Shown: positions 1 through 64,000 of the stretch, piece by piece
Numbering within the stretch: the stretch's first letter is position 1
Layout: every line of letters begins with the position of its first letter
Assembly: GCF_947501385.1 (NCBI RefSeq)
Contig: NZ_CANMVP010000011.1
Span: 62,001 to 126,000 of the forward strand
Direction: 5' to 3'
DNA: 64,000 bases
Origin: an uncultured Polaribacter sp.
GTDB taxonomy: Bacteria; Bacteroidota; Bacteroidia; Flavobacteriales; Flavobacteriaceae
Program-made: the position numbers and the translations under genes
The notes under the pieces: model-generated
What the model saw: only the letters and a program-made list of their open reading frames with translations
The model's database searches: none
Told to the model about the DNA's origin: nothing

Positions 1-1
1 G

Positions 2-2329
2 GAAAGTATTCCAAATAATACATGTTTACTCAGAAGTGATATAGTTACGACTTACAAAAATACCTACAACTCTAGCGAGTGGATATCTTATGTAAATGAT
101 GCTTTATCTACCACAACAAATCCTCCTGAAAGACATCCTCATGCACCTTTAATTTCAGAAATAATCAACGGAAATGCGGAAGCAAACACAAAATTGGGTT
201 TACATAGAATTCATAAGACAGTAAGATCAGGAAATGCTTGGAGTAATGGATATCCAGATCGTTCAAGAAGTATATTAATTCAAGAAGATTTTAGCACCTC
301 TTCTATCTTAAAAGCAAGAAAACTTGAAGTTGCCAATGCTGCTAAATTACTGGTAAATAACGAGCCACTTGTGGTGTCTGACACTATTAAAATAAACACT
401 ACAGGAGAAATAAGACTCGCAGGAACCTCTCAATTGATACAAACGCATACTGGAAGTAGAAAAGTTACAGGAACAGGAAAGTTATATGTTGATCAAAACT
501 CACCAGTGCCAAGTTTGTACCGTTATAATTATATGTCATCGCCAGTTGTTACTCCAGGGTTAAGTACGTATACGATGTTTAATGTAATGAAAGATGGTAC
601 AACACCCACCTCTTTAAGTTCTGTACCAAAAAACATGAATTTTATTGGTGGTAATGATGGTAATTATTCAAACTCACCAAGTGGGGCAATCGCAATCGCA
701 GAACGTTGGATTTATACCTATGACTATAATGGATCTAATTATGATTATATACAAAAAACGAGTACTGGAACCATTAATCCAGGGAAAGGATATCTATTTA
801 AAGGACCAGGAAGACCACAAAATTATACCTATGTAGGTTCACCAAATGATGGTGCTTACAGCTACACAATTGCTGGAAGCAAATCTATTTTATTAGGCAA
901 TCCGTATGCGTCAGCATTGAATTCTAAAAAATTTATAGAAGATAATTTAGATGCTACAACAGGCACTTTGTACTTTTGGGAACATGCTGGAGAAACAAAT
1001 TCTTCTGGAGCTTATGGTCATTATTCTTCTTCCTACATTGGTGGCTATGCTACTAGAAATGTTTCTATGGGAGTTGCTGCTTCTAATGTTGGTAGTAATG
1101 CTAGTTCTTCTACTTCTTATGATTATACTATGGAAGCAGAAAATGCAGTTACTGGTGGTAATGCTTCAAAAATAAATAACAGTGTATTACTAACCCAGCC
1201 TTATGATAGTATCACATTTAACAGTGTAAATATTAGTAAATCTGTTGATACTCTTAAAGTAATCTACAAATCTGAAGCCAATAGTACATTTGATATTGTT
1301 GTGAATCAAGCATTCGTAAAATCTTATACATTTACAACGTCAGCAGCCTATCAAACTGTAAAAATTCCACTTCAAATTCAAAAAAATGATACCCTTTTAT
1401 TAAAAACTACAAGCAATGCTTCCATAAATATTGATAACATATTTTTTACTTTAGCTTTTGAATATACAGCACCAAAACAATACATACCCATAGGGCAAGG
1501 TTTCTTTGCCAGTTCTGATAGTGATGGCGGAACAATTATATTCAACAACAGTCAAAGAGAATTTATTAAAGAAGGAGAAAATGCTGTTTTTTTGAAAAGT
1601 GGTATTACAAAAAAAATAAACAACTCAAAAACTAATGATCCGCTAGCCATCTTAAAATTAGGGTTTAACTACAAGAATTCTGAAGACCAAAGTTTACATA
1701 GACAAATTGGAATTTCATTTTCAGAAAATAATTCCTTTTCATATGACAAAGGCTATGATAGTGAAATGTATGATCTCAACGAAACGGATTTCTATTGGCA
1801 ATTTGATGAAATTCCTAATATGAAATTCGTAATTACTGGAGTTCAAAAAATCAATAATGATTTAGAAGTTCCAATACATTTTAGCATTGATAATCCAGAT
1901 GAATTATCAGTAGTTATTGATGAAATAGAAAACATAGATTTTCCAATATTTATTTTAGATAAACTCACAAATACTTACCATAATTTATCTAGTACTGTAG
2001 AACTTACTCTTGATAAGGGTGTGTATGTAGATCGCTTTTACTTAGCCTTCGAAGAAAAATCTTTGTCTGTAGATGATGAAATTGCCAAAATAGGCTTGAG
2101 TATTTATATTGATAATAGTAATAAAGAACTCGTGGTTAAAAATAATAACAACCTTGAAATAGCCCATGTAAAAATCTACAACCTACTAGAACAAGAGGTT
2201 TTAGAATCAAAAAATTTAGAACAAACCCATGAAAACAGAATAAATATTTCCAATTTATCAAGTACCATTTACATTGTAAATCTTAAAACAAGTGAGGGAG
2301 TTATTTCTAAAAAAATCCTTAAAAAATAA
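2..2329 (+). CDS. T9SS-secreted surface protein, 5'-truncated at window edge (frame stays open to base 2)
   Basis: The ORF track starts at a TTG (194), but the frame is open to the window edge (ESIPNNTCLLRSDIVTTYKNTYNSSEW...). C-terminus ...IYNLLEQEVLESKNLEQTHENRINISNLSSTIYIVNLKTSEGVISKKILKK is a type A T9SS sorting domain. Confidence 0.85.
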   Translation, partial: ESIPNNTCLLRSDIVTTYKNTYNSSEWISYVNDALSTTTNPPERHPHAPLISEIINGNAEANTKLGLHRIHKTVRSGNAWSNGYPDRSRSILIQEDFSTSSILKARKLEVANAAKLLVNNEPLVVSDTIKINTTGEIRLAGTSQLIQTHTGSRKVTGTGKLYVDQNSPVPSLYRYNYMSSPVVTPGLSTYTMFNVMKDGTTPTSLSSVPKNMNFIGGNDGNYSNSPSGAIAIAERWIYTYDYNGSNYDYIQKTSTGTINPGKGYLFKGPGRPQNYTYVGSPNDGAYSYTIAGSKSILLGNPYASALNSKKFIEDNLDATTGTLYFWEHAGETNSSGAYGHYSSSYIGGYATRNVSMGVAASNVGSNASSSTSYDYTMEAENAVTGGNASKINNSVLLTQPYDSITFNSVNISKSVDTLKVIYKSEANSTFDIVVNQAFVKSYTFTTSAAYQTVKIPLQIQKNDTLLLKTTSNASINIDNIFFTLAFEYTAPKQYIPIGQGFFASSDSDGGTIIFNNSQREFIKEGENAVFLKSGITKKINNSKTNDPLAILKLGFNYKNSEDQSLHRQIGISFSENNSFSYDKGYDSEMYDLNETDFYWQFDEIPNMKFVITGVQKINNDLEVPIHFSIDNPDELSVVIDEIENIDFPIFILDKLTNTYHNLSSTVELTLDKGVYVDRFYLAFEEKSLSVDDEIAKIGLSIYIDNSNKELVVKNNNNLEIAHVKIYNLLEQEVLESKNLEQTHENRINISNLSSTIYIVNLKTSEGVISKKILKK
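1127..1470 (+). other. CBM6/CBM35-like carbohydrate-binding domain inserted in the T9SS protein
   Basis: Segment YTMEAENAVTGGNASKINNSVLL...DTLKVIYKSEANSTFDIVVN...VKIPLQIQKNDTLLLKTTSNASINIDNIFF has the EAE start and the IDNI(x)F end typical of CBM6/35-like beta-sandwiches. Confidence 0.5.
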
Positions 2330-2375
2330 ACTTTTATTGGAGAATATTCTAGCAATATAATTAGAAACTAGAGTT

Positions 2376-3509
2376 TTATAACTGTTCTTTTAATTTCCCT
2401 ATGGTATTATCAATTTCTTCTTTGGTTGTAAACTTGCTAAATGAAAAACGGATGGACGTTTTATCAGCTTCACCATCAAACAAAATTTCTGACAATACAT
2501 GAGAGCCTTTATTACTACCACTTTGGCAAGCACTTCCACCAGAAACTGCAATTCCTGCTAGATCTAAACTAAACAGCAACATCTCATTTTTTACAGGAAA
2601 GCGTACATTTAAAATCGTGTAACTACTCTTGTCTAAATCTGATGAAAGTCCGTTAAACTGAATGTTTTCTGAAAGTTTCTTTAATTCAGAAATAAAATAA
2701 ACCTTTAAACTTTCTATATAATTTTTATCTTTTTCTAAATTAGAAACGGCAATAGCTAAGGCTTTGTCCATTCCTAAAATAGCATGTACATTTTCTGTAC
2801 TAGACCTTGCTCCTTTTTCTTGACCACCACCATGAAACATCGGTAGAATACCAAAACCTTTTTTAAAAAAGGCAAAGCCAACTCCTTTTGGTCCATGGAA
2901 TTTATGTGCACTTGCGACTATAAAATCTATAGGTGTTTTTTGTAAATCTAAGTGATAATGACCAATGGTTTGTACAGTATCTGAGTGAAATAATGCCTTA
3001 TTTTCTTTGCATAAATTGGCTATTTCATCAATAGGTAATAGGTTACCAATCTCATTGTTAATCATCATTAAACTCACCAATGTCTTCTCTTTTGATGATT
3101 TTAAAAGTGTTTTTAAATGAGAAATAATACTGCTTCCATCTGAATCCACTTTTACAAATTCTAAAGTGACATTATGGTTCTTCTGCAAAAACTCACAGGT
3201 ATGTAAAACTGCATGGTGCTCTATTTTTGAGGTGATAATTCTAGTGACTCCCAAATTTAAAACCGCATTGTGTAAAATTAAATTGTCTGCTTCTGTACCT
3301 CCCGCAGTAAAAATAATTTCGCTTGCAGACACGTTAAAATGCTTCGCAATATTTTTTCTGGCAGTTTCTACTGCAGATTTTGCTTTTCTACCAAACTGAT
3401 GTATCGAAGAAGGATTCCCAAAATTCTCTTCCATAGAAGACTGCATGATAGCGATGACTTCTGTGTCTATTTTTGTGGTTGCTGCGTTGTCTAAATAAAT
3501 AGCATTCAT
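2376..3509 (-). CDS. Cysteine desulfurase (IscS/NifS family, class V aminotransferase)
   Basis: MNAIYLDNAATTKID start, SAHKFHGPKGVGF PLP-Lys motif, GGSACQSGS catalytic Cys loop. Confidence 0.9.
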   Translation of the reverse strand: MNAIYLDNAATTKIDTEVIAIMQSSMEENFGNPSSIHQFGRKAKSAVETARKNIAKHFNVSASEIIFTAGGTEADNLILHNAVLNLGVTRIITSKIEHHAVLHTCEFLQKNHNVTLEFVKVDSDGSSIISHLKTLLKSSKEKTLVSLMMINNEIGNLLPIDEIANLCKENKALFHSDTVQTIGHYHLDLQKTPIDFIVASAHKFHGPKGVGFAFFKKGFGILPMFHGGGQEKGARSSTENVHAILGMDKALAIAVSNLEKDKNYIESLKVYFISELKKLSENIQFNGLSSDLDKSSYTILNVRFPVKNEMLLFSLDLAGIAVSGGSACQSGSNKGSHVLSEILFDGEADKTSIRFSFSKFTTKEEIDNTIGKLKEQL

Positions 3510-3529
3510 AATACAAAAGTAGGTTTATT

Positions 3530-4087
3530 TTATGAGACTGTATTTTGAAAAACATATACTTCTGTTGCGCCTAAACCATATTTTTTATAAGACGCATCGT
3601 AATATTTTACGGGATATTTATTCAGTAGCGATTGTAGTTCAGATTTTAAAACACCTTCTCCTACTCCATGAATAAAGACAATTTTAGAGATTCTTTTTTG
3701 AATCGCAAATTCTACCTTTCTTTTTGCCGCATCTAATTGAATGTTCAGCATATCATAGTTGTCTAGGCCTCTAACAGACTTGACCAATTTATTGATGTGC
3801 AAATCAACCTCCATTACCACTTCTTGATGCTGCTTTTTAAAAAGACTATTTTTAGGTTTCGATTGAGCTATTTTGTCCTTTAAAAAATCATTATTAATGT
3901 CAGAAAATTTTGTAAGTTCATGTTGTTCTTTTTCAATTTTAACCAGTTCATTTTCATCAAAATTAAAAATCATTCCATCTTCAGTTCTAACAGTATAAGT
4001 ATTTGCATCAATGCCTATAATTTCTCCTTTTAAAACATCATCTAAAACAGCTACTTTATGACCAATTTCGAAACGCTTTCTTAACAT
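3530..4087 (-). CDS. Smr-domain protein (MutS2 C-terminal-like)
   Basis: VDLHINKL...IVFIHGVGEGVLKSEL Smr signature; N-terminal small beta domain. Confidence 0.8.
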   Translation of the reverse strand: MLRKRFEIGHKVAVLDDVLKGEIIGIDANTYTVRTEDGMIFNFDENELVKIEKEQHELTKFSDINNDFLKDKIAQSKPKNSLFKKQHQEVVMEVDLHINKLVKSVRGLDNYDMLNIQLDAAKRKVEFAIQKRISKIVFIHGVGEGVLKSELQSLLNKYPVKYYDASYKKYGLGATEVYVFQNTVS

Positions 4088-4141
4088 TGTTTTAATTTAG
4101 ATTTAAATTTAAGACACTAATTTTGTTGCAAAAATAAGCAT

Positions 4142-4774
4142 ATGCTGAAAACTGCTCCTATTTCTACTGAAAACTTCTTTAAACAATCTTTAAAAAAGGT
4201 AAAACTAAGTGAAGATCGTAAGCAATTATTGAATACTATTTCTGAAAAAGTAGCCGCAGCATATACAAAACATGGAATTGTCAATTTAAATTTCATCTGT
4301 ACACACAATTCAAGAAGAAGTCAATTAGGACAGGTTTGGGCATTTTATGCGGCACATTTTTTCAACCTACATATAAATTCTTTTTCTGGCGGAACTGAGG
4401 TAACTGCTTTTTATAGAAATACAGTTAAAACTTTACAAAAAGTAGGTTTCGACTTTCAGCTAGCAGATTTCTCTCATCAAAATCCTAAGTATCTAATCTC
4501 TTTTAAAGGAAGTAAAAAAACTATTTTAGGTTTCTCTAAAAGGTTTGACAATATAGAAAATTGTACGCCTTTTATAGCAATAACTACCTGTAACAATGCT
4601 GATAAAAATTGTCCGTTTATCCCCACAGCGTTAGAAAGGTTTCATTTGCCTTTTGAAGATCCGAAAACTTCTGATGGAACTTCTGAACAGACAGCAACAT
4701 ATTTAAAAACAAACCTACAGATTGCTGCAGAAGTCTATTTTATTTTTGATAAAATCAAAAAACTATTGGCTTAG
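4142..4774 (+). CDS. Low-molecular-weight protein-tyrosine-phosphatase / arsenate reductase-like protein
   Basis: NLNFICTHNSRRSQLGQVWA resembles the CxxNxxRSQ P-loop of LMW-PTPase/ArsC. Confidence 0.7.
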   Translation: MLKTAPISTENFFKQSLKKVKLSEDRKQLLNTISEKVAAAYTKHGIVNLNFICTHNSRRSQLGQVWAFYAAHFFNLHINSFSGGTEVTAFYRNTVKTLQKVGFDFQLADFSHQNPKYLISFKGSKKTILGFSKRFDNIENCTPFIAITTCNNADKNCPFIPTALERFHLPFEDPKTSDGTSEQTATYLKTNLQIAAEVYFIFDKIKKLLA

Positions 4775-5556
4775 ACTTCTAAGTCTTTGTCATAAGGAAT
4801 GCTGTTTAAAACATGATTAATTACGTTTACTCTCGCTTCGGTTTTTCTATTCGCTCTTATTACCTTCCAAGGAGAAATTTTTGTATTTGTCTTTTGAAAC
4901 ATCGCATTTTTATACTCTGTGTATTGATCCCATAAAATTTGCGCTCTTTCATCTAACTTTGTCATTTTCCACTGTTTTAAAGGATTGCTTTTAATATCGG
5001 CAAAACGTTTTGCTTGTTCCTTTTTAGAAATAGACATGTAAATTTTAACTAAATGAATTCCAGATTCTAAAATCATTTTTTCAAAATCATTTACCTGATT
5101 CATAAAAATTTTATATTCTTCTTGTGTGCAAAACCCATTTACCGGCTCTACCACTGCTCTGTTGTACCAACTTCTGTCAAAAAAAACAATTTCACCAGCT
5201 TTTGGTAATTGCTCTACATATCTTTGAAAATACCATTGCGTTTGTTCATCTTTTGTTGGTTTTGGTAAAGCAACAATTTTCATGTGACGTGGATTGATAC
5301 GTTCTGTAAGCCTTCTAATGGCACCACCTTTTCCTGCAGCGTCTCTGCCTTGAAAAACAATAATAATGCGTTCGTTATTATGAATTGCCCATTTTTGCAG
5401 ACGTATTAATTCTACCTGTAGTTTTTTTAATTTTTTTTGATAATCTACATATCGTAAACTTCTTTCAATATTATAAGGTTCTTTAGACAACAGTGCTAAA
5501 AGCCCTTTTTTGGTAGTTAATTTATTTACTTCTTTTGCAGTTAGTTCTTTCTCCAT
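4771..5556 (-). CDS. Polyphosphate kinase 2 family protein
   Basis: Walker A GRDAAGKGGAIRR, QWYFQRYVEQLP, FFDRSWYNRAVVEPVNGFC: PPK2 signatures. Confidence 0.9.
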   Translation of the reverse strand: MEKELTAKEVNKLTTKKGLLALLSKEPYNIERSLRYVDYQKKLKKLQVELIRLQKWAIHNNERIIIVFQGRDAAGKGGAIRRLTERINPRHMKIVALPKPTKDEQTQWYFQRYVEQLPKAGEIVFFDRSWYNRAVVEPVNGFCTQEEYKIFMNQVNDFEKMILESGIHLVKIYMSISKKEQAKRFADIKSNPLKQWKMTKLDERAQILWDQYTEYKNAMFQKTNTKISPWKVIRANRKTEARVNVINHVLNSIPYDKDLEV

Positions 5557-5560
5557 AACA

Positions 5561-6418
5561 TTAATCTATATTTCTATTAGACCTATAATATCGCATTACT
5601 ACGTTGGGATCTGGTGTTAGTATTGTTTTTGCTTCTTCTTTACCATCATAATCAAATTGAGAAATTACATGTCTCATCGCTTCTAATCTTGCCACTTTTT
5701 TATCGTTGGTTTTTATCATCATCCAAGGACTATAAGAAGTATGTGTTTTAGAAAACATTTCTGATTTGTAATGTGTATATTTATCCCAAAGCATTTGCCC
5801 TTTTTTGTCTACAGGACTAAACTTCCAACGTTTTAAAGGGTTTTCTTTACGAGCCTCAAAACGTCTTAATTGTTCATCTTTTGTAATGGAAAGCCAAAAT
5901 TTTATAATGATCACACCATCTTCATACATCATGTGTTCAAATTCTGGCACTTGTACTAAAAATTCTTTGTATTGTTGCTCTGTACAAAATCCCATCACAG
6001 GTTCTACCACAGCTCTGTTGTACCAGCTTCTATCAAAAAACACAATTTCTCCAGGATTTGGCAATTCTTTTATATATCGTTGAAAGTACCATTGCCCTTT
6101 TTCTACTTCTGTGGGTTTATTTAAAGCGACCAATCTACTAGAACGAGGATTTAAATGTTCCATAAACCTTCTGATGTTTCCACCTTTCCCAGCAGCATCA
6201 CGCCCTTCAAAAATAATTGCTACACGTTTGTTTTCTTTCGAAATCCAACGTTGTAATTTTACCAGCTCTATTTGTAACAAGCGTAATTCTTCTGTATAAA
6301 TAAGTGTTTTTTTTACTTTGTTATACGAATCGCTTTTATGTTTAATTAATTCTAATAATTCTTTGTTGGTTTCTATCTTTTGAAAATCCTCAGCAGTCAA
6401 TCTTTTCTTTGTACTCAT
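5561..6418 (-). CDS. Polyphosphate kinase 2 family protein (tandem paralog)
   Basis: GRDAAGKGGNIRRFMEHLNPR, QWYFQRYIKELP, FFDRSWYNRAVVEPVMGFC. Confidence 0.9.
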   Translation of the reverse strand: MSTKKRLTAEDFQKIETNKELLELIKHKSDSYNKVKKTLIYTEELRLLQIELVKLQRWISKENKRVAIIFEGRDAAGKGGNIRRFMEHLNPRSSRLVALNKPTEVEKGQWYFQRYIKELPNPGEIVFFDRSWYNRAVVEPVMGFCTEQQYKEFLVQVPEFEHMMYEDGVIIIKFWLSITKDEQLRRFEARKENPLKRWKFSPVDKKGQMLWDKYTHYKSEMFSKTHTSYSPWMMIKTNDKKVARLEAMRHVISQFDYDGKEEAKTILTPDPNVVMRYYRSNRNID

Positions 6419-6511
6419 GTATTTTATTTCGGACTCTAAAAATATTACTTTTTTTTGTTAATAAAGTTAAAAAAACACCAATTTAAGGAAGTTATTTTAT
6501 ATTTGCTATTC

Positions 6512-7462
6512 ATGAAAAAAATTCTAGTCCTTCTTTTTTTCTCCTCTTCTATTTTAGCCTTTTCTCAAAAGAAATATTCTAAAGAAATAAGTTTTATTAC
6601 TGAAAATGATTTGTATACGTCTACCTATGACGATAGGTATTATACAAACGGCATGTTTCTCTCTTTTAAATATTTATCAAAAGAGAAAAAAAACAACTTA
6701 GAAAAAAAGGTTTTAGCCTGGGAAATTGGTCACAGAATGTATACTCCTGCAGTTCCTTTAGTAAAATCTGTAGAAGAACATGATAGATCTTTTGCGGGAT
6801 ATCTTTATGGAAGTTTTGGTATCAATCGAATTTATAAAAAAGACAAAAGCTTTCATACAACAATTCAACTTGGGGTATTAGGCTCAAATGCATACGCAAA
6901 GGAATTGCAAGGTTTTATTCATAACATATATGGTTTTAGAAAAACCGTAGGTTGGAAACATCAGATAAAAGATGCTTTTGCAATTAATTTTAATACAGCC
7001 TATAATGCCTTTTTATTAAAAGACAGTTCGAATCACTTTGATATTTTTTGGACAAACTCAGGGAAAATTGGTACTGTTTTTACAGACCTGTCAACAGGGT
7101 TGTTAGCCAGAATAGGTCTAAAGCCACTACAATCTTTAGCTAACTCCATTGCTTTCAACACTAATCTTAATGATAAAAATACTTCTTATTTTAGAGAAAC
7201 AGAATCTTTTTTCTACATAAAACCATCCTTAAGGTATGTTTTATATGATGCTACTTTTCAAGGAAGTTTTTTAAATAAAGGCAGTGAAGTTACCAATGAA
7301 TTAATTCCATTAGTTTTTAACTTAGAAATAGGATTTAGATTTACGGCAAACAGATTTAATTTCGGATACGTTTATAACTATAACTCAAATAAAGCAAAAA
7401 ATTTAAGATTCGATAACGGTCATACATATGGCTCTGTTATTTTGAATTATTTGTTGAAATAA
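6512..7462 (+). CDS. LpxR-family (DUF2219-like) outer-membrane protein
   Basis: Signal peptide from ATG 6512 (MKKILVLLFFSSSILAFSQ), then ISFITENDLYTSTYDDRYYTNGMFLSF typical of lipid A deacylase LpxR family. Confidence 0.7.
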   Translation: MKKILVLLFFSSSILAFSQKKYSKEISFITENDLYTSTYDDRYYTNGMFLSFKYLSKEKKNNLEKKVLAWEIGHRMYTPAVPLVKSVEEHDRSFAGYLYGSFGINRIYKKDKSFHTTIQLGVLGSNAYAKELQGFIHNIYGFRKTVGWKHQIKDAFAINFNTAYNAFLLKDSSNHFDIFWTNSGKIGTVFTDLSTGLLARIGLKPLQSLANSIAFNTNLNDKNTSYFRETESFFYIKPSLRYVLYDATFQGSFLNKGSEVTNELIPLVFNLEIGFRFTANRFNFGYVYNYNSNKAKNLRFDNGHTYGSVILNYLLK

Positions 7463-7489
7463 ATATTTTATAAAAGAAATCTAAAGGAG

Positions 7490-7735
7490 TCAGAGCCATA
7501 GAGGTATTTCGCTGGTTTCATACCCAGTCAAGCTGGGCACATGCTTTGACCTGAAAAAAGGTCAAAAACCATCCCGACAACATTCGGGACTATATTTAGA
7601 TTCCCGTTACCCAATCAAGTTGGGCACATGCTTCACGGGAATGACAGTTTCAGCGGAAACCCCGAAGTAGAGCCTCGAGGAATTCTTTTCGATTAAAATA
7701 GACTTCGGCGAGCTCAGTCTGACATTTGTTATTTT
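7490..7735. repeat. Mosaic intergenic repeat region with several hairpins
   Basis: CCCAGTCAAGCTGGGCACATGCTT (7523-7546) and CCCAATCAAGTTGGGCACATGCTT (7610-7633); ATTCCCGT/ACGGGAAT outer stem (7600-7642); TTTGACC/GGTCAAA and CCCGA/TCGGG stems; CCGAAGT...ACTTCGG. Confidence 0.75.
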
Positions 7736-7783
7736 TTATTAAAATTGGTTTTTTGATAGGACACCTTGAGATCTTGAAAACTT

Positions 7784-7811
7784 GAAACCTGAAACCTGAA
7801 ACCTGAAACCT
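7784..7811. repeat. Heptanucleotide tandem repeat GAAACCT x4
   Basis: Four exact consecutive GAAACCT units read directly, reaching into the stop codon of the downstream minus-strand helicase gene. Confidence 0.9.
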
Positions 7812-9234
7812 ATTCTATAAAAAAATCATCTTTAAAACCAATCAAATAGAGTTTTTCTTGTGCTCTGGTAATTGCTGTATACAGCCATCTAAAATATTCT
7901 TTAGAAACACCATCTGGTAAATAAGGTTGTTCTACAAAAACGGTTTTCCATTGTCCTCCTTGAGATTTATGACAGGTCATTGCATAAGAAAACTTTACTT
8001 GCAAGGCATTGAAATACACATTCTTTTTGATTGCTAAAAACTGTTTGAATTTCGATTTTTCATGTGCATAATCTTCCTTTACTGCTTGGTATAGTTTATT
8101 AGATTCTTCATAGGTTAAAGAAGGTGTTTCACTTGTTAATGTATCTAATAATAAAACGGTTTCAAAAGGATGCATTTCTGGGTAATCGATCATTCTAATT
8201 TCTACTTCAGCAAACTTAAAACCGTACAATTCTTTGATAGAAAAAATCTTTAAGACTTCGCAAATATCTCCATTTGCAATAAAACCTGCTTTCGAAGATT
8301 CTGGCAACCAAAAATAATTATTCTTAACTATCATGATATAATCTCCTGCAGAGATTTCATTTTCCTGACCTCTAATATTAAATCTTATTTGCTGATTGTA
8401 TTGGTTTGCACGTTTGTTAGAGCGCACAATAAAAGCAGTATCTTCTACGCCATTACTTTCGTAAGCGGTTACAATAGCATCTTCAATATCATAACCATCT
8501 TCTAACCTTTTGATATCTAGAAAACCAACATCAAACTGAAATTTATCACCTTTATTTTTTAATAGCAGTCTTAAATAAGTCGCATTTGCTAAAATACCTG
8601 AATTTTCATGCTGACGCATTACTTCATCTAACTCAATTTCGGTAACTTGTTTATGGTATTCATAGGTTAATGTATCTTCTTCTAAAGCGGGTGAAACATC
8701 TAATTTAACTGGTGGAAGTTGCGCTGTATCACCAATAAAAATCAACTTACAATTTACGCCAGAATATACATAAGAAATCAAATCATCTAGCAAAGAACTA
8801 GTATCAAAAAATTTCTGATTTTGTTTGCTATCTGGAATCATAGAAGCCTCATCTACAATAAAAATAGTGTTTGTATGCTTATTGGGTTGCAAAACAAAAT
8901 CTACAGAACCATTGGTTTGTTTTTTCGGAAAGTAGATTTTTTTATGAATCGTAAAAGCTGGTTTTTTAGAATACACAGCAATTACTTTTGCAGCTCTACC
9001 TGTTGGTGCTAATAAAACCGCTTTTTTACCCGCAGTCCATAAAGAATTTACAAAAGCACCAATGGTGGTTGTTTTACCAGTACCCGCGTATCCCTTTAAC
9101 AGAAATAAAGCATCTTTATCTTCATTAAAAATAAACTCACTTAGCAGTTGTAAGAGTTTGCTTTGTTTTGTTGTAGGTTGATATGGAAATTTCTTTAACA
9201 ACTCTTTATTAAAATCTACTGGTTTTTCTATCAT
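7810..9234 (-). CDS. ATP-dependent RecD/PIF1-like DNA helicase
   Basis: Walker A LLKGYAGTGKTTTIGAF, IFIVDEASM, IFIGDTAQLPPV, C-terminal YAMTCHKSQGGQW...LYTAITRAQEKLYLIG. Confidence 0.9.
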   Translation of the reverse strand: MIEKPVDFNKELLKKFPYQPTTKQSKLLQLLSEFIFNEDKDALFLLKGYAGTGKTTTIGAFVNSLWTAGKKAVLLAPTGRAAKVIAVYSKKPAFTIHKKIYFPKKQTNGSVDFVLQPNKHTNTIFIVDEASMIPDSKQNQKFFDTSSLLDDLISYVYSGVNCKLIFIGDTAQLPPVKLDVSPALEEDTLTYEYHKQVTEIELDEVMRQHENSGILANATYLRLLLKNKGDKFQFDVGFLDIKRLEDGYDIEDAIVTAYESNGVEDTAFIVRSNKRANQYNQQIRFNIRGQENEISAGDYIMIVKNNYFWLPESSKAGFIANGDICEVLKIFSIKELYGFKFAEVEIRMIDYPEMHPFETVLLLDTLTSETPSLTYEESNKLYQAVKEDYAHEKSKFKQFLAIKKNVYFNALQVKFSYAMTCHKSQGGQWKTVFVEQPYLPDGVSKEYFRWLYTAITRAQEKLYLIGFKDDFFIE

Positions 9235-9341
9235 AAATGAATTAAAGCATCAAAGATACATTGATTTGTAAATAAAAGTTTTTATCATTAAAAAAAAATT
9301 GTAGATTTGCGATAAGACTATCTAAAAAATTTATCAAAAAA

Positions 9342-10073
9342 ATGGGATTATTAGGAATGATTTTGGCTGCAGTTTTAGGTGCAGTAGTTATAGCTATCGT
9401 TGTAGTTAAGTTTTTACCTTTAAAATTAAGATGGTTAGCATCTATATTACTTTTATTCTTAGCAATCTTTTTAGGATATAAAATTTATAATGGTATTATG
9501 GAGCCTATTATCTTTAACGAAAAGAAAGTGAAAGTGTATGCCCCAGTTGTAGATAATCTAAAGATTATTAGAGATGCGGAAGTTAAATATTATGAAGTTA
9601 CTGGTAATTATACAGAAGATAAAACAGGATTGATTCGATTTATAGATTCTGCAAAATTGGCTTTAACAAATACGAAAACTATTGTTAAGACTGTAAACGT
9701 TGGTGGTGGCATTACAAAAGAAGTAGAAGAAAGAGTAACAGATACTGTGGGTTATGAACCTGTTTTAAAATACTTTGAAAATAAGGATTATAAAAATATG
9801 TTTAAAGTGCCAGGTGTTGCAAATAAAGAATTTGAATTAGAAGTTGGTACTGTAGAGAAGGTTCAAGGTTTGGTAGTACCCACCTTTAGAGCGAGAACAC
9901 CTAAGAAAAATCTTTTAGAAGGTATGAATCCGTCTTTAGTAAAACTAGAGTTAGAAGCACTTTCAACAGATCAAATTAAAGGAGAATATATTTCTGTAGG
10001 ATCTTTAGATGAAGTGACTACCGCAGGAAACTGGCCACCTTCATACGATAAAAGAGGTGATAAAAAAGAATAG
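9342..10073 (+). CDS. Conserved membrane-anchored hypothetical protein with pseudopilin-like segment
   Basis: N-terminal TM helices then IRDAEVKYYEVTGNYTEDKTGLIRFIDSAKL. Confidence 0.55.
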   Translation: MGLLGMILAAVLGAVVIAIVVVKFLPLKLRWLASILLLFLAIFLGYKIYNGIMEPIIFNEKKVKVYAPVVDNLKIIRDAEVKYYEVTGNYTEDKTGLIRFIDSAKLALTNTKTIVKTVNVGGGITKEVEERVTDTVGYEPVLKYFENKDYKNMFKVPGVANKEFELEVGTVEKVQGLVVPTFRARTPKKNLLEGMNPSLVKLELEALSTDQIKGEYISVGSLDEVTTAGNWPPSYDKRGDKKE

Positions 10074-10878
10074 CAATATTTCTTCGAAATTCATAAAAGA
10101 AAATAGATTATCCATCCAATTTAATTTGGATGGATTTTCTTTTTCTATTTATAACACTACATCTAAAAAAGATGTTTATTTCTGTACATATACTTTTGAA
10201 GAAACGCAGACAACACCAGAACAGCTACTTTTAAAAATTGAAGAAATTTTTAAGAAAGATACCTATTTACAACAAGATTTTTCTGAGGTAATTGTAATCC
10301 ATCAAAACAATCTTTCTACGTTGGTTCCTAATCATTTTTTTAACGAGAATGAGCTGGCATCTTATTTGAGTTTGAATATCAAAACACTCGCAACAGATTT
10401 TATTGCTTTTGATGAAATAGCCGTTTTAAACGCTAAAAATATTTATGTACCCTACATGAATATAAATAATTATTTGTTTCAGAATTTTGGTGAGTTCGAA
10501 TACAAACATCATAGTTCTGTTTTGATTGAAAAGCTTTTAAAAACCAATAAATTTCAAGAGAAAACAATGTACGTGAACGTGTCTAAAGAGTCACTAGATA
10601 TTGTTGTTTTAGAAAAAGAGCATCTACTACTTTCTAATACATTCTCATATGATTCAAAGGAAGATTTTCTATATTATATACTCTTTGTTGCAGAACAATT
10701 AAGCTTAGATAACAATGAATTTTCTCTTTATTTTATAGGTGAAATAACTATAGATTCAGAGATTTACAAGATCACCTACCAATATATTAAAAACGTGTAC
10801 TTTTTAGAAAGTACAAACTCCATATTCACAGAACTTAATATGGCAAAACATACTAACTTCATACTCTTAGGCTCATGA
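10057..10878 (+). CDS. DUF3822-like protein
   Basis: 273-aa ORF (GTG start) overlapping the upstream gene and immediately upstream of rsmD, the usual Bacteroidota context of DUF3822. Confidence 0.65.
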   Translation: MIKKNSNISSKFIKENRLSIQFNLDGFSFSIYNTTSKKDVYFCTYTFEETQTTPEQLLLKIEEIFKKDTYLQQDFSEVIVIHQNNLSTLVPNHFFNENELASYLSLNIKTLATDFIAFDEIAVLNAKNIYVPYMNINNYLFQNFGEFEYKHHSSVLIEKLLKTNKFQEKTMYVNVSKESLDIVVLEKEHLLLSNTFSYDSKEDFLYYILFVAEQLSLDNNEFSLYFIGEITIDSEIYKITYQYIKNVYFLESTNSIFTELNMAKHTNFILLGS

Positions 10879-11429
10879 GAATTATTTCTGGAAAATTAAA
10901 ATCGAGACGTTTATCTGCTCCTAAAAATTTGCCCGTTAGGCCCACAACAGACATGGCAAAAGAATCTTTGTTCAACATTCTAAATAATACTTATTTTTTT
11001 GACTCAATTTCTGTGATTGATTTATTTTCTGGTACTGGAAATATTAGTTATGAATTTGCTTCTAGAGGAACAAAAACCATCTGGGCAGTTGATGCGCATT
11101 CTGGATGTGTTAAATACATCAACGAAACTGCAAAGCAACTAGATCTAGACATTCATACTTTTAAGAGTGATGTGTATAAGTTTCTTGAAAAAACAGCTCT
11201 CAAAGCCGATGTTATTTTTGCAGATCCACCGTATGATTTTGAAAAAGAGCAATTTTTAAAAATTGTAGATTTGGTTTTTGATAGAGAAATCTTAAATGAA
11301 GATGGCGTTTTAATTGTAGAACATTCCAAACACACAGATTTGACAACTCATGAAAAACATAAATATGACAAACGTTATGGTGGAAACGTTTTTAGTTTTT
11401 TCGAAAATCCTACAGAAAAAGAAGTATAA
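10875..11429 (+). CDS. rsmD: 16S rRNA (guanine966-N2)-methyltransferase RsmD
   Basis: MRIISGKLKSRRL...RPTTDMAKESLFNIL, VIDLFSGTGNISYEFASRG, DVIFADPPYDF. Confidence 0.95.
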   Translation: MRIISGKLKSRRLSAPKNLPVRPTTDMAKESLFNILNNTYFFDSISVIDLFSGTGNISYEFASRGTKTIWAVDAHSGCVKYINETAKQLDLDIHTFKSDVYKFLEKTALKADVIFADPPYDFEKEQFLKIVDLVFDREILNEDGVLIVEHSKHTDLTTHEKHKYDKRYGGNVFSFFENPTEKEV

Positions 11430-11431
11430 TA

Positions 11432-12385
11432 TTATAAAAGAGATTCTATAATAGCAGCAATTGTAATTCCTTCGGCTTCAGCTTTGTAATTCTTAACAAT
11501 TCTATGAGATAAAATAGGAATCGCTATCGCTTTTACATCTTCTATATCTGGAGAATATTTACCATGTACCGCTGCATGCGCTTTTGCTCCTAAAATTAAG
11601 TTTTGAGATGCTCTTGGACCCGCACCCCAATCTAAATAGCTTTTTACCATTGCTGTAGCTTTATTAGATTTAGGTCTTGTTTTACCCACCAAACCAACAG
11701 CATACTCAATAACATTATCTGCCACTGGTATTTTTCTAATAAGCTTCTGAATTTCAACAATTTCTTCACCAGAAAAAACACTCCTAACTGTCTGATTTAT
11801 AATAGAAGTAGTGCTTTTTACAACTTGCACTTCTTCTTCAAACGTTGGATATTCTAAATGAATAGAAAACATAAATCTGTCTAATTGCGCTTCTGGTAAA
11901 GGATAAGTACCTTCTTGTTCAATTGGGTTTTGTGTTGCTAAAACAAAAAATGGCAATGCTAATTTGTAGTGATTTCCAGAAACAGTTACAGAGCGTTCTT
12001 GCATAGCTTCTAATAATGCAGCCTGAGTTTTTGGTGGTGTTCTGTTGATTTCATCAGCTAAAATAATGTTGGAAAAAATAGGCCCTTTTATAAATTTAAA
12101 CTGCCTGTTTTCATCTAAAATTTCACTTCCTAAAATATCTGAAGGCATTAGATCTGGTGTAAACTGAATTCTTTTAAAGTTTAAGCCCAAAGCATCAGAA
12201 ACAGTATTCACCAATAATGTTTTAGCCAAACCAGGCACGCCAATAAGTAAAGAATGACCTCCACAAAAAACAGACAATAACGTAAAGTTTACTGCTTCTT
12301 TCTGACCAATAATTACTTTTCCAATTTCAGCTTTTAGAATTTCGAACTTACTTACTAAATTGTTTACTGCTATAACGTCCGACAT
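11432..12385 (-). CDS. MoxR-family AAA ATPase
   Basis: VIIGQKEAV, LLIGVPGLAKTLLV, ILADEINRTPPKTQAALLEAMQE, LATQNPIEQEGTYPLPEAQLDRF. Confidence 0.95.
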   Translation of the reverse strand: MSDVIAVNNLVSKFEILKAEIGKVIIGQKEAVNFTLLSVFCGGHSLLIGVPGLAKTLLVNTVSDALGLNFKRIQFTPDLMPSDILGSEILDENRQFKFIKGPIFSNIILADEINRTPPKTQAALLEAMQERSVTVSGNHYKLALPFFVLATQNPIEQEGTYPLPEAQLDRFMFSIHLEYPTFEEEVQVVKSTTSIINQTVRSVFSGEEIVEIQKLIRKIPVADNVIEYAVGLVGKTRPKSNKATAMVKSYLDWGAGPRASQNLILGAKAHAAVHGKYSPDIEDVKAIAIPILSHRIVKNYKAEAEGITIAAIIESLL

Positions 12386-13767
12386 TATTTGCTTGTTGCT
12401 TTTTTCCAGTTCTTCTTAAAAGCACATTCTTTATAGTCGTCTCCTAATTTAATATATGTGTCTTTAATTTTTTCTTTAGACCATTTTTCTATAGTCTCTT
12501 CTTTCTTTTTCTTTAAAGCAAGTTCTTGAATTTTTACATAATCATTTACCAATTCTGCAGTGTGCGTATCTGTTCTTTCTTTCATTAAAATGAACTTGTA
12601 CATTTTCTCTCCACCTCTAGCTTCGTCATAAAAAACATCTGTAAACTCGCCTTGCTGTAAATCGTTTACTCTTGCATACATTGCAGGATCCATTCGCGTT
12701 AAATCGAACTTAGACTCACCTGTATAAGGGTTTAAAACAATACCACCATTATTTTTAGACGCTTTTTCATCTGAATATTTTTTTACAGCTTCGGCAAACG
12801 TAAGTTTTCCTTCTTGTATGTCTCTTTTAATCTCCTCGAGCTTTAATTGTGTTTCTTTTAAACGGTCTTCTGGAATTTCTGGTTGCATTAATATATGAGA
12901 AACTACTCTTGTGTTTCCTTTAATTTCATGCAACTGAATGATATGATACCCAAACAGTGTTTTAAAAGGTTTTGATATTTCATCTTTTTCTAATGAAAAA
13001 GAAACTTCTTTAAATTCTTTGATAAAACTAGATTCTTTGGTTACTTGCATTTTACCTCCATTCTGAGTAACTCCTGGATCTTTAGAGTTGATAATGGCTT
13101 TCATTCTAAAACTTGCGCCATCTAAAATAGCTTGTCGAATCTCATTCAATTCTGAAACTATTTTATTATTTTCCTCTGTAGTTGGTTCTGCATTCATGAC
13201 AATTTGAGCCAATTCTATTTCTGCAGTAAATTCTGGTAATTCTCCTTTTTCTTTTAAACCATTAAAATACAAACGTACTTCTTCTGGTGTAACATCTATC
13301 TTTTCAGTAATTTTTAGTTGTTCTTGTTCTACAAGTGCATTTTCTTTTTGCACATTATACAATTCTCCCTTTAAGTCATCTAAATCGTTAAAACCATAGG
13401 CTGCAATTACTTTATCTACAGAACCATATTCTTGTGTAAAAAACTGAATACTTCTTTCTACTTTTTGATTGACCTCTGCATCAGAAACAGTAACACTATC
13501 TACCACCGCATGATGAGAAAGTAATTTTTGTTGCATTAATTCTTCTAACATTTCACAATCTGAAATGGTAATTTTACCTTCGCTTCTAAGTTCTACCTCT
13601 TGCTTAAATTTAGCAATATCTGAATCTAAAACGATGTTTTTACCAATCACAACTGCTACTCCATCAATCTTTATTTTTTGGGCAGCTGCTTGAAATGTTG
13701 TTGCTATAAATACTAGAGCAATTAAAAGTTGTTTAGTATATTTTGAAATTATTGTTCTCTGTGGCAT
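12385..13767 (-). CDS. SurA-like periplasmic peptidylprolyl isomerase
   Basis: Signal peptide, VAVVIGKNIVLDSDI SurA-N start, parvulin segments (GGKMQVTKESSFIKEFKEVSFSLEKDEISKPFKTLFGYHIIQL). Confidence 0.85.
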   Translation of the reverse strand: MPQRTIISKYTKQLLIALVFIATTFQAAAQKIKIDGVAVVIGKNIVLDSDIAKFKQEVELRSEGKITISDCEMLEELMQQKLLSHHAVVDSVTVSDAEVNQKVERSIQFFTQEYGSVDKVIAAYGFNDLDDLKGELYNVQKENALVEQEQLKITEKIDVTPEEVRLYFNGLKEKGELPEFTAEIELAQIVMNAEPTTEENNKIVSELNEIRQAILDGASFRMKAIINSKDPGVTQNGGKMQVTKESSFIKEFKEVSFSLEKDEISKPFKTLFGYHIIQLHEIKGNTRVVSHILMQPEIPEDRLKETQLKLEEIKRDIQEGKLTFAEAVKKYSDEKASKNNGGIVLNPYTGESKFDLTRMDPAMYARVNDLQQGEFTDVFYDEARGGEKMYKFILMKERTDTHTAELVNDYVKIQELALKKKKEETIEKWSKEKIKDTYIKLGDDYKECAFKKNWKKATSK

Positions 13768-14578
13768 CTTTTACTATTATTTTTTCAATATCTCTTATTA
13801 ATTCGATTTTACGTTTGTGCAAAATCATTTCTTTTACGGTAGACTTTATATAGCTTAACGGAGCTATATCATTACGATATAAAACGTCTTTTATAGCCAC
13901 CAAATATAAACCTAATGAATCTTGTTTTTGAATGAATTTTGTTTTTTTTAACAGATTTTCTTTAGAAAAAGGCAGTTTTAACAAAATCTTATCCAATTCT
14001 GTCCAAACAGAATCATTCAACTGGTAGATCTTAAAACTCAACTGTTGACTTTCTAACGCTTCTGCATCTTCAATTTCATCAGATTTAAATAAATCTATGA
14101 TTTCATCTTTATCATTTATAGTGTTCGGAAAATAAAGATATTTAGATTTTACGAGCACTTCATTCAATTTAAAATTCTCATTATTTGCTAGATAATACAT
14201 TCTAATTTCTTCATCAGAAATTAAAGTATCTAATTGCTGCTTTATCAATTCTTCTTTATACTTATTAATTAACAGACTTTCTTTGTAATCATTTACTAAC
14301 GTGTTGATATTTTCTAAAGATTCTGATGAGTTGTTATTTCTGGCTTTTTTTAATAATAATTTTTTAAGCGCCCAATCTTGGATAAAACTTTTAACGAGAA
14401 TAAGACTGTCTTCTTGAGAGATGTTTCTAGGCAAAAAACCTTCTAAGTCTTCTTTAAATAATTTTTCTGTATTGACAATTGCAATAATTTCTGAACTCTT
14501 GTTTTCCTTTTCTTGTACTAACAAATAATCACAAGAGGTTAGAAAAAGCATGCAAAAAGATAGAAGAACTAATCTCAT
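13733..14578 (-). CDS. SurA/PpiC-like lipoprotein lacking an obvious parvulin domain
   Basis: Lipoprotein signal (MRLVLLSFCMLFLTSCDYLL), alpha-helical SurA-N-like body, between two PPIase genes. Confidence 0.6.
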   Translation of the reverse strand: MRLVLLSFCMLFLTSCDYLLVQEKENKSSEIIAIVNTEKLFKEDLEGFLPRNISQEDSLILVKSFIQDWALKKLLLKKARNNNSSESLENINTLVNDYKESLLINKYKEELIKQQLDTLISDEEIRMYYLANNENFKLNEVLVKSKYLYFPNTINDKDEIIDLFKSDEIEDAEALESQQLSFKIYQLNDSVWTELDKILLKLPFSKENLLKKTKFIQKQDSLGLYLVAIKDVLYRNDIAPLSYIKSTVKEMILHKRKIELIRDIEKIIVKDATENNNFKIY

Positions 14579-16215
14579 TTTTTCTTTTCGTAAAATTTAA
14601 TCAGCTTTTTTAATTGCTTTTTGTTTATTTTTATTGTATTCTTTCTTCTTAATTCTGCAATCCAATTTTCTTCTAAAAAATTTTGATAATCGTTCATTAC
14701 CTCACCTTTTATATCTTCCAACTCTTTAGACTTGTATTTTTCTGGGTGATTAGAGAAATAGTTTTTTAAACCTAAAGTATCTTTAGAAGATTTGTCCCAT
14801 ATTTTCTGTTGCATCAATTCAAACAACAACAAACCATCTTCATATTCTTTTAAAGTATATGCATATTCTGGTTCTGTAAATATTAAATTTTCTTTATAAT
14901 AAGCTAAAATTTCTTGATTTTTAAACATTTCAAAAAGTAAAAAAACTGCCTTATGTCTTCTATTTCTAATGTAATTTACAAATTCTTCTTGTGTAATATT
15001 TTTATCATTAATACTTAAAATGGTATTTTGAAGGGAATCTTTTGGAATTGCTCTGATATTTTTTCTTTCTAAAATTTTCTTAGCCTCTTCATTTTCTACA
15101 ATCGTATAAGAAGCTTTCAATTTATTTATTACAGCCGTTTCAGACATTTGCATTCTAGAACTTTTCTTTATTTTAGTAGCAATATCTTTTTTTAGTTCAC
15201 TAAAAGGTTTTATAGGGTATTTTTTTAGTAATTTTACAATGTGCCAACCAAAACGGGTTTTAAAAGGTTTTGAAAAATCACCTTCATCTTCTAATGAAAA
15301 AGCGGCGTCTTCAAATGGCTTCACCATACGACCTTTTCCGAATGTATTCAATTTACCACCTTTGGTTTTAGAACCTCTGTCATCTGAATACGCTTTTGCT
15401 AAAACTTCAAAGGCTTCTTTTTGTAGCAGTTTTGCATACACTTCATCTATTTTAGTCTTCCCTACAACCGTAGTATCCATTATTAAAATATGTGCGGTCT
15501 CCAATTCACCTTTCGATTCACGAAAATCATCTACTTTAATGATATGATATCCAAATTGTGTTCTAAATGGCATGGAAACCTCCCCTACTTTGGTAGTATA
15601 CGCGGCATCTTCAAATGGAGAGACCATTTTAAAAGCATCAAAATATCCTAAATTTCCTTGATTTCCTTTTCTTCCAGATTTTGGATCATCTTGAGCAGAC
15701 TTGTCATCTGATGTTTCTGAGGCAACTTTACCAAAATCTTCACCACCAACAATTCGATCTCTTATTTTTAAGATTTTATTGTACGCTTGTAATGTGTCTT
15801 TTGGAGTTGCTTCTTTAGAAGTTCTTATTAAAATATGTTTTGCTTTTACTTCATTTTTTGTTCTGAAGTAAATATCTTTTACCAAATTTGCAATAAACGT
15901 GGTATCTTGTAAATAAGGTGCAGAAAGCTGATTCTTATAGGTTTCTATTTCCCTTTTGTAAGAAGGCAAGGTATCTAACTTTAATTGATAAGCTTCTTTT
16001 ACTTTTAACTTATAATTTATATAAAGTTCTAAGTTTTTAGTAATATCTTTTGCTTCTTCGCTGTCTATGATGTTTAAATTTTTTTCATAAACACGTTTAA
16101 AATCTGCTATGCTTGTTTTGTCCTTATTAATGGTGACTAGCGTTTTTTCTTTTTTTTGTGAAAAAATGCTCATGCTGATAAATACAATACAAATTGTTAA
16201 AATGCTATTTTTCAT
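14575..16215 (-). CDS. Parvulin-type peptidylprolyl isomerase (two parvulin repeats)
   Basis: KAKHILIRTS...GNLGYFDAFKMVSPFEDAAYTTKVGEVSMPFRTQFGYHIIKV and ETAHILIMD...FKTRFGWHIVKL. Confidence 0.9.
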   Translation of the reverse strand: MKNSILTICIVFISMSIFSQKKEKTLVTINKDKTSIADFKRVYEKNLNIIDSEEAKDITKNLELYINYKLKVKEAYQLKLDTLPSYKREIETYKNQLSAPYLQDTTFIANLVKDIYFRTKNEVKAKHILIRTSKEATPKDTLQAYNKILKIRDRIVGGEDFGKVASETSDDKSAQDDPKSGRKGNQGNLGYFDAFKMVSPFEDAAYTTKVGEVSMPFRTQFGYHIIKVDDFRESKGELETAHILIMDTTVVGKTKIDEVYAKLLQKEAFEVLAKAYSDDRGSKTKGGKLNTFGKGRMVKPFEDAAFSLEDEGDFSKPFKTRFGWHIVKLLKKYPIKPFSELKKDIATKIKKSSRMQMSETAVINKLKASYTIVENEEAKKILERKNIRAIPKDSLQNTILSINDKNITQEEFVNYIRNRRHKAVFLLFEMFKNQEILAYYKENLIFTEPEYAYTLKEYEDGLLLFELMQQKIWDKSSKDTLGLKNYFSNHPEKYKSKELEDIKGEVMNDYQNFLEENWIAELRRKNTIKINKKQLKKLIKFYEKKK

Positions 16216-16223
16216 AAATAAAC

Positions 16224-16505
16224 TTATAATGATATGATTCCTTTTATTTTTTCTGCTTTTCTGTAATATGCAATTACTTCTTCAGAATTTTTTAACTTTA
16301 AAACGATAGAAACACTCACATATTTGCCCGTTTTAGATTTTTTTGTATTTATAACGGCACCCGTATTATTAAATAAGGTTTCTACTTCTGCAACCTGATT
16401 TTCTGTTGTAGGCACAATAAACTTATATAAGTAATCTGCTGGAAAAGAGGTGGTATCTTCTAGCTGCACTTTTAATTTGTTGTAAAATTCGTCTTTATTG
16501 GACAT
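16224..16505 (-). CDS. DUF493-family protein
   Basis: 93 aa; FPADYLYKFIVPTTENQVAEVETLF...GKYVSVSIVLKLKNSEEVIAYYRKAEKIKGIISL. Confidence 0.75.
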   Translation of the reverse strand: MSNKDEFYNKLKVQLEDTTSFPADYLYKFIVPTTENQVAEVETLFNNTGAVINTKKSKTGKYVSVSIVLKLKNSEEVIAYYRKAEKIKGIISL

Positions 16506-16602
16506 AATAATTGTTAAAATTTTTCTAAACTATTTACAAATTGCAAGACACAAAATTACATTAAAAATTAGTTTTATAAAGGGAATGATTTATTTTTGTA
16601 AA

Positions 16603-17142
16603 ATGCAACAAAAAATAGTTCTTATTGGAGGCCCAGGAACTGGGAAAACTACTGTTTTAAATGAACTTATAAAAAGAAATTTCTACTGTATGCCAGAAGT
16701 TTCTAGAGCCGTTACTTTAAAAGCAAAAGAAGAAGGAATCGATCAACTCTTCTTAACAGAACCTTTATTGTTTAGTAAAATGCTCTTAGAAGGTAGAGAA
16801 GAACAATATGTAAAAGCAAATCTTTTAGCCGAAGAAATTGTTTTTTTTGACAGGGGAATACCAGATGTTCATGCATATATGAACTATTTTAATACGGAAT
16901 ATCCAGCTTTTTTTATTAAAAAAAGTGCTCAATATACATATTCTAAAATTTTTCATTTTTCTCCTTGGAAAGAAATTCATATTACAGACAATGAGCGTTA
17001 TGAATCTTTTGAAGAATCTGAAGAAATTGATGCTTTTTTAGTAAAAGCGTATTCAGAGTTAGGCTACAATTTAATAAATGTACCTTTTGGTTCTGTTGAA
17101 GAACGCACCAATTTTATTGTTAATTCGCTTTCTTGCGAATGA
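16603..17142 (+). CDS. AAA_28-type ATPase/kinase-like protein
   Basis: KIVLIGGPGTGKTTVLNELIKR P-loop, FFDRGIPDVHAYM; ATG at 16603 preferred over the upstream ORF start at 16498. Confidence 0.8.
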   Translation: MQQKIVLIGGPGTGKTTVLNELIKRNFYCMPEVSRAVTLKAKEEGIDQLFLTEPLLFSKMLLEGREEQYVKANLLAEEIVFFDRGIPDVHAYMNYFNTEYPAFFIKKSAQYTYSKIFHFSPWKEIHITDNERYESFEESEEIDAFLVKAYSELGYNLINVPFGSVEERTNFIVNSLSCE

Positions 17143-19034
17143 TGATTTCTCCAAAAGAAATATTAAAAGAATATTGGGGGTTTTCATTATTTAGAGAACC
17201 ACAAGAAGAAATCATCAAAAGTGTACTCGCACAAAATGATGTAATTGCTCTATTGCCAACTGGTGGTGGAAAATCTATTTGTTTCCAAGTGCCTGCATTG
17301 GCAAAAGAGGGTGTTTGTATTGTCATTTCTCCATTAATTGCATTGATGCAAGATCAAGTAGAAAACTTGAACAATCGAAATATAAAAGCAACTACAATTC
17401 CCTCAGGCAGCAGTCAAGATGAAATGATTACACTTTTTGACAACATTAAATTTGGAGGAATTAAATTTCTATACATTTCTCCAGAAAGATTACAAGCCAC
17501 ATTCATTCAACAAAAAATTAAAGAACTAACTGTAAATTTAGTAGCTATAGATGAAGCACATTGTATTTCTGAATGGGGACACGATTTTAGACCTTCCTAC
17601 AGAAATATTAAGGCTTTAAAAGAACTTTTACCGGCAATTAATTTTATTGCTTTAACAGCAACAGCTAATAAAAAAGTTTTAGAAGATATCACAAATAATT
17701 TACAACTTTCTAAACCTATACTTTATAAAAAATCTTTTTACCGAGAAAACTTAGCCTATCAAATTTTTAAAATTGAAGACAAGCTAGAAAGAATACTTCA
17801 AATTTTTAAGAAGACAAAAGCACCTGCGATTATTTATGTAAACTCAAGAAAAAAAACAGAAGAAATCGCTAATTTTTTAAATGCAAATGCTTTTAAGAGT
17901 ACCTTTTATCACGCAGGTTTATCTGTAATTGAAAAACAAATTGCTTTTAATGATTGGATGACTGAAAAGAAACCAATTATTGTGGCTACCAATGCTTTCG
18001 GAATGGGAATTGACAAAGCAAATGTGGGTTTGGTTATTCATTATAATTTACCCGCTAGTATAGAAAATTATGTACAAGAAACGGGGAGAGCAGGTAGAAA
18101 TGAAAAAAAATCTTTTGGAGTACTACTCTATAATGAAAACGATATTTTTTTACATAAACAACAAACAGAAAATTCAATACCAACCCTTACGGAGGTCAAA
18201 GAAGTACATAGAAAATTATACCAACATTTTAGAATTCCTTATGGTGAGTTGATCGAAGAAACATTCTGGTTTAATTTCTTAGAATTTTGTAAAAAATACA
18301 GTTTCCAAGTAGTAAAGACAGATGTAATTCTAAAACTGTTGTCTAATTATGGTAGCATTGAATTGAATACCAACTATCAAAAAAAATCGACTTTAAAAGT
18401 TGTTGGTACGCATTATTCAATTGTAAACTTTTCTAAAAAAAATAGCTCTTTAAAAAATTTTATAAGTGTACTTTTAAGAACTTATGGCGGTCTTTTTGAA
18501 AGCGAAACAAAAATCGATGAATTCTTTTTAGCAAAAAAAGCAGGTATTACTTCCTTACAAGTCATACAAAATTTAAAAATATTAGAAGATCAAAACCTGG
18601 TCACCTACCTTCAAGTGAATAGTACAATTTCTATAAACTTTTTATTGCCAAGAGAAGATGATAAAACCATCAATCGATTTTCTAAGCAGATAAAAAAGTT
18701 CTTATCTTTAAAAAAAGAAAAAGCTGCTAATTTTATAAATTTTATCAAAAACGAAGATATTTGTAGAAGTATACAACTGCTTGCGTATTTTGATGAAAAA
18801 ACCCAAAAAAAATGTGGTATTTGTGATGTTTGTATTGCCAACAAGAAAAAAGATAAGAAAGATTTATCACTAAATATACTCGCGCTTTTAAAAGAAAAAG
18901 AACCCTTATCCTCAAAAGAAATTAGCAATCGTTTAAATGCTTTTGAAAAAGACATTTTAATACATTTGCAGCGCTTGTTGTCTGAAGACACCTTAAAGAT
19001 TACCCATCAGAATACATACCAACTAAAAAAATAA
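17139..19034 (+). CDS. recQ: ATP-dependent DNA helicase RecQ
   Basis: FREPQEEIIKSVL, LLPTGGGKSICFQVPAL, DEAHCISEWGHDFRPSY, ATNAFGMGIDK, QETGRAGRNEK, Cys-containing zinc-binding segment (CGICDVC). Confidence 0.93.
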   Translation: MMISPKEILKEYWGFSLFREPQEEIIKSVLAQNDVIALLPTGGGKSICFQVPALAKEGVCIVISPLIALMQDQVENLNNRNIKATTIPSGSSQDEMITLFDNIKFGGIKFLYISPERLQATFIQQKIKELTVNLVAIDEAHCISEWGHDFRPSYRNIKALKELLPAINFIALTATANKKVLEDITNNLQLSKPILYKKSFYRENLAYQIFKIEDKLERILQIFKKTKAPAIIYVNSRKKTEEIANFLNANAFKSTFYHAGLSVIEKQIAFNDWMTEKKPIIVATNAFGMGIDKANVGLVIHYNLPASIENYVQETGRAGRNEKKSFGVLLYNENDIFLHKQQTENSIPTLTEVKEVHRKLYQHFRIPYGELIEETFWFNFLEFCKKYSFQVVKTDVILKLLSNYGSIELNTNYQKKSTLKVVGTHYSIVNFSKKNSSLKNFISVLLRTYGGLFESETKIDEFFLAKKAGITSLQVIQNLKILEDQNLVTYLQVNSTISINFLLPREDDKTINRFSKQIKKFLSLKKEKAANFINFIKNEDICRSIQLLAYFDEKTQKKCGICDVCIANKKKDKKDLSLNILALLKEKEPLSSKEISNRLNAFEKDILIHLQRLLSEDTLKITHQNTYQLKK

Positions 19035-19036
19035 TT

Positions 19037-19981
19037 ATGAGAGATTTACGAATCGTTTTTATGGGAACGCCCGATTTTGCAGTAGCCATTTTAAAACATT
19101 TAGTAGAGAACCACTATACCATTGCGGGGGTTATTACGGCACCAGACAAACCTGCCGGTAGAGGAAGAAAATTAAATGAGTCTGCTGTAAAAAAATACGC
19201 AAGCTCTCAAAACATCTCTATTTTACAACCAACCAATTTAAAGAATGAAGATTTTTTAAAAGAATTAGCCTCCTTAAATGCCAATCTACAAATTGTAGTT
19301 GCTTTTAGAATGCTCCCCAAAGTAGTTTGGCAAATGCCAGAATTTGGGACCTTTAATTTACATGCTTCCTTATTGCCAGCATACAGAGGTGCTGCACCAA
19401 TACATTGGTCTATTATTAATGGAGAAACAAAAACTGGCGTCACCACTTTTTTTATTGATGATAAAATTGATACTGGCGAAATTATTTTACAAGAAGAAAT
19501 TGCAATTCATCACAATGAAACAGTTGGTACTTTGCATGACAAATTAATGCATTTAGGCGCTGCTCTGGTTTCTAAAACTGTAGATTACATTGGTAAAGGT
19601 GACATTACAACAACAAAACAGCCTGATTTAGAAGAAAAATCTGCACCCAAATTAAACCCAGAAAACACAAAAATAAACTGGTCAGACTCTCTAGAAAACA
19701 TCTATAATAAAATTCGTGGTTTAAATCCGTTTCCTGCTGCTTGGACAATTATTCAAAATAACGAAGAAGAAATTTCTGCAAAAATTTACGCAATTCAAAA
19801 AGAGGTAGCAGATCATAATAATGCTGTTGGAAAAATTATAGCAACCAAAAAAGAATTGAAAGTGGCTGTTTATAAAGGATACATTATAATAGATGAAATT
19901 AAACTTTCTGGTAAGAAAAAAATGGACTCAAAAAGTTTGCTAAATGGCTATTCTTTTTCTTCAGAAGCAAAAATGTTGTAA
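19037..19981 (+). CDS. fmt: Methionyl-tRNA formyltransferase
   Basis: RIVFMGTPDFAVAIL, APDKPAGRGRKL, FNLHASLLPAYRGAAPIHWSIINGE. Confidence 0.96.
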   Translation: MRDLRIVFMGTPDFAVAILKHLVENHYTIAGVITAPDKPAGRGRKLNESAVKKYASSQNISILQPTNLKNEDFLKELASLNANLQIVVAFRMLPKVVWQMPEFGTFNLHASLLPAYRGAAPIHWSIINGETKTGVTTFFIDDKIDTGEIILQEEIAIHHNETVGTLHDKLMHLGAALVSKTVDYIGKGDITTTKQPDLEEKSAPKLNPENTKINWSDSLENIYNKIRGLNPFPAAWTIIQNNEEEISAKIYAIQKEVADHNNAVGKIIATKKELKVAVYKGYIIIDEIKLSGKKKMDSKSLLNGYSFSSEAKML

Positions 19982-20085
19982 AGCCTTTATTAGCAAGGTT
20001 TGTAGGGTTTTTTGATTCTCAATGCTTGGTTTATTAACAATTGATATACTTTTATTAACAAAAAGGCACTTTTTTAGGGGTCAAA

Positions 20086-20116
20086 TTTGCGTAAGCCCAC
20101 AATCCGTCTATATTTG
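20086..20116 (+). promoter_or_regulatory. Bacteroidota-type promoter (TTTG-N19-TATATTTG) upstream of HU gene
   Basis: TTTG at 20086-20089 and TATATTTG at 20109-20116. Confidence 0.7.
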
Positions 20117-20171
20117 TTAAGCTTTTAAGCGAAAAAATAATTTATTAAATAATTTTTAAACACAATTTATT

Positions 20172-20444
20172 ATGAACAAATCAGATTTAATCGATGCAAT
20201 GGCTGCTGACGCAGGAATTTCTAAAGTAGCTGCTAAATCAGCTTTAGAATCTTTTACAGGGAACGTAACTTCTTCTTTAAAGAAAGGTGAAAAAGTTGCT
20301 TTAGTTGGTTTCGGAACGTTCTCAGTATCTAACAGAGCTGCAAGAAGTGGAAGAAATCCTCAAACTGGAAAAACAATCCAAATTGCTGCTAAAAATGTAG
20401 CAAAATTTAAAGCTGGAGCTGGATTAAGCGATGCTGTAAACTAA
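20172..20444 (+). CDS. HU-family DNA-binding protein
   Basis: [18 protein letters not shown]...[27 protein letters not shown]. Confidence 0.96.
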
Positions 20445-20467
20445 GACTTATAGTTTTAAATAATATA

Positions 20468-20494
20468 AAACTCTCTTTTTAAGAGAGTTTTTTT
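20468..20494 (+). terminator. Rho-independent terminator after HU gene
   Basis: Perfect 10-bp inverted repeat AAACTCTCTT-TTT-AAGAGAGTTT followed by T run. Confidence 0.9.
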
Positions 20495-20532
20495 ATTTTA
20501 AATTATTTCTTATATTTAAAAATAAAAAACAA

Positions 20533-21090
20533 ATGTCTAAACTAAAACCAAAAAAAGGAAGATTATTAGTTGCAGCACCTGCCATATTAAACGATCATTC
20601 TTTTAATAGAGCAATTGTTTTGTTAACTGAGCATACAGAAACCAATTCTGTAGGTTTTATTCTAAACAAACCTTTAGAATATAGTCTTAATGATCTGTTA
20701 CCTGACATCAACTGCTTTTTTACTATTTATCAAGGCGGTCCTGTAGAACAGGATAATTTATATTTTGTTCACAGAGTGCCTCAACTATTAGAAGATAGTA
20801 TAGAAGTTACAAATGGTGTCTTTTGGGGAGGTAATTTTAAACATTTAAAAAAACTTTTAAATGAAGGCGTGTTAGAAGAATCTGACATTCGCTTTTTCTT
20901 AGGGTATTCTGGTTGGGATAAAAACCAGCTGACAGATGAGCTAAAAGAAAAATCTTGGTTTGTTGCAGAAAATGATTTTGAAAATATTCTTTCTTATGAT
21001 GGGGAAAGTCTTTGGAAAAATATGTTACTACAAAAAGGTGGTAATTATAAACTTTGGGCAAATGCACCCAGTGACTTTAATTTAAACTAG
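20533..21090 (+). CDS. YqgE/AlgH-family protein
   Basis: KGRLLVAAPAILNDHSFNRAIVLLTEHTETNSVGFILNKPL, YQGGPVEQDNLYFVH, FFLGYSGWDKNQL. Confidence 0.92.
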   Translation: MSKLKPKKGRLLVAAPAILNDHSFNRAIVLLTEHTETNSVGFILNKPLEYSLNDLLPDINCFFTIYQGGPVEQDNLYFVHRVPQLLEDSIEVTNGVFWGGNFKHLKKLLNEGVLEESDIRFFLGYSGWDKNQLTDELKEKSWFVAENDFENILSYDGESLWKNMLLQKGGNYKLWANAPSDFNLN

Positions 21091-21920
21091 CTTCCTGCTA
21101 TTTCTACTATTTTTAAATTCGCTTGTAATTTATTCCCTAATTCGGTTGTAAAAGATTTCTTTTTATATTTAGTCACTGGCTGAATACCAACAATTGCATT
21201 TGTTATAAAAACTTCATCTGCTTTTTGAACTTCAAAAGGAGAAATGGCTGTTTCTTCAATAGTAAAATCTTTATTTTTCATAAGAATTTCAATTACTTTT
21301 TTTCTTACAATCCCTTTAATGCAACCTTCCGTTAGAGCAGGTGTTTTTACAATGCTACCTTTTACAATAAAAACATTTCCATTGGTAGCTTCTACAACAC
21401 CTTTGCGTTCATTTAATAAAATACAATTGTCTAAATCATTTTCATCTGCAAAAATACTGGCCAACGTATTTAACATTCTATTATTTGTTTTTATGGTTGA
21501 TAAAAGACCCGAATAATTATAAAAATCTTTAAATACATCTATTTTGTATTCACTTTTAAATGTATGATTAGTTCCAGAAGCTTCTAGTAAATAATCAATT
21601 TCGTTTGTATCTGGCGTGTACAAACCTCCATCTTTTCTAAAAACATTTAGGCGAACTCTATATGTTGCAGTTTCTTCTAAAACGGCTATCGTTTTTAAAA
21701 TTTCTTGTTCTAAAAATTCCAACGTAAATTTCATAGGAATTTTCATGCGGAGCATTCTCATAGAAGCCATCAATCTAAAATAATGGTCTTCCCAAAAAAC
21801 CACTTTTTTATTGGATACTTTAATTGTTTCAAAAATACCATCGCCATATTTAAAACCCCTATTGTCTGAACTTAGACGTATATTTTCTTTAAATAATAAC
21901 TCCCCGTTAAAATTAACCAT
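21087..21920 (-). CDS. Class IV aminotransferase (branched-chain aminotransferase / aminodeoxychorismate lyase-like)
   Basis: KYGDGIFETIKV, LNERKGVVEATNGNVFIVKG, TPALTEGCIKGIVR. Start placed at MVNFNGELL (21920) because a terminator hairpin lies in the longer ORF's 5' end. Confidence 0.85.
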   Translation of the reverse strand: MVNFNGELLFKENIRLSSDNRGFKYGDGIFETIKVSNKKVVFWEDHYFRLMASMRMLRMKIPMKFTLEFLEQEILKTIAVLEETATYRVRLNVFRKDGGLYTPDTNEIDYLLEASGTNHTFKSEYKIDVFKDFYNYSGLLSTIKTNNRMLNTLASIFADENDLDNCILLNERKGVVEATNGNVFIVKGSIVKTPALTEGCIKGIVRKKVIEILMKNKDFTIEETAISPFEVQKADEVFITNAIVGIQPVTKYKKKSFTTELGNKLQANLKIVEIAGS

Positions 21921-21975
21921 TACTTTATTTTTTGGAGTTGCAAAATTACTATATTTTGACAGAATTAGACATAAA

Positions 21976-21999
21976 AAAACCAGCAATTCTGCTGGTTTT
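21976..21999 (-). terminator. Terminator for the START-domain gene
   Basis: Perfect 10-bp stem AAAACCAGCA-ATTC-TGCTGGTTTT; T run on the minus strand after it. Confidence 0.8.
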
Positions 22000-22019
22000 A
22001 CTATATTTTATAATTTGTT

Positions 22020-22403
22020 TTAAGCACCAATTGTTTGCCTTAACTCATCTATTTGGTTCTCCCAAAGTTGTTTAGATTCTTCTACTTCGTCTTCGTCATC
22101 AGCAAAATCTGTAACAATTAAAGAAACATCTTTTGTTAAAGGATCTACTTGAATTCTAATTTCGAAAAAACTTTCATCATCGCCACTTTCTAACCATTTC
22201 CAACGAATTCTTTCACCCGCTTTTTTTGTAATTAGTTCGGCCAACTCTTCGGTATCTTCCCAAACAAAACTAAATACTTTTCCTCTAGAATTTACTTTGT
22301 CTGCAAACCATTCTTGTAAGTTTGATGGAGAAGAAATATATTGATACAACATATTTGGAGATGCGTGAATTGGGATTTCTAACTCAAATTGTACTTTTTC
22401 CAT
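22020..22403 (-). CDS. START/AHSA1-like domain protein
   Basis: FELEIPIHASPNMLYQYISSPSNLQEWFADKV...FSFVWEDTEE...IRWKWLE. Confidence 0.85.
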   Translation of the reverse strand: MEKVQFELEIPIHASPNMLYQYISSPSNLQEWFADKVNSRGKVFSFVWEDTEELAELITKKAGERIRWKWLESGDDESFFEIRIQVDPLTKDVSLIVTDFADDEDEVEESKQLWENQIDELRQTIGA

Positions 22404-22467
22404 TGCTTGTTTTGTTAAGTGAACAATATAGGTATTTATTCTATTTAAAAAAAATTAAAAACACACG

Positions 22468-22497
22468 TTGCCAATCTATAAAAAGTAATTATATTTG
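22468..22497 (+). promoter_or_regulatory. Promoter of tRNA-Met (TTG-N19-TATATTTG)
   Basis: TTG 22468-22470, TATATTTG 22490-22497, about 16 nt before the tRNA. Confidence 0.7.
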
Positions 22498-22512
22498 CAC
22501 CCGCAAACCAAT

Positions 22513-22586
22513 GGCGAGGTAGCTCAGTTGGTTAGAGCGCAGGATTCATAACCCTGAGGTCACGGGTTCAAATCCCGTTCTCGCTA
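22513..22586 (+). tRNA. tRNA-Met (anticodon CAT)
   Basis: GGCGAGG/TCTCGCT acceptor, TAGCTCAGTTGGTTAGAGC D-arm, TTCATAA anticodon loop, ACGGGTTCAAATCCCGT T-arm. Confidence 0.93.
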
Positions 22587-22599
22587 CAATTAATTCAAA

Positions 22600-22634
22600 A
22601 AAAAAGTGCAACTGTAATGGTTGCACTTTTTTGA
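22600..22634. terminator. Bidirectional terminator between tRNA-Met and the flavodoxin-like gene
   Basis: AAAAAAGTGCAAC...GTTGCACTTTTTT inverted repeat, 13-bp arms. Confidence 0.88.
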
Positions 22635-22636
22635 TT

Positions 22637-23353
22637 TTAGAATTGCCTATATTCTGGGTTTTCAAAATTCCACCGTTTTCCTTCATCCCAGTCTTCTCTA
22701 GAGTTTCCGTAGGCTGAATAGCCTTCATTTTGCTTTAGCATATTTGCTAAATGCATTAGATTATAAGTCATAAAGGTGGTATTTCTGTTCGTAAAACTAT
22801 TGTCTTTCGCATTGCTTTCTTCGTCTAAGTAACTTGGTCCAGGACCTACTTCACCAATCCAACCGCAATCTGCCTGTGGTGGAATTGAATATCCTATGTG
22901 TTGCAACGCATATAAAATTCCCATAGCACAGTGTTTTACACCATCTTCATTTCCTGTAACAACACATCCTCCAACTTTGCCATAGAACATATACTGTCCT
23001 TTTTCATTGGTTTTACTACTCATACTATACAATCTTTCAATTAGTTTTTGTGCTATTGAAGATTTTTCTCCCAACCAAATGGGAGTTCCAATAATGATAA
23101 TATCTGCTTCAAATATTCTTTTGAATAGTTTTGGCCATTCGTCTGTTTTTTCACCGTGTGCTGTCATATCTGGATACACACCAGAGGCAACATCATGATC
23201 TATGAATCTAATATCGATTACATTTACACCTTCTTTCTCCATAATTTTTCTGGAGAGTTGCATTAATCCATCTGTATGGCTTTTTCTAGGTGATTTCTTT
23301 AAAGTACAATTTACATATACTGCTTTTAGTTTTGAAAAATCGGGGGTTCTCAT
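22637..23353 (-). CDS. Flavodoxin-family / NADPH-dependent FMN reductase-like protein
   Basis: AVYVNCTLKKSPRKSHTDGLM, ADIIIIGTPIWLGEKSSIAQKLIERL, GKVGGCVVTGNEDG. Confidence 0.85.
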   Translation of the reverse strand: MRTPDFSKLKAVYVNCTLKKSPRKSHTDGLMQLSRKIMEKEGVNVIDIRFIDHDVASGVYPDMTAHGEKTDEWPKLFKRIFEADIIIIGTPIWLGEKSSIAQKLIERLYSMSSKTNEKGQYMFYGKVGGCVVTGNEDGVKHCAMGILYALQHIGYSIPPQADCGWIGEVGPGPSYLDEESNAKDNSFTNRNTTFMTYNLMHLANMLKQNEGYSAYGNSREDWDEGKRWNFENPEYRQF

Positions 23354-23365
23354 GGGGAATAATTT

Positions 23366-24034
23366 TTAATTAATGGAAAATTTTAAGACTTCGTTTATTT
23401 GTAATTTTGCTAAATCAATAATTTTTTTTGAATTGATTTTTTCAGTTACTAAAGAGAGTTCTGTACAAGCTATTATTACATAACTTCTGCTAGCATATTT
23501 TTCTATGAATGATGCATAAACAGCAATATCTTTAGTTTCTTCTATATTTTCATATACTTTTTTTCTAAATTGATTGATGAATTTAAGATCTTCTAAATCT
23601 ATTTTTTGAACAGATATATTTGCGTTTTTTAAATTTCCTCGCAAATAATCAGCGTTCATTGTATAATCAGTTCCAAAAATAGTTACTTCTTTAACAGCGT
23701 GTAATTTACAAAAATTTAAACACAATGCTATTGGATGAAAAACAGGAATTTTCGTTTCTAGTTTATCGAAAGTTTCATGAAATGTAATATTGGGAATTAG
23801 CCATTTTTTTACTGGTAATTTCTTAAGCTCTAAAATTAAATTTTGAGATATAGGAATTAACTTAGAAAATTGATTTGGCAAATACGGATTTAATGTATTA
23901 AAGTCTATTTGATACAATAAAAAAGGAAATGTATGATAGTCTCCATAGATTTTAAAATAGCTTTTTTGTAGCGTTTCTAGATAAAAATTTGTGCTTCTTT
24001 TACCAAGGCCTAAAATTCCGACTATACCTTTCAT
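23366..24034 (-). CDS. Aspartate/glutamate racemase-superfamily protein
   Basis: MKGIVGILGLGKRSTNFYLETL start and YVIIACTELSLV second-Cys motif; first-Cys motif altered (LIPNITFHETF). Confidence 0.7.
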   Translation of the reverse strand: MKGIVGILGLGKRSTNFYLETLQKSYFKIYGDYHTFPFLLYQIDFNTLNPYLPNQFSKLIPISQNLILELKKLPVKKWLIPNITFHETFDKLETKIPVFHPIALCLNFCKLHAVKEVTIFGTDYTMNADYLRGNLKNANISVQKIDLEDLKFINQFRKKVYENIEETKDIAVYASFIEKYASRSYVIIACTELSLVTEKINSKKIIDLAKLQINEVLKFSIN

Positions 24035-24037
24035 ACT

Positions 24038-24997
24038 TTAAATTTTAGTCAAAATATAGTCTGCGAAGTATTCATTCGAATCCATCAACTTGTCAGTTAT
24101 TTTTAAATAAGTTTCTTCTAGAAGATGTTCTAAAATAGCATCATTGTATTTTCTAGAAGTTTCTGTATGAATTTTTTCACCCTCTATAAAAGAAAATTTT
24201 TGATCTAAAGTATTTATAGAAACCTCTTGATTTTTTTTACTTACCAAATAACTTCTAGCAATCCCTTCATCTTGGGTATAGGTAGCTAGATGCTCAAAGT
24301 GATGAGTATTAAAATCACCTTCTAGTTCTTTATTTATTCTGTCTAACAAATTCATATTAAAACTTTTCGTAAGCCCCTCTTTATCATTATAAGCAGGCAA
24401 AACAACATGTTCACTTTTAATCATATCGACTCCTAAAAGTACTTTATCGTTTTTGTTAAGAGCGTTGCTAAGTTTTGTAAGAAAAATTTTTGCAGTCTCG
24501 TCTGACATATTGCCAATATTAGACCCTAAAAAGAGTACAACTTTTGGTGCTTTTTGTTGTTTTAAATTGTCTAAAACTTCAAAGTAATCACCCTGTTTTG
24601 TTGAAACCTCTAAACTAGCCATCTCTTTATTTAAATTACTTTTTAGATTCTTCAGTGCATTTTCTGAAATGTCTATAGGAGCATACTTAAAATTATACTC
24701 AAGACGAATTAGTTCTTTGAGCAAAAGTTTTGTTTTTGTGCCGTCTCCAGCGCCGAGTTCTATGATTTCAAAAAAAATATTTGGTGTTAATTTTAATTTT
24801 TGAATTATTTTTTCGGTTTGATTTTTAAAAATATCATGCTCTGCTCTGGTTAGATAATATGCTGGCATGTTCATTATTTTTATAAATATTTGATCTCCTA
24901 TCGAGTCATAAAAATATTTAGAGGGTAGTGTTTTAGAGGTTTTACTTAATCCCTCTTCTACATCTTTCTTAAAAGTTTCTATCATATTATTTTGCAA
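24038..24997 (-). CDS. egtD: L-histidine N(alpha)-methyltransferase, EgtD-like
   Basis: SKYFYDSIGDQIFIKIMNMPAYYLTRAEHDIF, IIELGAGDGTKTKLLL, VLFLGSNIGN: EgtD family hallmarks. Confidence 0.88.
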   Translation of the reverse strand: MQNNMIETFKKDVEEGLSKTSKTLPSKYFYDSIGDQIFIKIMNMPAYYLTRAEHDIFKNQTEKIIQKLKLTPNIFFEIIELGAGDGTKTKLLLKELIRLEYNFKYAPIDISENALKNLKSNLNKEMASLEVSTKQGDYFEVLDNLKQQKAPKVVLFLGSNIGNMSDETAKIFLTKLSNALNKNDKVLLGVDMIKSEHVVLPAYNDKEGLTKSFNMNLLDRINKELEGDFNTHHFEHLATYTQDEGIARSYLVSKKNQEVSINTLDQKFSFIEGEKIHTETSRKYNDAILEHLLEETYLKITDKLMDSNEYFADYILTKI

Positions 24998-26144
24998 GTC
25001 TTATTCCTGTAAATTGCCATTGTGTATTTGGCGAAAAAAAGTTTCGGTATGTATTTCTACTATGTTGTTTTGATGTTGCTGAAGAGGCTCCTCTTAGAAC
25101 CATCGTATTTATCATAAATTTACCATTGTACTCTCCTACTGCGCCTTCTTTTATTTTAAAATTGGGATAGGGCAAATAAGCAGAATTTGTCCATTCCCAG
25201 CGTTTCCCCCAATTTAACTTTGCTGATGCAATTTCCCATTCAAATTCGGTTGGTAATCGCATTTCTTTCCAAAAGGCAAATGCTGAGGCTTCATAAAAAG
25301 AAACATGAGAGAGTATGGTATTGTCATCAATTTTCTCTAAACCAGACAATGTATATTGATACCATTCATTATCTATAGATTCCCAATACAAAGGGAATTT
25401 GATATTATTTTCTTGCAGCCAAGACCAACCATCATCTAACCAGTATTTTGGATTCTTATAACCATCTGAATTTATAAATTCAATAAATTCGCCATTAGTT
25501 ACTAAAGAATTAGAAATACTAAAAGGCTCTAAAAAAACACGGTGATTGCCCAATTCATTATCAAAGCAAAAATCATTTCCTTTATAACCGATGTTATAAA
25601 TTCCTTCTTCAAATTGTAACCAACCCTTGTTTTCATTTTTATCTGTTATAAAATTTTTATCTACATATATTGGATGAATTGGGTTTTTAGAGAATGTGTA
25701 TTTTAAATCGGTAATTAATAATTCTTGATGTTGCTGTTCATGGTTTACCCCTAAAATAGTTAATTCTTGAATTTCTTGGCTCTCATTTTTATTTAATAAA
25801 ATAAACATCGCATTGTCTACATAAGATCTATATTTAAATACCTCTTCTATACTAGGTCTTGTAATTAAACCTCTTTCGTTTCTTTTGATTCTTTTGCCAA
25901 TTGTATTGTAATAACTATTAAAAAGAAATGAATATGCTGAGTTAAAAACCACATAATCTGAATGGTATTTCTTTAAAATCATCTCTTCAAAAAACCAGGT
26001 AGTATGGGCAATATGCCATTTTGGTGGACTTGCAAAAGGGGCAGATTGGGGAGTAAAATCTTCAATAGATAAAGATCTACAAAGACTCTGTGTTTTATTT
26101 CTTACTGATTGGTAAGAAGCTATTATACTTTTCATATCAAACAA
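24987..26144 (-). CDS. egtB: Hercynine oxygenase EgtB-like (DinB_2 + FGE-sulfatase domains)
   Basis: SPPKWHIAHTTWFFEEMIL, LGVNHEQQHQELLITDLKYTF, C-terminal LPTEFEWEIAS...WEWTNSAYLPYP...VLRGASSAT...TYRNFFSP...QFTGIRLAK. Confidence 0.9.
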   Translation of the reverse strand: MFDMKSIIASYQSVRNKTQSLCRSLSIEDFTPQSAPFASPPKWHIAHTTWFFEEMILKKYHSDYVVFNSAYSFLFNSYYNTIGKRIKRNERGLITRPSIEEVFKYRSYVDNAMFILLNKNESQEIQELTILGVNHEQQHQELLITDLKYTFSKNPIHPIYVDKNFITDKNENKGWLQFEEGIYNIGYKGNDFCFDNELGNHRVFLEPFSISNSLVTNGEFIEFINSDGYKNPKYWLDDGWSWLQENNIKFPLYWESIDNEWYQYTLSGLEKIDDNTILSHVSFYEASAFAFWKEMRLPTEFEWEIASAKLNWGKRWEWTNSAYLPYPNFKIKEGAVGEYNGKFMINTMVLRGASSATSKQHSRNTYRNFFSPNTQWQFTGIRLAK

Positions 26145-26444
26145 AAATATTGCTATTCACTATTTTAAATGCGCTCATTTAGGAAGAATACTAACTCATA
26201 AAATTACTTTTCTATAAAATTTTAAAAATATTGGTTCTAATTTTGGTATTAGAGAAACAAATCCATCACTTTTCATACGCTTTATATACTTCATTAAAAT
26301 TGCAAGATACGAAGTTTTGTTAGTCGAGATTTTTAAATTATGATTACTAAATTTAAAATAATATAAAAAAAATGAACAATTGATATGCTAACTGTTTCAT
26401 TTTTAAACAAATCTAAAAAATATATTTTTTTGCAAAAAAAAGCA

Positions 26445-26474
26445 TTGTAGAAATCAAAAATGATTCTATATTTG
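26445..26474 (+). promoter_or_regulatory. Promoter of tRNA-Gly (TTG-N19-TATATTTG)
   Basis: TTG 26445-26447, TATATTTG 26467-26474. Confidence 0.7.
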
Positions 26475-26488
26475 TAGCTCTTTACCAC

Positions 26489-26561
26489 GCGAAAGTAGCT
26501 CAGTTGGTAGAGCGTCAGCCTTCCAAGCTGAATGTCGCCAGTTCGAACCTGGTCTTTCGCT
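26489..26561 (+). tRNA. tRNA-Gly (anticodon TCC)
   Basis: GCGAAAG/CTTTCGC acceptor, TCAGC-CTTCCAA-GCTGA anticodon arm, CCAGTTCGAACCTGG T-arm. Confidence 0.95.
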
Positions 26562-26562
26562 C

Positions 26563-26597
26563 AAAAAACACTATTAAAAATAATGGTGTTTTTTTTA
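26563..26597 (+). terminator. Terminator after tRNA-Gly
   Basis: AAAAAACACTATT/AATGGTGTTTTTT stem (one G-U) followed by T run. Confidence 0.8.
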
Positions 26598-26644
26598 TGC
26601 AAAATAGCTTGTAAAAATAAAGATATTTAAGTTTTAAAAATTAT

Positions 26645-27298
26645 CTATAAAGACTTTAATTTATCCCCAAAAATCAATAATAATACAATAGGAATTGCTA
26701 ATAAAATAACCATCAATCTATTGGTAGAAAATAAAGAAGGATATAAAATTAAGGTCAATGCAAAACCACCAATAGCACCACCTAAATGTGCAGAATGCCC
26801 AACATTTCCTAATTGTTTTTTCATTCCATAAATAGAATACAATAAATAACCGACTCCAAAAATATATCCTGGAATTGGAATCATAAAAAACAATGATAAT
26901 TGCATATCAGGATATAATAATATGGAAGAATAGACAATACCCGAAACAGCACCAGAAGCACCAACAGCGCTGTAATATGGCTCGTTTTTATGATATGTTA
27001 GCGAATACAAGCTTCCTGCTAGTAAGCTTCCAAAATAGATAATTAAAAAATTTGGTATTCCTAGCATACCCGTCACGATCCTTCCAAACAAATACAAAGC
27101 ATACATATTAAAACCTAAATGCGTCCAATCTACATGTAAAAAACCAGAGGTAAACATTCTAATTTTTTCACCAGACAAAACTTTACTTACTTGAAATTTA
27201 TATTTATCTAAAAAAGCGTAGTCTTTAAAACCTTTCATTGAAACCAAAACGTTGGCTATAATTATAAATAATACTGCTTGGTTTATATTTCCTATCAT
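26645..27298 (-). CDS. Rhomboid-family intramembrane serine protease
   Basis: SVMKGF..., GASGAVSGIVYS catalytic Ser motif, GHSAHLGGAIGGF catalytic His motif, multiple TM helices. Confidence 0.92.
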   Translation of the reverse strand: MIGNINQAVLFIIIANVLVSMKGFKDYAFLDKYKFQVSKVLSGEKIRMFTSGFLHVDWTHLGFNMYALYLFGRIVTGMLGIPNFLIIYFGSLLAGSLYSLTYHKNEPYYSAVGASGAVSGIVYSSILLYPDMQLSLFFMIPIPGYIFGVGYLLYSIYGMKKQLGNVGHSAHLGGAIGGFALTLILYPSLFSTNRLMVILLAIPIVLLLIFGDKLKSL

Positions 27299-27382
27299 CC
27301 CACAAACATAATAAAATCCTATTACTAATAACTCTTTTCAATTTAAATTTATATACGATATTTGCAGAACCAAAACCATATT

Positions 27383-28273
27383 ATGCAATTTATTGTCTTT
27401 GCGCTTACTTACCCTTTTATTTGGCTCTTCTCTAGATTGCCAATGCGTATTTTATATATAAAATCTGATGTATTTTTCTTTCTTATTTATCATGTTTTTG
27501 GCTATAGAAAAGCAATTGTTTTAGAAAATTTAAAACTTGCTTTTCCAGAAAAACCTGAAAAGGAACTGCTAGATATCAGAAAGAAATTTTTTAAACATTT
27601 AATGGATCTAGTTATGGAAAGTGTAAAAGCATTTTCGATTTCAGAAAAACAAATCTTAAAGCGTTATAAATATAAAAATCCTGAGTTGGTAAATACATAC
27701 GCAAAAGAAGGAAAGAGTATTGCCTTAGTGGGTGCCCATCAAGCAAATTGGGAATGGTCTGTAAGCTTGCCTTTAGCATTAGACATCCCTGTTTATGGAG
27801 CCTACACAAAACTTCAGAATAAGTATTTCGAAAAAAAAGTCTATAAATCTCGAAAAAAGTTTGATATCGATGGTTTTAAAACTTCAAAATTTGTAAAGGG
27901 GATTCAAAAAAACTTCAATCAACATATTCAGGCTGTTTATGTATTATTGAGTGATCAATCTCCACAAATTCAAAAAACTTTTTACTGGAGAGATTTTTTT
28001 GGAGTAAAAGTACCTGTGCACACGGGTGCAGAAATGCTTGCTAAAAAATTCGATTTGGTGGTGATTAACTATGTTGCTAAAAAAGTAAAAAGAGGATATT
28101 ATGAAATTGAATTCCAATTAATTACAGAAACCCCAAAAGCGTTTGAAAATTATCAAATAACAGATAAATTCACAAAAATTACTGAAGATAATATTAAAGA
28201 ACAACCTGAATTTTATTTGTGGTCGCACAAACGTTTTAAGCATAGAAATAAAGTGCCTACAAAATTCAAATAG
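27383..28273 (+). CDS. LpxL/HtrB-family lipid A acyltransferase
   Basis: FWRLFSRLP-type N-terminus, VLENLKLAFPEKPEKELLDIRKKFFKHL, LVGAHQANWEWSV, LLSDQSPQ. Confidence 0.88.
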   Translation: MQFIVFALTYPFIWLFSRLPMRILYIKSDVFFFLIYHVFGYRKAIVLENLKLAFPEKPEKELLDIRKKFFKHLMDLVMESVKAFSISEKQILKRYKYKNPELVNTYAKEGKSIALVGAHQANWEWSVSLPLALDIPVYGAYTKLQNKYFEKKVYKSRKKFDIDGFKTSKFVKGIQKNFNQHIQAVYVLLSDQSPQIQKTFYWRDFFGVKVPVHTGAEMLAKKFDLVVINYVAKKVKRGYYEIEFQLITETPKAFENYQITDKFTKITEDNIKEQPEFYLWSHKRFKHRNKVPTKFK

Positions 28274-29740
28274 TTACACGCTAAACCACTCTCTTACCAA
28301 TTCTTGTTCGATTGGTTTTACTGTTTTGTGCGTAAAATCGTTTTTAATTGGATCGTAATTGTAATCTTTAGCCCAATTTTCTATATTTTTTGATAATTCT
28401 TTTAAAGAAGTACATACAAAATCTACTTCTTTGTTCGTAATTGTAGGATGCACAGACAAACGAACCCAACCCGGTTTTTCTGTATTACAACCATGTAAAA
28501 TTTGATCTTTAATTCTGTTGGAAGTTTCTTGATCTACATTTAATAAAAAATGCCCGTAAGTGCCTGCACAAGAACAGCCTCCTCTTGTTTGAATTCCGAA
28601 ACGATCGTTTAATAATTTTACTACTAAATTAAAATGATATTTTTCAAAATAGAAAGAAAAAATACTCAATCTTTTTTTATGATTGGGTGCTAATATTTTA
28701 ACGCCTTCAAGATTTTCTAAGGTTTTAAAAATAACTTTATTTATCTCATTCTCTCTATTTTTAATGTGCTCAGTTCCCATTTTCTCTTTCAACTGAATCG
28801 CCAAAGCAATTCTAATAGTTTGTAAAAACGCAGGTGTACCACCATCTTCTCTCGTTTCTACATCATCAAAATAGTCGTGCTGTCCCCAAGGGTTTGTATA
28901 GCTCACAGTGCCGCCTCCAGGATTGTCTGGAATGGTATTTTTGTACAAACTTTTATTAAATATTAAAACTCCCGAAGTTCCTGGACCTCCTAAGAACTTA
29001 TGCGGAGAAAAGAAAACAGCATCTAAATATTCATCTGTTACTGCTGGATGCATATTGATGTTTACATAAGGAGCACAACAGGCAAAGTCTACAAAACACA
29101 AACCATTATAACTATGAATTAATTTGGCTACCTTATGGTATTCCGTTTTTATTCCTGTAACATTAGAACAAGAGGTTATAGAGGCGATTTTAATTTTTCG
29201 ATGTTCGTGTTTTTTGATACATTTTTCAAAGTTTTTTAAACAGACCAAACCTTCCTCATTACAAGGCACCACTTCTACATCTGCAATGGTTTCTAACCAT
29301 GAAGTTTGATTCGAATGATGTTCCATATGAGAAATAAAAACAATAGGTCTTATTTCATCTGGAATATGGGTATGATTTTTTAAATTCTCTGAAACCTTGA
29401 GTCCCAGAATTCTTTGAAATTTATTTACAACACCTGTCATACCAGAACCAGAAGTAATCAAAACGTCATCATCATTTGCATTTACATGATGTTTAATAAT
29501 TTTTCTTGCTTCATGATAAGCCAAGGTCATTGCTGCACCAGAAGTTGATGTTTCTGTATGCGTGTTTGCCACAAAAGGACCAAATTTATGAAGCATTTTT
29601 TCTTCAATTGGAAAATACAATCTTCCGCTTGCAGTCCAGTCTGTATAGATTAAATTTTGTTCTCCGTAAGGAGATATAAATTTTTGATCGATACCAACAA
29701 TATTTTCTCTAAACTGATTAAAATAATTTTCTAAATCCAT
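28274..29740 (-). CDS. Class V aminotransferase (cysteine desulfurase/selenocysteine lyase-like)
   Basis: YTDWTASGRLYFPIEEKM, SGSGMTGVVNKFQRIL, FVDFACCAPYV, FFSPHKFLGGPGTSGVLI, RGGCSCAGTYGH. Confidence 0.85.
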   Translation of the reverse strand: MDLENYFNQFRENIVGIDQKFISPYGEQNLIYTDWTASGRLYFPIEEKMLHKFGPFVANTHTETSTSGAAMTLAYHEARKIIKHHVNANDDDVLITSGSGMTGVVNKFQRILGLKVSENLKNHTHIPDEIRPIVFISHMEHHSNQTSWLETIADVEVVPCNEEGLVCLKNFEKCIKKHEHRKIKIASITSCSNVTGIKTEYHKVAKLIHSYNGLCFVDFACCAPYVNINMHPAVTDEYLDAVFFSPHKFLGGPGTSGVLIFNKSLYKNTIPDNPGGGTVSYTNPWGQHDYFDDVETREDGGTPAFLQTIRIALAIQLKEKMGTEHIKNRENEINKVIFKTLENLEGVKILAPNHKKRLSIFSFYFEKYHFNLVVKLLNDRFGIQTRGGCSCAGTYGHFLLNVDQETSNRIKDQILHGCNTEKPGWVRLSVHPTITNKEVDFVCTSLKELSKNIENWAKDYNYDPIKNDFTHKTVKPIEQELVREWFSV

Positions 29741-29750
29741 GATGTTGCTT

Positions 29751-30599
29751 TTAGAATAATTTAAACTTTCCTCCTACTAAAATATTATTTTGGAAGAAAT
29801 AAAAATTTTGCGATGCCGAATCTGCTGTACTTAAAGATGTTTTGATATTCGGCATATTAATATATCCTATTTTATACTCTGCTTGCATATAAAAATGCTT
29901 TAAAAATGAAATATGTAAACCTCCAACTGCAGAAACGCCCCAACCCGATAAATGAAAATTATCATGTCTTTCTTTTCCTAATAGTGAAGTGTCTGTTCTT
30001 GGGTACAAAGCTCCTGCTCCAAAACCTTCAGTTACATTGATTTGTAAATTCTTTGAATCCAATCCAAACCAATGATCAATATTATCAAAACGTTTTACCT
30101 CTATGTTCACATAATTTAACCCATCTGTATGTTCAAATTTCAAAAAATCTCCCGCTAGATTGATATTTTGATTTGCGTAACTACCATCGTATTTTGCATT
30201 ACCAATATGAATTTCTCCATTAATAGTAACCTCTTGGTTTGCAATCATTACATATTTCATGTGGTCTACACCAATAGAAACTGTATAATTTTCTTTAAAG
30301 AAATATCCAATTTTATAATTTGTTTGCGGAATTGTGATATTCCCCAAATTAAAATAATTATAAACAGAAAATTCTGTTTGCCTGTCTCTTGCGGCTACAT
30401 TAGACAATGTAAAATCATAATCTTCTCCTTTAAATCGAATATCTGATTTAGAGTAATTTGCCCAATTCCAGCCCCAATACACAAAAAATTTCCCCTTATT
30501 TGTAATCTTGTTTTTTTTAGTAATTATAGTATTTTGTTGTGCTGAAATACTCGAAAAACAAAAGAGTAAAACAACTAAAATCACTGTATGTATTTTCAA
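29751..30599 (-). CDS. Outer-membrane beta-barrel-like hypothetical protein
   Basis: Signal peptide (MKIHTVILVVLLFCFSSISAQ) and alternating amphipathic strands, aromatic near the C-terminus. Confidence 0.6.
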   Translation of the reverse strand: MKIHTVILVVLLFCFSSISAQQNTIITKKNKITNKGKFFVYWGWNWANYSKSDIRFKGEDYDFTLSNVAARDRQTEFSVYNYFNLGNITIPQTNYKIGYFFKENYTVSIGVDHMKYVMIANQEVTINGEIHIGNAKYDGSYANQNINLAGDFLKFEHTDGLNYVNIEVKRFDNIDHWFGLDSKNLQINVTEGFGAGALYPRTDTSLLGKERHDNFHLSGWGVSAVGGLHISFLKHFYMQAEYKIGYINMPNIKTSLSTADSASQNFYFFQNNILVGGKFKLF

Positions 30600-30612
30600 T
30601 AGTTCTGATGTG

Positions 30613-32037
30613 TTATTTGATGATTGCCTCTATTTCATTGATAAATCTTACGGCCAAATCATCTGCTGCTTGTTGTGATTTTGCTTCGGTGTAGATTCTA
30701 ATAATTGGTTCTGTATTCGATTTTCTTAAATGAATCCATTCTTCTGCAAAATCTATTTTTACACCATCTATTGTGTTTACGCCCGAAATTTCGGGATCAC
30801 TCTTATAGGTTGAAGCCATCGTTTCTAAAATTTTATCAACATCTATTTCTGGCGTTAATTGAATTTTATTCTTACTCATAAAATAACTTGGATACGAATC
30901 TCGCAATTCTTTACAAGACATTTTGCTATTTGCTAAATGTGATAAAAACAAAGCAACTCCCACCAAAGAATCACGACCATAATGAGAAGCAGGATAAATA
31001 ATTCCGCCATTTCCTTCTCCACCAATTACTGTATTGGTTTCTTTCATTTTTATCACTACATTCACTTCACCAACAGCACTTGCAGTATAAGTTCCGCCAT
31101 GTTTTTCTGTAATATCTCTTAATGCTCTAGAAGAAGATAAGTTAGAAACAGTGTTTCCGCCACCTAATTTGCCTAAAACATAATCTGCACAAGCAACCAA
31201 GGTATATTCTTCTCCAAACATAGAACCGTCTTCACAAACCAATGCCAAACGATCTACATCTGGATCAACTACAATTCCGAAATCTGCTTTTTCTTTTACA
31301 ACCAAATTAGAAATGTCTGTTAAATGCTCTTTTAAAGGTTCTGGATTGTGAGGAAATTGTCCGTTTGGTGTGCAATACAATTCAACACATGCTACATTCA
31401 ATTTTTTTAATAAAGCAGGAATAAAAATTCCACCAGTAGAATTAACACCGTCTACAACTACTTTAAAGTTTGCTTTTTTAATCGCCTCTACGTCTACCAA
31501 TTCTAAATCTAAAACTGCCTGAATATGTTTTTCTAAATAAGAATGGTCTTTTGTATAGGTTCCTAAATCGTCTACGTCAGCAAAAGAAAAATCTTCGCTT
31601 TCTGCTAACTCTAAAATTTGTTCACCTTCGGCTCCATTTAAAAACTCTCCTTTTTCATTCAACAACTTTAAAGCATTCCATTGTTTCGGATTGTGTGATG
31701 CCGTTAAAATAATTCCTCCATCTGCATTCTCCATAGGAACAGCTACTTCTACAGTTGGTGTTGTAGACAAACCTAAATCTATAACATCGATACCTAAACC
31801 AACCAAAGTGTTCGTAACCAAACTAGAAATCATTTTTCCAGAAATACGTGCATCTCTGCCAATAACTACTTTTACTTGTTCTGAACTTGTTTCAGAATCA
31901 TTCATATTACTTTTTCTTTTTTTTATAAATGCCCCATAGGCAGATGCAAATTTTACGGCATCTATGGGAGTTAGATTATCAGCCGTTTTACCACCGATGG
32001 TTCCTCTAATTCCTGAGATTGATTTTATTAATGTCAT
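30613..32037 (-). CDS. glmM: Phosphoglucosamine mutase
   Basis: MTLIKSISGIRGTIGG, VIGRDARISG, GIILTASHNPKQWNALKLL, GIVVDPDVDRLALV, GGEGNGGIIYP. Confidence 0.93.
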   Translation of the reverse strand: MTLIKSISGIRGTIGGKTADNLTPIDAVKFASAYGAFIKKRKSNMNDSETSSEQVKVVIGRDARISGKMISSLVTNTLVGLGIDVIDLGLSTTPTVEVAVPMENADGGIILTASHNPKQWNALKLLNEKGEFLNGAEGEQILELAESEDFSFADVDDLGTYTKDHSYLEKHIQAVLDLELVDVEAIKKANFKVVVDGVNSTGGIFIPALLKKLNVACVELYCTPNGQFPHNPEPLKEHLTDISNLVVKEKADFGIVVDPDVDRLALVCEDGSMFGEEYTLVACADYVLGKLGGGNTVSNLSSSRALRDITEKHGGTYTASAVGEVNVVIKMKETNTVIGGEGNGGIIYPASHYGRDSLVGVALFLSHLANSKMSCKELRDSYPSYFMSKNKIQLTPEIDVDKILETMASTYKSDPEISGVNTIDGVKIDFAEEWIHLRKSNTEPIIRIYTEAKSQQAADDLAVRFINEIEAIIK

Positions 32038-32199
32038 TCTTTTGGATGTCTTTTAAATTAGGATCACAAAGATAATTCTATTAAATGGTTATCTAAAATA
32101 ATTTAACAGCTTGTAAAGTTTTGATACATCTATTCATTAGTAGGGAGTTACTCCTGCCTAAATCTGGTAGCTTAAGGATTACATTCTTTTTTTATTTAA

Positions 32200-32371
32200 A
32201 GATCATTGCGAGAAACGAAGCAATCTCTTATTAAATTTTAGATTACCATAGAAAGGAAAAACTTTCTGGTAATGACAGACTAAAAAATACAGTCTTTAGC
32301 TAACCTTAATGTAAAGATGCTGAAAAAAGTTCAGCACAAGAAAAAGCCGTTGCAAATTGCAACGGCTTTTA
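32200..32371. repeat. Intergenic repeat/hairpin cluster
   Basis: GATCATTGCGAGAAACGAAGCAATC followed by GATTACC...GGTAATGACAG, then AAAAGCCGTTGCAA-A-TTGCAACGGCTTTT terminator-like palindrome (32342-32370). Confidence 0.65.
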
Positions 32372-32690
32372 AGATATTTAGATTCCTACCAGCGTAGGAA
32401 TAACTGGATACTAAAACTACCTCTCGACTGCGCTATTTTAGACTTGTTTTATAAAATATTAACTTAAAAGAAAACAAGATAATAATGATGGTGAAATTTC
32501 TTTTTTTGCTTCTTTTTTTCTTTGGTAATAAATTGTATTTTGTTAATAAAAAAGAACAGGGTGAACTTAATTTGTCTCTAGAAATTCAAGCTCTATACCT
32601 CGTATTAATCCCCGTTCTTTTATAACCAAATTACAAAAACCGAATAGAATTTTAGAATTTACCTATTAAAGGTATTTTATAATTAAAAAT

Positions 32691-34286
32691 CTATTGCTCT
32701 GTTGAAAATACTGCAGCAGGCAAGCCTTCTTTATTATACAGGTTTGCTCCTTCAGGATTTCCAGCCCATGCGTAACGCACATGTTTTGGATTTGGAACTG
32801 ATGTATTCCAAACTTCTATTTTATCCTTTGAAACTATTTTTGCTTCAGCTGGTTTCCACACGCCATCATCTCCAACAATTTCAAACCATTTTAATGGCTC
32901 ATTGACCGAAACGGCATCCTCTAAAAGGTGTTTATGCCCCACCATTAAACCAGAACCTGTATGGGTAAAATCTATTTCTATTTTATTGTTTTGAATTTTA
33001 ACAGACTTGTATAAAGGACCGCTTACTGCTTTTACCTTCATTTTATAATCTTTTGCCAGGGCCCAATACGCCAAACGTTTACCTACATCCATTTTGTTAT
33101 GCGGATGAATATCATTAGGCTCTCCAATATCATATAATACAGCCATACCCGTATTAGGTACTTTTAAGGTTTTTCTAAGTTCATCATTAACAGTTGCCCA
33201 ACCTTTACTCGCTTCATCACTACCTCTATTACAAGCTGCTAATTGCGCCCAATAAAATGAGAAATCACCTTGATTCCAATCTGACCTCCAACTGGTAACC
33301 ATGGTGGTCAAAAATTCCTCATAATCTTCAGGTAAGTAAACCGCATTACTTTCACCTTGATACCAAATAGTACCTTTAATTTTATAAGGAATAATAGCAT
33401 TCAACATACCATTATATAATGTTGTGGCTACTTGCATATCTTCTCTTGGATGCTTTAAGCCTTTTGGTTTACGTCCTTTTTTCCCCTTTTGCTCCCATAC
33501 ATTTACATTATATTTATAAACAGTATCTTCAAAACCTTTAGCATCCATATTTTTTATGGTGTTTTTTGTTTCTATATTCATGGCTCTGTAATATAGTTGT
33601 AAATTTTTATCGTTTAGATAAGCTTCTTCAGAAATCCAAGGTTGAATTCTACTTCCTCCCCAAGAACACTCTACCAAACCGATAGGTACATTTAAACGCT
33701 CACGCAATTCTTTAGCAAAGAAATAACCGGTGGCTGTAATTTTGTTCACCTCGTCTTTTTTAGCTTTTATCCATTTTCCAGTAAAATTTGTTTTCTTTTC
33801 ATCTAAAGATGTTTGCCGTGATACTTCAATATGCCTTAACCAATCATCGTTTGCATTGGCGACTTCATCTTTAATGAAATCTGCTAAAGGTTGATATTTT
33901 TTATCTCTAACACCCTTTGAAAACCTTTCCATTGTATAATCCATATTAGATTGCCCCGAGCACAACCACACCTCACCTGATAAAACATCACTAATTGTAA
34001 TGGTATTTTTTCCAGAAATTCTGATTGTAAATGGACCACCTGCTTTTGGTGTTTTTAAATTTACCATCCAAGAACCATCTGCTTTAGTAGCAGTACTTGC
34101 TTTTTTACCCCAACTACCCAATACTTCAACCTTTTCAAAAGGATCTGCCCACCCCCAAACAGGTATTTCGGTTTCACGTTGAATGACCATATGGTCAGAA
34201 AAAAGAGCATGAAGTGTTACATTAGCCATTAAAAATTGTGGCAAAGCAATGAAAAGAATGCTTGCTAATTTATAACCTATTTTCAT
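32691..34286 (-). CDS. Sialate O-acetylesterase-like SGNH carbohydrate esterase, secreted
   Basis: LHALFSDHMVIQRETEIPVWGWADP, EVWLCSGQSNMDYTM, ECSWGGSRIQPWI, IWYQGESNA. Confidence 0.92.
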   Translation of the reverse strand: MKIGYKLASILFIALPQFLMANVTLHALFSDHMVIQRETEIPVWGWADPFEKVEVLGSWGKKASTATKADGSWMVNLKTPKAGGPFTIRISGKNTITISDVLSGEVWLCSGQSNMDYTMERFSKGVRDKKYQPLADFIKDEVANANDDWLRHIEVSRQTSLDEKKTNFTGKWIKAKKDEVNKITATGYFFAKELRERLNVPIGLVECSWGGSRIQPWISEEAYLNDKNLQLYYRAMNIETKNTIKNMDAKGFEDTVYKYNVNVWEQKGKKGRKPKGLKHPREDMQVATTLYNGMLNAIIPYKIKGTIWYQGESNAVYLPEDYEEFLTTMVTSWRSDWNQGDFSFYWAQLAACNRGSDEASKGWATVNDELRKTLKVPNTGMAVLYDIGEPNDIHPHNKMDVGKRLAYWALAKDYKMKVKAVSGPLYKSVKIQNNKIEIDFTHTGSGLMVGHKHLLEDAVSVNEPLKWFEIVGDDGVWKPAEAKIVSKDKIEVWNTSVPNPKHVRYAWAGNPEGANLYNKEGLPAAVFSTEQ

Positions 34287-34588
34287 ATTTTATATTTGTT
34301 TACATTTATTACAGTTGCTATTAATTTGTAGAGAAATAAATGACTCCTTATAATTTCCTAAAAATTAAAATTTAATGCTTTTTTTAGAATAGACAATTCA
34401 CTTTCTAATTTTACGTAAAAAACATCGATAAAGGTAAGTTTTATCAAACCGATAAAATACTATTGTATGTTTAAGTAGAGCAAAAAAATCATCCCATACT
34501 ATAAAAAAAAGTATGCCTATAAAATGCAAAATAAAGAGACTTCTGTGGGTATTGATTATTTAAAAAACTCTACAAACAACTCATACAA

Positions 34589-35764
34589 CTATTTCTTTAG
34601 AATTCGTTTTACAATTTCACCATTATCTGTTTTTACTTTAAAAATATACATACCCGAAGCTAGATCAGAAATATTGATTTCTGAATTTGAATTAGTTATA
34701 CTCTCTTCTAATAATATTCTACCATTTATGTCATAAACAGTAACAGCTGTATCCACTGATTTTTTATTTATTATAGAAACAATTCCCTCTGTAGGGTTTG
34801 GATACATTCCCCAATTTAAATCGTGATCTACACTTTTTATAGCCAATATATTACCTATTACAATATTCGTAGCAGGAAAAAATGCTAGCCAATTAGCATC
34901 AGCTTCATAAGCTGCCTTCGCAGCAGCATCTGGCACATATAACTTGGCATCTGAAGAAATACCATTAAAAGTATCAGCTTCTATAGCTATTACTGAAGCA
35001 CTATTAACCTGTACTGTAGTTAAAGTAGAAGTAGCAAAAGAAGTTGCTCCAATAGAGGTTAAACTGGCCGGAAAATTAATTTCTGTTATAGCGCATCCAT
35101 TACATACTTGCGAATCCATAGTTTGTACATTAGGTGGTAAAATAAAAGACGTAACTGTAGGGTTTTCAAACAATAAAGCACCTGTAATATTTAACAAATC
35201 TACAGAAGCAGATAAATCTGCAGTTACAATACTATTATTCCTAAATACTGCTGTACCTGTAAGCGTAGTTAATGAAGCAGGAGTAGTTAATGTTCCACTA
35301 AGACCTCCGCCAGAAAACGCACCGTTATCCATGGTGATTACAGAGCTTATAATTTCATTACCATTAGTAACGCCAGTAGCATTTTGAAATGCCTGTTGCC
35401 CTATTAAAGTAATGTTATTTTCTCCTGTAAATGTTACAGAAGTTAATGATGTGGCACCTCTAAAACACCTACGAAGAAGAGATGTTACAGTACTTGGTAT
35501 TTCAATAGATACAATAGTTGTATTTCCATTAAATGCTAACTCTCCAATAGCTGTAACAGAGCATACGTTGCTCCCTGTAGGCTCAACAACTGAACTAGGC
35601 ACAATAACGTTTGCCAAAGCACTTACTGTAACCTCAACTTCCCATGGAGAATCATTAATTATCTCATAACTAATGTCTGAATCTGTAAATTGATCACCTA
35701 TTGCTTGGGCATTGCTAAATGTAATTATTAAAAAAGTAATAAATAAAAGTAATAATTTTTTCAT
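34589..35764 (-). CDS. BspA-like leucine-rich-repeat surface protein with T9SS type A C-terminal domain
   Basis: Repeated LRR_5-type units (IGELAFNGNTTIVSIEIPSTVTSL...LTSIGATSFATSTL), C-term WGMYPNPTEGIVSI...DLASGMYIFKVKTDNGEIVKRILKK. Confidence 0.88.
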   Translation of the reverse strand: MKKLLLLFITFLIITFSNAQAIGDQFTDSDISYEIINDSPWEVEVTVSALANVIVPSSVVEPTGSNVCSVTAIGELAFNGNTTIVSIEIPSTVTSLLRRCFRGATSLTSVTFTGENNITLIGQQAFQNATGVTNGNEIISSVITMDNGAFSGGGLSGTLTTPASLTTLTGTAVFRNNSIVTADLSASVDLLNITGALLFENPTVTSFILPPNVQTMDSQVCNGCAITEINFPASLTSIGATSFATSTLTTVQVNSASVIAIEADTFNGISSDAKLYVPDAAAKAAYEADANWLAFFPATNIVIGNILAIKSVDHDLNWGMYPNPTEGIVSIINKKSVDTAVTVYDINGRILLEESITNSNSEINISDLASGMYIFKVKTDNGEIVKRILKK

Positions 35765-35915
35765 GGTAGTATAATAGTTTAAATTAATTAATCAACTATT
35801 ACAATGCTACTAATTATTAAAAAAACAACATATAACTTATTGCCCATAATTCATAAACTATTGCTCTTCTTCATTTATTTTAGTTTTTAATGTAGGATAA
35901 ACTTTAATAAATAAG

Positions 35916-35947
35916 AAAGGATAGCTTCTAAATAGAAACTATCCTTT
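35916..35947 (-). terminator. Terminator between the T9SS beta-helix and LRR genes
   Basis: AAAGGATAG...CTATCCTTT 9-bp inverted repeat with T-rich minus-strand tail. Confidence 0.7.
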
Positions 35948-35978
35948 TTTAAATAGTATTTACAACTTTTTTTAGTAT

Positions 35979-38135
35979 CTAATTTTTAACAATTTTTTTA
36001 GTGAAAATATTTTCGTTTGAATAAATTTTAGCGATGTAAACACCATCTGAAATATTACTTAAGTTTATCTGACCATTATTACTTTGTATTTGCTTTGAAA
36101 TGACAATTTGCCCAAATAAATTTATGATTTCTACTTTGGCAGAAACATAGTTTTTTATTCTAATATTTAAAACATCAGAAGCAGGTATCGGGTATAGTGA
36201 GATATTTTTTTCTATATTCTCAATATTTCCTGCACTCAACACTTGCGCTACAGTAATAGCAAATCTAGACGCATTGGATGTATTAGAAGTGTCACTCAAT
36301 ACTATAGAACCATCTGTACCTAATAATCTAATATTCCTTCCGTTTCCCAAAACAAGTTTATTTATAAGATAGTAGGTATCTCTTCCTGAAATAATTTCTA
36401 CTTTCCACTTAACTGCATCATTTATTGTTGTATTAGAAACCATTTGTGGAAGACCTCCAACAGTTTCTCCCATCAATCTTTTTTTATCATCGCCAGCACC
36501 AAGAGCTTCTACATAATAATATTCTACTTCTCCAAGAACTGGAACAAATACCCATTGCTCTTGGATAGTTGGGAGCGATCCGTCTGAATCCTCATGGTCA
36601 GGATAAAGATAAAAACCAGTTTCATCGCTTCCATCAGCACTTAAATATCCAGACCATCGATTATTACCTATGTAATACGCAACATTAGGAGCTGGAAACT
36701 CACTTACCTCGCCACATCCTAAAATAAAGTTACCTGAACCGTTATCTGTAACTGGTCCGCAAGATGACCCAGTATTCCCTGAGCTCTCTGAAGGAAACTC
36801 GATAGGATACTCCGTTGAGTTAACTACGTTTAAGTTAGTTGCATAATGATTATTTTGAGATGCATTAGTTCCATTTAGCATACGCAAATTATTATAAAAT
36901 CCTCCCATCTGAATTTTCAAATCTGGATTCACGTTAGGATCAGTTGTTTTTAATATTACATCATGTCCACTTCCACCTATATATGCTACGCAATTATTGC
37001 CATTATAATACGCATCTACAGGAGGAATGAGGGTAATATCAACCTTAGCATTACTATCAGAGTTATAAGTACTCTTATATACTGGTCCAAATACTGCATC
37101 TGAATAGCAATTGACTACAGATCCTCCACCACCAACTGCAAAAGCTTGTTCGTTACCAATAGATGTACACCCTTCTATATAATTAGTTCCTCCGGCTTGA
37201 CCTAAAGTAACAGCGGTTCGCATGTGCTTTATAGTGCAATTAAGCACGGTAACATTACTTGCTCCTAATGGACCTATTTGTACACCATCAATAATAGTTC
37301 TACCAACATTATAAGCACGAATACCAGCTTCACCAGTACTAAGCATATAACCCGCAGGTAGTTTGTATCCCCAATCGGTCATAAAATTTACATTATCAGC
37401 TGCTGAACCAGTTCCTTCTTCTAAAAGAATATCATCTGTAGTTCGTAATTCGCCTTCTATGTAACAACCTTCAATCTTTGGATAACTTGCTGCCTGCATA
37501 TAAATAGCATGCCCAAATGATCTGTGTATTATAGTACAATTAAGTACATGGTTTGACTCTCCTCTTACATTTATACTACTATGCTTATTATGTGCAATTA
37601 CTGGTCCTGCTCCTTTTCCAAAAGTATCACCATAACCATAAGGTTTTGAACCCTTGGTTGTCATGTGAAATCCTTCTATTCTATTGTTTCTACCATCTAT
37701 CGCAATATTAGTTACCTCATTTATTGGATCATCATACACAGAGCCTACATCTACTATGGTTAGATTTTTTAGTACGTTATTATTCCCAATTATTTGAATT
37801 TCATGCACATTACTTCTGGAAGCTGCAAATACACCTGTTTCTATATTGATTGTTACATCAGTAAAATCATAGGTACTATCATTACCTTCAAAAAGGAAAA
37901 GAATTCTATTATAGAAGCCACCAATCGTTGTATTATCTGGATATAATCCTGCACTAATGTCGGTAGCAGCAACGGTGTAAGTTCCAGCAGCTAATTTAAC
38001 GTTTGCATTACTAGCTTTTAAATAGGGTTTTAGGTCACTTAATGTAGATACCGTAGTTTGCGCTTGTATATTGACAACAAACAGGATATATAAAAAAATT
38101 ATATTAATTTTAAGGGAAGTGTAATTTCTTTTCAT
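35979..38135 (-). CDS. Secreted right-handed beta-helix protein with T9SS sorting domain (candidate polysaccharide lyase/hydrolase)
   Basis: TVSTLSDLKPYLKASNANVKLAAGTYTV N-term, helix repeats (NNVLKNLTIVDVGS, NHVLNCTIIHRSFGHAIYMQ, NVTVLNCTIKHMRTAV), C-term YPIPASDVLNI...ISDGVYIAKIYSNENIFTKKIVKN. Confidence 0.85.
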   Translation of the reverse strand: MKRNYTSLKINIIFLYILFVVNIQAQTTVSTLSDLKPYLKASNANVKLAAGTYTVAATDISAGLYPDNTTIGGFYNRILFLFEGNDSTYDFTDVTINIETGVFAASRSNVHEIQIIGNNNVLKNLTIVDVGSVYDDPINEVTNIAIDGRNNRIEGFHMTTKGSKPYGYGDTFGKGAGPVIAHNKHSSINVRGESNHVLNCTIIHRSFGHAIYMQAASYPKIEGCYIEGELRTTDDILLEEGTGSAADNVNFMTDWGYKLPAGYMLSTGEAGIRAYNVGRTIIDGVQIGPLGASNVTVLNCTIKHMRTAVTLGQAGGTNYIEGCTSIGNEQAFAVGGGGSVVNCYSDAVFGPVYKSTYNSDSNAKVDITLIPPVDAYYNGNNCVAYIGGSGHDVILKTTDPNVNPDLKIQMGGFYNNLRMLNGTNASQNNHYATNLNVVNSTEYPIEFPSESSGNTGSSCGPVTDNGSGNFILGCGEVSEFPAPNVAYYIGNNRWSGYLSADGSDETGFYLYPDHEDSDGSLPTIQEQWVFVPVLGEVEYYYVEALGAGDDKKRLMGETVGGLPQMVSNTTINDAVKWKVEIISGRDTYYLINKLVLGNGRNIRLLGTDGSIVLSDTSNTSNASRFAITVAQVLSAGNIENIEKNISLYPIPASDVLNIRIKNYVSAKVEIINLFGQIVISKQIQSNNGQINLSNISDGVYIAKIYSNENIFTKKIVKN

Positions 38136-38257
38136 ATAAAACTTTTTTTAACCGAAATTAAGTTATAACTATATGCTTTTATATAAATTATGATTCAGAT
38201 ATTGTAAATTGTAGTTCCTTATTTGATAATTTTATTAATTTTATTTTAAAATGAAAA

Positions 38258-38411
38258 ACCTCGACCCAAGAGTACGAGGTATCAAGTAGAAATTTCTTTT
38301 TTATTTCGACGCAGAGCATCGGGGGAACCAAGCCGGCATAGGCAGGTTCAGCTAGTAATTTTTAATTCATTGCTTCGCTTCCGAAGCTTCGGAATAAAAA
38401 TTGAGTTTCAC
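38258..38411. repeat. Intergenic palindromic repeat element
   Basis: ACCTCG...CGAGGT hairpin (38258-38280), perfect palindrome TTCCGAAGCTTCGGAA (38380-38395) inside an AATTTTTA...TAAAAATT outer stem. Confidence 0.65.
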
Positions 38412-38440
38412 TAATTTAACGTTCACTATTCATCAAATTT

Positions 38441-40291
38441 TTATATTTTTTGAACATTTACAAAATATGCTCCTAATACTTCGCCAGTTTTTAATGTAAA
38501 CCATGTTTTGAGTTTTGTATCTCCTTTTTTAAGTGCTGCTTCAAATTCTACAAACTCCAAATTAGCATCTACTTTTTTTGAAATTTCAATACCTTGAATA
38601 TTTATTTTAGCCTTTATAATATCTAAAGATTTTCCTTTTTTACTTTCTTTTACGCTTGTATTCGAAATTGCAGGACGTATTGGAGCTTCATCATTTAAAG
38701 CCAAATGTGTTTCTTCTGGCCAACGACGAAGTTTCAATCTATACCTACCACTTTGCGCTACATTCAGCATCCAATAGCCATTATTTATATAGCCACTTCT
38801 AATATGTCTTTGATGCCAAGGACTTACTTGATCTGTATGCCAATCATGACAATATAAATTTACTGAATTTGCTTTTTTATGTCCAACAATAATTCGTGGT
38901 TGATCGCTATATCCAGGCAACAAATCTTTCCACCATAAATTATAGGCTGTTTTGAACGCATCTATTTTGTTGGGAAACTGATCTGCAATATTTTTTCTTT
39001 GCGCTGGATCTGTATCTAAATCGTACAATTCTATACCATTTATCAATCGCCAGTTGGCTTGCATTAAAGCCGTTCTTAGCCAAGGCTCTGGAGTTTCGAC
39101 ACGTTGTGAATTGGTAATGATAATTCTATCTTTAAATGCTGAATTGTTACCATTCATTAAAGGAACCAGACTTTTGCCATCAAACTTTATATCTTTCTGT
39201 ATGTTTAATTTACATAAATCAACCAACGTTGGTAAAATATCGTAATGGGCTGTTAATTCATTGATGTCATTACCAACAGTAATTCCTCCATTTTTCCAAT
39301 GGATAAAAAGTGGAACACGATGTCCTCCTTCATACATACTGGCTTTAATACCGCGCATTCCTGCATTGTATCCTTTTGTTACAAACCCATCTAAACGATG
39401 CCCCTCTACTTTTGCACCTTGGGCTGTTCCGTTATCTGTAGTAAAAATTAAAATGGTGTTCTCTGCAAGCTTCAAATATTTTAAGTAATTGACTAGCTTG
39501 CCTACATTTTCATCAATATTTGCTAACAAACCATAGAAATTTGCATTCGGAATATTCTCATTGTTTTTATACGGATCTGAATATGTATCTGCAACAAAAT
39601 ATGGGGAATGCGCCGCATTAGTCGATACGTAGCAAAAGAAGGGTTTGTTCTTATTTTCTTCAATGTATTTTTTAGCATTGTTAAACCAAACATCTGTACA
39701 AAAGCCTTCAAATTTTTCTAACTTTCCATTGTGCAAATAGGTATCATTAAAATAGTCATTATCCCAATAATCCATAGTCTGTTCTATACCGCCGCCGCCA
39801 TGCACTAAAACTTCATCAAAACCTTTGTCTTCTGGACGAAACGGATAATTATCACCCAAATGCCACTTCCCAAAAATACCAGTGCTATACCCATTTTCTT
39901 TAAAAATCTGTGCCATGGTTGTTTCTCTTTCCAAAATTAAAGAACGTCCGTTTATGGTATGCCAAACTCCAGTTCTATTAGAATGATGACCCGTTAAAAA
40001 AGCTGCTCGTGTTGGTGCACATGTAGGACTTACATGATAATTTGTAAATCTTGTACTTATGCTATGCAGCTTATCAATATTTGGTGTTTGAATGTATTTA
40101 TTTCCAAGCGCAGCAATATCTCCGTAACCTTGGTCATCTACCATGATAACAATTACATTTGGTTTTTTAGCTTTCTCTGATGAAGTACATGACAGAAAAA
40201 ATATGACAGAAAAAGGTATTGCAATGCAACATAAAAAAAGATCGATACCCTTTAAATTAGTGTTGTTGTTTTTATAAAAATTGAGTTTCAT
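38441..40291 (-). CDS. S1-family sulfatase with C-terminal extension, lipoprotein-like
   Basis: NVIVIMVDDQGYGDIAALGN, FGly motif CAPTRAAFLTG, GKWHLGDNYPFRPEDKGFD, TTDNGT. Confidence 0.95.
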   Translation of the reverse strand: MKLNFYKNNNTNLKGIDLFLCCIAIPFSVIFFLSCTSSEKAKKPNVIVIMVDDQGYGDIAALGNKYIQTPNIDKLHSISTRFTNYHVSPTCAPTRAAFLTGHHSNRTGVWHTINGRSLILERETTMAQIFKENGYSTGIFGKWHLGDNYPFRPEDKGFDEVLVHGGGGIEQTMDYWDNDYFNDTYLHNGKLEKFEGFCTDVWFNNAKKYIEENKNKPFFCYVSTNAAHSPYFVADTYSDPYKNNENIPNANFYGLLANIDENVGKLVNYLKYLKLAENTILIFTTDNGTAQGAKVEGHRLDGFVTKGYNAGMRGIKASMYEGGHRVPLFIHWKNGGITVGNDINELTAHYDILPTLVDLCKLNIQKDIKFDGKSLVPLMNGNNSAFKDRIIITNSQRVETPEPWLRTALMQANWRLINGIELYDLDTDPAQRKNIADQFPNKIDAFKTAYNLWWKDLLPGYSDQPRIIVGHKKANSVNLYCHDWHTDQVSPWHQRHIRSGYINNGYWMLNVAQSGRYRLKLRRWPEETHLALNDEAPIRPAISNTSVKESKKGKSLDIIKAKINIQGIEISKKVDANLEFVEFEAALKKGDTKLKTWFTLKTGEVLGAYFVNVQKI

Positions 40292-40464
40292 TTAGTTAAA
40301 TTTTCAATTTAAAAATTAATAAAAATACATCCTTACGAAATTAAAATTTTAAACTTATTTTTGTATCATTTATAGTTCATTTACTATAAAATATAGACTC
40401 TTTTATACTTTTTTTTAGAAAAGTATTTGATTAGAAAATTTATCTGTCTTTTAATTCCAAGTCC

Positions 40465-42453
40465 CTATTTCAATTTGAATGCTTTTGCAATAGCTTCTTT
40501 TACCAGAACTTCCATAATTTCATAACCTTTAGCATTAGGGTGTACCGTATCTCGACCAAGTTCTTTTTTTAATCCTTTATGTTCATTAACCATACTTGAA
40601 TAATAATCTAAATACACCAAATTATTCTTAACAGCATATTCTTTTATCAAATTATTGAGTTGACTAATTTTATCTATAGGCTCAATAGATGGACTCCAAG
40701 AATAACTACTTGCAGGAAGTACTGAAGCCAGTACCACTTTTATATTGTGTGCTTTGGCCAATTCTGCCATTGTAAAAATATTACTAGCAATTTGATCAAT
40801 TGTTATAGGACCTCTGTTGCCGGCGATATCATTGGTTCCTGCATGTATTACAACTGCTTTTGGGCTTAAATTAATAACATCTTGTCTAAACCTTAATAAC
40901 ATCTGTGGTGTGGTTTGACCACTTATACCTCTTCCTATATAATTGTTTTCTTTAAAAAACCCTAGATTAAACTGCACCCATTTTTGGGTAATGGAGTTCC
41001 CCATAAATAACACTCGGTTTTCTTTTTTAGATGGTGCTTTTAATTCTTTATTTGCTTTTTTATATCTTTTTAAATTCGCCCAATCCTCATTAGGCATTAA
41101 TTGTATTTTTATTACTGTGGCAATATCATTAGGGGCTTTTTCTGGCAGATGAATGGTTAAATTATCATCCACTAAATTCATTTTTAATTTCTGATAAGGG
41201 TTGGTAAGCAATGTTGCTTGTCTTGGTTTAATAGCTCTATTTATTACTAATTTACCATCTTCTGGCCAATCAAAAACATGAGCGTATAAAAATACATCTT
41301 TTGCAGTATATCGCCCCCATTCTGGTCTATCATAAGGGCTTACAGATGCTCCATAAATAGATTCTGCATTTTCTCTAGTCCAAACACCTATCGCTTTTAA
41401 ACGCTCTGCACTTTCAGGCGGAAACTGACCTAAACCATCTGGACCTATATTTAATAAAAAATTGCCCCCTTTTGAAACGATATCGATTAAATTCTGAATA
41501 AGCTTTTCACTGCTTTTCCAATTTTTATCTGAAGGTTTATACCCCCAAGATCCATTCATCGTCATACACGATTCCCAATCAGAATCAATCCCTGTTGCTG
41601 GTATTTCTTGTTCAGGTGTACCAAAATCGCCTGCAAAATTACCGTCTTCATCCATTCCTTCCATTCCTTTACGACCTTTGTCCACTCTATTATTAATAAT
41701 TGTATTTGGTTGAATTTCTCGAATAAAATCATAAAGTTCTTTACCCATTTCTGTAGTGTAATCTGCAATCCAATCACCATCAAACCATACGACTCCAATA
41801 TCGCCATAGTTAGTTAAAAGCTCCTTTACTTGAGGTTTTAAATAATTTTCATAATATTTTGGAAATTCTGGATTTACTATAGTTTGATCTTTCTGACCTG
41901 CATTGTAATTAGGAAATAAGTTTCCTTGAGCTTGTGGATGGTGCCAATCTACAATAGAATGGTAAAAACAAAATATAATTCCTGCACGTTTACAAGCGTC
42001 TGATAATTCCTTTATAACATCACGCTTAAAAGGTGATGAATCCATAATATCATAATCTGATACTTTAGAATCCCATAAGCCAAAGCCATCATGATGTTTC
42101 GAAGTTATTACAATATATTTCATACCGGCATCTTTAGCCATAGCCACCCATTCATCGGCATCAAACTTTATAGGATTAAACATTTTAGGGAATTTTTCAT
42201 ATTCGGCTATGGTATAATCCAATTTATCCATAATCCATTCGGCACCACCTTTACAAATTTGACCGTCTCGTTCCCCACCTGGTATGGAGTACACACCCCA
42301 ATGGATAAACATACCGAATTTGGCATCTCGCCACCATGCCATACGTTCATCATCAGAAAGTTTTTTTACTTCTGAAGTATTTTGGGAAAAACTTGTATTA
42401 AAGTTTAGAACCATAACTAATACAAATAGGATTAATTTATTTAATGCTTTCAT
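40465..42453 (-). CDS. GH29 alpha-L-fucosidase fused to C-terminal SGNH/GDSL esterase
   Basis: GH29: MAWWRDAKFGMFIHWGVYSIPGG, YIVITSKHHDGFGLWDS, VVWFDGDW nucleophile region. SGNH: VLFMGNSITQ, VIHAGTNDI, DTVHPNAKGY. Confidence 0.93.
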   Translation of the reverse strand: MKALNKLILFVLVMVLNFNTSFSQNTSEVKKLSDDERMAWWRDAKFGMFIHWGVYSIPGGERDGQICKGGAEWIMDKLDYTIAEYEKFPKMFNPIKFDADEWVAMAKDAGMKYIVITSKHHDGFGLWDSKVSDYDIMDSSPFKRDVIKELSDACKRAGIIFCFYHSIVDWHHPQAQGNLFPNYNAGQKDQTIVNPEFPKYYENYLKPQVKELLTNYGDIGVVWFDGDWIADYTTEMGKELYDFIREIQPNTIINNRVDKGRKGMEGMDEDGNFAGDFGTPEQEIPATGIDSDWESCMTMNGSWGYKPSDKNWKSSEKLIQNLIDIVSKGGNFLLNIGPDGLGQFPPESAERLKAIGVWTRENAESIYGASVSPYDRPEWGRYTAKDVFLYAHVFDWPEDGKLVINRAIKPRQATLLTNPYQKLKMNLVDDNLTIHLPEKAPNDIATVIKIQLMPNEDWANLKRYKKANKELKAPSKKENRVLFMGNSITQKWVQFNLGFFKENNYIGRGISGQTTPQMLLRFRQDVINLSPKAVVIHAGTNDIAGNRGPITIDQIASNIFTMAELAKAHNIKVVLASVLPASSYSWSPSIEPIDKISQLNNLIKEYAVKNNLVYLDYYSSMVNEHKGLKKELGRDTVHPNAKGYEIMEVLVKEAIAKAFKLK

Positions 42454-42524
42454 TTATAGTTATTTATGTTGGTTTTTTTTTATTATTATTTCCTTTTCAG
42501 ATTGATTTCTTATAATGAACTCAT

Positions 42525-45353
42525 TTACTTAAAAACAACTTCTGCCTTTTCATACGCTTTTGATAGTCTAAACTCTATTTGTATGTTAGACCGACTCATT
42601 ATGGTTTGTCGTGTTTCAATTAATTTACCACCATGGTATAATCTTAATTCAGCCGATTTCATATCATTAAAAAACGGTATTCTTATAAGTACTGGTTCAT
42701 TATTCTGAAGGATGTATCCGTTTTCCACAGTTTCAAAAGACAGGTTTACTGGTGCTCCAGATGCAATTATTTCCCAACCATTTTGTTCATATTTATACAT
42801 ACCTGAAACAAACAAGAAATCAATAAGATTCTTCTTTGTTGACTGACGTACCATTGAGAATAGTCCTTTTTGATAAAACTCCTCTTGTTTAATAGCATCA
42901 TTTTCAGATGTATTTAAAACCATTCTATCAGCGGTGGTTTTATCACTTAACAACACATTTATAACCTGCGTATTTGGATTATCCTCTAAACTTGAATACG
43001 ATACATTTTCAATGGGGTTTTCACCACCTTCCATAAATGGATTAAATACCAAAGCAAAAGGGTTTCCCCAAGCAGCTTCCTCTCTTTTTAAAATTAGGGT
43101 TGATATAGGGTCATCTACTATTTCTTTTGGTGCTGTTCCATTTGAAATGGCATTTGATTTTGGTGCTTTTACGGAATATACGGTTTGGTTTGGACTTCCT
43201 TTTACCCAAATTTTCATAACATTATTAGGCTCTCCATTACTTTCTATTTTAAACAGTGCTTGAATATCTTTTGGAGTTTCAATTTTGGTTTTGTCGGTTA
43301 AATAATCGTACCCCTTTAAATCGCCTTGCTGTGAGCCAAAATCATCCGTCGCTGATAATTTTAATTCATTATTATTCTGAAATATTTGAAGTGATTGTCC
43401 TAAATTATGATAAAAATAATCATGCCTCTGATTACCAGACTGTTGTTTTTTTGACCTAAACACATCAACCACATAATTTTTATTGGTATTCGATTTAATA
43501 ATAGCAGTAAATCGTTGTTGATTAGATTTCGTTTCTGGTTCAAAGAAAGACACTTTAGAAAACGTAATTTTATCGAAAATAGATGTTTTGCCTAATTCTG
43601 GAAAATAATTATCCAATTCAAATGGATGATAGCCACGCATGGCACCATAATCAGATTTACCATCTACCACAACCGTATTGTGGGCTGGAAACCTGGAGTA
43701 ATACTCTCGATGGTCTTGATGCCAATAACTTGGACCTTTGCCCATATCCGGCCCTAAAACATAATTGTTTGCGAATAATTCTATAGAGATGCCATTAACA
43801 TGCGAATGGTTTCCATAAGAACCAACCGTAGAAACCATGACCGCATCATCACCATCACCCAACCTTTGATTGAACATGCTTACATTGGAGGCATAAAAAG
43901 TAGGTGATGTTAGTTTTTCTAAATCAATCTCTTCAACATTTATTTCATTCTTTTTTAAATGATCTACGTAAAAAAATAATTCGAATAGATTATTTACTTT
44001 TCTTTTATATTCTCCTTTATCTACCATCATATTTAGCAAACCAGAAAATAAAAGTTCTTTTTCTTCTTCGTTATACTTCTTATAATTAGCAATTAGAAGT
44101 TCGAAATTTTTTGGAGGCATTATTTTATGAGCTGAATCTCCAAACCCAACCATATAACCCGTAGGAAATAAATATTGAAAGGATGCCAAAGCTGCTTTTT
44201 CAACAATTAGAAAATTAGAAAGCTCGTTTTTATTTGTATAATTATCGAGTAATGTAATGATTTCTAGCAGTGACGTGATTACGTGTGTTGAATACGATGC
44301 ACATTCAGGCCACATACCAGTTTCTTGATCATAAACTAGAAGGGATTCCTTTATAGATAGCTGTCTTTCGGTTGATTTATCAAATGTGTGTTCTAAAAAG
44401 TATTCTCGTCCTTTACCATTTTCGTAATTTTTGTTACTCTCTAAAATCAAAGCCACATAGGTTAAAAATCGTGCTTGGAACAGGTTCCAATTATTATCTG
44501 GAATGCCATTTTTTATAATTTGATCTCCCCATTTCTGAAAAACAGCAACAGTATTACTAAGGTCTATTTTTTCGTTTTTGAAATAGTTGAATAAGAAATC
44601 GTAAGTAGTAACAAGGCTTAAAAGAATTTTTTCGTGAATGACTTCAAAGGTTGCCAAACCAGAAATGCGTTGTTGATTTCCATTCTCTAAATCTATTGGA
44701 GCATTTCTATAATACATGCCTTCTATATAGGTTTCAAAAACGGGTTTAGCAAATTCAGCATACTTTTTATCGCCCGTTACCCAATATAAAAAGGCAGCAT
44801 CTTCAACAAGACTCATAATCTTGCGATTAATACCTTCTATAGCATGCCCTACTTTTGATGGATGTACCCATTCTTTTTTTTTCGTTTTTTTGTGTGCTAA
44901 ATAATAGCCACGCGAATCATCAAAATAAGGCTCTATATCTTCTAATTTAGGTGCTGAATATTCTGTAGCCCAATCTCTAGTTCCTGAAAAACGAACTGTT
45001 GCCACTGGTGCTTTTCCTTTAGAGTATGCGAAATCCCCTCCTTTAAGATATACTTCATTATGCTTCGTTTTCCAATTCATTTGTAACCTAGAAACTAGCC
45101 ATTCTGGGTTGTCTTCACAACGTTTTAGATATTTTTCTAGGTTTTCTTTTTTCCGTTCAACAAATTCTTTTTTCCAAGCTACTTTCTCTATTGTTTTTAA
45201 AAATGCTTCCTTAGAGTTGTTTGTTGTATAAATTCTAGGGTGTCCTTCGTTTTGTCCTAATAGCAACATTGGGCATAATAAAACACCGTAAATAAGCCAT
45301 TTACAAATCGTTTTTATTTTATCTATTTCGCTATTTAATTTTCTAAAATTCAT
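42525..45353 (-). CDS. Heparinase II/III-like polysaccharide lyase
   Basis: PDNNWNLFQARF, TVGSYGNHSHVNGISIELFANNYVLGPDMG, HREYYSRFPAHNTVVVDGKS, HDYFYHNLGQ; 942 aa, secreted. Confidence 0.82.
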   Translation of the reverse strand: MNFRKLNSEIDKIKTICKWLIYGVLLCPMLLLGQNEGHPRIYTTNNSKEAFLKTIEKVAWKKEFVERKKENLEKYLKRCEDNPEWLVSRLQMNWKTKHNEVYLKGGDFAYSKGKAPVATVRFSGTRDWATEYSAPKLEDIEPYFDDSRGYYLAHKKTKKKEWVHPSKVGHAIEGINRKIMSLVEDAAFLYWVTGDKKYAEFAKPVFETYIEGMYYRNAPIDLENGNQQRISGLATFEVIHEKILLSLVTTYDFLFNYFKNEKIDLSNTVAVFQKWGDQIIKNGIPDNNWNLFQARFLTYVALILESNKNYENGKGREYFLEHTFDKSTERQLSIKESLLVYDQETGMWPECASYSTHVITSLLEIITLLDNYTNKNELSNFLIVEKAALASFQYLFPTGYMVGFGDSAHKIMPPKNFELLIANYKKYNEEEKELLFSGLLNMMVDKGEYKRKVNNLFELFFYVDHLKKNEINVEEIDLEKLTSPTFYASNVSMFNQRLGDGDDAVMVSTVGSYGNHSHVNGISIELFANNYVLGPDMGKGPSYWHQDHREYYSRFPAHNTVVVDGKSDYGAMRGYHPFELDNYFPELGKTSIFDKITFSKVSFFEPETKSNQQRFTAIIKSNTNKNYVVDVFRSKKQQSGNQRHDYFYHNLGQSLQIFQNNNELKLSATDDFGSQQGDLKGYDYLTDKTKIETPKDIQALFKIESNGEPNNVMKIWVKGSPNQTVYSVKAPKSNAISNGTAPKEIVDDPISTLILKREEAAWGNPFALVFNPFMEGGENPIENVSYSSLEDNPNTQVINVLLSDKTTADRMVLNTSENDAIKQEEFYQKGLFSMVRQSTKKNLIDFLFVSGMYKYEQNGWEIIASGAPVNLSFETVENGYILQNNEPVLIRIPFFNDMKSAELRLYHGGKLIETRQTIMSRSNIQIEFRLSKAYEKAEVVFK

Positions 45354-47347
45354 TCGTTTGGTATAATTTGTACAGCAAATCCATTATTGGCTTTAACTTT
45401 TAAATTTAATATGCTTTTTCTATCTAATTCTAACTCTTCAATTTTTACATGTGTTCTTGTTTGGATGGTTTCATCATCAGTGTAAACTTTAGCCATATAC
45501 TTTTTCCCTTTTTCTAAAAAAGAAAAATCTACTTCTACAGATTGAGGTTTTTCGCCATTAATACCACCAATAAACCAAGCCTCTCCTTTTCTTCGAGCAA
45601 TAACACCTAATTCCCCAATTTCTGAATACAACACTTTGGTTTCATCCCAAGTAGTTGGTACATTATCAAAAAACTCTAATTCTGGTTCATTTCCAATGGT
45701 ATTGGTATTACCCCAAAGCGCATCGTCTTTAATCGGAGCTGCCGGAGCTTTATCGTACCAATATAAAAATTGCAGCGGGCTAAAAATGCACACTGTTTTT
45801 GCTAATTGAGAAGCATGTGAGCCCATTATATCCACTCGCTTGTTGTAATAACACACGGTATTATCGGCTGCTCCTGCCAACATTCTGGTGAACATCGTTA
45901 TTAATGTATGTTCGTTTGGCACAGTTTCTTCATCACCACGAATGCCTTCTTGGGTCAATAAATTAGGATAGGTTCTAGAAAAACCTGTTGGTCTATATTC
46001 GTCATGAACATCTACAACCATTTCGTACTCGGAAGCTTTTTTTATAGCTTCATGCATCCATAGAGTTGCATCTTGATCTCCTACTCTTACAAAACCAAAT
46101 TTAATACCAGAAATACCCCATTTTTTAAATAATGGTAATACCTCATCCAGTTGTTTTTCTAAAGCTCTGCGGTTTACGTACAACATGACTTTAACGCCTT
46201 TTTCTTTAGCATAATTACAAATAGCTTCAATATCAAATGGGCCTTTCGACCTTTTAGGATCTAGAGTAACTGTTGTGGCATCTGAAGTATTGTACATTTC
46301 ATTACCGTACCAACCGGCATCAAAATGTACATATTGCATGTTATGACTAGCCACAAAATCGATAGCAGCTCGCCCCCCTTGCGTTGTTAAGGTTCCTTCA
46401 CGAAGAACCTTTCCAGGAGTTATCCAAGACTCATCGGCAATTTTGGAAGGATCGTTCAAATTTTGAATTATATAATTATTCTCCAATAATTCTCCTTCAT
46501 CTTTAGCCATCATAACCACGCGCCAAGGCGATTGAAATGGTAATTTTTTATGAACTTTTGTTTCTGTTTCTTTTCTTTTAGAAATGATAGCTCCTGTAAT
46601 AGTATCTTGTTTTTGAACTCCCATTTTACCATCTAAACTTGAAAGAATACTATATTTAGACGATGTCCCTTTATCAAAACTTAATCGTGCATAATCCACC
46701 ATTTTTGCTTCTGCTAAAGCAATTTTCAAACTATCGTGAATTTCAATAACTAATGGACGCTCGCAACCTTTTTGTAATTGCGATAATAAAATTTGTTTAT
46801 ACTCACCTTGTGCCGTAAGTACTCGTGGTTCTCGTTTTGGTGTAGACCAAACTTTATAATCTTCTTTAAAATTGTAATGAATCTTTTCATCTAAGCCCAT
46901 TTTAAGAATATTGTTTTGCTCTGGAATTTCATATGAAATGGCAATTCCTTCGTTATAAGCTCTACAAATAATATTGACTTTAGAGTTTCCCAATTTAAGA
47001 TATACTTTTAATAGATTGTAATTGTCTGGTATAACACTTAATTCGGCAAAGTTAGAATGCCATTGATTATTTACTGTGGAAGTATCCACCTTTAATATGG
47101 ACAAATCACCTGAAAAATCTATTTCCTTAGAAATCAGCTCTAATGTTGAAGGTAATACAACATCATGGTCATTATATTTAATAGAAAAAGTGATGTTCCT
47201 TCTCGAATCACCAATAAGCGAGAATATTTTTTTCCCATCGGGAGATTTTACTTGAATATTTTGTGGTTTATTACAACCAGAAAATACCAAGGAAATGATT
47301 AAAATTCCCGTGATATGTTTTCTGTTTAAATAATTTAAAATCTTCAT
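45350..47347 (-). CDS. GH97 family glycoside hydrolase, lipoprotein
   Basis: Lipoprotein signal (SLVFSGCNKP), IQVKSPDGKKIFSL, ESWITPGKVLREGTLTTQGGRAAIDFVASHNMQYVHFDAGWYG, VVDVHDEYRPTGFSRTYPNLLTQEGIRGDEE. Confidence 0.92.
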   Translation of the reverse strand: MKILNYLNRKHITGILIISLVFSGCNKPQNIQVKSPDGKKIFSLIGDSRRNITFSIKYNDHDVVLPSTLELISKEIDFSGDLSILKVDTSTVNNQWHSNFAELSVIPDNYNLLKVYLKLGNSKVNIICRAYNEGIAISYEIPEQNNILKMGLDEKIHYNFKEDYKVWSTPKREPRVLTAQGEYKQILLSQLQKGCERPLVIEIHDSLKIALAEAKMVDYARLSFDKGTSSKYSILSSLDGKMGVQKQDTITGAIISKRKETETKVHKKLPFQSPWRVVMMAKDEGELLENNYIIQNLNDPSKIADESWITPGKVLREGTLTTQGGRAAIDFVASHNMQYVHFDAGWYGNEMYNTSDATTVTLDPKRSKGPFDIEAICNYAKEKGVKVMLYVNRRALEKQLDEVLPLFKKWGISGIKFGFVRVGDQDATLWMHEAIKKASEYEMVVDVHDEYRPTGFSRTYPNLLTQEGIRGDEETVPNEHTLITMFTRMLAGAADNTVCYYNKRVDIMGSHASQLAKTVCIFSPLQFLYWYDKAPAAPIKDDALWGNTNTIGNEPELEFFDNVPTTWDETKVLYSEIGELGVIARRKGEAWFIGGINGEKPQSVEVDFSFLEKGKKYMAKVYTDDETIQTRTHVKIEELELDRKSILNLKVKANNGFAVQIIPNE

Positions 47348-47352
47348 TATGA

Positions 47353-50190
47353 TTATTTTCTTACTTCAATCGTGATTAGCTGATAAGACATCTTAGGAAT
47401 GATAAAATTGACTATTTTTTGCTTGTCTTTAACCAAACGTTGTCCTTTTATCTCTGTTGATTCGTAGCTTAGCACAACCTCTCCTCTTTTATAAGTATCC
47501 GGTATTGATAGAATAACAGGCGAATCAGCTGTTAAATGCATATTATTTTCATTAAAAACCAATGTAGCTGCACCTGATTCACCTAAAGCCGTTTCGATAC
47601 TAAAACCATCCATTCCAATTGACTTTCCTGAACCCAAAAACAATGTGGTTTCGTTTGCTTCAGTGGTTACAATACCAAATGTACCCGTAAAGGTCATGTT
47701 CTTATATTCAATAGTGTTGCTAATATCTGAGGAAAATATATAATCCGAACGGTCTGAAAGGCTTTCTACTTTTAATCCTACAAAACTATCCGTAACACCT
47801 TTAAAATCCAAGGTTTCTATATGTTTAATCGTTTTAGGTTCGCTTGTTGTTGATGGTTCATAAATAGCCACAAAAGGTTTATTCCAAGCTTCACCTGTTT
47901 GCCGTACTATAATAGTGTTTAACGGTTGATAAGCAATATCCTTTGGAATCATGGCATCCCTGAGCGCCTCAGAACGTGGTGATTTCACTTTAAATATTTC
48001 GCGCCCTGTATGACCGTTCATCCACATGTTCATACGTATAGTTTCCTCACCGTCTAAATTCAGATTAAATTTAGCCTTAAAAGTAGCATCTGTTTTTATG
48101 GATTGCTCGTCTGTTTTATAGTCGTATGCTTTAATATTTCCGTTAGCAGATGTTAGTTTCTTTGTGGGTATTAAATTCAACTCAGTATCACTCAAATCAG
48201 TTATTGTAAGTTCCTGACCAAGGTTATGGTAAAAATAATCATGGTATGTATCAGAACCCTCTTTAGTCGTAGACCTGAAAACATCAATATAGTAACCCGA
48301 AGTATCTCCTGTCCGTACAATACTCATTACCCTATTTTGATTTGAATTTGTACTAGGTTCATTAAAATAAAGGTCAGAAAACGTGATATTGGGATAGTAG
48401 CCTGTTTTTCTTTCAGAATCTGGATAAACGGCATTGACTTTAAACGGATATTTACCACGCATACGTTGATATTGGGATTTACCATTTACCGAAACCGTAT
48501 TGTGTGCCGGAAACTGTGAATAATATTCCCGATAATCCAATTGAAAATAACTAGAACCTCTGCCACCCTCTGGAGCCAGCACAAGGCCTTTTCCATAAAG
48601 TTCCATGGCAATTCCGTTGGAATGCGAATGATTGCCTAATGAACCTGCTTGAGAAATCATCAAGCCATGCTTTGAATCAAGACCATTACGTTGTACCAAC
48701 CAACTTACCGTTGGTGCATAAAAAGTATTGGTCATATAATCTGCTTCATTAGCAGGCTGAACATTTTTATCTAAATGAACTTCATTCTTATAAAGCAAAT
48801 TTTGAAATGTATTTTTTGAATTTTTATTTTCTTTAATATCACCATCTTTTTCAAGCATATAAATAAGAGATGTGAATTTTTCTTCTTGCTCATGTTTTCC
48901 AAAATATTGGGCATTTGCTACAAGGTCGAGCATGGGTTCTATATGAAGTTTCCCATAATGTGAATCTCCAAAAGCTACCGTATACTTATTAGGGTATAAA
49001 TACTGGGGCATAATCGCAACAGCTTTGGGTATAATGGGCATAAACTTTAAAATATCGATATCTAAAGCCTCTTGAATTTTCATAGCCATTTCTATAAAAC
49101 CCTTTGCAACACTAAGTGCATAACCAGCCCCTTCGTTCCAGATGCCATTATCGGAATCATAACCAGAATCCAATACATCTGTTACCGACCATTGACGCTC
49201 GCTGGTTTCATTAAAAATTGTATTCAAATAAAACTGACTTCCTTTACCATCTGCATAGCTACTATCATCATCGAGTATTAAAGCAATTTTTATGACCAAG
49301 TTAGCTTGATGAAGATTCCAGTTATTGTCTGGAATACCATGCTTAATGATGATATCTGCCATTTTTTTAAATGCATCTGTATAGATGGGCATGTCATCTT
49401 TCTTATTTTCCTTGAGATACCCATATAAAAAATCAAAACAACTTGAAGCTGGGGCAACAATACCCTCTTTAATAACCTGAAAAGAAGTAAAGCCAATGAT
49501 GTTTTTTACATTGCCATTTTTTAAATCTACTGGTGCATTTCTATAATAAATCCCTTTCATATAAATATCAAACAAATGGGAAGCTAGTTTTGCATACGCT
49601 ACATCACCTTCTACATAATATATCATAGCAGCATCGCGAGCAATCTTCATAATATTGCTATTTATATTTTCTATGACCCTACCTGTTTTTAAAGGTTTTA
49701 CCCATTCCCATTTGTCTGTGTTTTTATTTTGCAGCCAAAGTCCTCTGGCATCTTCAAGGTAAGGTTTCATATCCTCAAACTTTGGTGTTCTATAATCTGT
49801 AACATAATCTCTTTGTCCTGTAAAACGGACTGTTGGTACTGGCGCTTTTCCTTCAGCATGTGAATAGTATTCACCATTTACAAAAACATCAGTAGCATGG
49901 CTTTTCCAATACATTTGAAACCGAGAGGACAACCATTCTGGGTCTGATTTATATTGTTCAACATACGATGAAATTTTACTTTTAAATTTTTCGTAATCTC
50001 TTTTTACGTTTTTTGAATTTTCTAATTGTAGCAGTATTTTTTCTTTTGAAGCACCAGACAGAATAAGTCTTGGATGGTTTCTTTCAATTTTTTTAGGAAA
50101 AACAAATTGGGCATAAGTTGTCTGGCTTACCAATAAGAAAGCTATAATACTAATGCTATAAATACTTATTTTTAGTTTCATACTTAACAA
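47353..50190 (-). CDS. Heparinase II/III-like polysaccharide lyase (paralog of 42525-45353)
   Basis: PDNNWNLHQANL, GSLGNHSHSNGIAMELYGKGLVLAPEGG, YREYYSQFPAHNTVSVNGKS, HDYFYHNLGQ. Confidence 0.82.
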   Translation of the reverse strand: MLSMKLKISIYSISIIAFLLVSQTTYAQFVFPKKIERNHPRLILSGASKEKILLQLENSKNVKRDYEKFKSKISSYVEQYKSDPEWLSSRFQMYWKSHATDVFVNGEYYSHAEGKAPVPTVRFTGQRDYVTDYRTPKFEDMKPYLEDARGLWLQNKNTDKWEWVKPLKTGRVIENINSNIMKIARDAAMIYYVEGDVAYAKLASHLFDIYMKGIYYRNAPVDLKNGNVKNIIGFTSFQVIKEGIVAPASSCFDFLYGYLKENKKDDMPIYTDAFKKMADIIIKHGIPDNNWNLHQANLVIKIALILDDDSSYADGKGSQFYLNTIFNETSERQWSVTDVLDSGYDSDNGIWNEGAGYALSVAKGFIEMAMKIQEALDIDILKFMPIIPKAVAIMPQYLYPNKYTVAFGDSHYGKLHIEPMLDLVANAQYFGKHEQEEKFTSLIYMLEKDGDIKENKNSKNTFQNLLYKNEVHLDKNVQPANEADYMTNTFYAPTVSWLVQRNGLDSKHGLMISQAGSLGNHSHSNGIAMELYGKGLVLAPEGGRGSSYFQLDYREYYSQFPAHNTVSVNGKSQYQRMRGKYPFKVNAVYPDSERKTGYYPNITFSDLYFNEPSTNSNQNRVMSIVRTGDTSGYYIDVFRSTTKEGSDTYHDYFYHNLGQELTITDLSDTELNLIPTKKLTSANGNIKAYDYKTDEQSIKTDATFKAKFNLNLDGEETIRMNMWMNGHTGREIFKVKSPRSEALRDAMIPKDIAYQPLNTIIVRQTGEAWNKPFVAIYEPSTTSEPKTIKHIETLDFKGVTDSFVGLKVESLSDRSDYIFSSDISNTIEYKNMTFTGTFGIVTTEANETTLFLGSGKSIGMDGFSIETALGESGAATLVFNENNMHLTADSPVILSIPDTYKRGEVVLSYESTEIKGQRLVKDKQKIVNFIIPKMSYQLITIEVRK

Positions 50191-51636
50191 CTATTCGTTA
50201 CGAGCCCAAATATGGCTGCCATCTAATAAGTTTTTATATTCGATGTTCAGTTCCTTTTTCATCTTTTCAAAAACATCTGGGTTTGTTGATGACAAATCAG
50301 TGGTTTCTCCTATATCATTTTTTAAATTAAATAAAACAAAATCGGTAAGCTTCGCACTTTTCACAAAAGCTTCGTTACCATCATATAAATTATGAATGTG
50401 TGGTAATTCGGCATTATTGGCTACTAAACGCCCCATTATTTTCCAGTCTCCCTTTCTCATAGCAACTCTATGTTCGTTTATAGCATCGTAAAAAGCCCAA
50501 ATTAAAGGTTTGCTGCGCTCAAATTCCCCTTGAGTTAAAAGTGATTTAAAGGATTCTCCATCAATGCCATTTTTAGGTAATCCAGCTCTTGCTAGTTCAG
50601 AAAATGTAGGTAAAAAATCAAGTGCAGAAACTACTTTATCAGAAGTTCCAACAAATGTTTCTTTTCCGATCCAATTGACAATACAAGGGACTCTAAACCC
50701 AGCTTCATTAGTCCACAACTTCATACCTTTTAAATCACCTGGTGTCCCGTAAGAATTTTTTGCTTTCTTGTGCCTATGTAAGGTTTCTGGACCATTATCT
50801 GATGTAAAAACAACAATTGTATTTTCAATTTTATTTTCACTTAAGTAGGCCATTAAACGTCCTACAGCTATGTCTACATTTTCTACATTGGCAAAATATG
50901 CTGCTGCTGCTTTGAGATCTGTAAATTGAAGATACTTCTGAACTAAATTCTCTGGAGATGCAATTGGTTCGTGAGGTTCATGAAAAGCAACTTCCAAGAA
51001 AAAAGGCTTTTTATCTTCTCTTTTATCTAACCAACCAATAGCTTCATCTACAACAATTTGACTACTAAACCCATTTATTTTCCTTACTTTTTCTCCATTA
51101 CGAATAAAATTTCTTGGATTTTTATGACTAGGTGAAGCATTGTTACGCGTGGCAAACCAATGGTCAAATCCAAAGTGGTTTGGTTGTGGTTGTGCTTCAG
51201 AATTAAACCTAGAATTACAATGCCATTTACCTACCAAGCATGTAGCATAGCCTGCTGTTTTTAGTAACGAAGGAATGGTTTCTTCATGGGCTTGTAGATG
51301 CACCAAATCTCTATGATCTTCACTTTTTTTAGGTGCTGGAATAAAATCGTATATACCTGCTCTGTTTGGGCTTCTTCCTGTTAGTAGTCCAACACGAGAT
51401 GGCGAACATACAGGTGCAGCCGCATAAAAATTGGTCAATTTAATACCAGATGCTGCCAACTTATCAATATTGGGTGTTTTTATAAATGGATGACCATAGG
51501 AAGATAAATCACCATATCCTAAATCATCACATAAAAACACAATGATGTTTGGCTGTTTTTTAATTTCGGTTTTACGCTTCTTACAAGAATAAATTATAAG
51601 AATAATCATAAAAAATTTTAATACTTTAGAATACAT
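50191..51636 (-). CDS. S1-family sulfatase
   Basis: NIIVFLCDDLGYGDLSSYGHPFIKTPNIDKLAASG, FGly motif CSPSRVGLLTG, GKWHCNSRF, TSDNGPE. Confidence 0.95.
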   Translation of the reverse strand: MYSKVLKFFMIILIIYSCKKRKTEIKKQPNIIVFLCDDLGYGDLSSYGHPFIKTPNIDKLAASGIKLTNFYAAAPVCSPSRVGLLTGRSPNRAGIYDFIPAPKKSEDHRDLVHLQAHEETIPSLLKTAGYATCLVGKWHCNSRFNSEAQPQPNHFGFDHWFATRNNASPSHKNPRNFIRNGEKVRKINGFSSQIVVDEAIGWLDKREDKKPFFLEVAFHEPHEPIASPENLVQKYLQFTDLKAAAAYFANVENVDIAVGRLMAYLSENKIENTIVVFTSDNGPETLHRHKKAKNSYGTPGDLKGMKLWTNEAGFRVPCIVNWIGKETFVGTSDKVVSALDFLPTFSELARAGLPKNGIDGESFKSLLTQGEFERSKPLIWAFYDAINEHRVAMRKGDWKIMGRLVANNAELPHIHNLYDGNEAFVKSAKLTDFVLFNLKNDIGETTDLSSTNPDVFEKMKKELNIEYKNLLDGSHIWARNE

Positions 51637-51666
51637 ATCTCTTAACTTTTTTTCTTGAAAAATTTA

Positions 51667-51834
51667 TCAAAAATTATCATTTGATATTTTATTATAAGAA
51701 TTCGGGATAATCACCAAATTCTTAATGTTTTTACCGATAGAATGCCTATGAACAATAAGCGAATTTGCTTTTGATGCAAACACAACAAATGAGATGCACA
51801 TAAATAAGAAGTACTTATTGTTTTTTTTAATCAT
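51667..51834 (-). CDS. Small signal-peptide-like ORF (55 aa), possible gene remnant
   Basis: Not in supplied track; translated by eye: MIKKNNKYFLFMCISFVVFASKANSLIVHRHSIGKNIKNLVIIPNSYNKISNDNF*. Confidence 0.35.
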   Translation of the reverse strand: MIKKNNKYFLFMCISFVVFASKANSLIVHRHSIGKNIKNLVIIPNSYNKISNDNF

Positions 51835-51847
51835 ATAGCTATCTATT

Positions 51848-53194
51848 TTATTCTTTTAACATTAGATCTTCTAACGCTTCGAGAGTTTTTCCTTTGGTTT
51901 CTGGCATCATAAAAAAGACAAATAATAATTGTAAGACCATCATACCCGCAAAGACTAAAAACACAACACCTGCGCCAATCATTGGATGATTGAATAAAAA
52001 CGGAATTAATGAAGGAATTATTGCTGCTAAAATCCAGTGGGTTGAACTTCCAAAAGCTTGACCTGACGCTCGCAAGTGATTTGGAAAAATTTCAGAGATA
52101 AATACCCAGATTACTGCTCCTTGACCGATGGCGTGTGCTGCTATAAAAATAAATAGGAATATGGGAACAGCCATCCCTGTCCACCCTAAAAAGAAAGCAG
52201 CAGAAACCAATCCTAAAGAGATAATATATCCTACAGAACCGATATACATTAATGTTTTACGTCCTAACTTATCAATTAAAAAAACACCTAACAGCGTAAA
52301 TACAAGATTTGTAAACCCAATGCCAATACTGCTTAATAAAGCGGCACTTTCACCCAAACCAGCTTCTTCAAAAATTCGTGGTGCGTAATATAAAAAAGCA
52401 TTTATTCCAGAAAACTGATTAAAAAATGCAATTAAAAAAGCCAGTAGTAATGGAAATCTATATTTTTTGGTAAAAATAGTTTCAGCTTTATTTATAGTTT
52501 CTGAATGACTCTGAAATTCTAATAATTGAGCATCCACATCTGCAGTAGCATCTATTAACTTTAATACTTCTTTAGCTTCGGTATTTCTTCCTTTTGAGGC
52601 CAACCATCTAGGGCTTTTTGGAAGTCTAAAGGCAAACAAAATATATAAAATAGCAGGAATTGCTTCTACACCTAGCATCCACCTCCATGCATTTTCGCCA
52701 ATGTCGCTTAATAGATAATTCGATAAAAATGCGATTAAAATGCCAAAAACAATATTAAATTGATACAATGCTACCAAACGACCACGATCTTTTGCGGGAG
52801 CAATTTCTGAAATATAAGCTGGTGCCGCAATTGTGGAAGCCCCCACGCCAATACCACCAATAAAACGTGCAAATGCAAAAACCCAAGGATCATTTGAAAA
52901 TGCAGAACCAATTGCTGAAACTGCAAATAAAATACCAATCATAATTAATATCTTTTTTCTACCATATTTATTTGTTGGGATGCCTCCAGAAATAGCCCCT
53001 AATACGGTTCCCCAAAGTGCAGCACCCATTACTACCCAGCCGTGAAAAGAGTCTGAAGATTCCCATAACAATTGTAACTTTTTATCTGCTCCAGAAATAA
53101 CCACAACATCAAAACCAAATAAGAATCCTGCAAGTGCTGCTGTAATTGACCAAATAATTATTTTTTTATTCATTTTATTTTTGCTTCGGTTCAT
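51848..53194 (-). CDS. MFS sugar porter
   Basis: GFLFGFDVVVISGADK, TNKYGRKKILI, PESPRW-like RLPKSPRWLASKGR, DKLGRKTLMYIGS, PETKGKTLEALEDL. Confidence 0.95.
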   Translation of the reverse strand: MNRSKNKMNKKIIIWSITAALAGFLFGFDVVVISGADKKLQLLWESSDSFHGWVVMGAALWGTVLGAISGGIPTNKYGRKKILIMIGILFAVSAIGSAFSNDPWVFAFARFIGGIGVGASTIAAPAYISEIAPAKDRGRLVALYQFNIVFGILIAFLSNYLLSDIGENAWRWMLGVEAIPAILYILFAFRLPKSPRWLASKGRNTEAKEVLKLIDATADVDAQLLEFQSHSETINKAETIFTKKYRFPLLLAFLIAFFNQFSGINAFLYYAPRIFEEAGLGESAALLSSIGIGFTNLVFTLLGVFLIDKLGRKTLMYIGSVGYIISLGLVSAAFFLGWTGMAVPIFLFIFIAAHAIGQGAVIWVFISEIFPNHLRASGQAFGSSTHWILAAIIPSLIPFLFNHPMIGAGVVFLVFAGMMVLQLLFVFFMMPETKGKTLEALEDLMLKE

Positions 53195-53305
53195 TTTAAT
53201 TGATTGCTGTTCTTTTAAAAAATATTTCTAGATTTAAAATCCGATAGTAACGTCAATATTTATAAAAAAAACTCTCTTGTTTTAAAAACTTTTTACACTC
53301 TCCTC

Positions 53306-55135
53306 CTATTTAAATCTAGTTGGTTGAAGCTTCACTTCTTTTAAGCTTACTGGTTTCCATTTCCCTGCAACGGGTAAAAAGGAAACTTCGTATCTACCTG
53401 GTTTATCTACACTAAAAATACCTAAATCTACTTTTTTAAATTTTTTTGGGTTTCCGCTAACGGAAATTTTAATTTTTTTAGAGCTTCCATTAAACGAAAT
53501 TGTAATTTCAGTATCGTTTTCACCCGCAAAAGAACCTGTTAAATTAAACGCTTTAAGTTTATCTATTTCGAAACTCCAATAGACTCTCGCCGTTTCACTC
53601 TGCCAATCTCCAACACAATCTAAACGCTCGTTATATTGAGCACCAGGCCCTTGCAAATTTTCATATTGAGCTCTATAAGCAGGGAGCTTTACAATGCCAT
53701 CTTTATCTTGCCCTAAAGCTTTTTGAGGTAACGCATTCGGCATCTCTTTTAATTTTAAAACAATAACCGAAGCGATACTATCTGGAGCTTTACCTGTAAG
53801 TTTTACTTTTATACCATGACCGTCTGTTTGTGTTTTAAATTCTCTTGATGGGTCTGTCAACAAATAACAAGATGCTACTTCATTCTTCAATCTGATGGGA
53901 AGAGAAGCCCCGTTCTTCCAATTGTAAACATGTAAATACAAGAGCCCTTTATTATCTATAGTTTTCATGGTTATTCTTCCCCATTCTGGTTCTGCGCTTG
54001 TTGGGCTTGCTTGAGTACCATAAATAGCCTCACTATTTTTATCCATCCATGCACCTATAGCTTTTAATCTTTCAGTAGCTTCTAGTCTTAATGTGCCTTC
54101 ATGGGTTGGACTAACATTCAATAAATAGTTCCCACCCTTACTACTTTGGTCAATTAAATTATGTATTAAAGTTTTAATAGATTTAAATTGATCATCGTCA
54201 CTACGGTATCCCCAGCTTCCACTAATAGGTTGACATAATTCCCAGTATTTTGCCTCGGGTTGATATCGTGGACCGTGTCTTTCAAAAGTTTTATGATCTC
54301 CTGGATACTCGTCTCCTAAACGATCGTTAGTAATTATGCTAGGCTGCAACGCTGTAGTAATATGGTATAAACTATCTACTACAGATTTTGTCATTTTTCT
54401 AGGTGTGTCCCACCAAAAAATTGCTATGGGTCCATATGCTGTTAATAATTGTTTTACTTCTGGAAGTGCTTTTTCATACACATACTCATCACTACTTACA
54501 CGTTGAATACTTTTATCCCAGTTGTTCCCCATGCCTCCTGGATGATGCCAATCTTGCGCTTGCGAATAATAAAAACCAAATTTAATACCTTGTTCTTGAC
54601 AGGCTTTTGCCAACTCCTTTAAAACATCACGTTTAAACGGTGTGGCATCAACAACATTATAAGGGTTTGCTTTTGAATTGAACATTGAAAAACCATCATG
54701 GTGTTTTGCAGTAATAACCATGTACTTCATTCCTGCTGTTTTGGCTAATGCCACAAATTCATTGGCATTAAATTTTGTAGGATTGAATTTTTCTGCAAAT
54801 TTCTCATATTCGGCAATGGGTATTTTACCCTTATTCATAATCCATTCTGCACTATTGGTTTGTGCTTCTCCTTTGTAAAAACCGGCAGGAACGGAGTAAA
54901 TACCCCAATGAATAAACATCCCAAATCGTGCATCTTGCCACCATTCCATACGTTCTTCATCTGTAATTTGCGCTACTTTTTCTGCTGATTGGGTTTGGAT
55001 TGAAACCTGCCTACAGCTTAAAGTAAAAATTAAAATAAGACCTGTGAATACAAAAACTAGTTTTTTCATCTTTAATAATTTTCTCATATTATTCATCAAT
55101 AACAAACTCCCTATCAACTTATTAAACCTATTCAT
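53306..55135 (-). CDS. GH29 alpha-L-fucosidase, lipoprotein, with C-terminal beta-sandwich-like domain
   Basis: MEWWQDARFGMFIHWGIYSVPAGFYKG, YMVITAKHHDGFSMFNS, IAIFWWDTPRKM, GSWGYRSDDDQFKS, GGNYLLNVSPTHEG. Confidence 0.94.
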   Translation of the reverse strand: MNRFNKLIGSLLLMNNMRKLLKMKKLVFVFTGLILIFTLSCRQVSIQTQSAEKVAQITDEERMEWWQDARFGMFIHWGIYSVPAGFYKGEAQTNSAEWIMNKGKIPIAEYEKFAEKFNPTKFNANEFVALAKTAGMKYMVITAKHHDGFSMFNSKANPYNVVDATPFKRDVLKELAKACQEQGIKFGFYYSQAQDWHHPGGMGNNWDKSIQRVSSDEYVYEKALPEVKQLLTAYGPIAIFWWDTPRKMTKSVVDSLYHITTALQPSIITNDRLGDEYPGDHKTFERHGPRYQPEAKYWELCQPISGSWGYRSDDDQFKSIKTLIHNLIDQSSKGGNYLLNVSPTHEGTLRLEATERLKAIGAWMDKNSEAIYGTQASPTSAEPEWGRITMKTIDNKGLLYLHVYNWKNGASLPIRLKNEVASCYLLTDPSREFKTQTDGHGIKVKLTGKAPDSIASVIVLKLKEMPNALPQKALGQDKDGIVKLPAYRAQYENLQGPGAQYNERLDCVGDWQSETARVYWSFEIDKLKAFNLTGSFAGENDTEITISFNGSSKKIKISVSGNPKKFKKVDLGIFSVDKPGRYEVSFLPVAGKWKPVSLKEVKLQPTRFK

Positions 55136-55222
55136 AATGTTTTAAAAAGTAATGTTTCCAAATTGTTGTGATTCTATTCATTTTACTCGAAAACTTAATG
55201 TCTAGTAATATTAAAGTACGAT

Positions 55223-56452
55223 TTACTTTTGAGCAAAAGCAGCGTTAGCTGCTATCTTTTTTAAACGTATTAAAGCTTCCAGATAGTAATAATCTGCATA
55301 AATTATGGGTACATCAATTTCTGAATTTTTAGGACGATGCCCCGTAGAATGCAACAATAATGCTTGATTTGTGTCACCACTAAAGTATTCTTTGGATGAT
55401 AATATCTCAATAAAATTTTGAGCTGTATTTCTATACTTTTCTTTTAATTTTTCATCTTTTACGAATTCAGATAATTCTAACATACCACACGCCGAAATGG
55501 CGGCTGCTGAAGCATCTTTTGGTGCATTTGGTATTTTAGGATCGTCAAAATCCCAATAAGGAATTCTGTCTTTTGGTAAACGATTTATATAATGATTTGA
55601 TAGTTTTATGGCAGTTTCTAAAAACGCTTGATTACCAGTTTCTCTGTATGCTACAGAAAACCCATAAATTCCCCAAGCTTGGCCTCTTGACCACATAGAT
55701 TCATTGGCATATCCTTGATGTGTATATCCCTTTAAAAACTTTCCAGTATCTTCATCAAAAGACCCAACATGGTATACAGCGCCATCATCACGTACCATAT
55801 ACTTCATTGTTATCTCTGCATGACTCTTAGCAATTTCATACAACCTTTTACTTCCGCCATTTTTAGCTGCCCAAAAAAGTAATTCTAAATTCATCATGTT
55901 ATCGATAATCGTATTATGCTGAAACTTACTTCTTTGACTGGGCCATGATAATATAGACCCTACATTAGGATTGTATAGGGTAGCTAAAGTATCTGCTGCA
56001 GACAATAAAATCTTTTTATACTCCTTATTTCCTGTCAATCTATATCCATTCCCATAACTACAATACACCATAAACCCTATATCATGATTTTTAGCAGAAC
56101 TATATGCTATGGTTTTAATAGGATTTGTAAATTTTTCTGCTTGTTTTTTTATGGTATGATCACTAGAAGCCTCGTACGCATACCATAAAACTCCTGGCCA
56201 AAAACCACTACACCAATCATTTACACTCACAAAATCCCAATTGATTTTATTACTATTAATACGTCTAGGAAAACTATCTGGACTCGATAGTCCTTTCAAT
56301 GTTTCTTTAGTTTTTAAAATACTTTTATTTAATGATGTTTGAAGATTAAACTTCTCACTTTCTGGTTTAGAAACTTTTTTTTTGGTTGAATTACAAGCTA
56401 ATAATATAAACACAACTAAAAATAGGGATGGCTTTATTAAATTCATTATCAT
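55223..56452 (-). CDS. GH88 unsaturated glucuronyl hydrolase, lipoprotein
   Basis: DWCSGFWPGVLWYAYEAS, HNTIIDNMMNLELLFWAAK, HQGYANESMWSRGQAWGIYGF, YADYYYLEALIRL. Confidence 0.92.
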   Translation of the reverse strand: MIMNLIKPSLFLVVFILLACNSTKKKVSKPESEKFNLQTSLNKSILKTKETLKGLSSPDSFPRRINSNKINWDFVSVNDWCSGFWPGVLWYAYEASSDHTIKKQAEKFTNPIKTIAYSSAKNHDIGFMVYCSYGNGYRLTGNKEYKKILLSAADTLATLYNPNVGSILSWPSQRSKFQHNTIIDNMMNLELLFWAAKNGGSKRLYEIAKSHAEITMKYMVRDDGAVYHVGSFDEDTGKFLKGYTHQGYANESMWSRGQAWGIYGFSVAYRETGNQAFLETAIKLSNHYINRLPKDRIPYWDFDDPKIPNAPKDASAAAISACGMLELSEFVKDEKLKEKYRNTAQNFIEILSSKEYFSGDTNQALLLHSTGHRPKNSEIDVPIIYADYYYLEALIRLKKIAANAAFAQK

Positions 56453-56538
56453 ATATTTATTAATAAAAAATATTGCTTTTATTATATTTTAAAATTATTT
56501 TTAATAACAGAAATACTTACAAGAAAATGTTCAACTGA

Positions 56539-58152
56539 TTAATCAGAAACAAAGTTTTCTGGAAGGGTTAATGGCAAATACCAATTTTCTGGATTCATTA
56601 ATATAGCGCGAACTTTTGCTGCGCTTGATGCATCTCCAGAGGTTTCAAATTTTTGAGCAACCGCTTCAGAAATTATAACAGGGTTATTTGCTCTTTTAGA
56701 AAAACGAACTAAATCTTCCCATCTATTTCCTTCAAAAGCAAGTTCTAATGCCATTTCATTGAGAATGAGTTCTCCTGCCAATTTTATTGCCTCTTCATTA
56801 CTAACATTTGAATCTATAAAAACGGGTGCCATACTTACTCTTCCTCTAACTCCTAAATTACCAGAAGTTGGTACATCGCTTGAATTGGTTACATAATATT
56901 GATTCACATCAAAATTTAAAAAATCTTCTGTATTGTTAAAAATTAATGCCATTTGTGGTAATGTATTTGGATCATTAAAAATACCGTTAACAATGGTTAA
57001 CGCATGATAAGGATATCCAGCATAATTTATAGCTTCTGCATACCTAAGGTATATTTTAGCGACTCTATTCCAAGTAAAATAATCATATTGATATTTAGTA
57101 ATTCTGGCCATATCACTAATACCTGTATATGATACAGATGCTCTATTATCTCCTGATTCATAAGGTTGTTTATTAAAACCCTTAAGTTGTTCATCCCAAA
57201 GGAAGATAGCTTGAGATGAAGGTTTTATTTGATTTCCAAAAACTACAAAACCGTTATTTTCTTGCCTAAATTGCTCACTATAAGAAATGTAATTTATAAC
57301 TTCGGAGTTTTGAATGGTCTCTTGAAAAATATCATCCCAGTTATTATCAGTAGTATAAGCTCCACTGCTTTCTGTAGTGGTTACTCCGTAAAGTGATGTT
57401 AGATTATAAAAGTTACTTGCTCCAGAAACATTATCATCAAGAAATTGTTTATAATGCATGGCTGCTAAAGGAAAATTTCCTTTCCATAAATTCAAGTCTC
57501 CCAAAAGAACATCTTGATTTGGAATCATATTAAAAATACTGAACCCTAATGAGTTTTCATAATCGGTCACATTATCTACACCTGTAACAGCTTGAAGATT
57601 TTCAATTAATTGGTCTATACCTTGTTCAAAAGAAAGTAAAGGATATTTTTTAGTTAAGTCATCTTCATTTTGTATAGGATCTGTGATATATGGAAGCTTA
57701 CCGTAATTGATAAGTATTTGCATTTGAGACCAGGTTCTAATGCGAAGAATAGAGGCATAATCGTCAAGCAATAAATTATCATAAGCCTCTGTATCTATAC
57801 CTGCTAGCGCAAAATTACAATTGTTTATGATAGAGAATAGCGTTTTAGGATCTACATAACTATTTTCAAGGTTTATGTTATGAGTGTTGATTTGTCTAAT
57901 TTCATCTCCTGCATTACTTGTAACATCAACCAAATCTGCCCGTATTTCGCCTAAAACAATATATTGCTCTGTAATATCCTGCATTTGAGAAATTACTCCG
58001 AATAAGGCAGATCTCGCATCCAATTTATCATCTCCTAGGTAATCATCAGATAACAATACTTCTTCTGGAGACACATCTGTTAAACTTTCACAAGAAGTAA
58101 ATAGTGTTGCACCAATGAGTATGCTAAATAAAATAGTTATGTATTGCTTCAT
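56539..58152 (-). CDS. susD-like: SusD/RagB-family glycan-binding lipoprotein
   Basis: Lipoprotein signal (ATLFTSCESLTDVSPEEVLLSDDYL), RIRTWSQMQILINYGKLPYIT, ELAFEGNRWEDLVRFSKR, C-terminal NPENWYLPLTLPE. Confidence 0.92.
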   Translation of the reverse strand: MKQYITILFSILIGATLFTSCESLTDVSPEEVLLSDDYLGDDKLDARSALFGVISQMQDITEQYIVLGEIRADLVDVTSNAGDEIRQINTHNINLENSYVDPKTLFSIINNCNFALAGIDTEAYDNLLLDDYASILRIRTWSQMQILINYGKLPYITDPIQNEDDLTKKYPLLSFEQGIDQLIENLQAVTGVDNVTDYENSLGFSIFNMIPNQDVLLGDLNLWKGNFPLAAMHYKQFLDDNVSGASNFYNLTSLYGVTTTESSGAYTTDNNWDDIFQETIQNSEVINYISYSEQFRQENNGFVVFGNQIKPSSQAIFLWDEQLKGFNKQPYESGDNRASVSYTGISDMARITKYQYDYFTWNRVAKIYLRYAEAINYAGYPYHALTIVNGIFNDPNTLPQMALIFNNTEDFLNFDVNQYYVTNSSDVPTSGNLGVRGRVSMAPVFIDSNVSNEEAIKLAGELILNEMALELAFEGNRWEDLVRFSKRANNPVIISEAVAQKFETSGDASSAAKVRAILMNPENWYLPLTLPENFVSD

Positions 58153-58182
58153 ATTTTTTTATTTTTCAGTTGTATATAAATT

Positions 58183-61100
58183 TTATAGTCCTACTCGAAT
58201 ACCAATAAGTACGGAACTGAATTGAGGCATATACCCTGCATCAATACCTTGTAAATAACTTACTTGTGATGCACTTACCTCTGGATCATAACCTAAATAA
58301 TTTGTAAACGTAAATAGGTTATTTGCAGTAACATATATAGTAGCATTGTATACTTTTGGCGTGTAGGATAAGGATAGTGTTTTAAGACGAACGTATGAGC
58401 CATCTTCTATCCAACGATCAGAAAATCTTGAATTACCTACTTCATCTCCGTAAACGGCGCGAGGTATGTTTGTATTTTGATTTTCAACGCTCCAACGATT
58501 AGCAATAGCTTCACTTTGATTTGAAAAATCACTCATAGCTTCTGTTTTCCACCTTAAAGCATTATAAATGTCATTTCCTTCACTAAACGTAAATAAGGCA
58601 GATAACGTAATTCTTTTATAGGTAAATGTATTGTAGAACATTCCTGTAAAGTCAGGATTTGGGTCTCCGATAACCACCCTGTCATCTTCATTAATAATAG
58701 TATCAGAAGTATTTGTATTTACAAATTTTACATCTCCGGCAACAAATGGTTGTTCAAAACCTCTAAAATCTGTCCAACTCAATCCATCTGAAGTTGCAGC
58801 TGCTGAATTATTGTAGATACCGTCGGTTTTATATCCATAAAACAATCCTAATGGACTTCCTTCTTGATTTATTATGGTGGCTTCAACACCTTGAATATCT
58901 AATATCTGACTTCCGCTAGGTAGTGAAAGAATTTCGTTTTTATACCTGGATATATTTCCGCCAACATCCCAACTAAAACTGTTGGTATTTACTATTCGCG
59001 TATGTAAGCCAAATTCAAAACCTCGGTTTGTAAGTTTACCATCATTATTTATAAAACCCTCTTGACCAAAAACTGAATTAATTTCATTTGTATTTAGTAG
59101 TCCATCTGTTACGTTATTGAAATAATCAATAGTAAACGATAATCTTTCATTAAAAAATCCCAGATCTAAACCTATGTTTGCTTTTGTAGTTTCTTCCCAA
59201 GCAATAGAACTATTTGCAACATTACCGCTTACTAGACCTGTACCTTCTAAGAATCTACGGGAAACAAAATAAGACTCGGCATTGTAATTGCCAATACCAT
59301 CATTTCCAGTTAAACCATAACTAGCTCTAAGTTTAATCTGGTCTACATTTTTAGATGCAGCCATAAAATTTTCTGAAGAAATTAACCAACCTGCGCCAAC
59401 GGATGGGAATATTCCAATCTTGTTATCTTCTCCAAACCGAGAAGAGGTATCAACAGAGAAGTTATAGCTAAAAAAATATTTGTTTAAAAATGAATAATCT
59501 GCATTTGCGTAAAGTGATGCATACTTCCAGTTACCTATACTACCCGAAGTAACAAATGTTAATCTATCTCCACTATCTAATGAAGTAAATTGATCATCTC
59601 CTGAATTTCCACTGGTAGAAAATGAGTTTTCATAATTATTTTGATTGTATCTTATTCCTAGGTTTAATGATAAATTATGAATATTATCTACGTTTAGTAA
59701 ATAGTTCAACTTGGTGTCATTATAAACAGCAAACAAACTTTGAACACTCACTTTAGAAGACCGAAAGAGCACATCGTCAAATTCATTAACACTTGAAGAA
59801 AGACCCAAATCTGGAAGAAAAACGTTCTCTCTGTTCTTCAAGTAATTTAATCCAATTAAAGAACTTAAATTTAAATTTTTTGAAATTTCATACCCAATTT
59901 TTAAGTGACCATACAAATTGTAATTTTTGGCTTCAAAAGTAGCATTATCAGTAATTGCTTTAGGATTACTAAAAGCCCCAATTTCATCTATATCTTCATA
60001 AATATTTGTAACAATACCATCTGCATTTGGTACAAATGGCGATAGAAAAGGTGATTTATTAAGTGCTGAAAAAATGGGTGATGTACTTAACAAACCATCG
60101 TCAAATAAATTACGTGTAGCATAAGTTACACTCAAATTGGTATCTAGCGAAAGCTTTTCTGTAATATTTGTTTCTGCATTAAAACGGGTGGTGAACCTAT
60201 CAAATTCTGAGTTGGACACAACACCACCATTTGTTGTATACCCAATAGATAGCCCATATTTAGCAACCTCATCTCCACCGGTTACTCTAAGATAGTATTC
60301 GTTCGTAAAACTGTTCTCAAAGATTTGCTTTTGCCAATCTGTTTCATTGTGATATCTTTCATAATCTTCAAAAGAAGTGTTTTCATTAAAAAAAGGCAAA
60401 TTAGCAATTTCACTGTTGGTATAAAGTCCTGAATTATTAAATTGATCTACTAAATAAGTTTTAAACTGACCGCTATTCATCATCGGAATATTATTTGGTG
60501 CCATATTTAAACCACCTTGTATATAGAAATCAATTTTAGTTGAAATAGCATCTGTTTTATTGGTTTCAATAAGTATCACACCGTTGGCTCCTCTTGCACC
60601 GTAAATTGAGGCAGCATCTTTTATTACTGTAATATTTGCAATATCTTTAGGATTTATATCTGACAAGGGATCATAGGCATACCCATTGATGATCGCATTA
60701 TTACTAAAGGTGTTGGTCTCTATCATCATACCATCAATAATTATTAAAGGTTGTGTAGCTGCGTTTAATGTATTATATCCTCTAATAAACATGTTAGCAC
60801 CTATACCTGGCACACCAGAGCGTAAAATGGTTCTCATACCACTAACCTCTCCATTTAATAAATTAGCAACAGATTCACGAGGACTTGAAATGCTCCCCTC
60901 TTTAGTAGCAACAGCACTTACAATAGCTGTATTTGATTTTTTCTCAAAGGGCATTTGAATCTTATTATAATAGGATTTAAAATTGTTATCGTGCATCTTA
61001 ATTTTAACTTTTGTGAGACCTTTAAGAGCAACTTCCTTATTTTGATAAGCAATATTACTTACATGAAGTGTGGCTCTTGTATCTGGCACTAGAATAGAAA

Positions 61101-61311
61101 ATTCTCCTTTTTCATTCGTTAACACAGATGAAAATGTTCCTACCCGAATATTTATTCCAGCTAATGGACGTTCGTCAATTGCATCAATCACGATACCTGT
61201 TACAGTAATTCCAGATTTTTCTTGTCCTTGCAACGCAATAGTTATTCCAAAAAATAAAATGAAAAACAGGGTATGTGCATTCTTTATTTTCATCAGAGTC
61301 AGATAAGTCAT
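58183..61311 (-). CDS. susC-like: SusC/RagA-family TonB-dependent transporter
   Basis: Carboxypeptidase-D-like N-terminal domain, FIRGYNTLNAATQPLIIIDGMM, VIKDAASIYGARGANGVILIETNK, C-terminal barrel. Confidence 0.97.
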   Translation of the reverse strand: MTYLTLMKIKNAHTLFFILFFGITIALQGQEKSGITVTGIVIDAIDERPLAGINIRVGTFSSVLTNEKGEFSILVPDTRATLHVSNIAYQNKEVALKGLTKVKIKMHDNNFKSYYNKIQMPFEKKSNTAIVSAVATKEGSISSPRESVANLLNGEVSGMRTILRSGVPGIGANMFIRGYNTLNAATQPLIIIDGMMIETNTFSNNAIINGYAYDPLSDINPKDIANITVIKDAASIYGARGANGVILIETNKTDAISTKIDFYIQGGLNMAPNNIPMMNSGQFKTYLVDQFNNSGLYTNSEIANLPFFNENTSFEDYERYHNETDWQKQIFENSFTNEYYLRVTGGDEVAKYGLSIGYTTNGGVVSNSEFDRFTTRFNAETNITEKLSLDTNLSVTYATRNLFDDGLLSTSPIFSALNKSPFLSPFVPNADGIVTNIYEDIDEIGAFSNPKAITDNATFEAKNYNLYGHLKIGYEISKNLNLSSLIGLNYLKNRENVFLPDLGLSSSVNEFDDVLFRSSKVSVQSLFAVYNDTKLNYLLNVDNIHNLSLNLGIRYNQNNYENSFSTSGNSGDDQFTSLDSGDRLTFVTSGSIGNWKYASLYANADYSFLNKYFFSYNFSVDTSSRFGEDNKIGIFPSVGAGWLISSENFMAASKNVDQIKLRASYGLTGNDGIGNYNAESYFVSRRFLEGTGLVSGNVANSSIAWEETTKANIGLDLGFFNERLSFTIDYFNNVTDGLLNTNEINSVFGQEGFINNDGKLTNRGFEFGLHTRIVNTNSFSWDVGGNISRYKNEILSLPSGSQILDIQGVEATIINQEGSPLGLFYGYKTDGIYNNSAAATSDGLSWTDFRGFEQPFVAGDVKFVNTNTSDTIINEDDRVVIGDPNPDFTGMFYNTFTYKRITLSALFTFSEGNDIYNALRWKTEAMSDFSNQSEAIANRWSVENQNTNIPRAVYGDEVGNSRFSDRWIEDGSYVRLKTLSLSYTPKVYNATIYVTANNLFTFTNYLGYDPEVSASQVSYLQGIDAGYMPQFSSVLIGIRVGL

Positions 61312-61329
61312 GTTTACTATTTATTTTTA

Positions 61330-62871
61330 TTAATCAATGGGTACTAATTCTGCATAATCGATTCCAAAACTACGATCGTACAATAAAAGTTCGGGTTCGC
61401 TAACATCAATAATAACTTTAAGCTTTACAAAAAAGTTGTTAGTTTTGTTACTGTTTATATATACTGGTATCGCATACGTACCTCCAATACGAACAACACC
61501 ATCTTCTTGATTACTAATTATAATTGCTGGAATCTCATTTACAATAATATTTTCATTTTCATCCACATAACTAAATTCAAACTTTAATTTGGTTTGCTTC
61601 GCTGCGCCAATTGGAGAAAATTTTAAATCGATGTTATAATTTGCCGATAATACATTTGAAAAAGCGATTTCAAAATAGTTATTACTATTGTTCGCATTTG
61701 GATTTTTTGTGAGTGATACCGTATTTGTAAAATCACCAGAAGCATTGATGTCATATTTCTTTTGAATGGTAAAATCTGATAAAGATCCTATTTCTCTTCT
61801 GCTTGAATTTTCTACTTCATACCGTATTTTTTTGTAAATAATATTTTTAGGGTCATAATCCAGTTGGTCTACAACAAACAAGTTGCCGTTGCTTAAAGCA
61901 TAATTTTCTATTACATTGCCAGAGTTTATAATAACATTATTACCTGTTGTTGTAGTAATAGCTGATCCATCTAAGTCTTCAAGATTCACAATAGGAAAAT
62001 TCAGGTTGCTAAATATGGCACTGTCTGTATAGTATTTAGTTGAATCTGCAACAGGATGCTGATAATAATCATATAAATCATCAAATATGTTTTCATACAC
62101 AGCATCTGTTAAACCAATAAATGTGTAGCGCTCTTCTTCTGAACTCAAATTACCAATAATATTAAAATAACTATTGGATGAATTAAAGATGGAATCATAC
62201 ACTGGTTGCCCCAAAGTATTGGTTCCTATTTTTACGCTATTTACTTCATCAAAAACAGTTTCATTGAATTGTGTTAGAAAATCTAATAATATTGGAAATC
62301 GAAGGGCATTATCATTGAGATAATCAAAAACATTAGGCCTTACTGTTAATACGTCATCTATTTTGTGCAAAATTCCATTAGCTGTTAAAATATCTTTTTC
62401 AACAACGTTAACGTCTCCGAAGGTCACACTACCACTAGAATTTGAAAATTGAATGGACTTATTGTTTAACATTTTCACCAAAACCGAATTTTCAGCAAAA
62501 CTTGTATTGTAAGAAAATCTAGAGATATGGTTTCCTATGAACTCACTTAGTAAATCAGGGGCATTTAATATATCAGTAGATACTTGAGCCAAAGCCGTAT
62601 TGTTAGGCGCCCATACAGTGTATGCTTGAGGTGTTTCTAAAAGTGCATCATAACCTGTTTGCTCAAGTAAATCAACAAAAACAGTATATTCCGCGCCTTC
62701 AGATAGCACAGACAAAAGATTATTTTCTAAACTGGAATCTAATTCTTTATAATGATTCTCCCAGGCATCATCTTTACAACCAATAATGGTTACAAGAATG
62801 GTAAGGACTGCAACAAAAAAGCTGAGATTGTATATGTATTTATTCTTGTTTTTCATTAGAAGTTCTTTCAT
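61330..62871 (-). CDS. FAS1 (fasciclin)-domain lipoprotein, candidate surface glycan-binding protein
   Basis: Lipoprotein (TIIGCKDDAWENHY), YTVFVDLLEQTGYDALLETPQAYTVWAPNNTAL...ILTANGILHKIDDVL; C-term SFGIDYAELVPID. Confidence 0.85.
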   Translation of the reverse strand: MKELLMKNKNKYIYNLSFFVAVLTILVTIIGCKDDAWENHYKELDSSLENNLLSVLSEGAEYTVFVDLLEQTGYDALLETPQAYTVWAPNNTALAQVSTDILNAPDLLSEFIGNHISRFSYNTSFAENSVLVKMLNNKSIQFSNSSGSVTFGDVNVVEKDILTANGILHKIDDVLTVRPNVFDYLNDNALRFPILLDFLTQFNETVFDEVNSVKIGTNTLGQPVYDSIFNSSNSYFNIIGNLSSEEERYTFIGLTDAVYENIFDDLYDYYQHPVADSTKYYTDSAIFSNLNFPIVNLEDLDGSAITTTTGNNVIINSGNVIENYALSNGNLFVVDQLDYDPKNIIYKKIRYEVENSSRREIGSLSDFTIQKKYDINASGDFTNTVSLTKNPNANNSNNYFEIAFSNVLSANYNIDLKFSPIGAAKQTKLKFEFSYVDENENIIVNEIPAIIISNQEDGVVRIGGTYAIPVYINSNKTNNFFVKLKVIIDVSEPELLLYDRSFGIDYAELVPID

Positions 62872-62885
62872 ATTATTTTCTTTTA

Positions 62886-64000
62886 TTAATCAACTGGCAC
62901 AAACTCAACATAATCAATAGGAATACCTCCTGATCTTACCGTTTCAAAACGAAGCACATGACTTTGTTGTTCGGGCATGAGTAGTTCATCTGTTATTATA
63001 AATCTAGCCCAGGTAGCTATGTCATAGGCCGAGGTACCTGTATTGTCGAAAACATCTCTAAGCCCTCTCACGTAACCACGATCTCTCAATTGTGTTGAGT
63101 CTTCATTGGGCCAACCTATTCCTAGTTCACTAGGATTTACCCTCATATCCCATTGTGAACCAATAGGTTGACCATCCCAGTAGGTTTGAAATATTGGTCT
63201 ACCATTATTCCCTTGATTTCCGCATACCCTAAGTTCATATTTCCCTTTAGGAAGTACTGGAGTATCAAATTCAATCCATGTAACAGAACCTAAATTCAAT
63301 ACGGTTCCTGCATCGTATGCTGCATTTCTACTCTGTCTAAGAATTCTTATACGAGTTGCTGGAAAAACTCGAAGACGAGAAAAAATAGTGGGATCATTAT
63401 ACCATCTGCCAAAACCAACTGCACCCGATTGTACTTCGGGCTGACCCGTTGCAAAATCAAATATTACATATTTTGCTTTCGGTATAAATATGGTAAACAA
63501 TTTATCTACCGTATGGTACACTCCGTTTTTTGCAGGATAATTACTTTCTGATGGAATTAAAGATGTCCAAGTATCATTTACACCAGTCTCAGTTTCATTT
63601 AATTTAAGTTCTTTATCTGTTTTAAATGATTTAATCGCATTTTTAGGTAAAATGGTATTTATAAAGCTATCAGCAGGAAAATCAGCAGTGTATAAAAAAC
63701 TTTCTGTGGCATGGTAGCCCATAAATCTGTTCAATTCATTATTTGGATTGGTGTAATCGGTATCTCCAGGAGAGATTAGATTCGCCAAATCATCAAAAGA
63801 ATGAATGCCTTCTTGAGCATAAACAACATCCGATTCTGCCAAAATTGTAAAATTATTTTTGGCTCCTTTAGTATCAAAAATTACAGAAAAAATTTCATAA
63901 TATCCTGTTTGTTTTAAAGCTTCAATAAAAATAGTATGTTTCCCAGCCTTTTCAATTACTTTAGGAATGGGGTCAATAAATGGTAACAATACGCCATCAA
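62886..64000 (-). CDS. FAS1 (fasciclin)-domain protein with C-terminal beta-sandwich-like domain, 5'-truncated at window edge
   Basis: Frame open to the window end (...DGVLLPFIDPIPKVIEKAGKHTIFIEALKQTGYYEIF); NFTILAESD, NGVYHTVDKLF; C-term IPIDYVEFVPVD. Confidence 0.82.
   Translation of the reverse strand, partial: DGVLLPFIDPIPKVIEKAGKHTIFIEALKQTGYYEIFSVIFDTKGAKNNFTILAESDVVYAQEGIHSFDDLANLISPGDTDYTNPNNELNRFMGYHATESFLYTADFPADSFINTILPKNAIKSFKTDKELKLNETETGVNDTWTSLIPSESNYPAKNGVYHTVDKLFTIFIPKAKYVIFDFATGQPEVQSGAVGFGRWYNDPTIFSRLRVFPATRIRILRQSRNAAYDAGTVLNLGSVTWIEFDTPVLPKGKYELRVCGNQGNNGRPIFQTYWDGQPIGSQWDMRVNPSELGIGWPNEDSTQLRDRGYVRGLRDVFDNTGTSAYDIATWARFIITDELLMPEQQSHVLRFETVRSGGIPIDYVEFVPVD

Follow-up and report, generated by a model that had tools for sequence, protein, structure and literature searches.

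A 23-nt hairpin unit nested in a decayed IS200/IS605-family element of an uncultured Polaribacter sp. and its occurrence at hairpin tips in other bacteria

The window analysed here (64,000 nt of a contig of an uncultured Polaribacter sp.) contains a segment rich in hairpins, flanked by an LpxR-like gene that ends at 7462 and by a helicase gene at 7810-9234 in convergent orientation. A first-pass annotation had recorded two hairpin copies in this segment, CCCAGTCAAGCTGGGCACATGCTT (7523-7546) and CCCAATCAAGTTGGGCACATGCTT (7610-7633), whose two differences turn G-C into A-T at the inner pair and so keep the stem, the second copy lying within a further stem, ATTCCCGT/ACGGGAAT (7600-7607/7635-7642). 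All of this is indeed in place, as are the neighbouring stems TTTGACC/GGTCAAA (7545-7551/7560-7566) and CCCGA/TCGGG, the latter found as TCCCGA/TCGGGA (7572-7577/7584-7589). When up to three mismatches are allowed, the hairpin pattern has two matches in the window versus none in 100 shuffles. As single-stranded DNA the segment beats 200 of 200 shuffles on either strand (z of -4.5 on the minus and -3.4 on the plus strand), and the centroid of the fold contains the hairpins listed earlier, the nested one included. A further proposed pair, CCGAAGT/ACTTCGG (7662-7668/7702-7708), is real as sequence; it is not counted as part of the structured array, because it bridges the degraded end hairpin of the element described below and a different neighbouring repeat.

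What the first-pass annotation did not see is the nature of the 210-bp segment as a whole. Judged by its sequence, the stretch at 7486-7698 (minus strand, in transposon orientation) is a decayed non-autonomous IS200/IS605-family element (MITE), since its ends match those of intact elements encoding a Y1 TnpA in congeners. The right-end (3′) region, ATACCTCTATGGCTCTGACTCC (7486-7509, minus strand), is recognised from the alignment of the copies and is diverged outside 7486, and the left end (5′), TTTTAATCGAAAAGAATTCCTCGAGGCTCTACTTCGGGG (7660-7698, minus strand), matches the left end of intact IS200-type elements, with its hairpin partly broken in the window copy. Between them, the TTTGACC/GGTCAAA hairpin (7545-7566), evident from sequence and fold, belongs to the body and occurs in most copies, and the TCCCGA/TCGGGA hairpin (7572-7589) is a variable part that is missing from several. 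A BLAST search with the window segment finds about ten long copies in the same genome (75-91% identity) and many partial ones; none of those checked lies inside an ORF, several lie between convergent genes, and the neighbouring genes vary between copies. In transposon orientation the element starts with TTTAATCGAAAAGAATTCCTCGAGGCTCTGCCTCGGGG, finishes with ATACCTCTATGGCTCTGCCTCGAGGATAGTTGG and spans about 170-240 bp, the TTTAA at the left end being common to all copies. Parts of the segment are matched in 30 of 148 Polaribacter genomes, with long copies in G064 and shorter ones in G107.

An intact Y1 transposase gene with matching ends on both sides is present in four genomes (G064, G147, G044 and G012) and in one Chitinophagales genome, the left type, TTTAATCGA(A/T)AGAATTCCCCGAGGCTCTGCCTCGGG, preceding the gene and the right type, ATACCCCGATGGCTCTGCCTCGGGGTAGTTCATT, following it; both ends of the MITE copies are thereby common to autonomous elements (compared with L298-L301 and L303). 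The encoded TnpA is an IS200/IS605 Y1 HUH enzyme (PF01797, 113 bits; NF033573, 121.6 bits; PDB matches to IS608 and related TnpA). The subterminal end hairpins of the 213-bp segment and of the intact elements match in identical order and orientation, whereas the body of the segment holds unrelated hairpins and nested units. The intact elements encode a Y1 TnpA; no cognate one was found in the genome under study, the best match having 27% identity. Therefore, with no close copy of that transposase in their own genome, the MITEs are probably stranded. Two further repeats lie beside the element: a second dispersed repeat, AGACTTCGGCGAGCTCAGTCTGACATTTGTTA (7699-7740), directly adjoins it and has similar pieces elsewhere in the genome and in many Polaribacter genomes, and at 7778-7811 the motif AAACCTG is repeated in tandem about 5 times, a short array that resembles stretches elsewhere in the genome.

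The hairpin present twice within the MITE is a 23-nt unit, ACYSARTCAAGYTSRGCACADGC (hereafter unit A). It has a 5-bp stem; its TCAAG loop and its unpaired tail, CACADGC, are both conserved. The left copy, ACCCAGTCAAGCTGGGCACATGC (7522-7544, plus strand), occupies the site GGTTTCAT^TTTGACC, which is empty in L024 and in the G107 copies L098 and L099. The right copy, ACCCAATCAAGTTGGGCACATGC (7609-7631, plus strand), is a 23-nt insertion into a REP-like loop, GTT^TTC, a site that also exists empty or filled with another hairpin (unit B, below). Such empty sites show directly what had earlier been put as one element inserted in another.

The host of the right copy is a CGTC-type (TGTC-tagged) REP-like hairpin (7597-7646, minus strand; stem 7600-7607/7635-7642), whose empty form, ATTCCCGTTTTCACGGGAAT, occurs here and in many congeners and reads TGTC-ATTCCCGT-GAAA-ACGGGAAT-CTA on the minus strand. 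Its stem covaries in 19 relatives (at one pair, for instance, 7 sequences have U-A in place of C-G). CGTC-tagged REPs form a class in five phyla without a dedicated transposase (Di Nocera et al. 2013, PMC3733652). The tag (CGTC, TGTC or CCTC), the stem (8-9 bp) and the loop (4-5 nt) of that class agree with the TGTC tag, the 8-bp stem starting with A-T and, in the empty form only, the 4-nt loop (GAAA/TTTC) seen here, a tag and lengths that suit the CGTC-1 REPs (PMC3733652), and as in the class no transposase borders the hairpin. Its tail reads CTA, that of CGTC REPs being mostly CCA, and it differs in the separate 23-nt unit that opens its loop; REPs inserted within palindromes have been reported in three species (PMC3733652).

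In the MITE, unit A sits exactly in the 4-nt loop of this hairpin (ATTCCCGTT^TTCACGGGAAT). Across the genome the loop, CCCGTT^TTCACGGG, is empty three times, carries ACCCAATCAAGTTGRGCACATGC three times, and five times carries a 19-nt hairpin unrelated to unit A, CCTGCTTGCCGCAGGCAGG, or close variants of it, the flanks remaining unchanged. Deletion is an unlikely origin of the empty sites, since the loop is commonly empty, both within the genus and in the CGTC families described before. Unit B is a hairpin of 12-20 nt of the form CCTGC...GCAGG that uses this same loop and another site in the MITE (L056, L057 and L060-L062 in this genome; L095-L097 in G064), and short CCTGC-type hairpins are found in G064 at a third site, GGTA^TTTCGC.

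When unit A was removed in silico, an empty partner was found for 79 of 128 filled contexts, exactly 23 nt being implied in 48 of these 79; control positions elsewhere had partners in 14-25 of about 130 cases, and off-register cuts at unit A in 24-43. In Methylophaga and Polaribacter the difference between empty and filled sites is 23 nt, located in TTTT at the tip of a hairpin, and no target duplication was seen in comparisons of filled with empty sites. Among the matches listed, the unit is mostly followed by TT (79 of 124), and a perfect host stem of at least 6 bp lies close to it in 29% of 104 distinct contexts, versus 3.4% with shuffled flanks, by what is a strict test. Examples of units at hairpin tips are GTCATCCCGGTATGCT(T-unit)TTAGCCGGGATC in Methylophaga, GTCATGCTGAA(unit)TTGATTCAGCATC at L212 and ATTCTACGA(unit)TTTGATCGTAGAAT at L238. 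At L212, L223 and L230 the loop that holds the unit belongs to CTGAACTTGATTCAG-type hairpins, in which the core is the unit A stem-loop in reverse complement; here an inverted copy is nested in its own relative, perhaps a hint at how unit A arose.

The stem itself covaries, and does so across phyla. The scan pattern left three stem pairs free, with both members varying independently, and among the 124 matches listed pair 4-14 is G-C in 71 and C-G in 53 and never broken, pair 6-12 is A-T in 81, G-C in 42 and G-T in 1, and pair 3-15 is less strict, 36 matches having the mismatch C-A. The TCAAG loop and the tail are conserved too, though the pattern fixed most of their positions. A covariation score of 0.47 (versus 0.21 for shuffled and at most 0.21 for slid alignments) was obtained on 26 distinct units; these were collected by hand, so that the unbiased pair counts carry more weight. 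The earlier suggestion that the hairpin structure is under selection is borne out. Unit A has a defined structure with a covarying stem, is inserted as 23 nt and is nested in other hairpins. A pseudoknot between loop and tail (TCAAG with CTTGA) fits L212, fails for the G064 and G028 variants and was dropped.

The two copies in the window are not the only ones in the genome, nor do relatives lack conservation of the structure. Unit A is present in 18 of 168 Polaribacter genomes and, in a sample of 396 genomes from across the phylum, in 9 as the exact pattern, and a scan of 84,980 species genomes found at least 115 stretches. Copy number reaches 26-27 per genome, with 26 in Methylophaga; the reversed pattern, used as a control, gave no match in any genome, and chance was rejected as the source on this ground. 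Carriers among the matches listed include Kordia, Tenacibaculum, Winogradskyella, Lutibacter, Chitinophagales and Balneolaceae, together with the gammaproteobacteria Methylophaga, Methyloprofundus and other MAGs, and single MAG matches in other groups. All named isolates listed are Bacteroidota, and all listed matches outside Bacteroidota are in MAGs. Many marine bacteria besides this one have unit A, and it appears to occur in other phyla as well: the agreement of several independent Methylophaga and Methyloprofundus MAGs with each other argues against simple contamination, and the matches in the remaining groups, with one MAG each, are weak.

Tips of one repeat family behave somewhat differently from the sites above. 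A noncoding GTGTCC repeat is found in arrays and as dispersed copies (L113 and L114 in G028; L115 and L116 in G064; L118 in G009; L117:2775-2826 in the genome under study), with a spacing of about 240-370 bp in the tightest arrays and a central hairpin, GTGTCCAGAC...TTTGGACAC. The tip of this hairpin is either unit A or a short alternative, i.e. it is replaced and not cleanly inserted. The tandem arrays of G028, G064 and G009 were also considered as integron attC sites; no matching core boxes were found by eye, none of the short tandem units holds a cassette-like gene, and the idea was dropped.

Small intergenic hairpin repeats of the REP/REPIN type are thought to be moved in trans, as single-stranded DNA, by Y1 enzymes (PMC3116915; PMC8266576), and the first-pass annotation had guessed at such a link with a RAYT. 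This guess found no support. A Y1 gene is present in 79 of 166 Polaribacter genomes and in 10 of the 18 that carry unit A, which shows no association between gene and unit. Unit A borders none of the roughly 66 RAYT/IS200 loci that were examined, the flanks of 36 (in this and other Polaribacter genomes) and 30 (in unit-rich genomes) showing other palindromes or none, which led us to reject a resident RAYT as the mover; nor was any gene found that unit A borders. Kordia algicida, a Methyloprofundus MAG and G028, which hold 15, 16 and 14 copies of the unit, gave no Y1 match. The unit begins with ACYS and lacks a GTAG tag. Given the unbordered Y1 loci and carriers in which no Y1 gene was found, such as Kordia algicida, unit A is not a RAYT-associated REP. 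The genome under study does hold Y1/RAYT-like genes with palindromes of their own nearby, e.g. CAAGGGGTTTAAACCCCTTG, CAATGGGTTTCAACCCATTG and AGACCTCACAGGTTTTAGAAACCTGTGAGGTCT; these loci (L046, L048, L049, L050 and L051) are ordinary REP-RAYT systems.

The reading of the segment as REP/MITE-like mobile DNA, proposed at the outset, has held up, and we assign a probability of about 0.6 to the following form of it: an IS200/IS605 relic contains a REP-like hairpin of the CGTC type together with two nested copies of unit A, a mobile hairpin that a structure-specific single-strand DNA enzyme would move in trans. The mechanistic part on its own is more tentative, and we put it at a little under an even chance. 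Unlike the structure and the insertions, the single-stranded route and the enzyme are what we infer. Specifically, a HUH/Y1-type or similar structure-specific enzyme may move unit A in its folded, single-stranded form, probably on the lagging strand, and the unit would enter the single-stranded tips of other hairpins, mostly adjoining TT, without target duplication. A single-strand enzyme of this kind acting in trans is favoured because Y1 genes are not associated with the unit, no Y1 locus examined is bordered by it and carriers without a Y1 match hold 14-16 copies; Y1/HUH would be the most natural class for it. Against this stand the lack of a bordering gene and of Y1 tracking, the replacement of tips in the GTGTCC arrays, a host stem of at least 6 bp in only 29% of contexts, and the restriction of the matches outside Bacteroidota to MAGs. 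That unit A is a spreading 23-nt DNA hairpin of several phyla, targeted to single-stranded hairpin tips and moved by a putative non-Y1 enzyme, is conceivable, and we hold it to be doubtful.

The main rival dispenses with a transposase altogether, and we judge it unlikely. Here replication template switching or gene conversion would swap tips from hairpin to hairpin: a polymerase that stalls at one of them would copy the tip of another and return via T-rich microhomology. This would account for carriers without any Y1 match, for the replaced tips of the GTGTCC arrays, for the frequent TT after the unit and for the missing target duplication, but it requires no conserved tail outside the stem and does not easily explain a unit with fixed ends and a modal length of 23 nt in hosts with unrelated arms. 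An ordinary REP mobilised by a RAYT that is present and was missed, or has been lost, would likewise be palindromic, intergenic and repeated, and the genome does have Y1 genes; with no GTAG tag, other palindromes at the borders of the 66 Y1 loci and no association across genomes, this is improbable. Least probable of all is that the hairpins are retained for a role in RNA, as bidirectional terminators or 3′ stabilisers of mRNA, even though several copies, that between the LpxR-like and helicase genes included, lie between convergent gene ends and two terminator-like matches were found versus 0.6 in shuffles. Rfam contains no family above its gathering score (a chance miRNA match of 21.6 bits was the only one), the neighbouring genes change from copy to copy, presence is patchy over the phylum and unit A sits in unrelated hosts. 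No positive evidence was obtained for a stabiliser or for the protein-binding site also suggested earlier, and the many unrelated host hairpins across phyla fit mobile DNA better.

Compared with known small repeats, unit A shares with REPs and REPINs (Bertels and Rainey 2011, PMC3116915; Corneloup et al. 2021, PMC8266576) that it is small, intergenic and repeated; it differs in having neither the GTAG motif nor the CGTC tag of the CGTC-tagged REPs, in bordering no RAYT and in not tracking RAYT presence. It also resembles a group of cyanobacterial repeats in behaviour. The small dispersed repeats (SDRs) that Elhai et al. are said to have described in 2008 are reportedly 21-27 nt long and are, to our knowledge, confined to cyanobacteria; we know of no enzyme for them. 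The modal 23-nt insertion of unit A falls within this size range, and its precise insertion without duplication agrees with theirs. SDRs are very small repeats that insert precisely at defined places and are often nested (PMC3116915; PMC4390886), all of which, along with the want of a known enzyme, is also true of unit A. The difference, in a comparison by description, is that unit A targets hairpin loops, whereas the target of SDR5 is HIP1 (PMC4390886).

A literature search by its sequence found no paper mentioning unit A. Small palindromes inside larger ones (PMC3733652) and very small mobile repeats in cyanobacteria were already known; new is one untagged 23-nt unit, common to distant bacteria and without a Y1 partner, that occupies the tips of numerous host hairpins and has exact empty sites. 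By what route REPs and other tiny palindromes spread is an open question, above all for families without a transposase such as the CGTC REPs. Unit A, whose ends are defined, whose empty sites are exact, whose targets are hairpin tips and whose stems covary, provides a concrete and testable substrate, and in genomes that have many copies but no Y1 gene the Y1 hypothesis can be told apart from other routes. The insertions suggest that the tip of a hairpin, which is what folded single-stranded DNA exposes, can act as a target for insertion.
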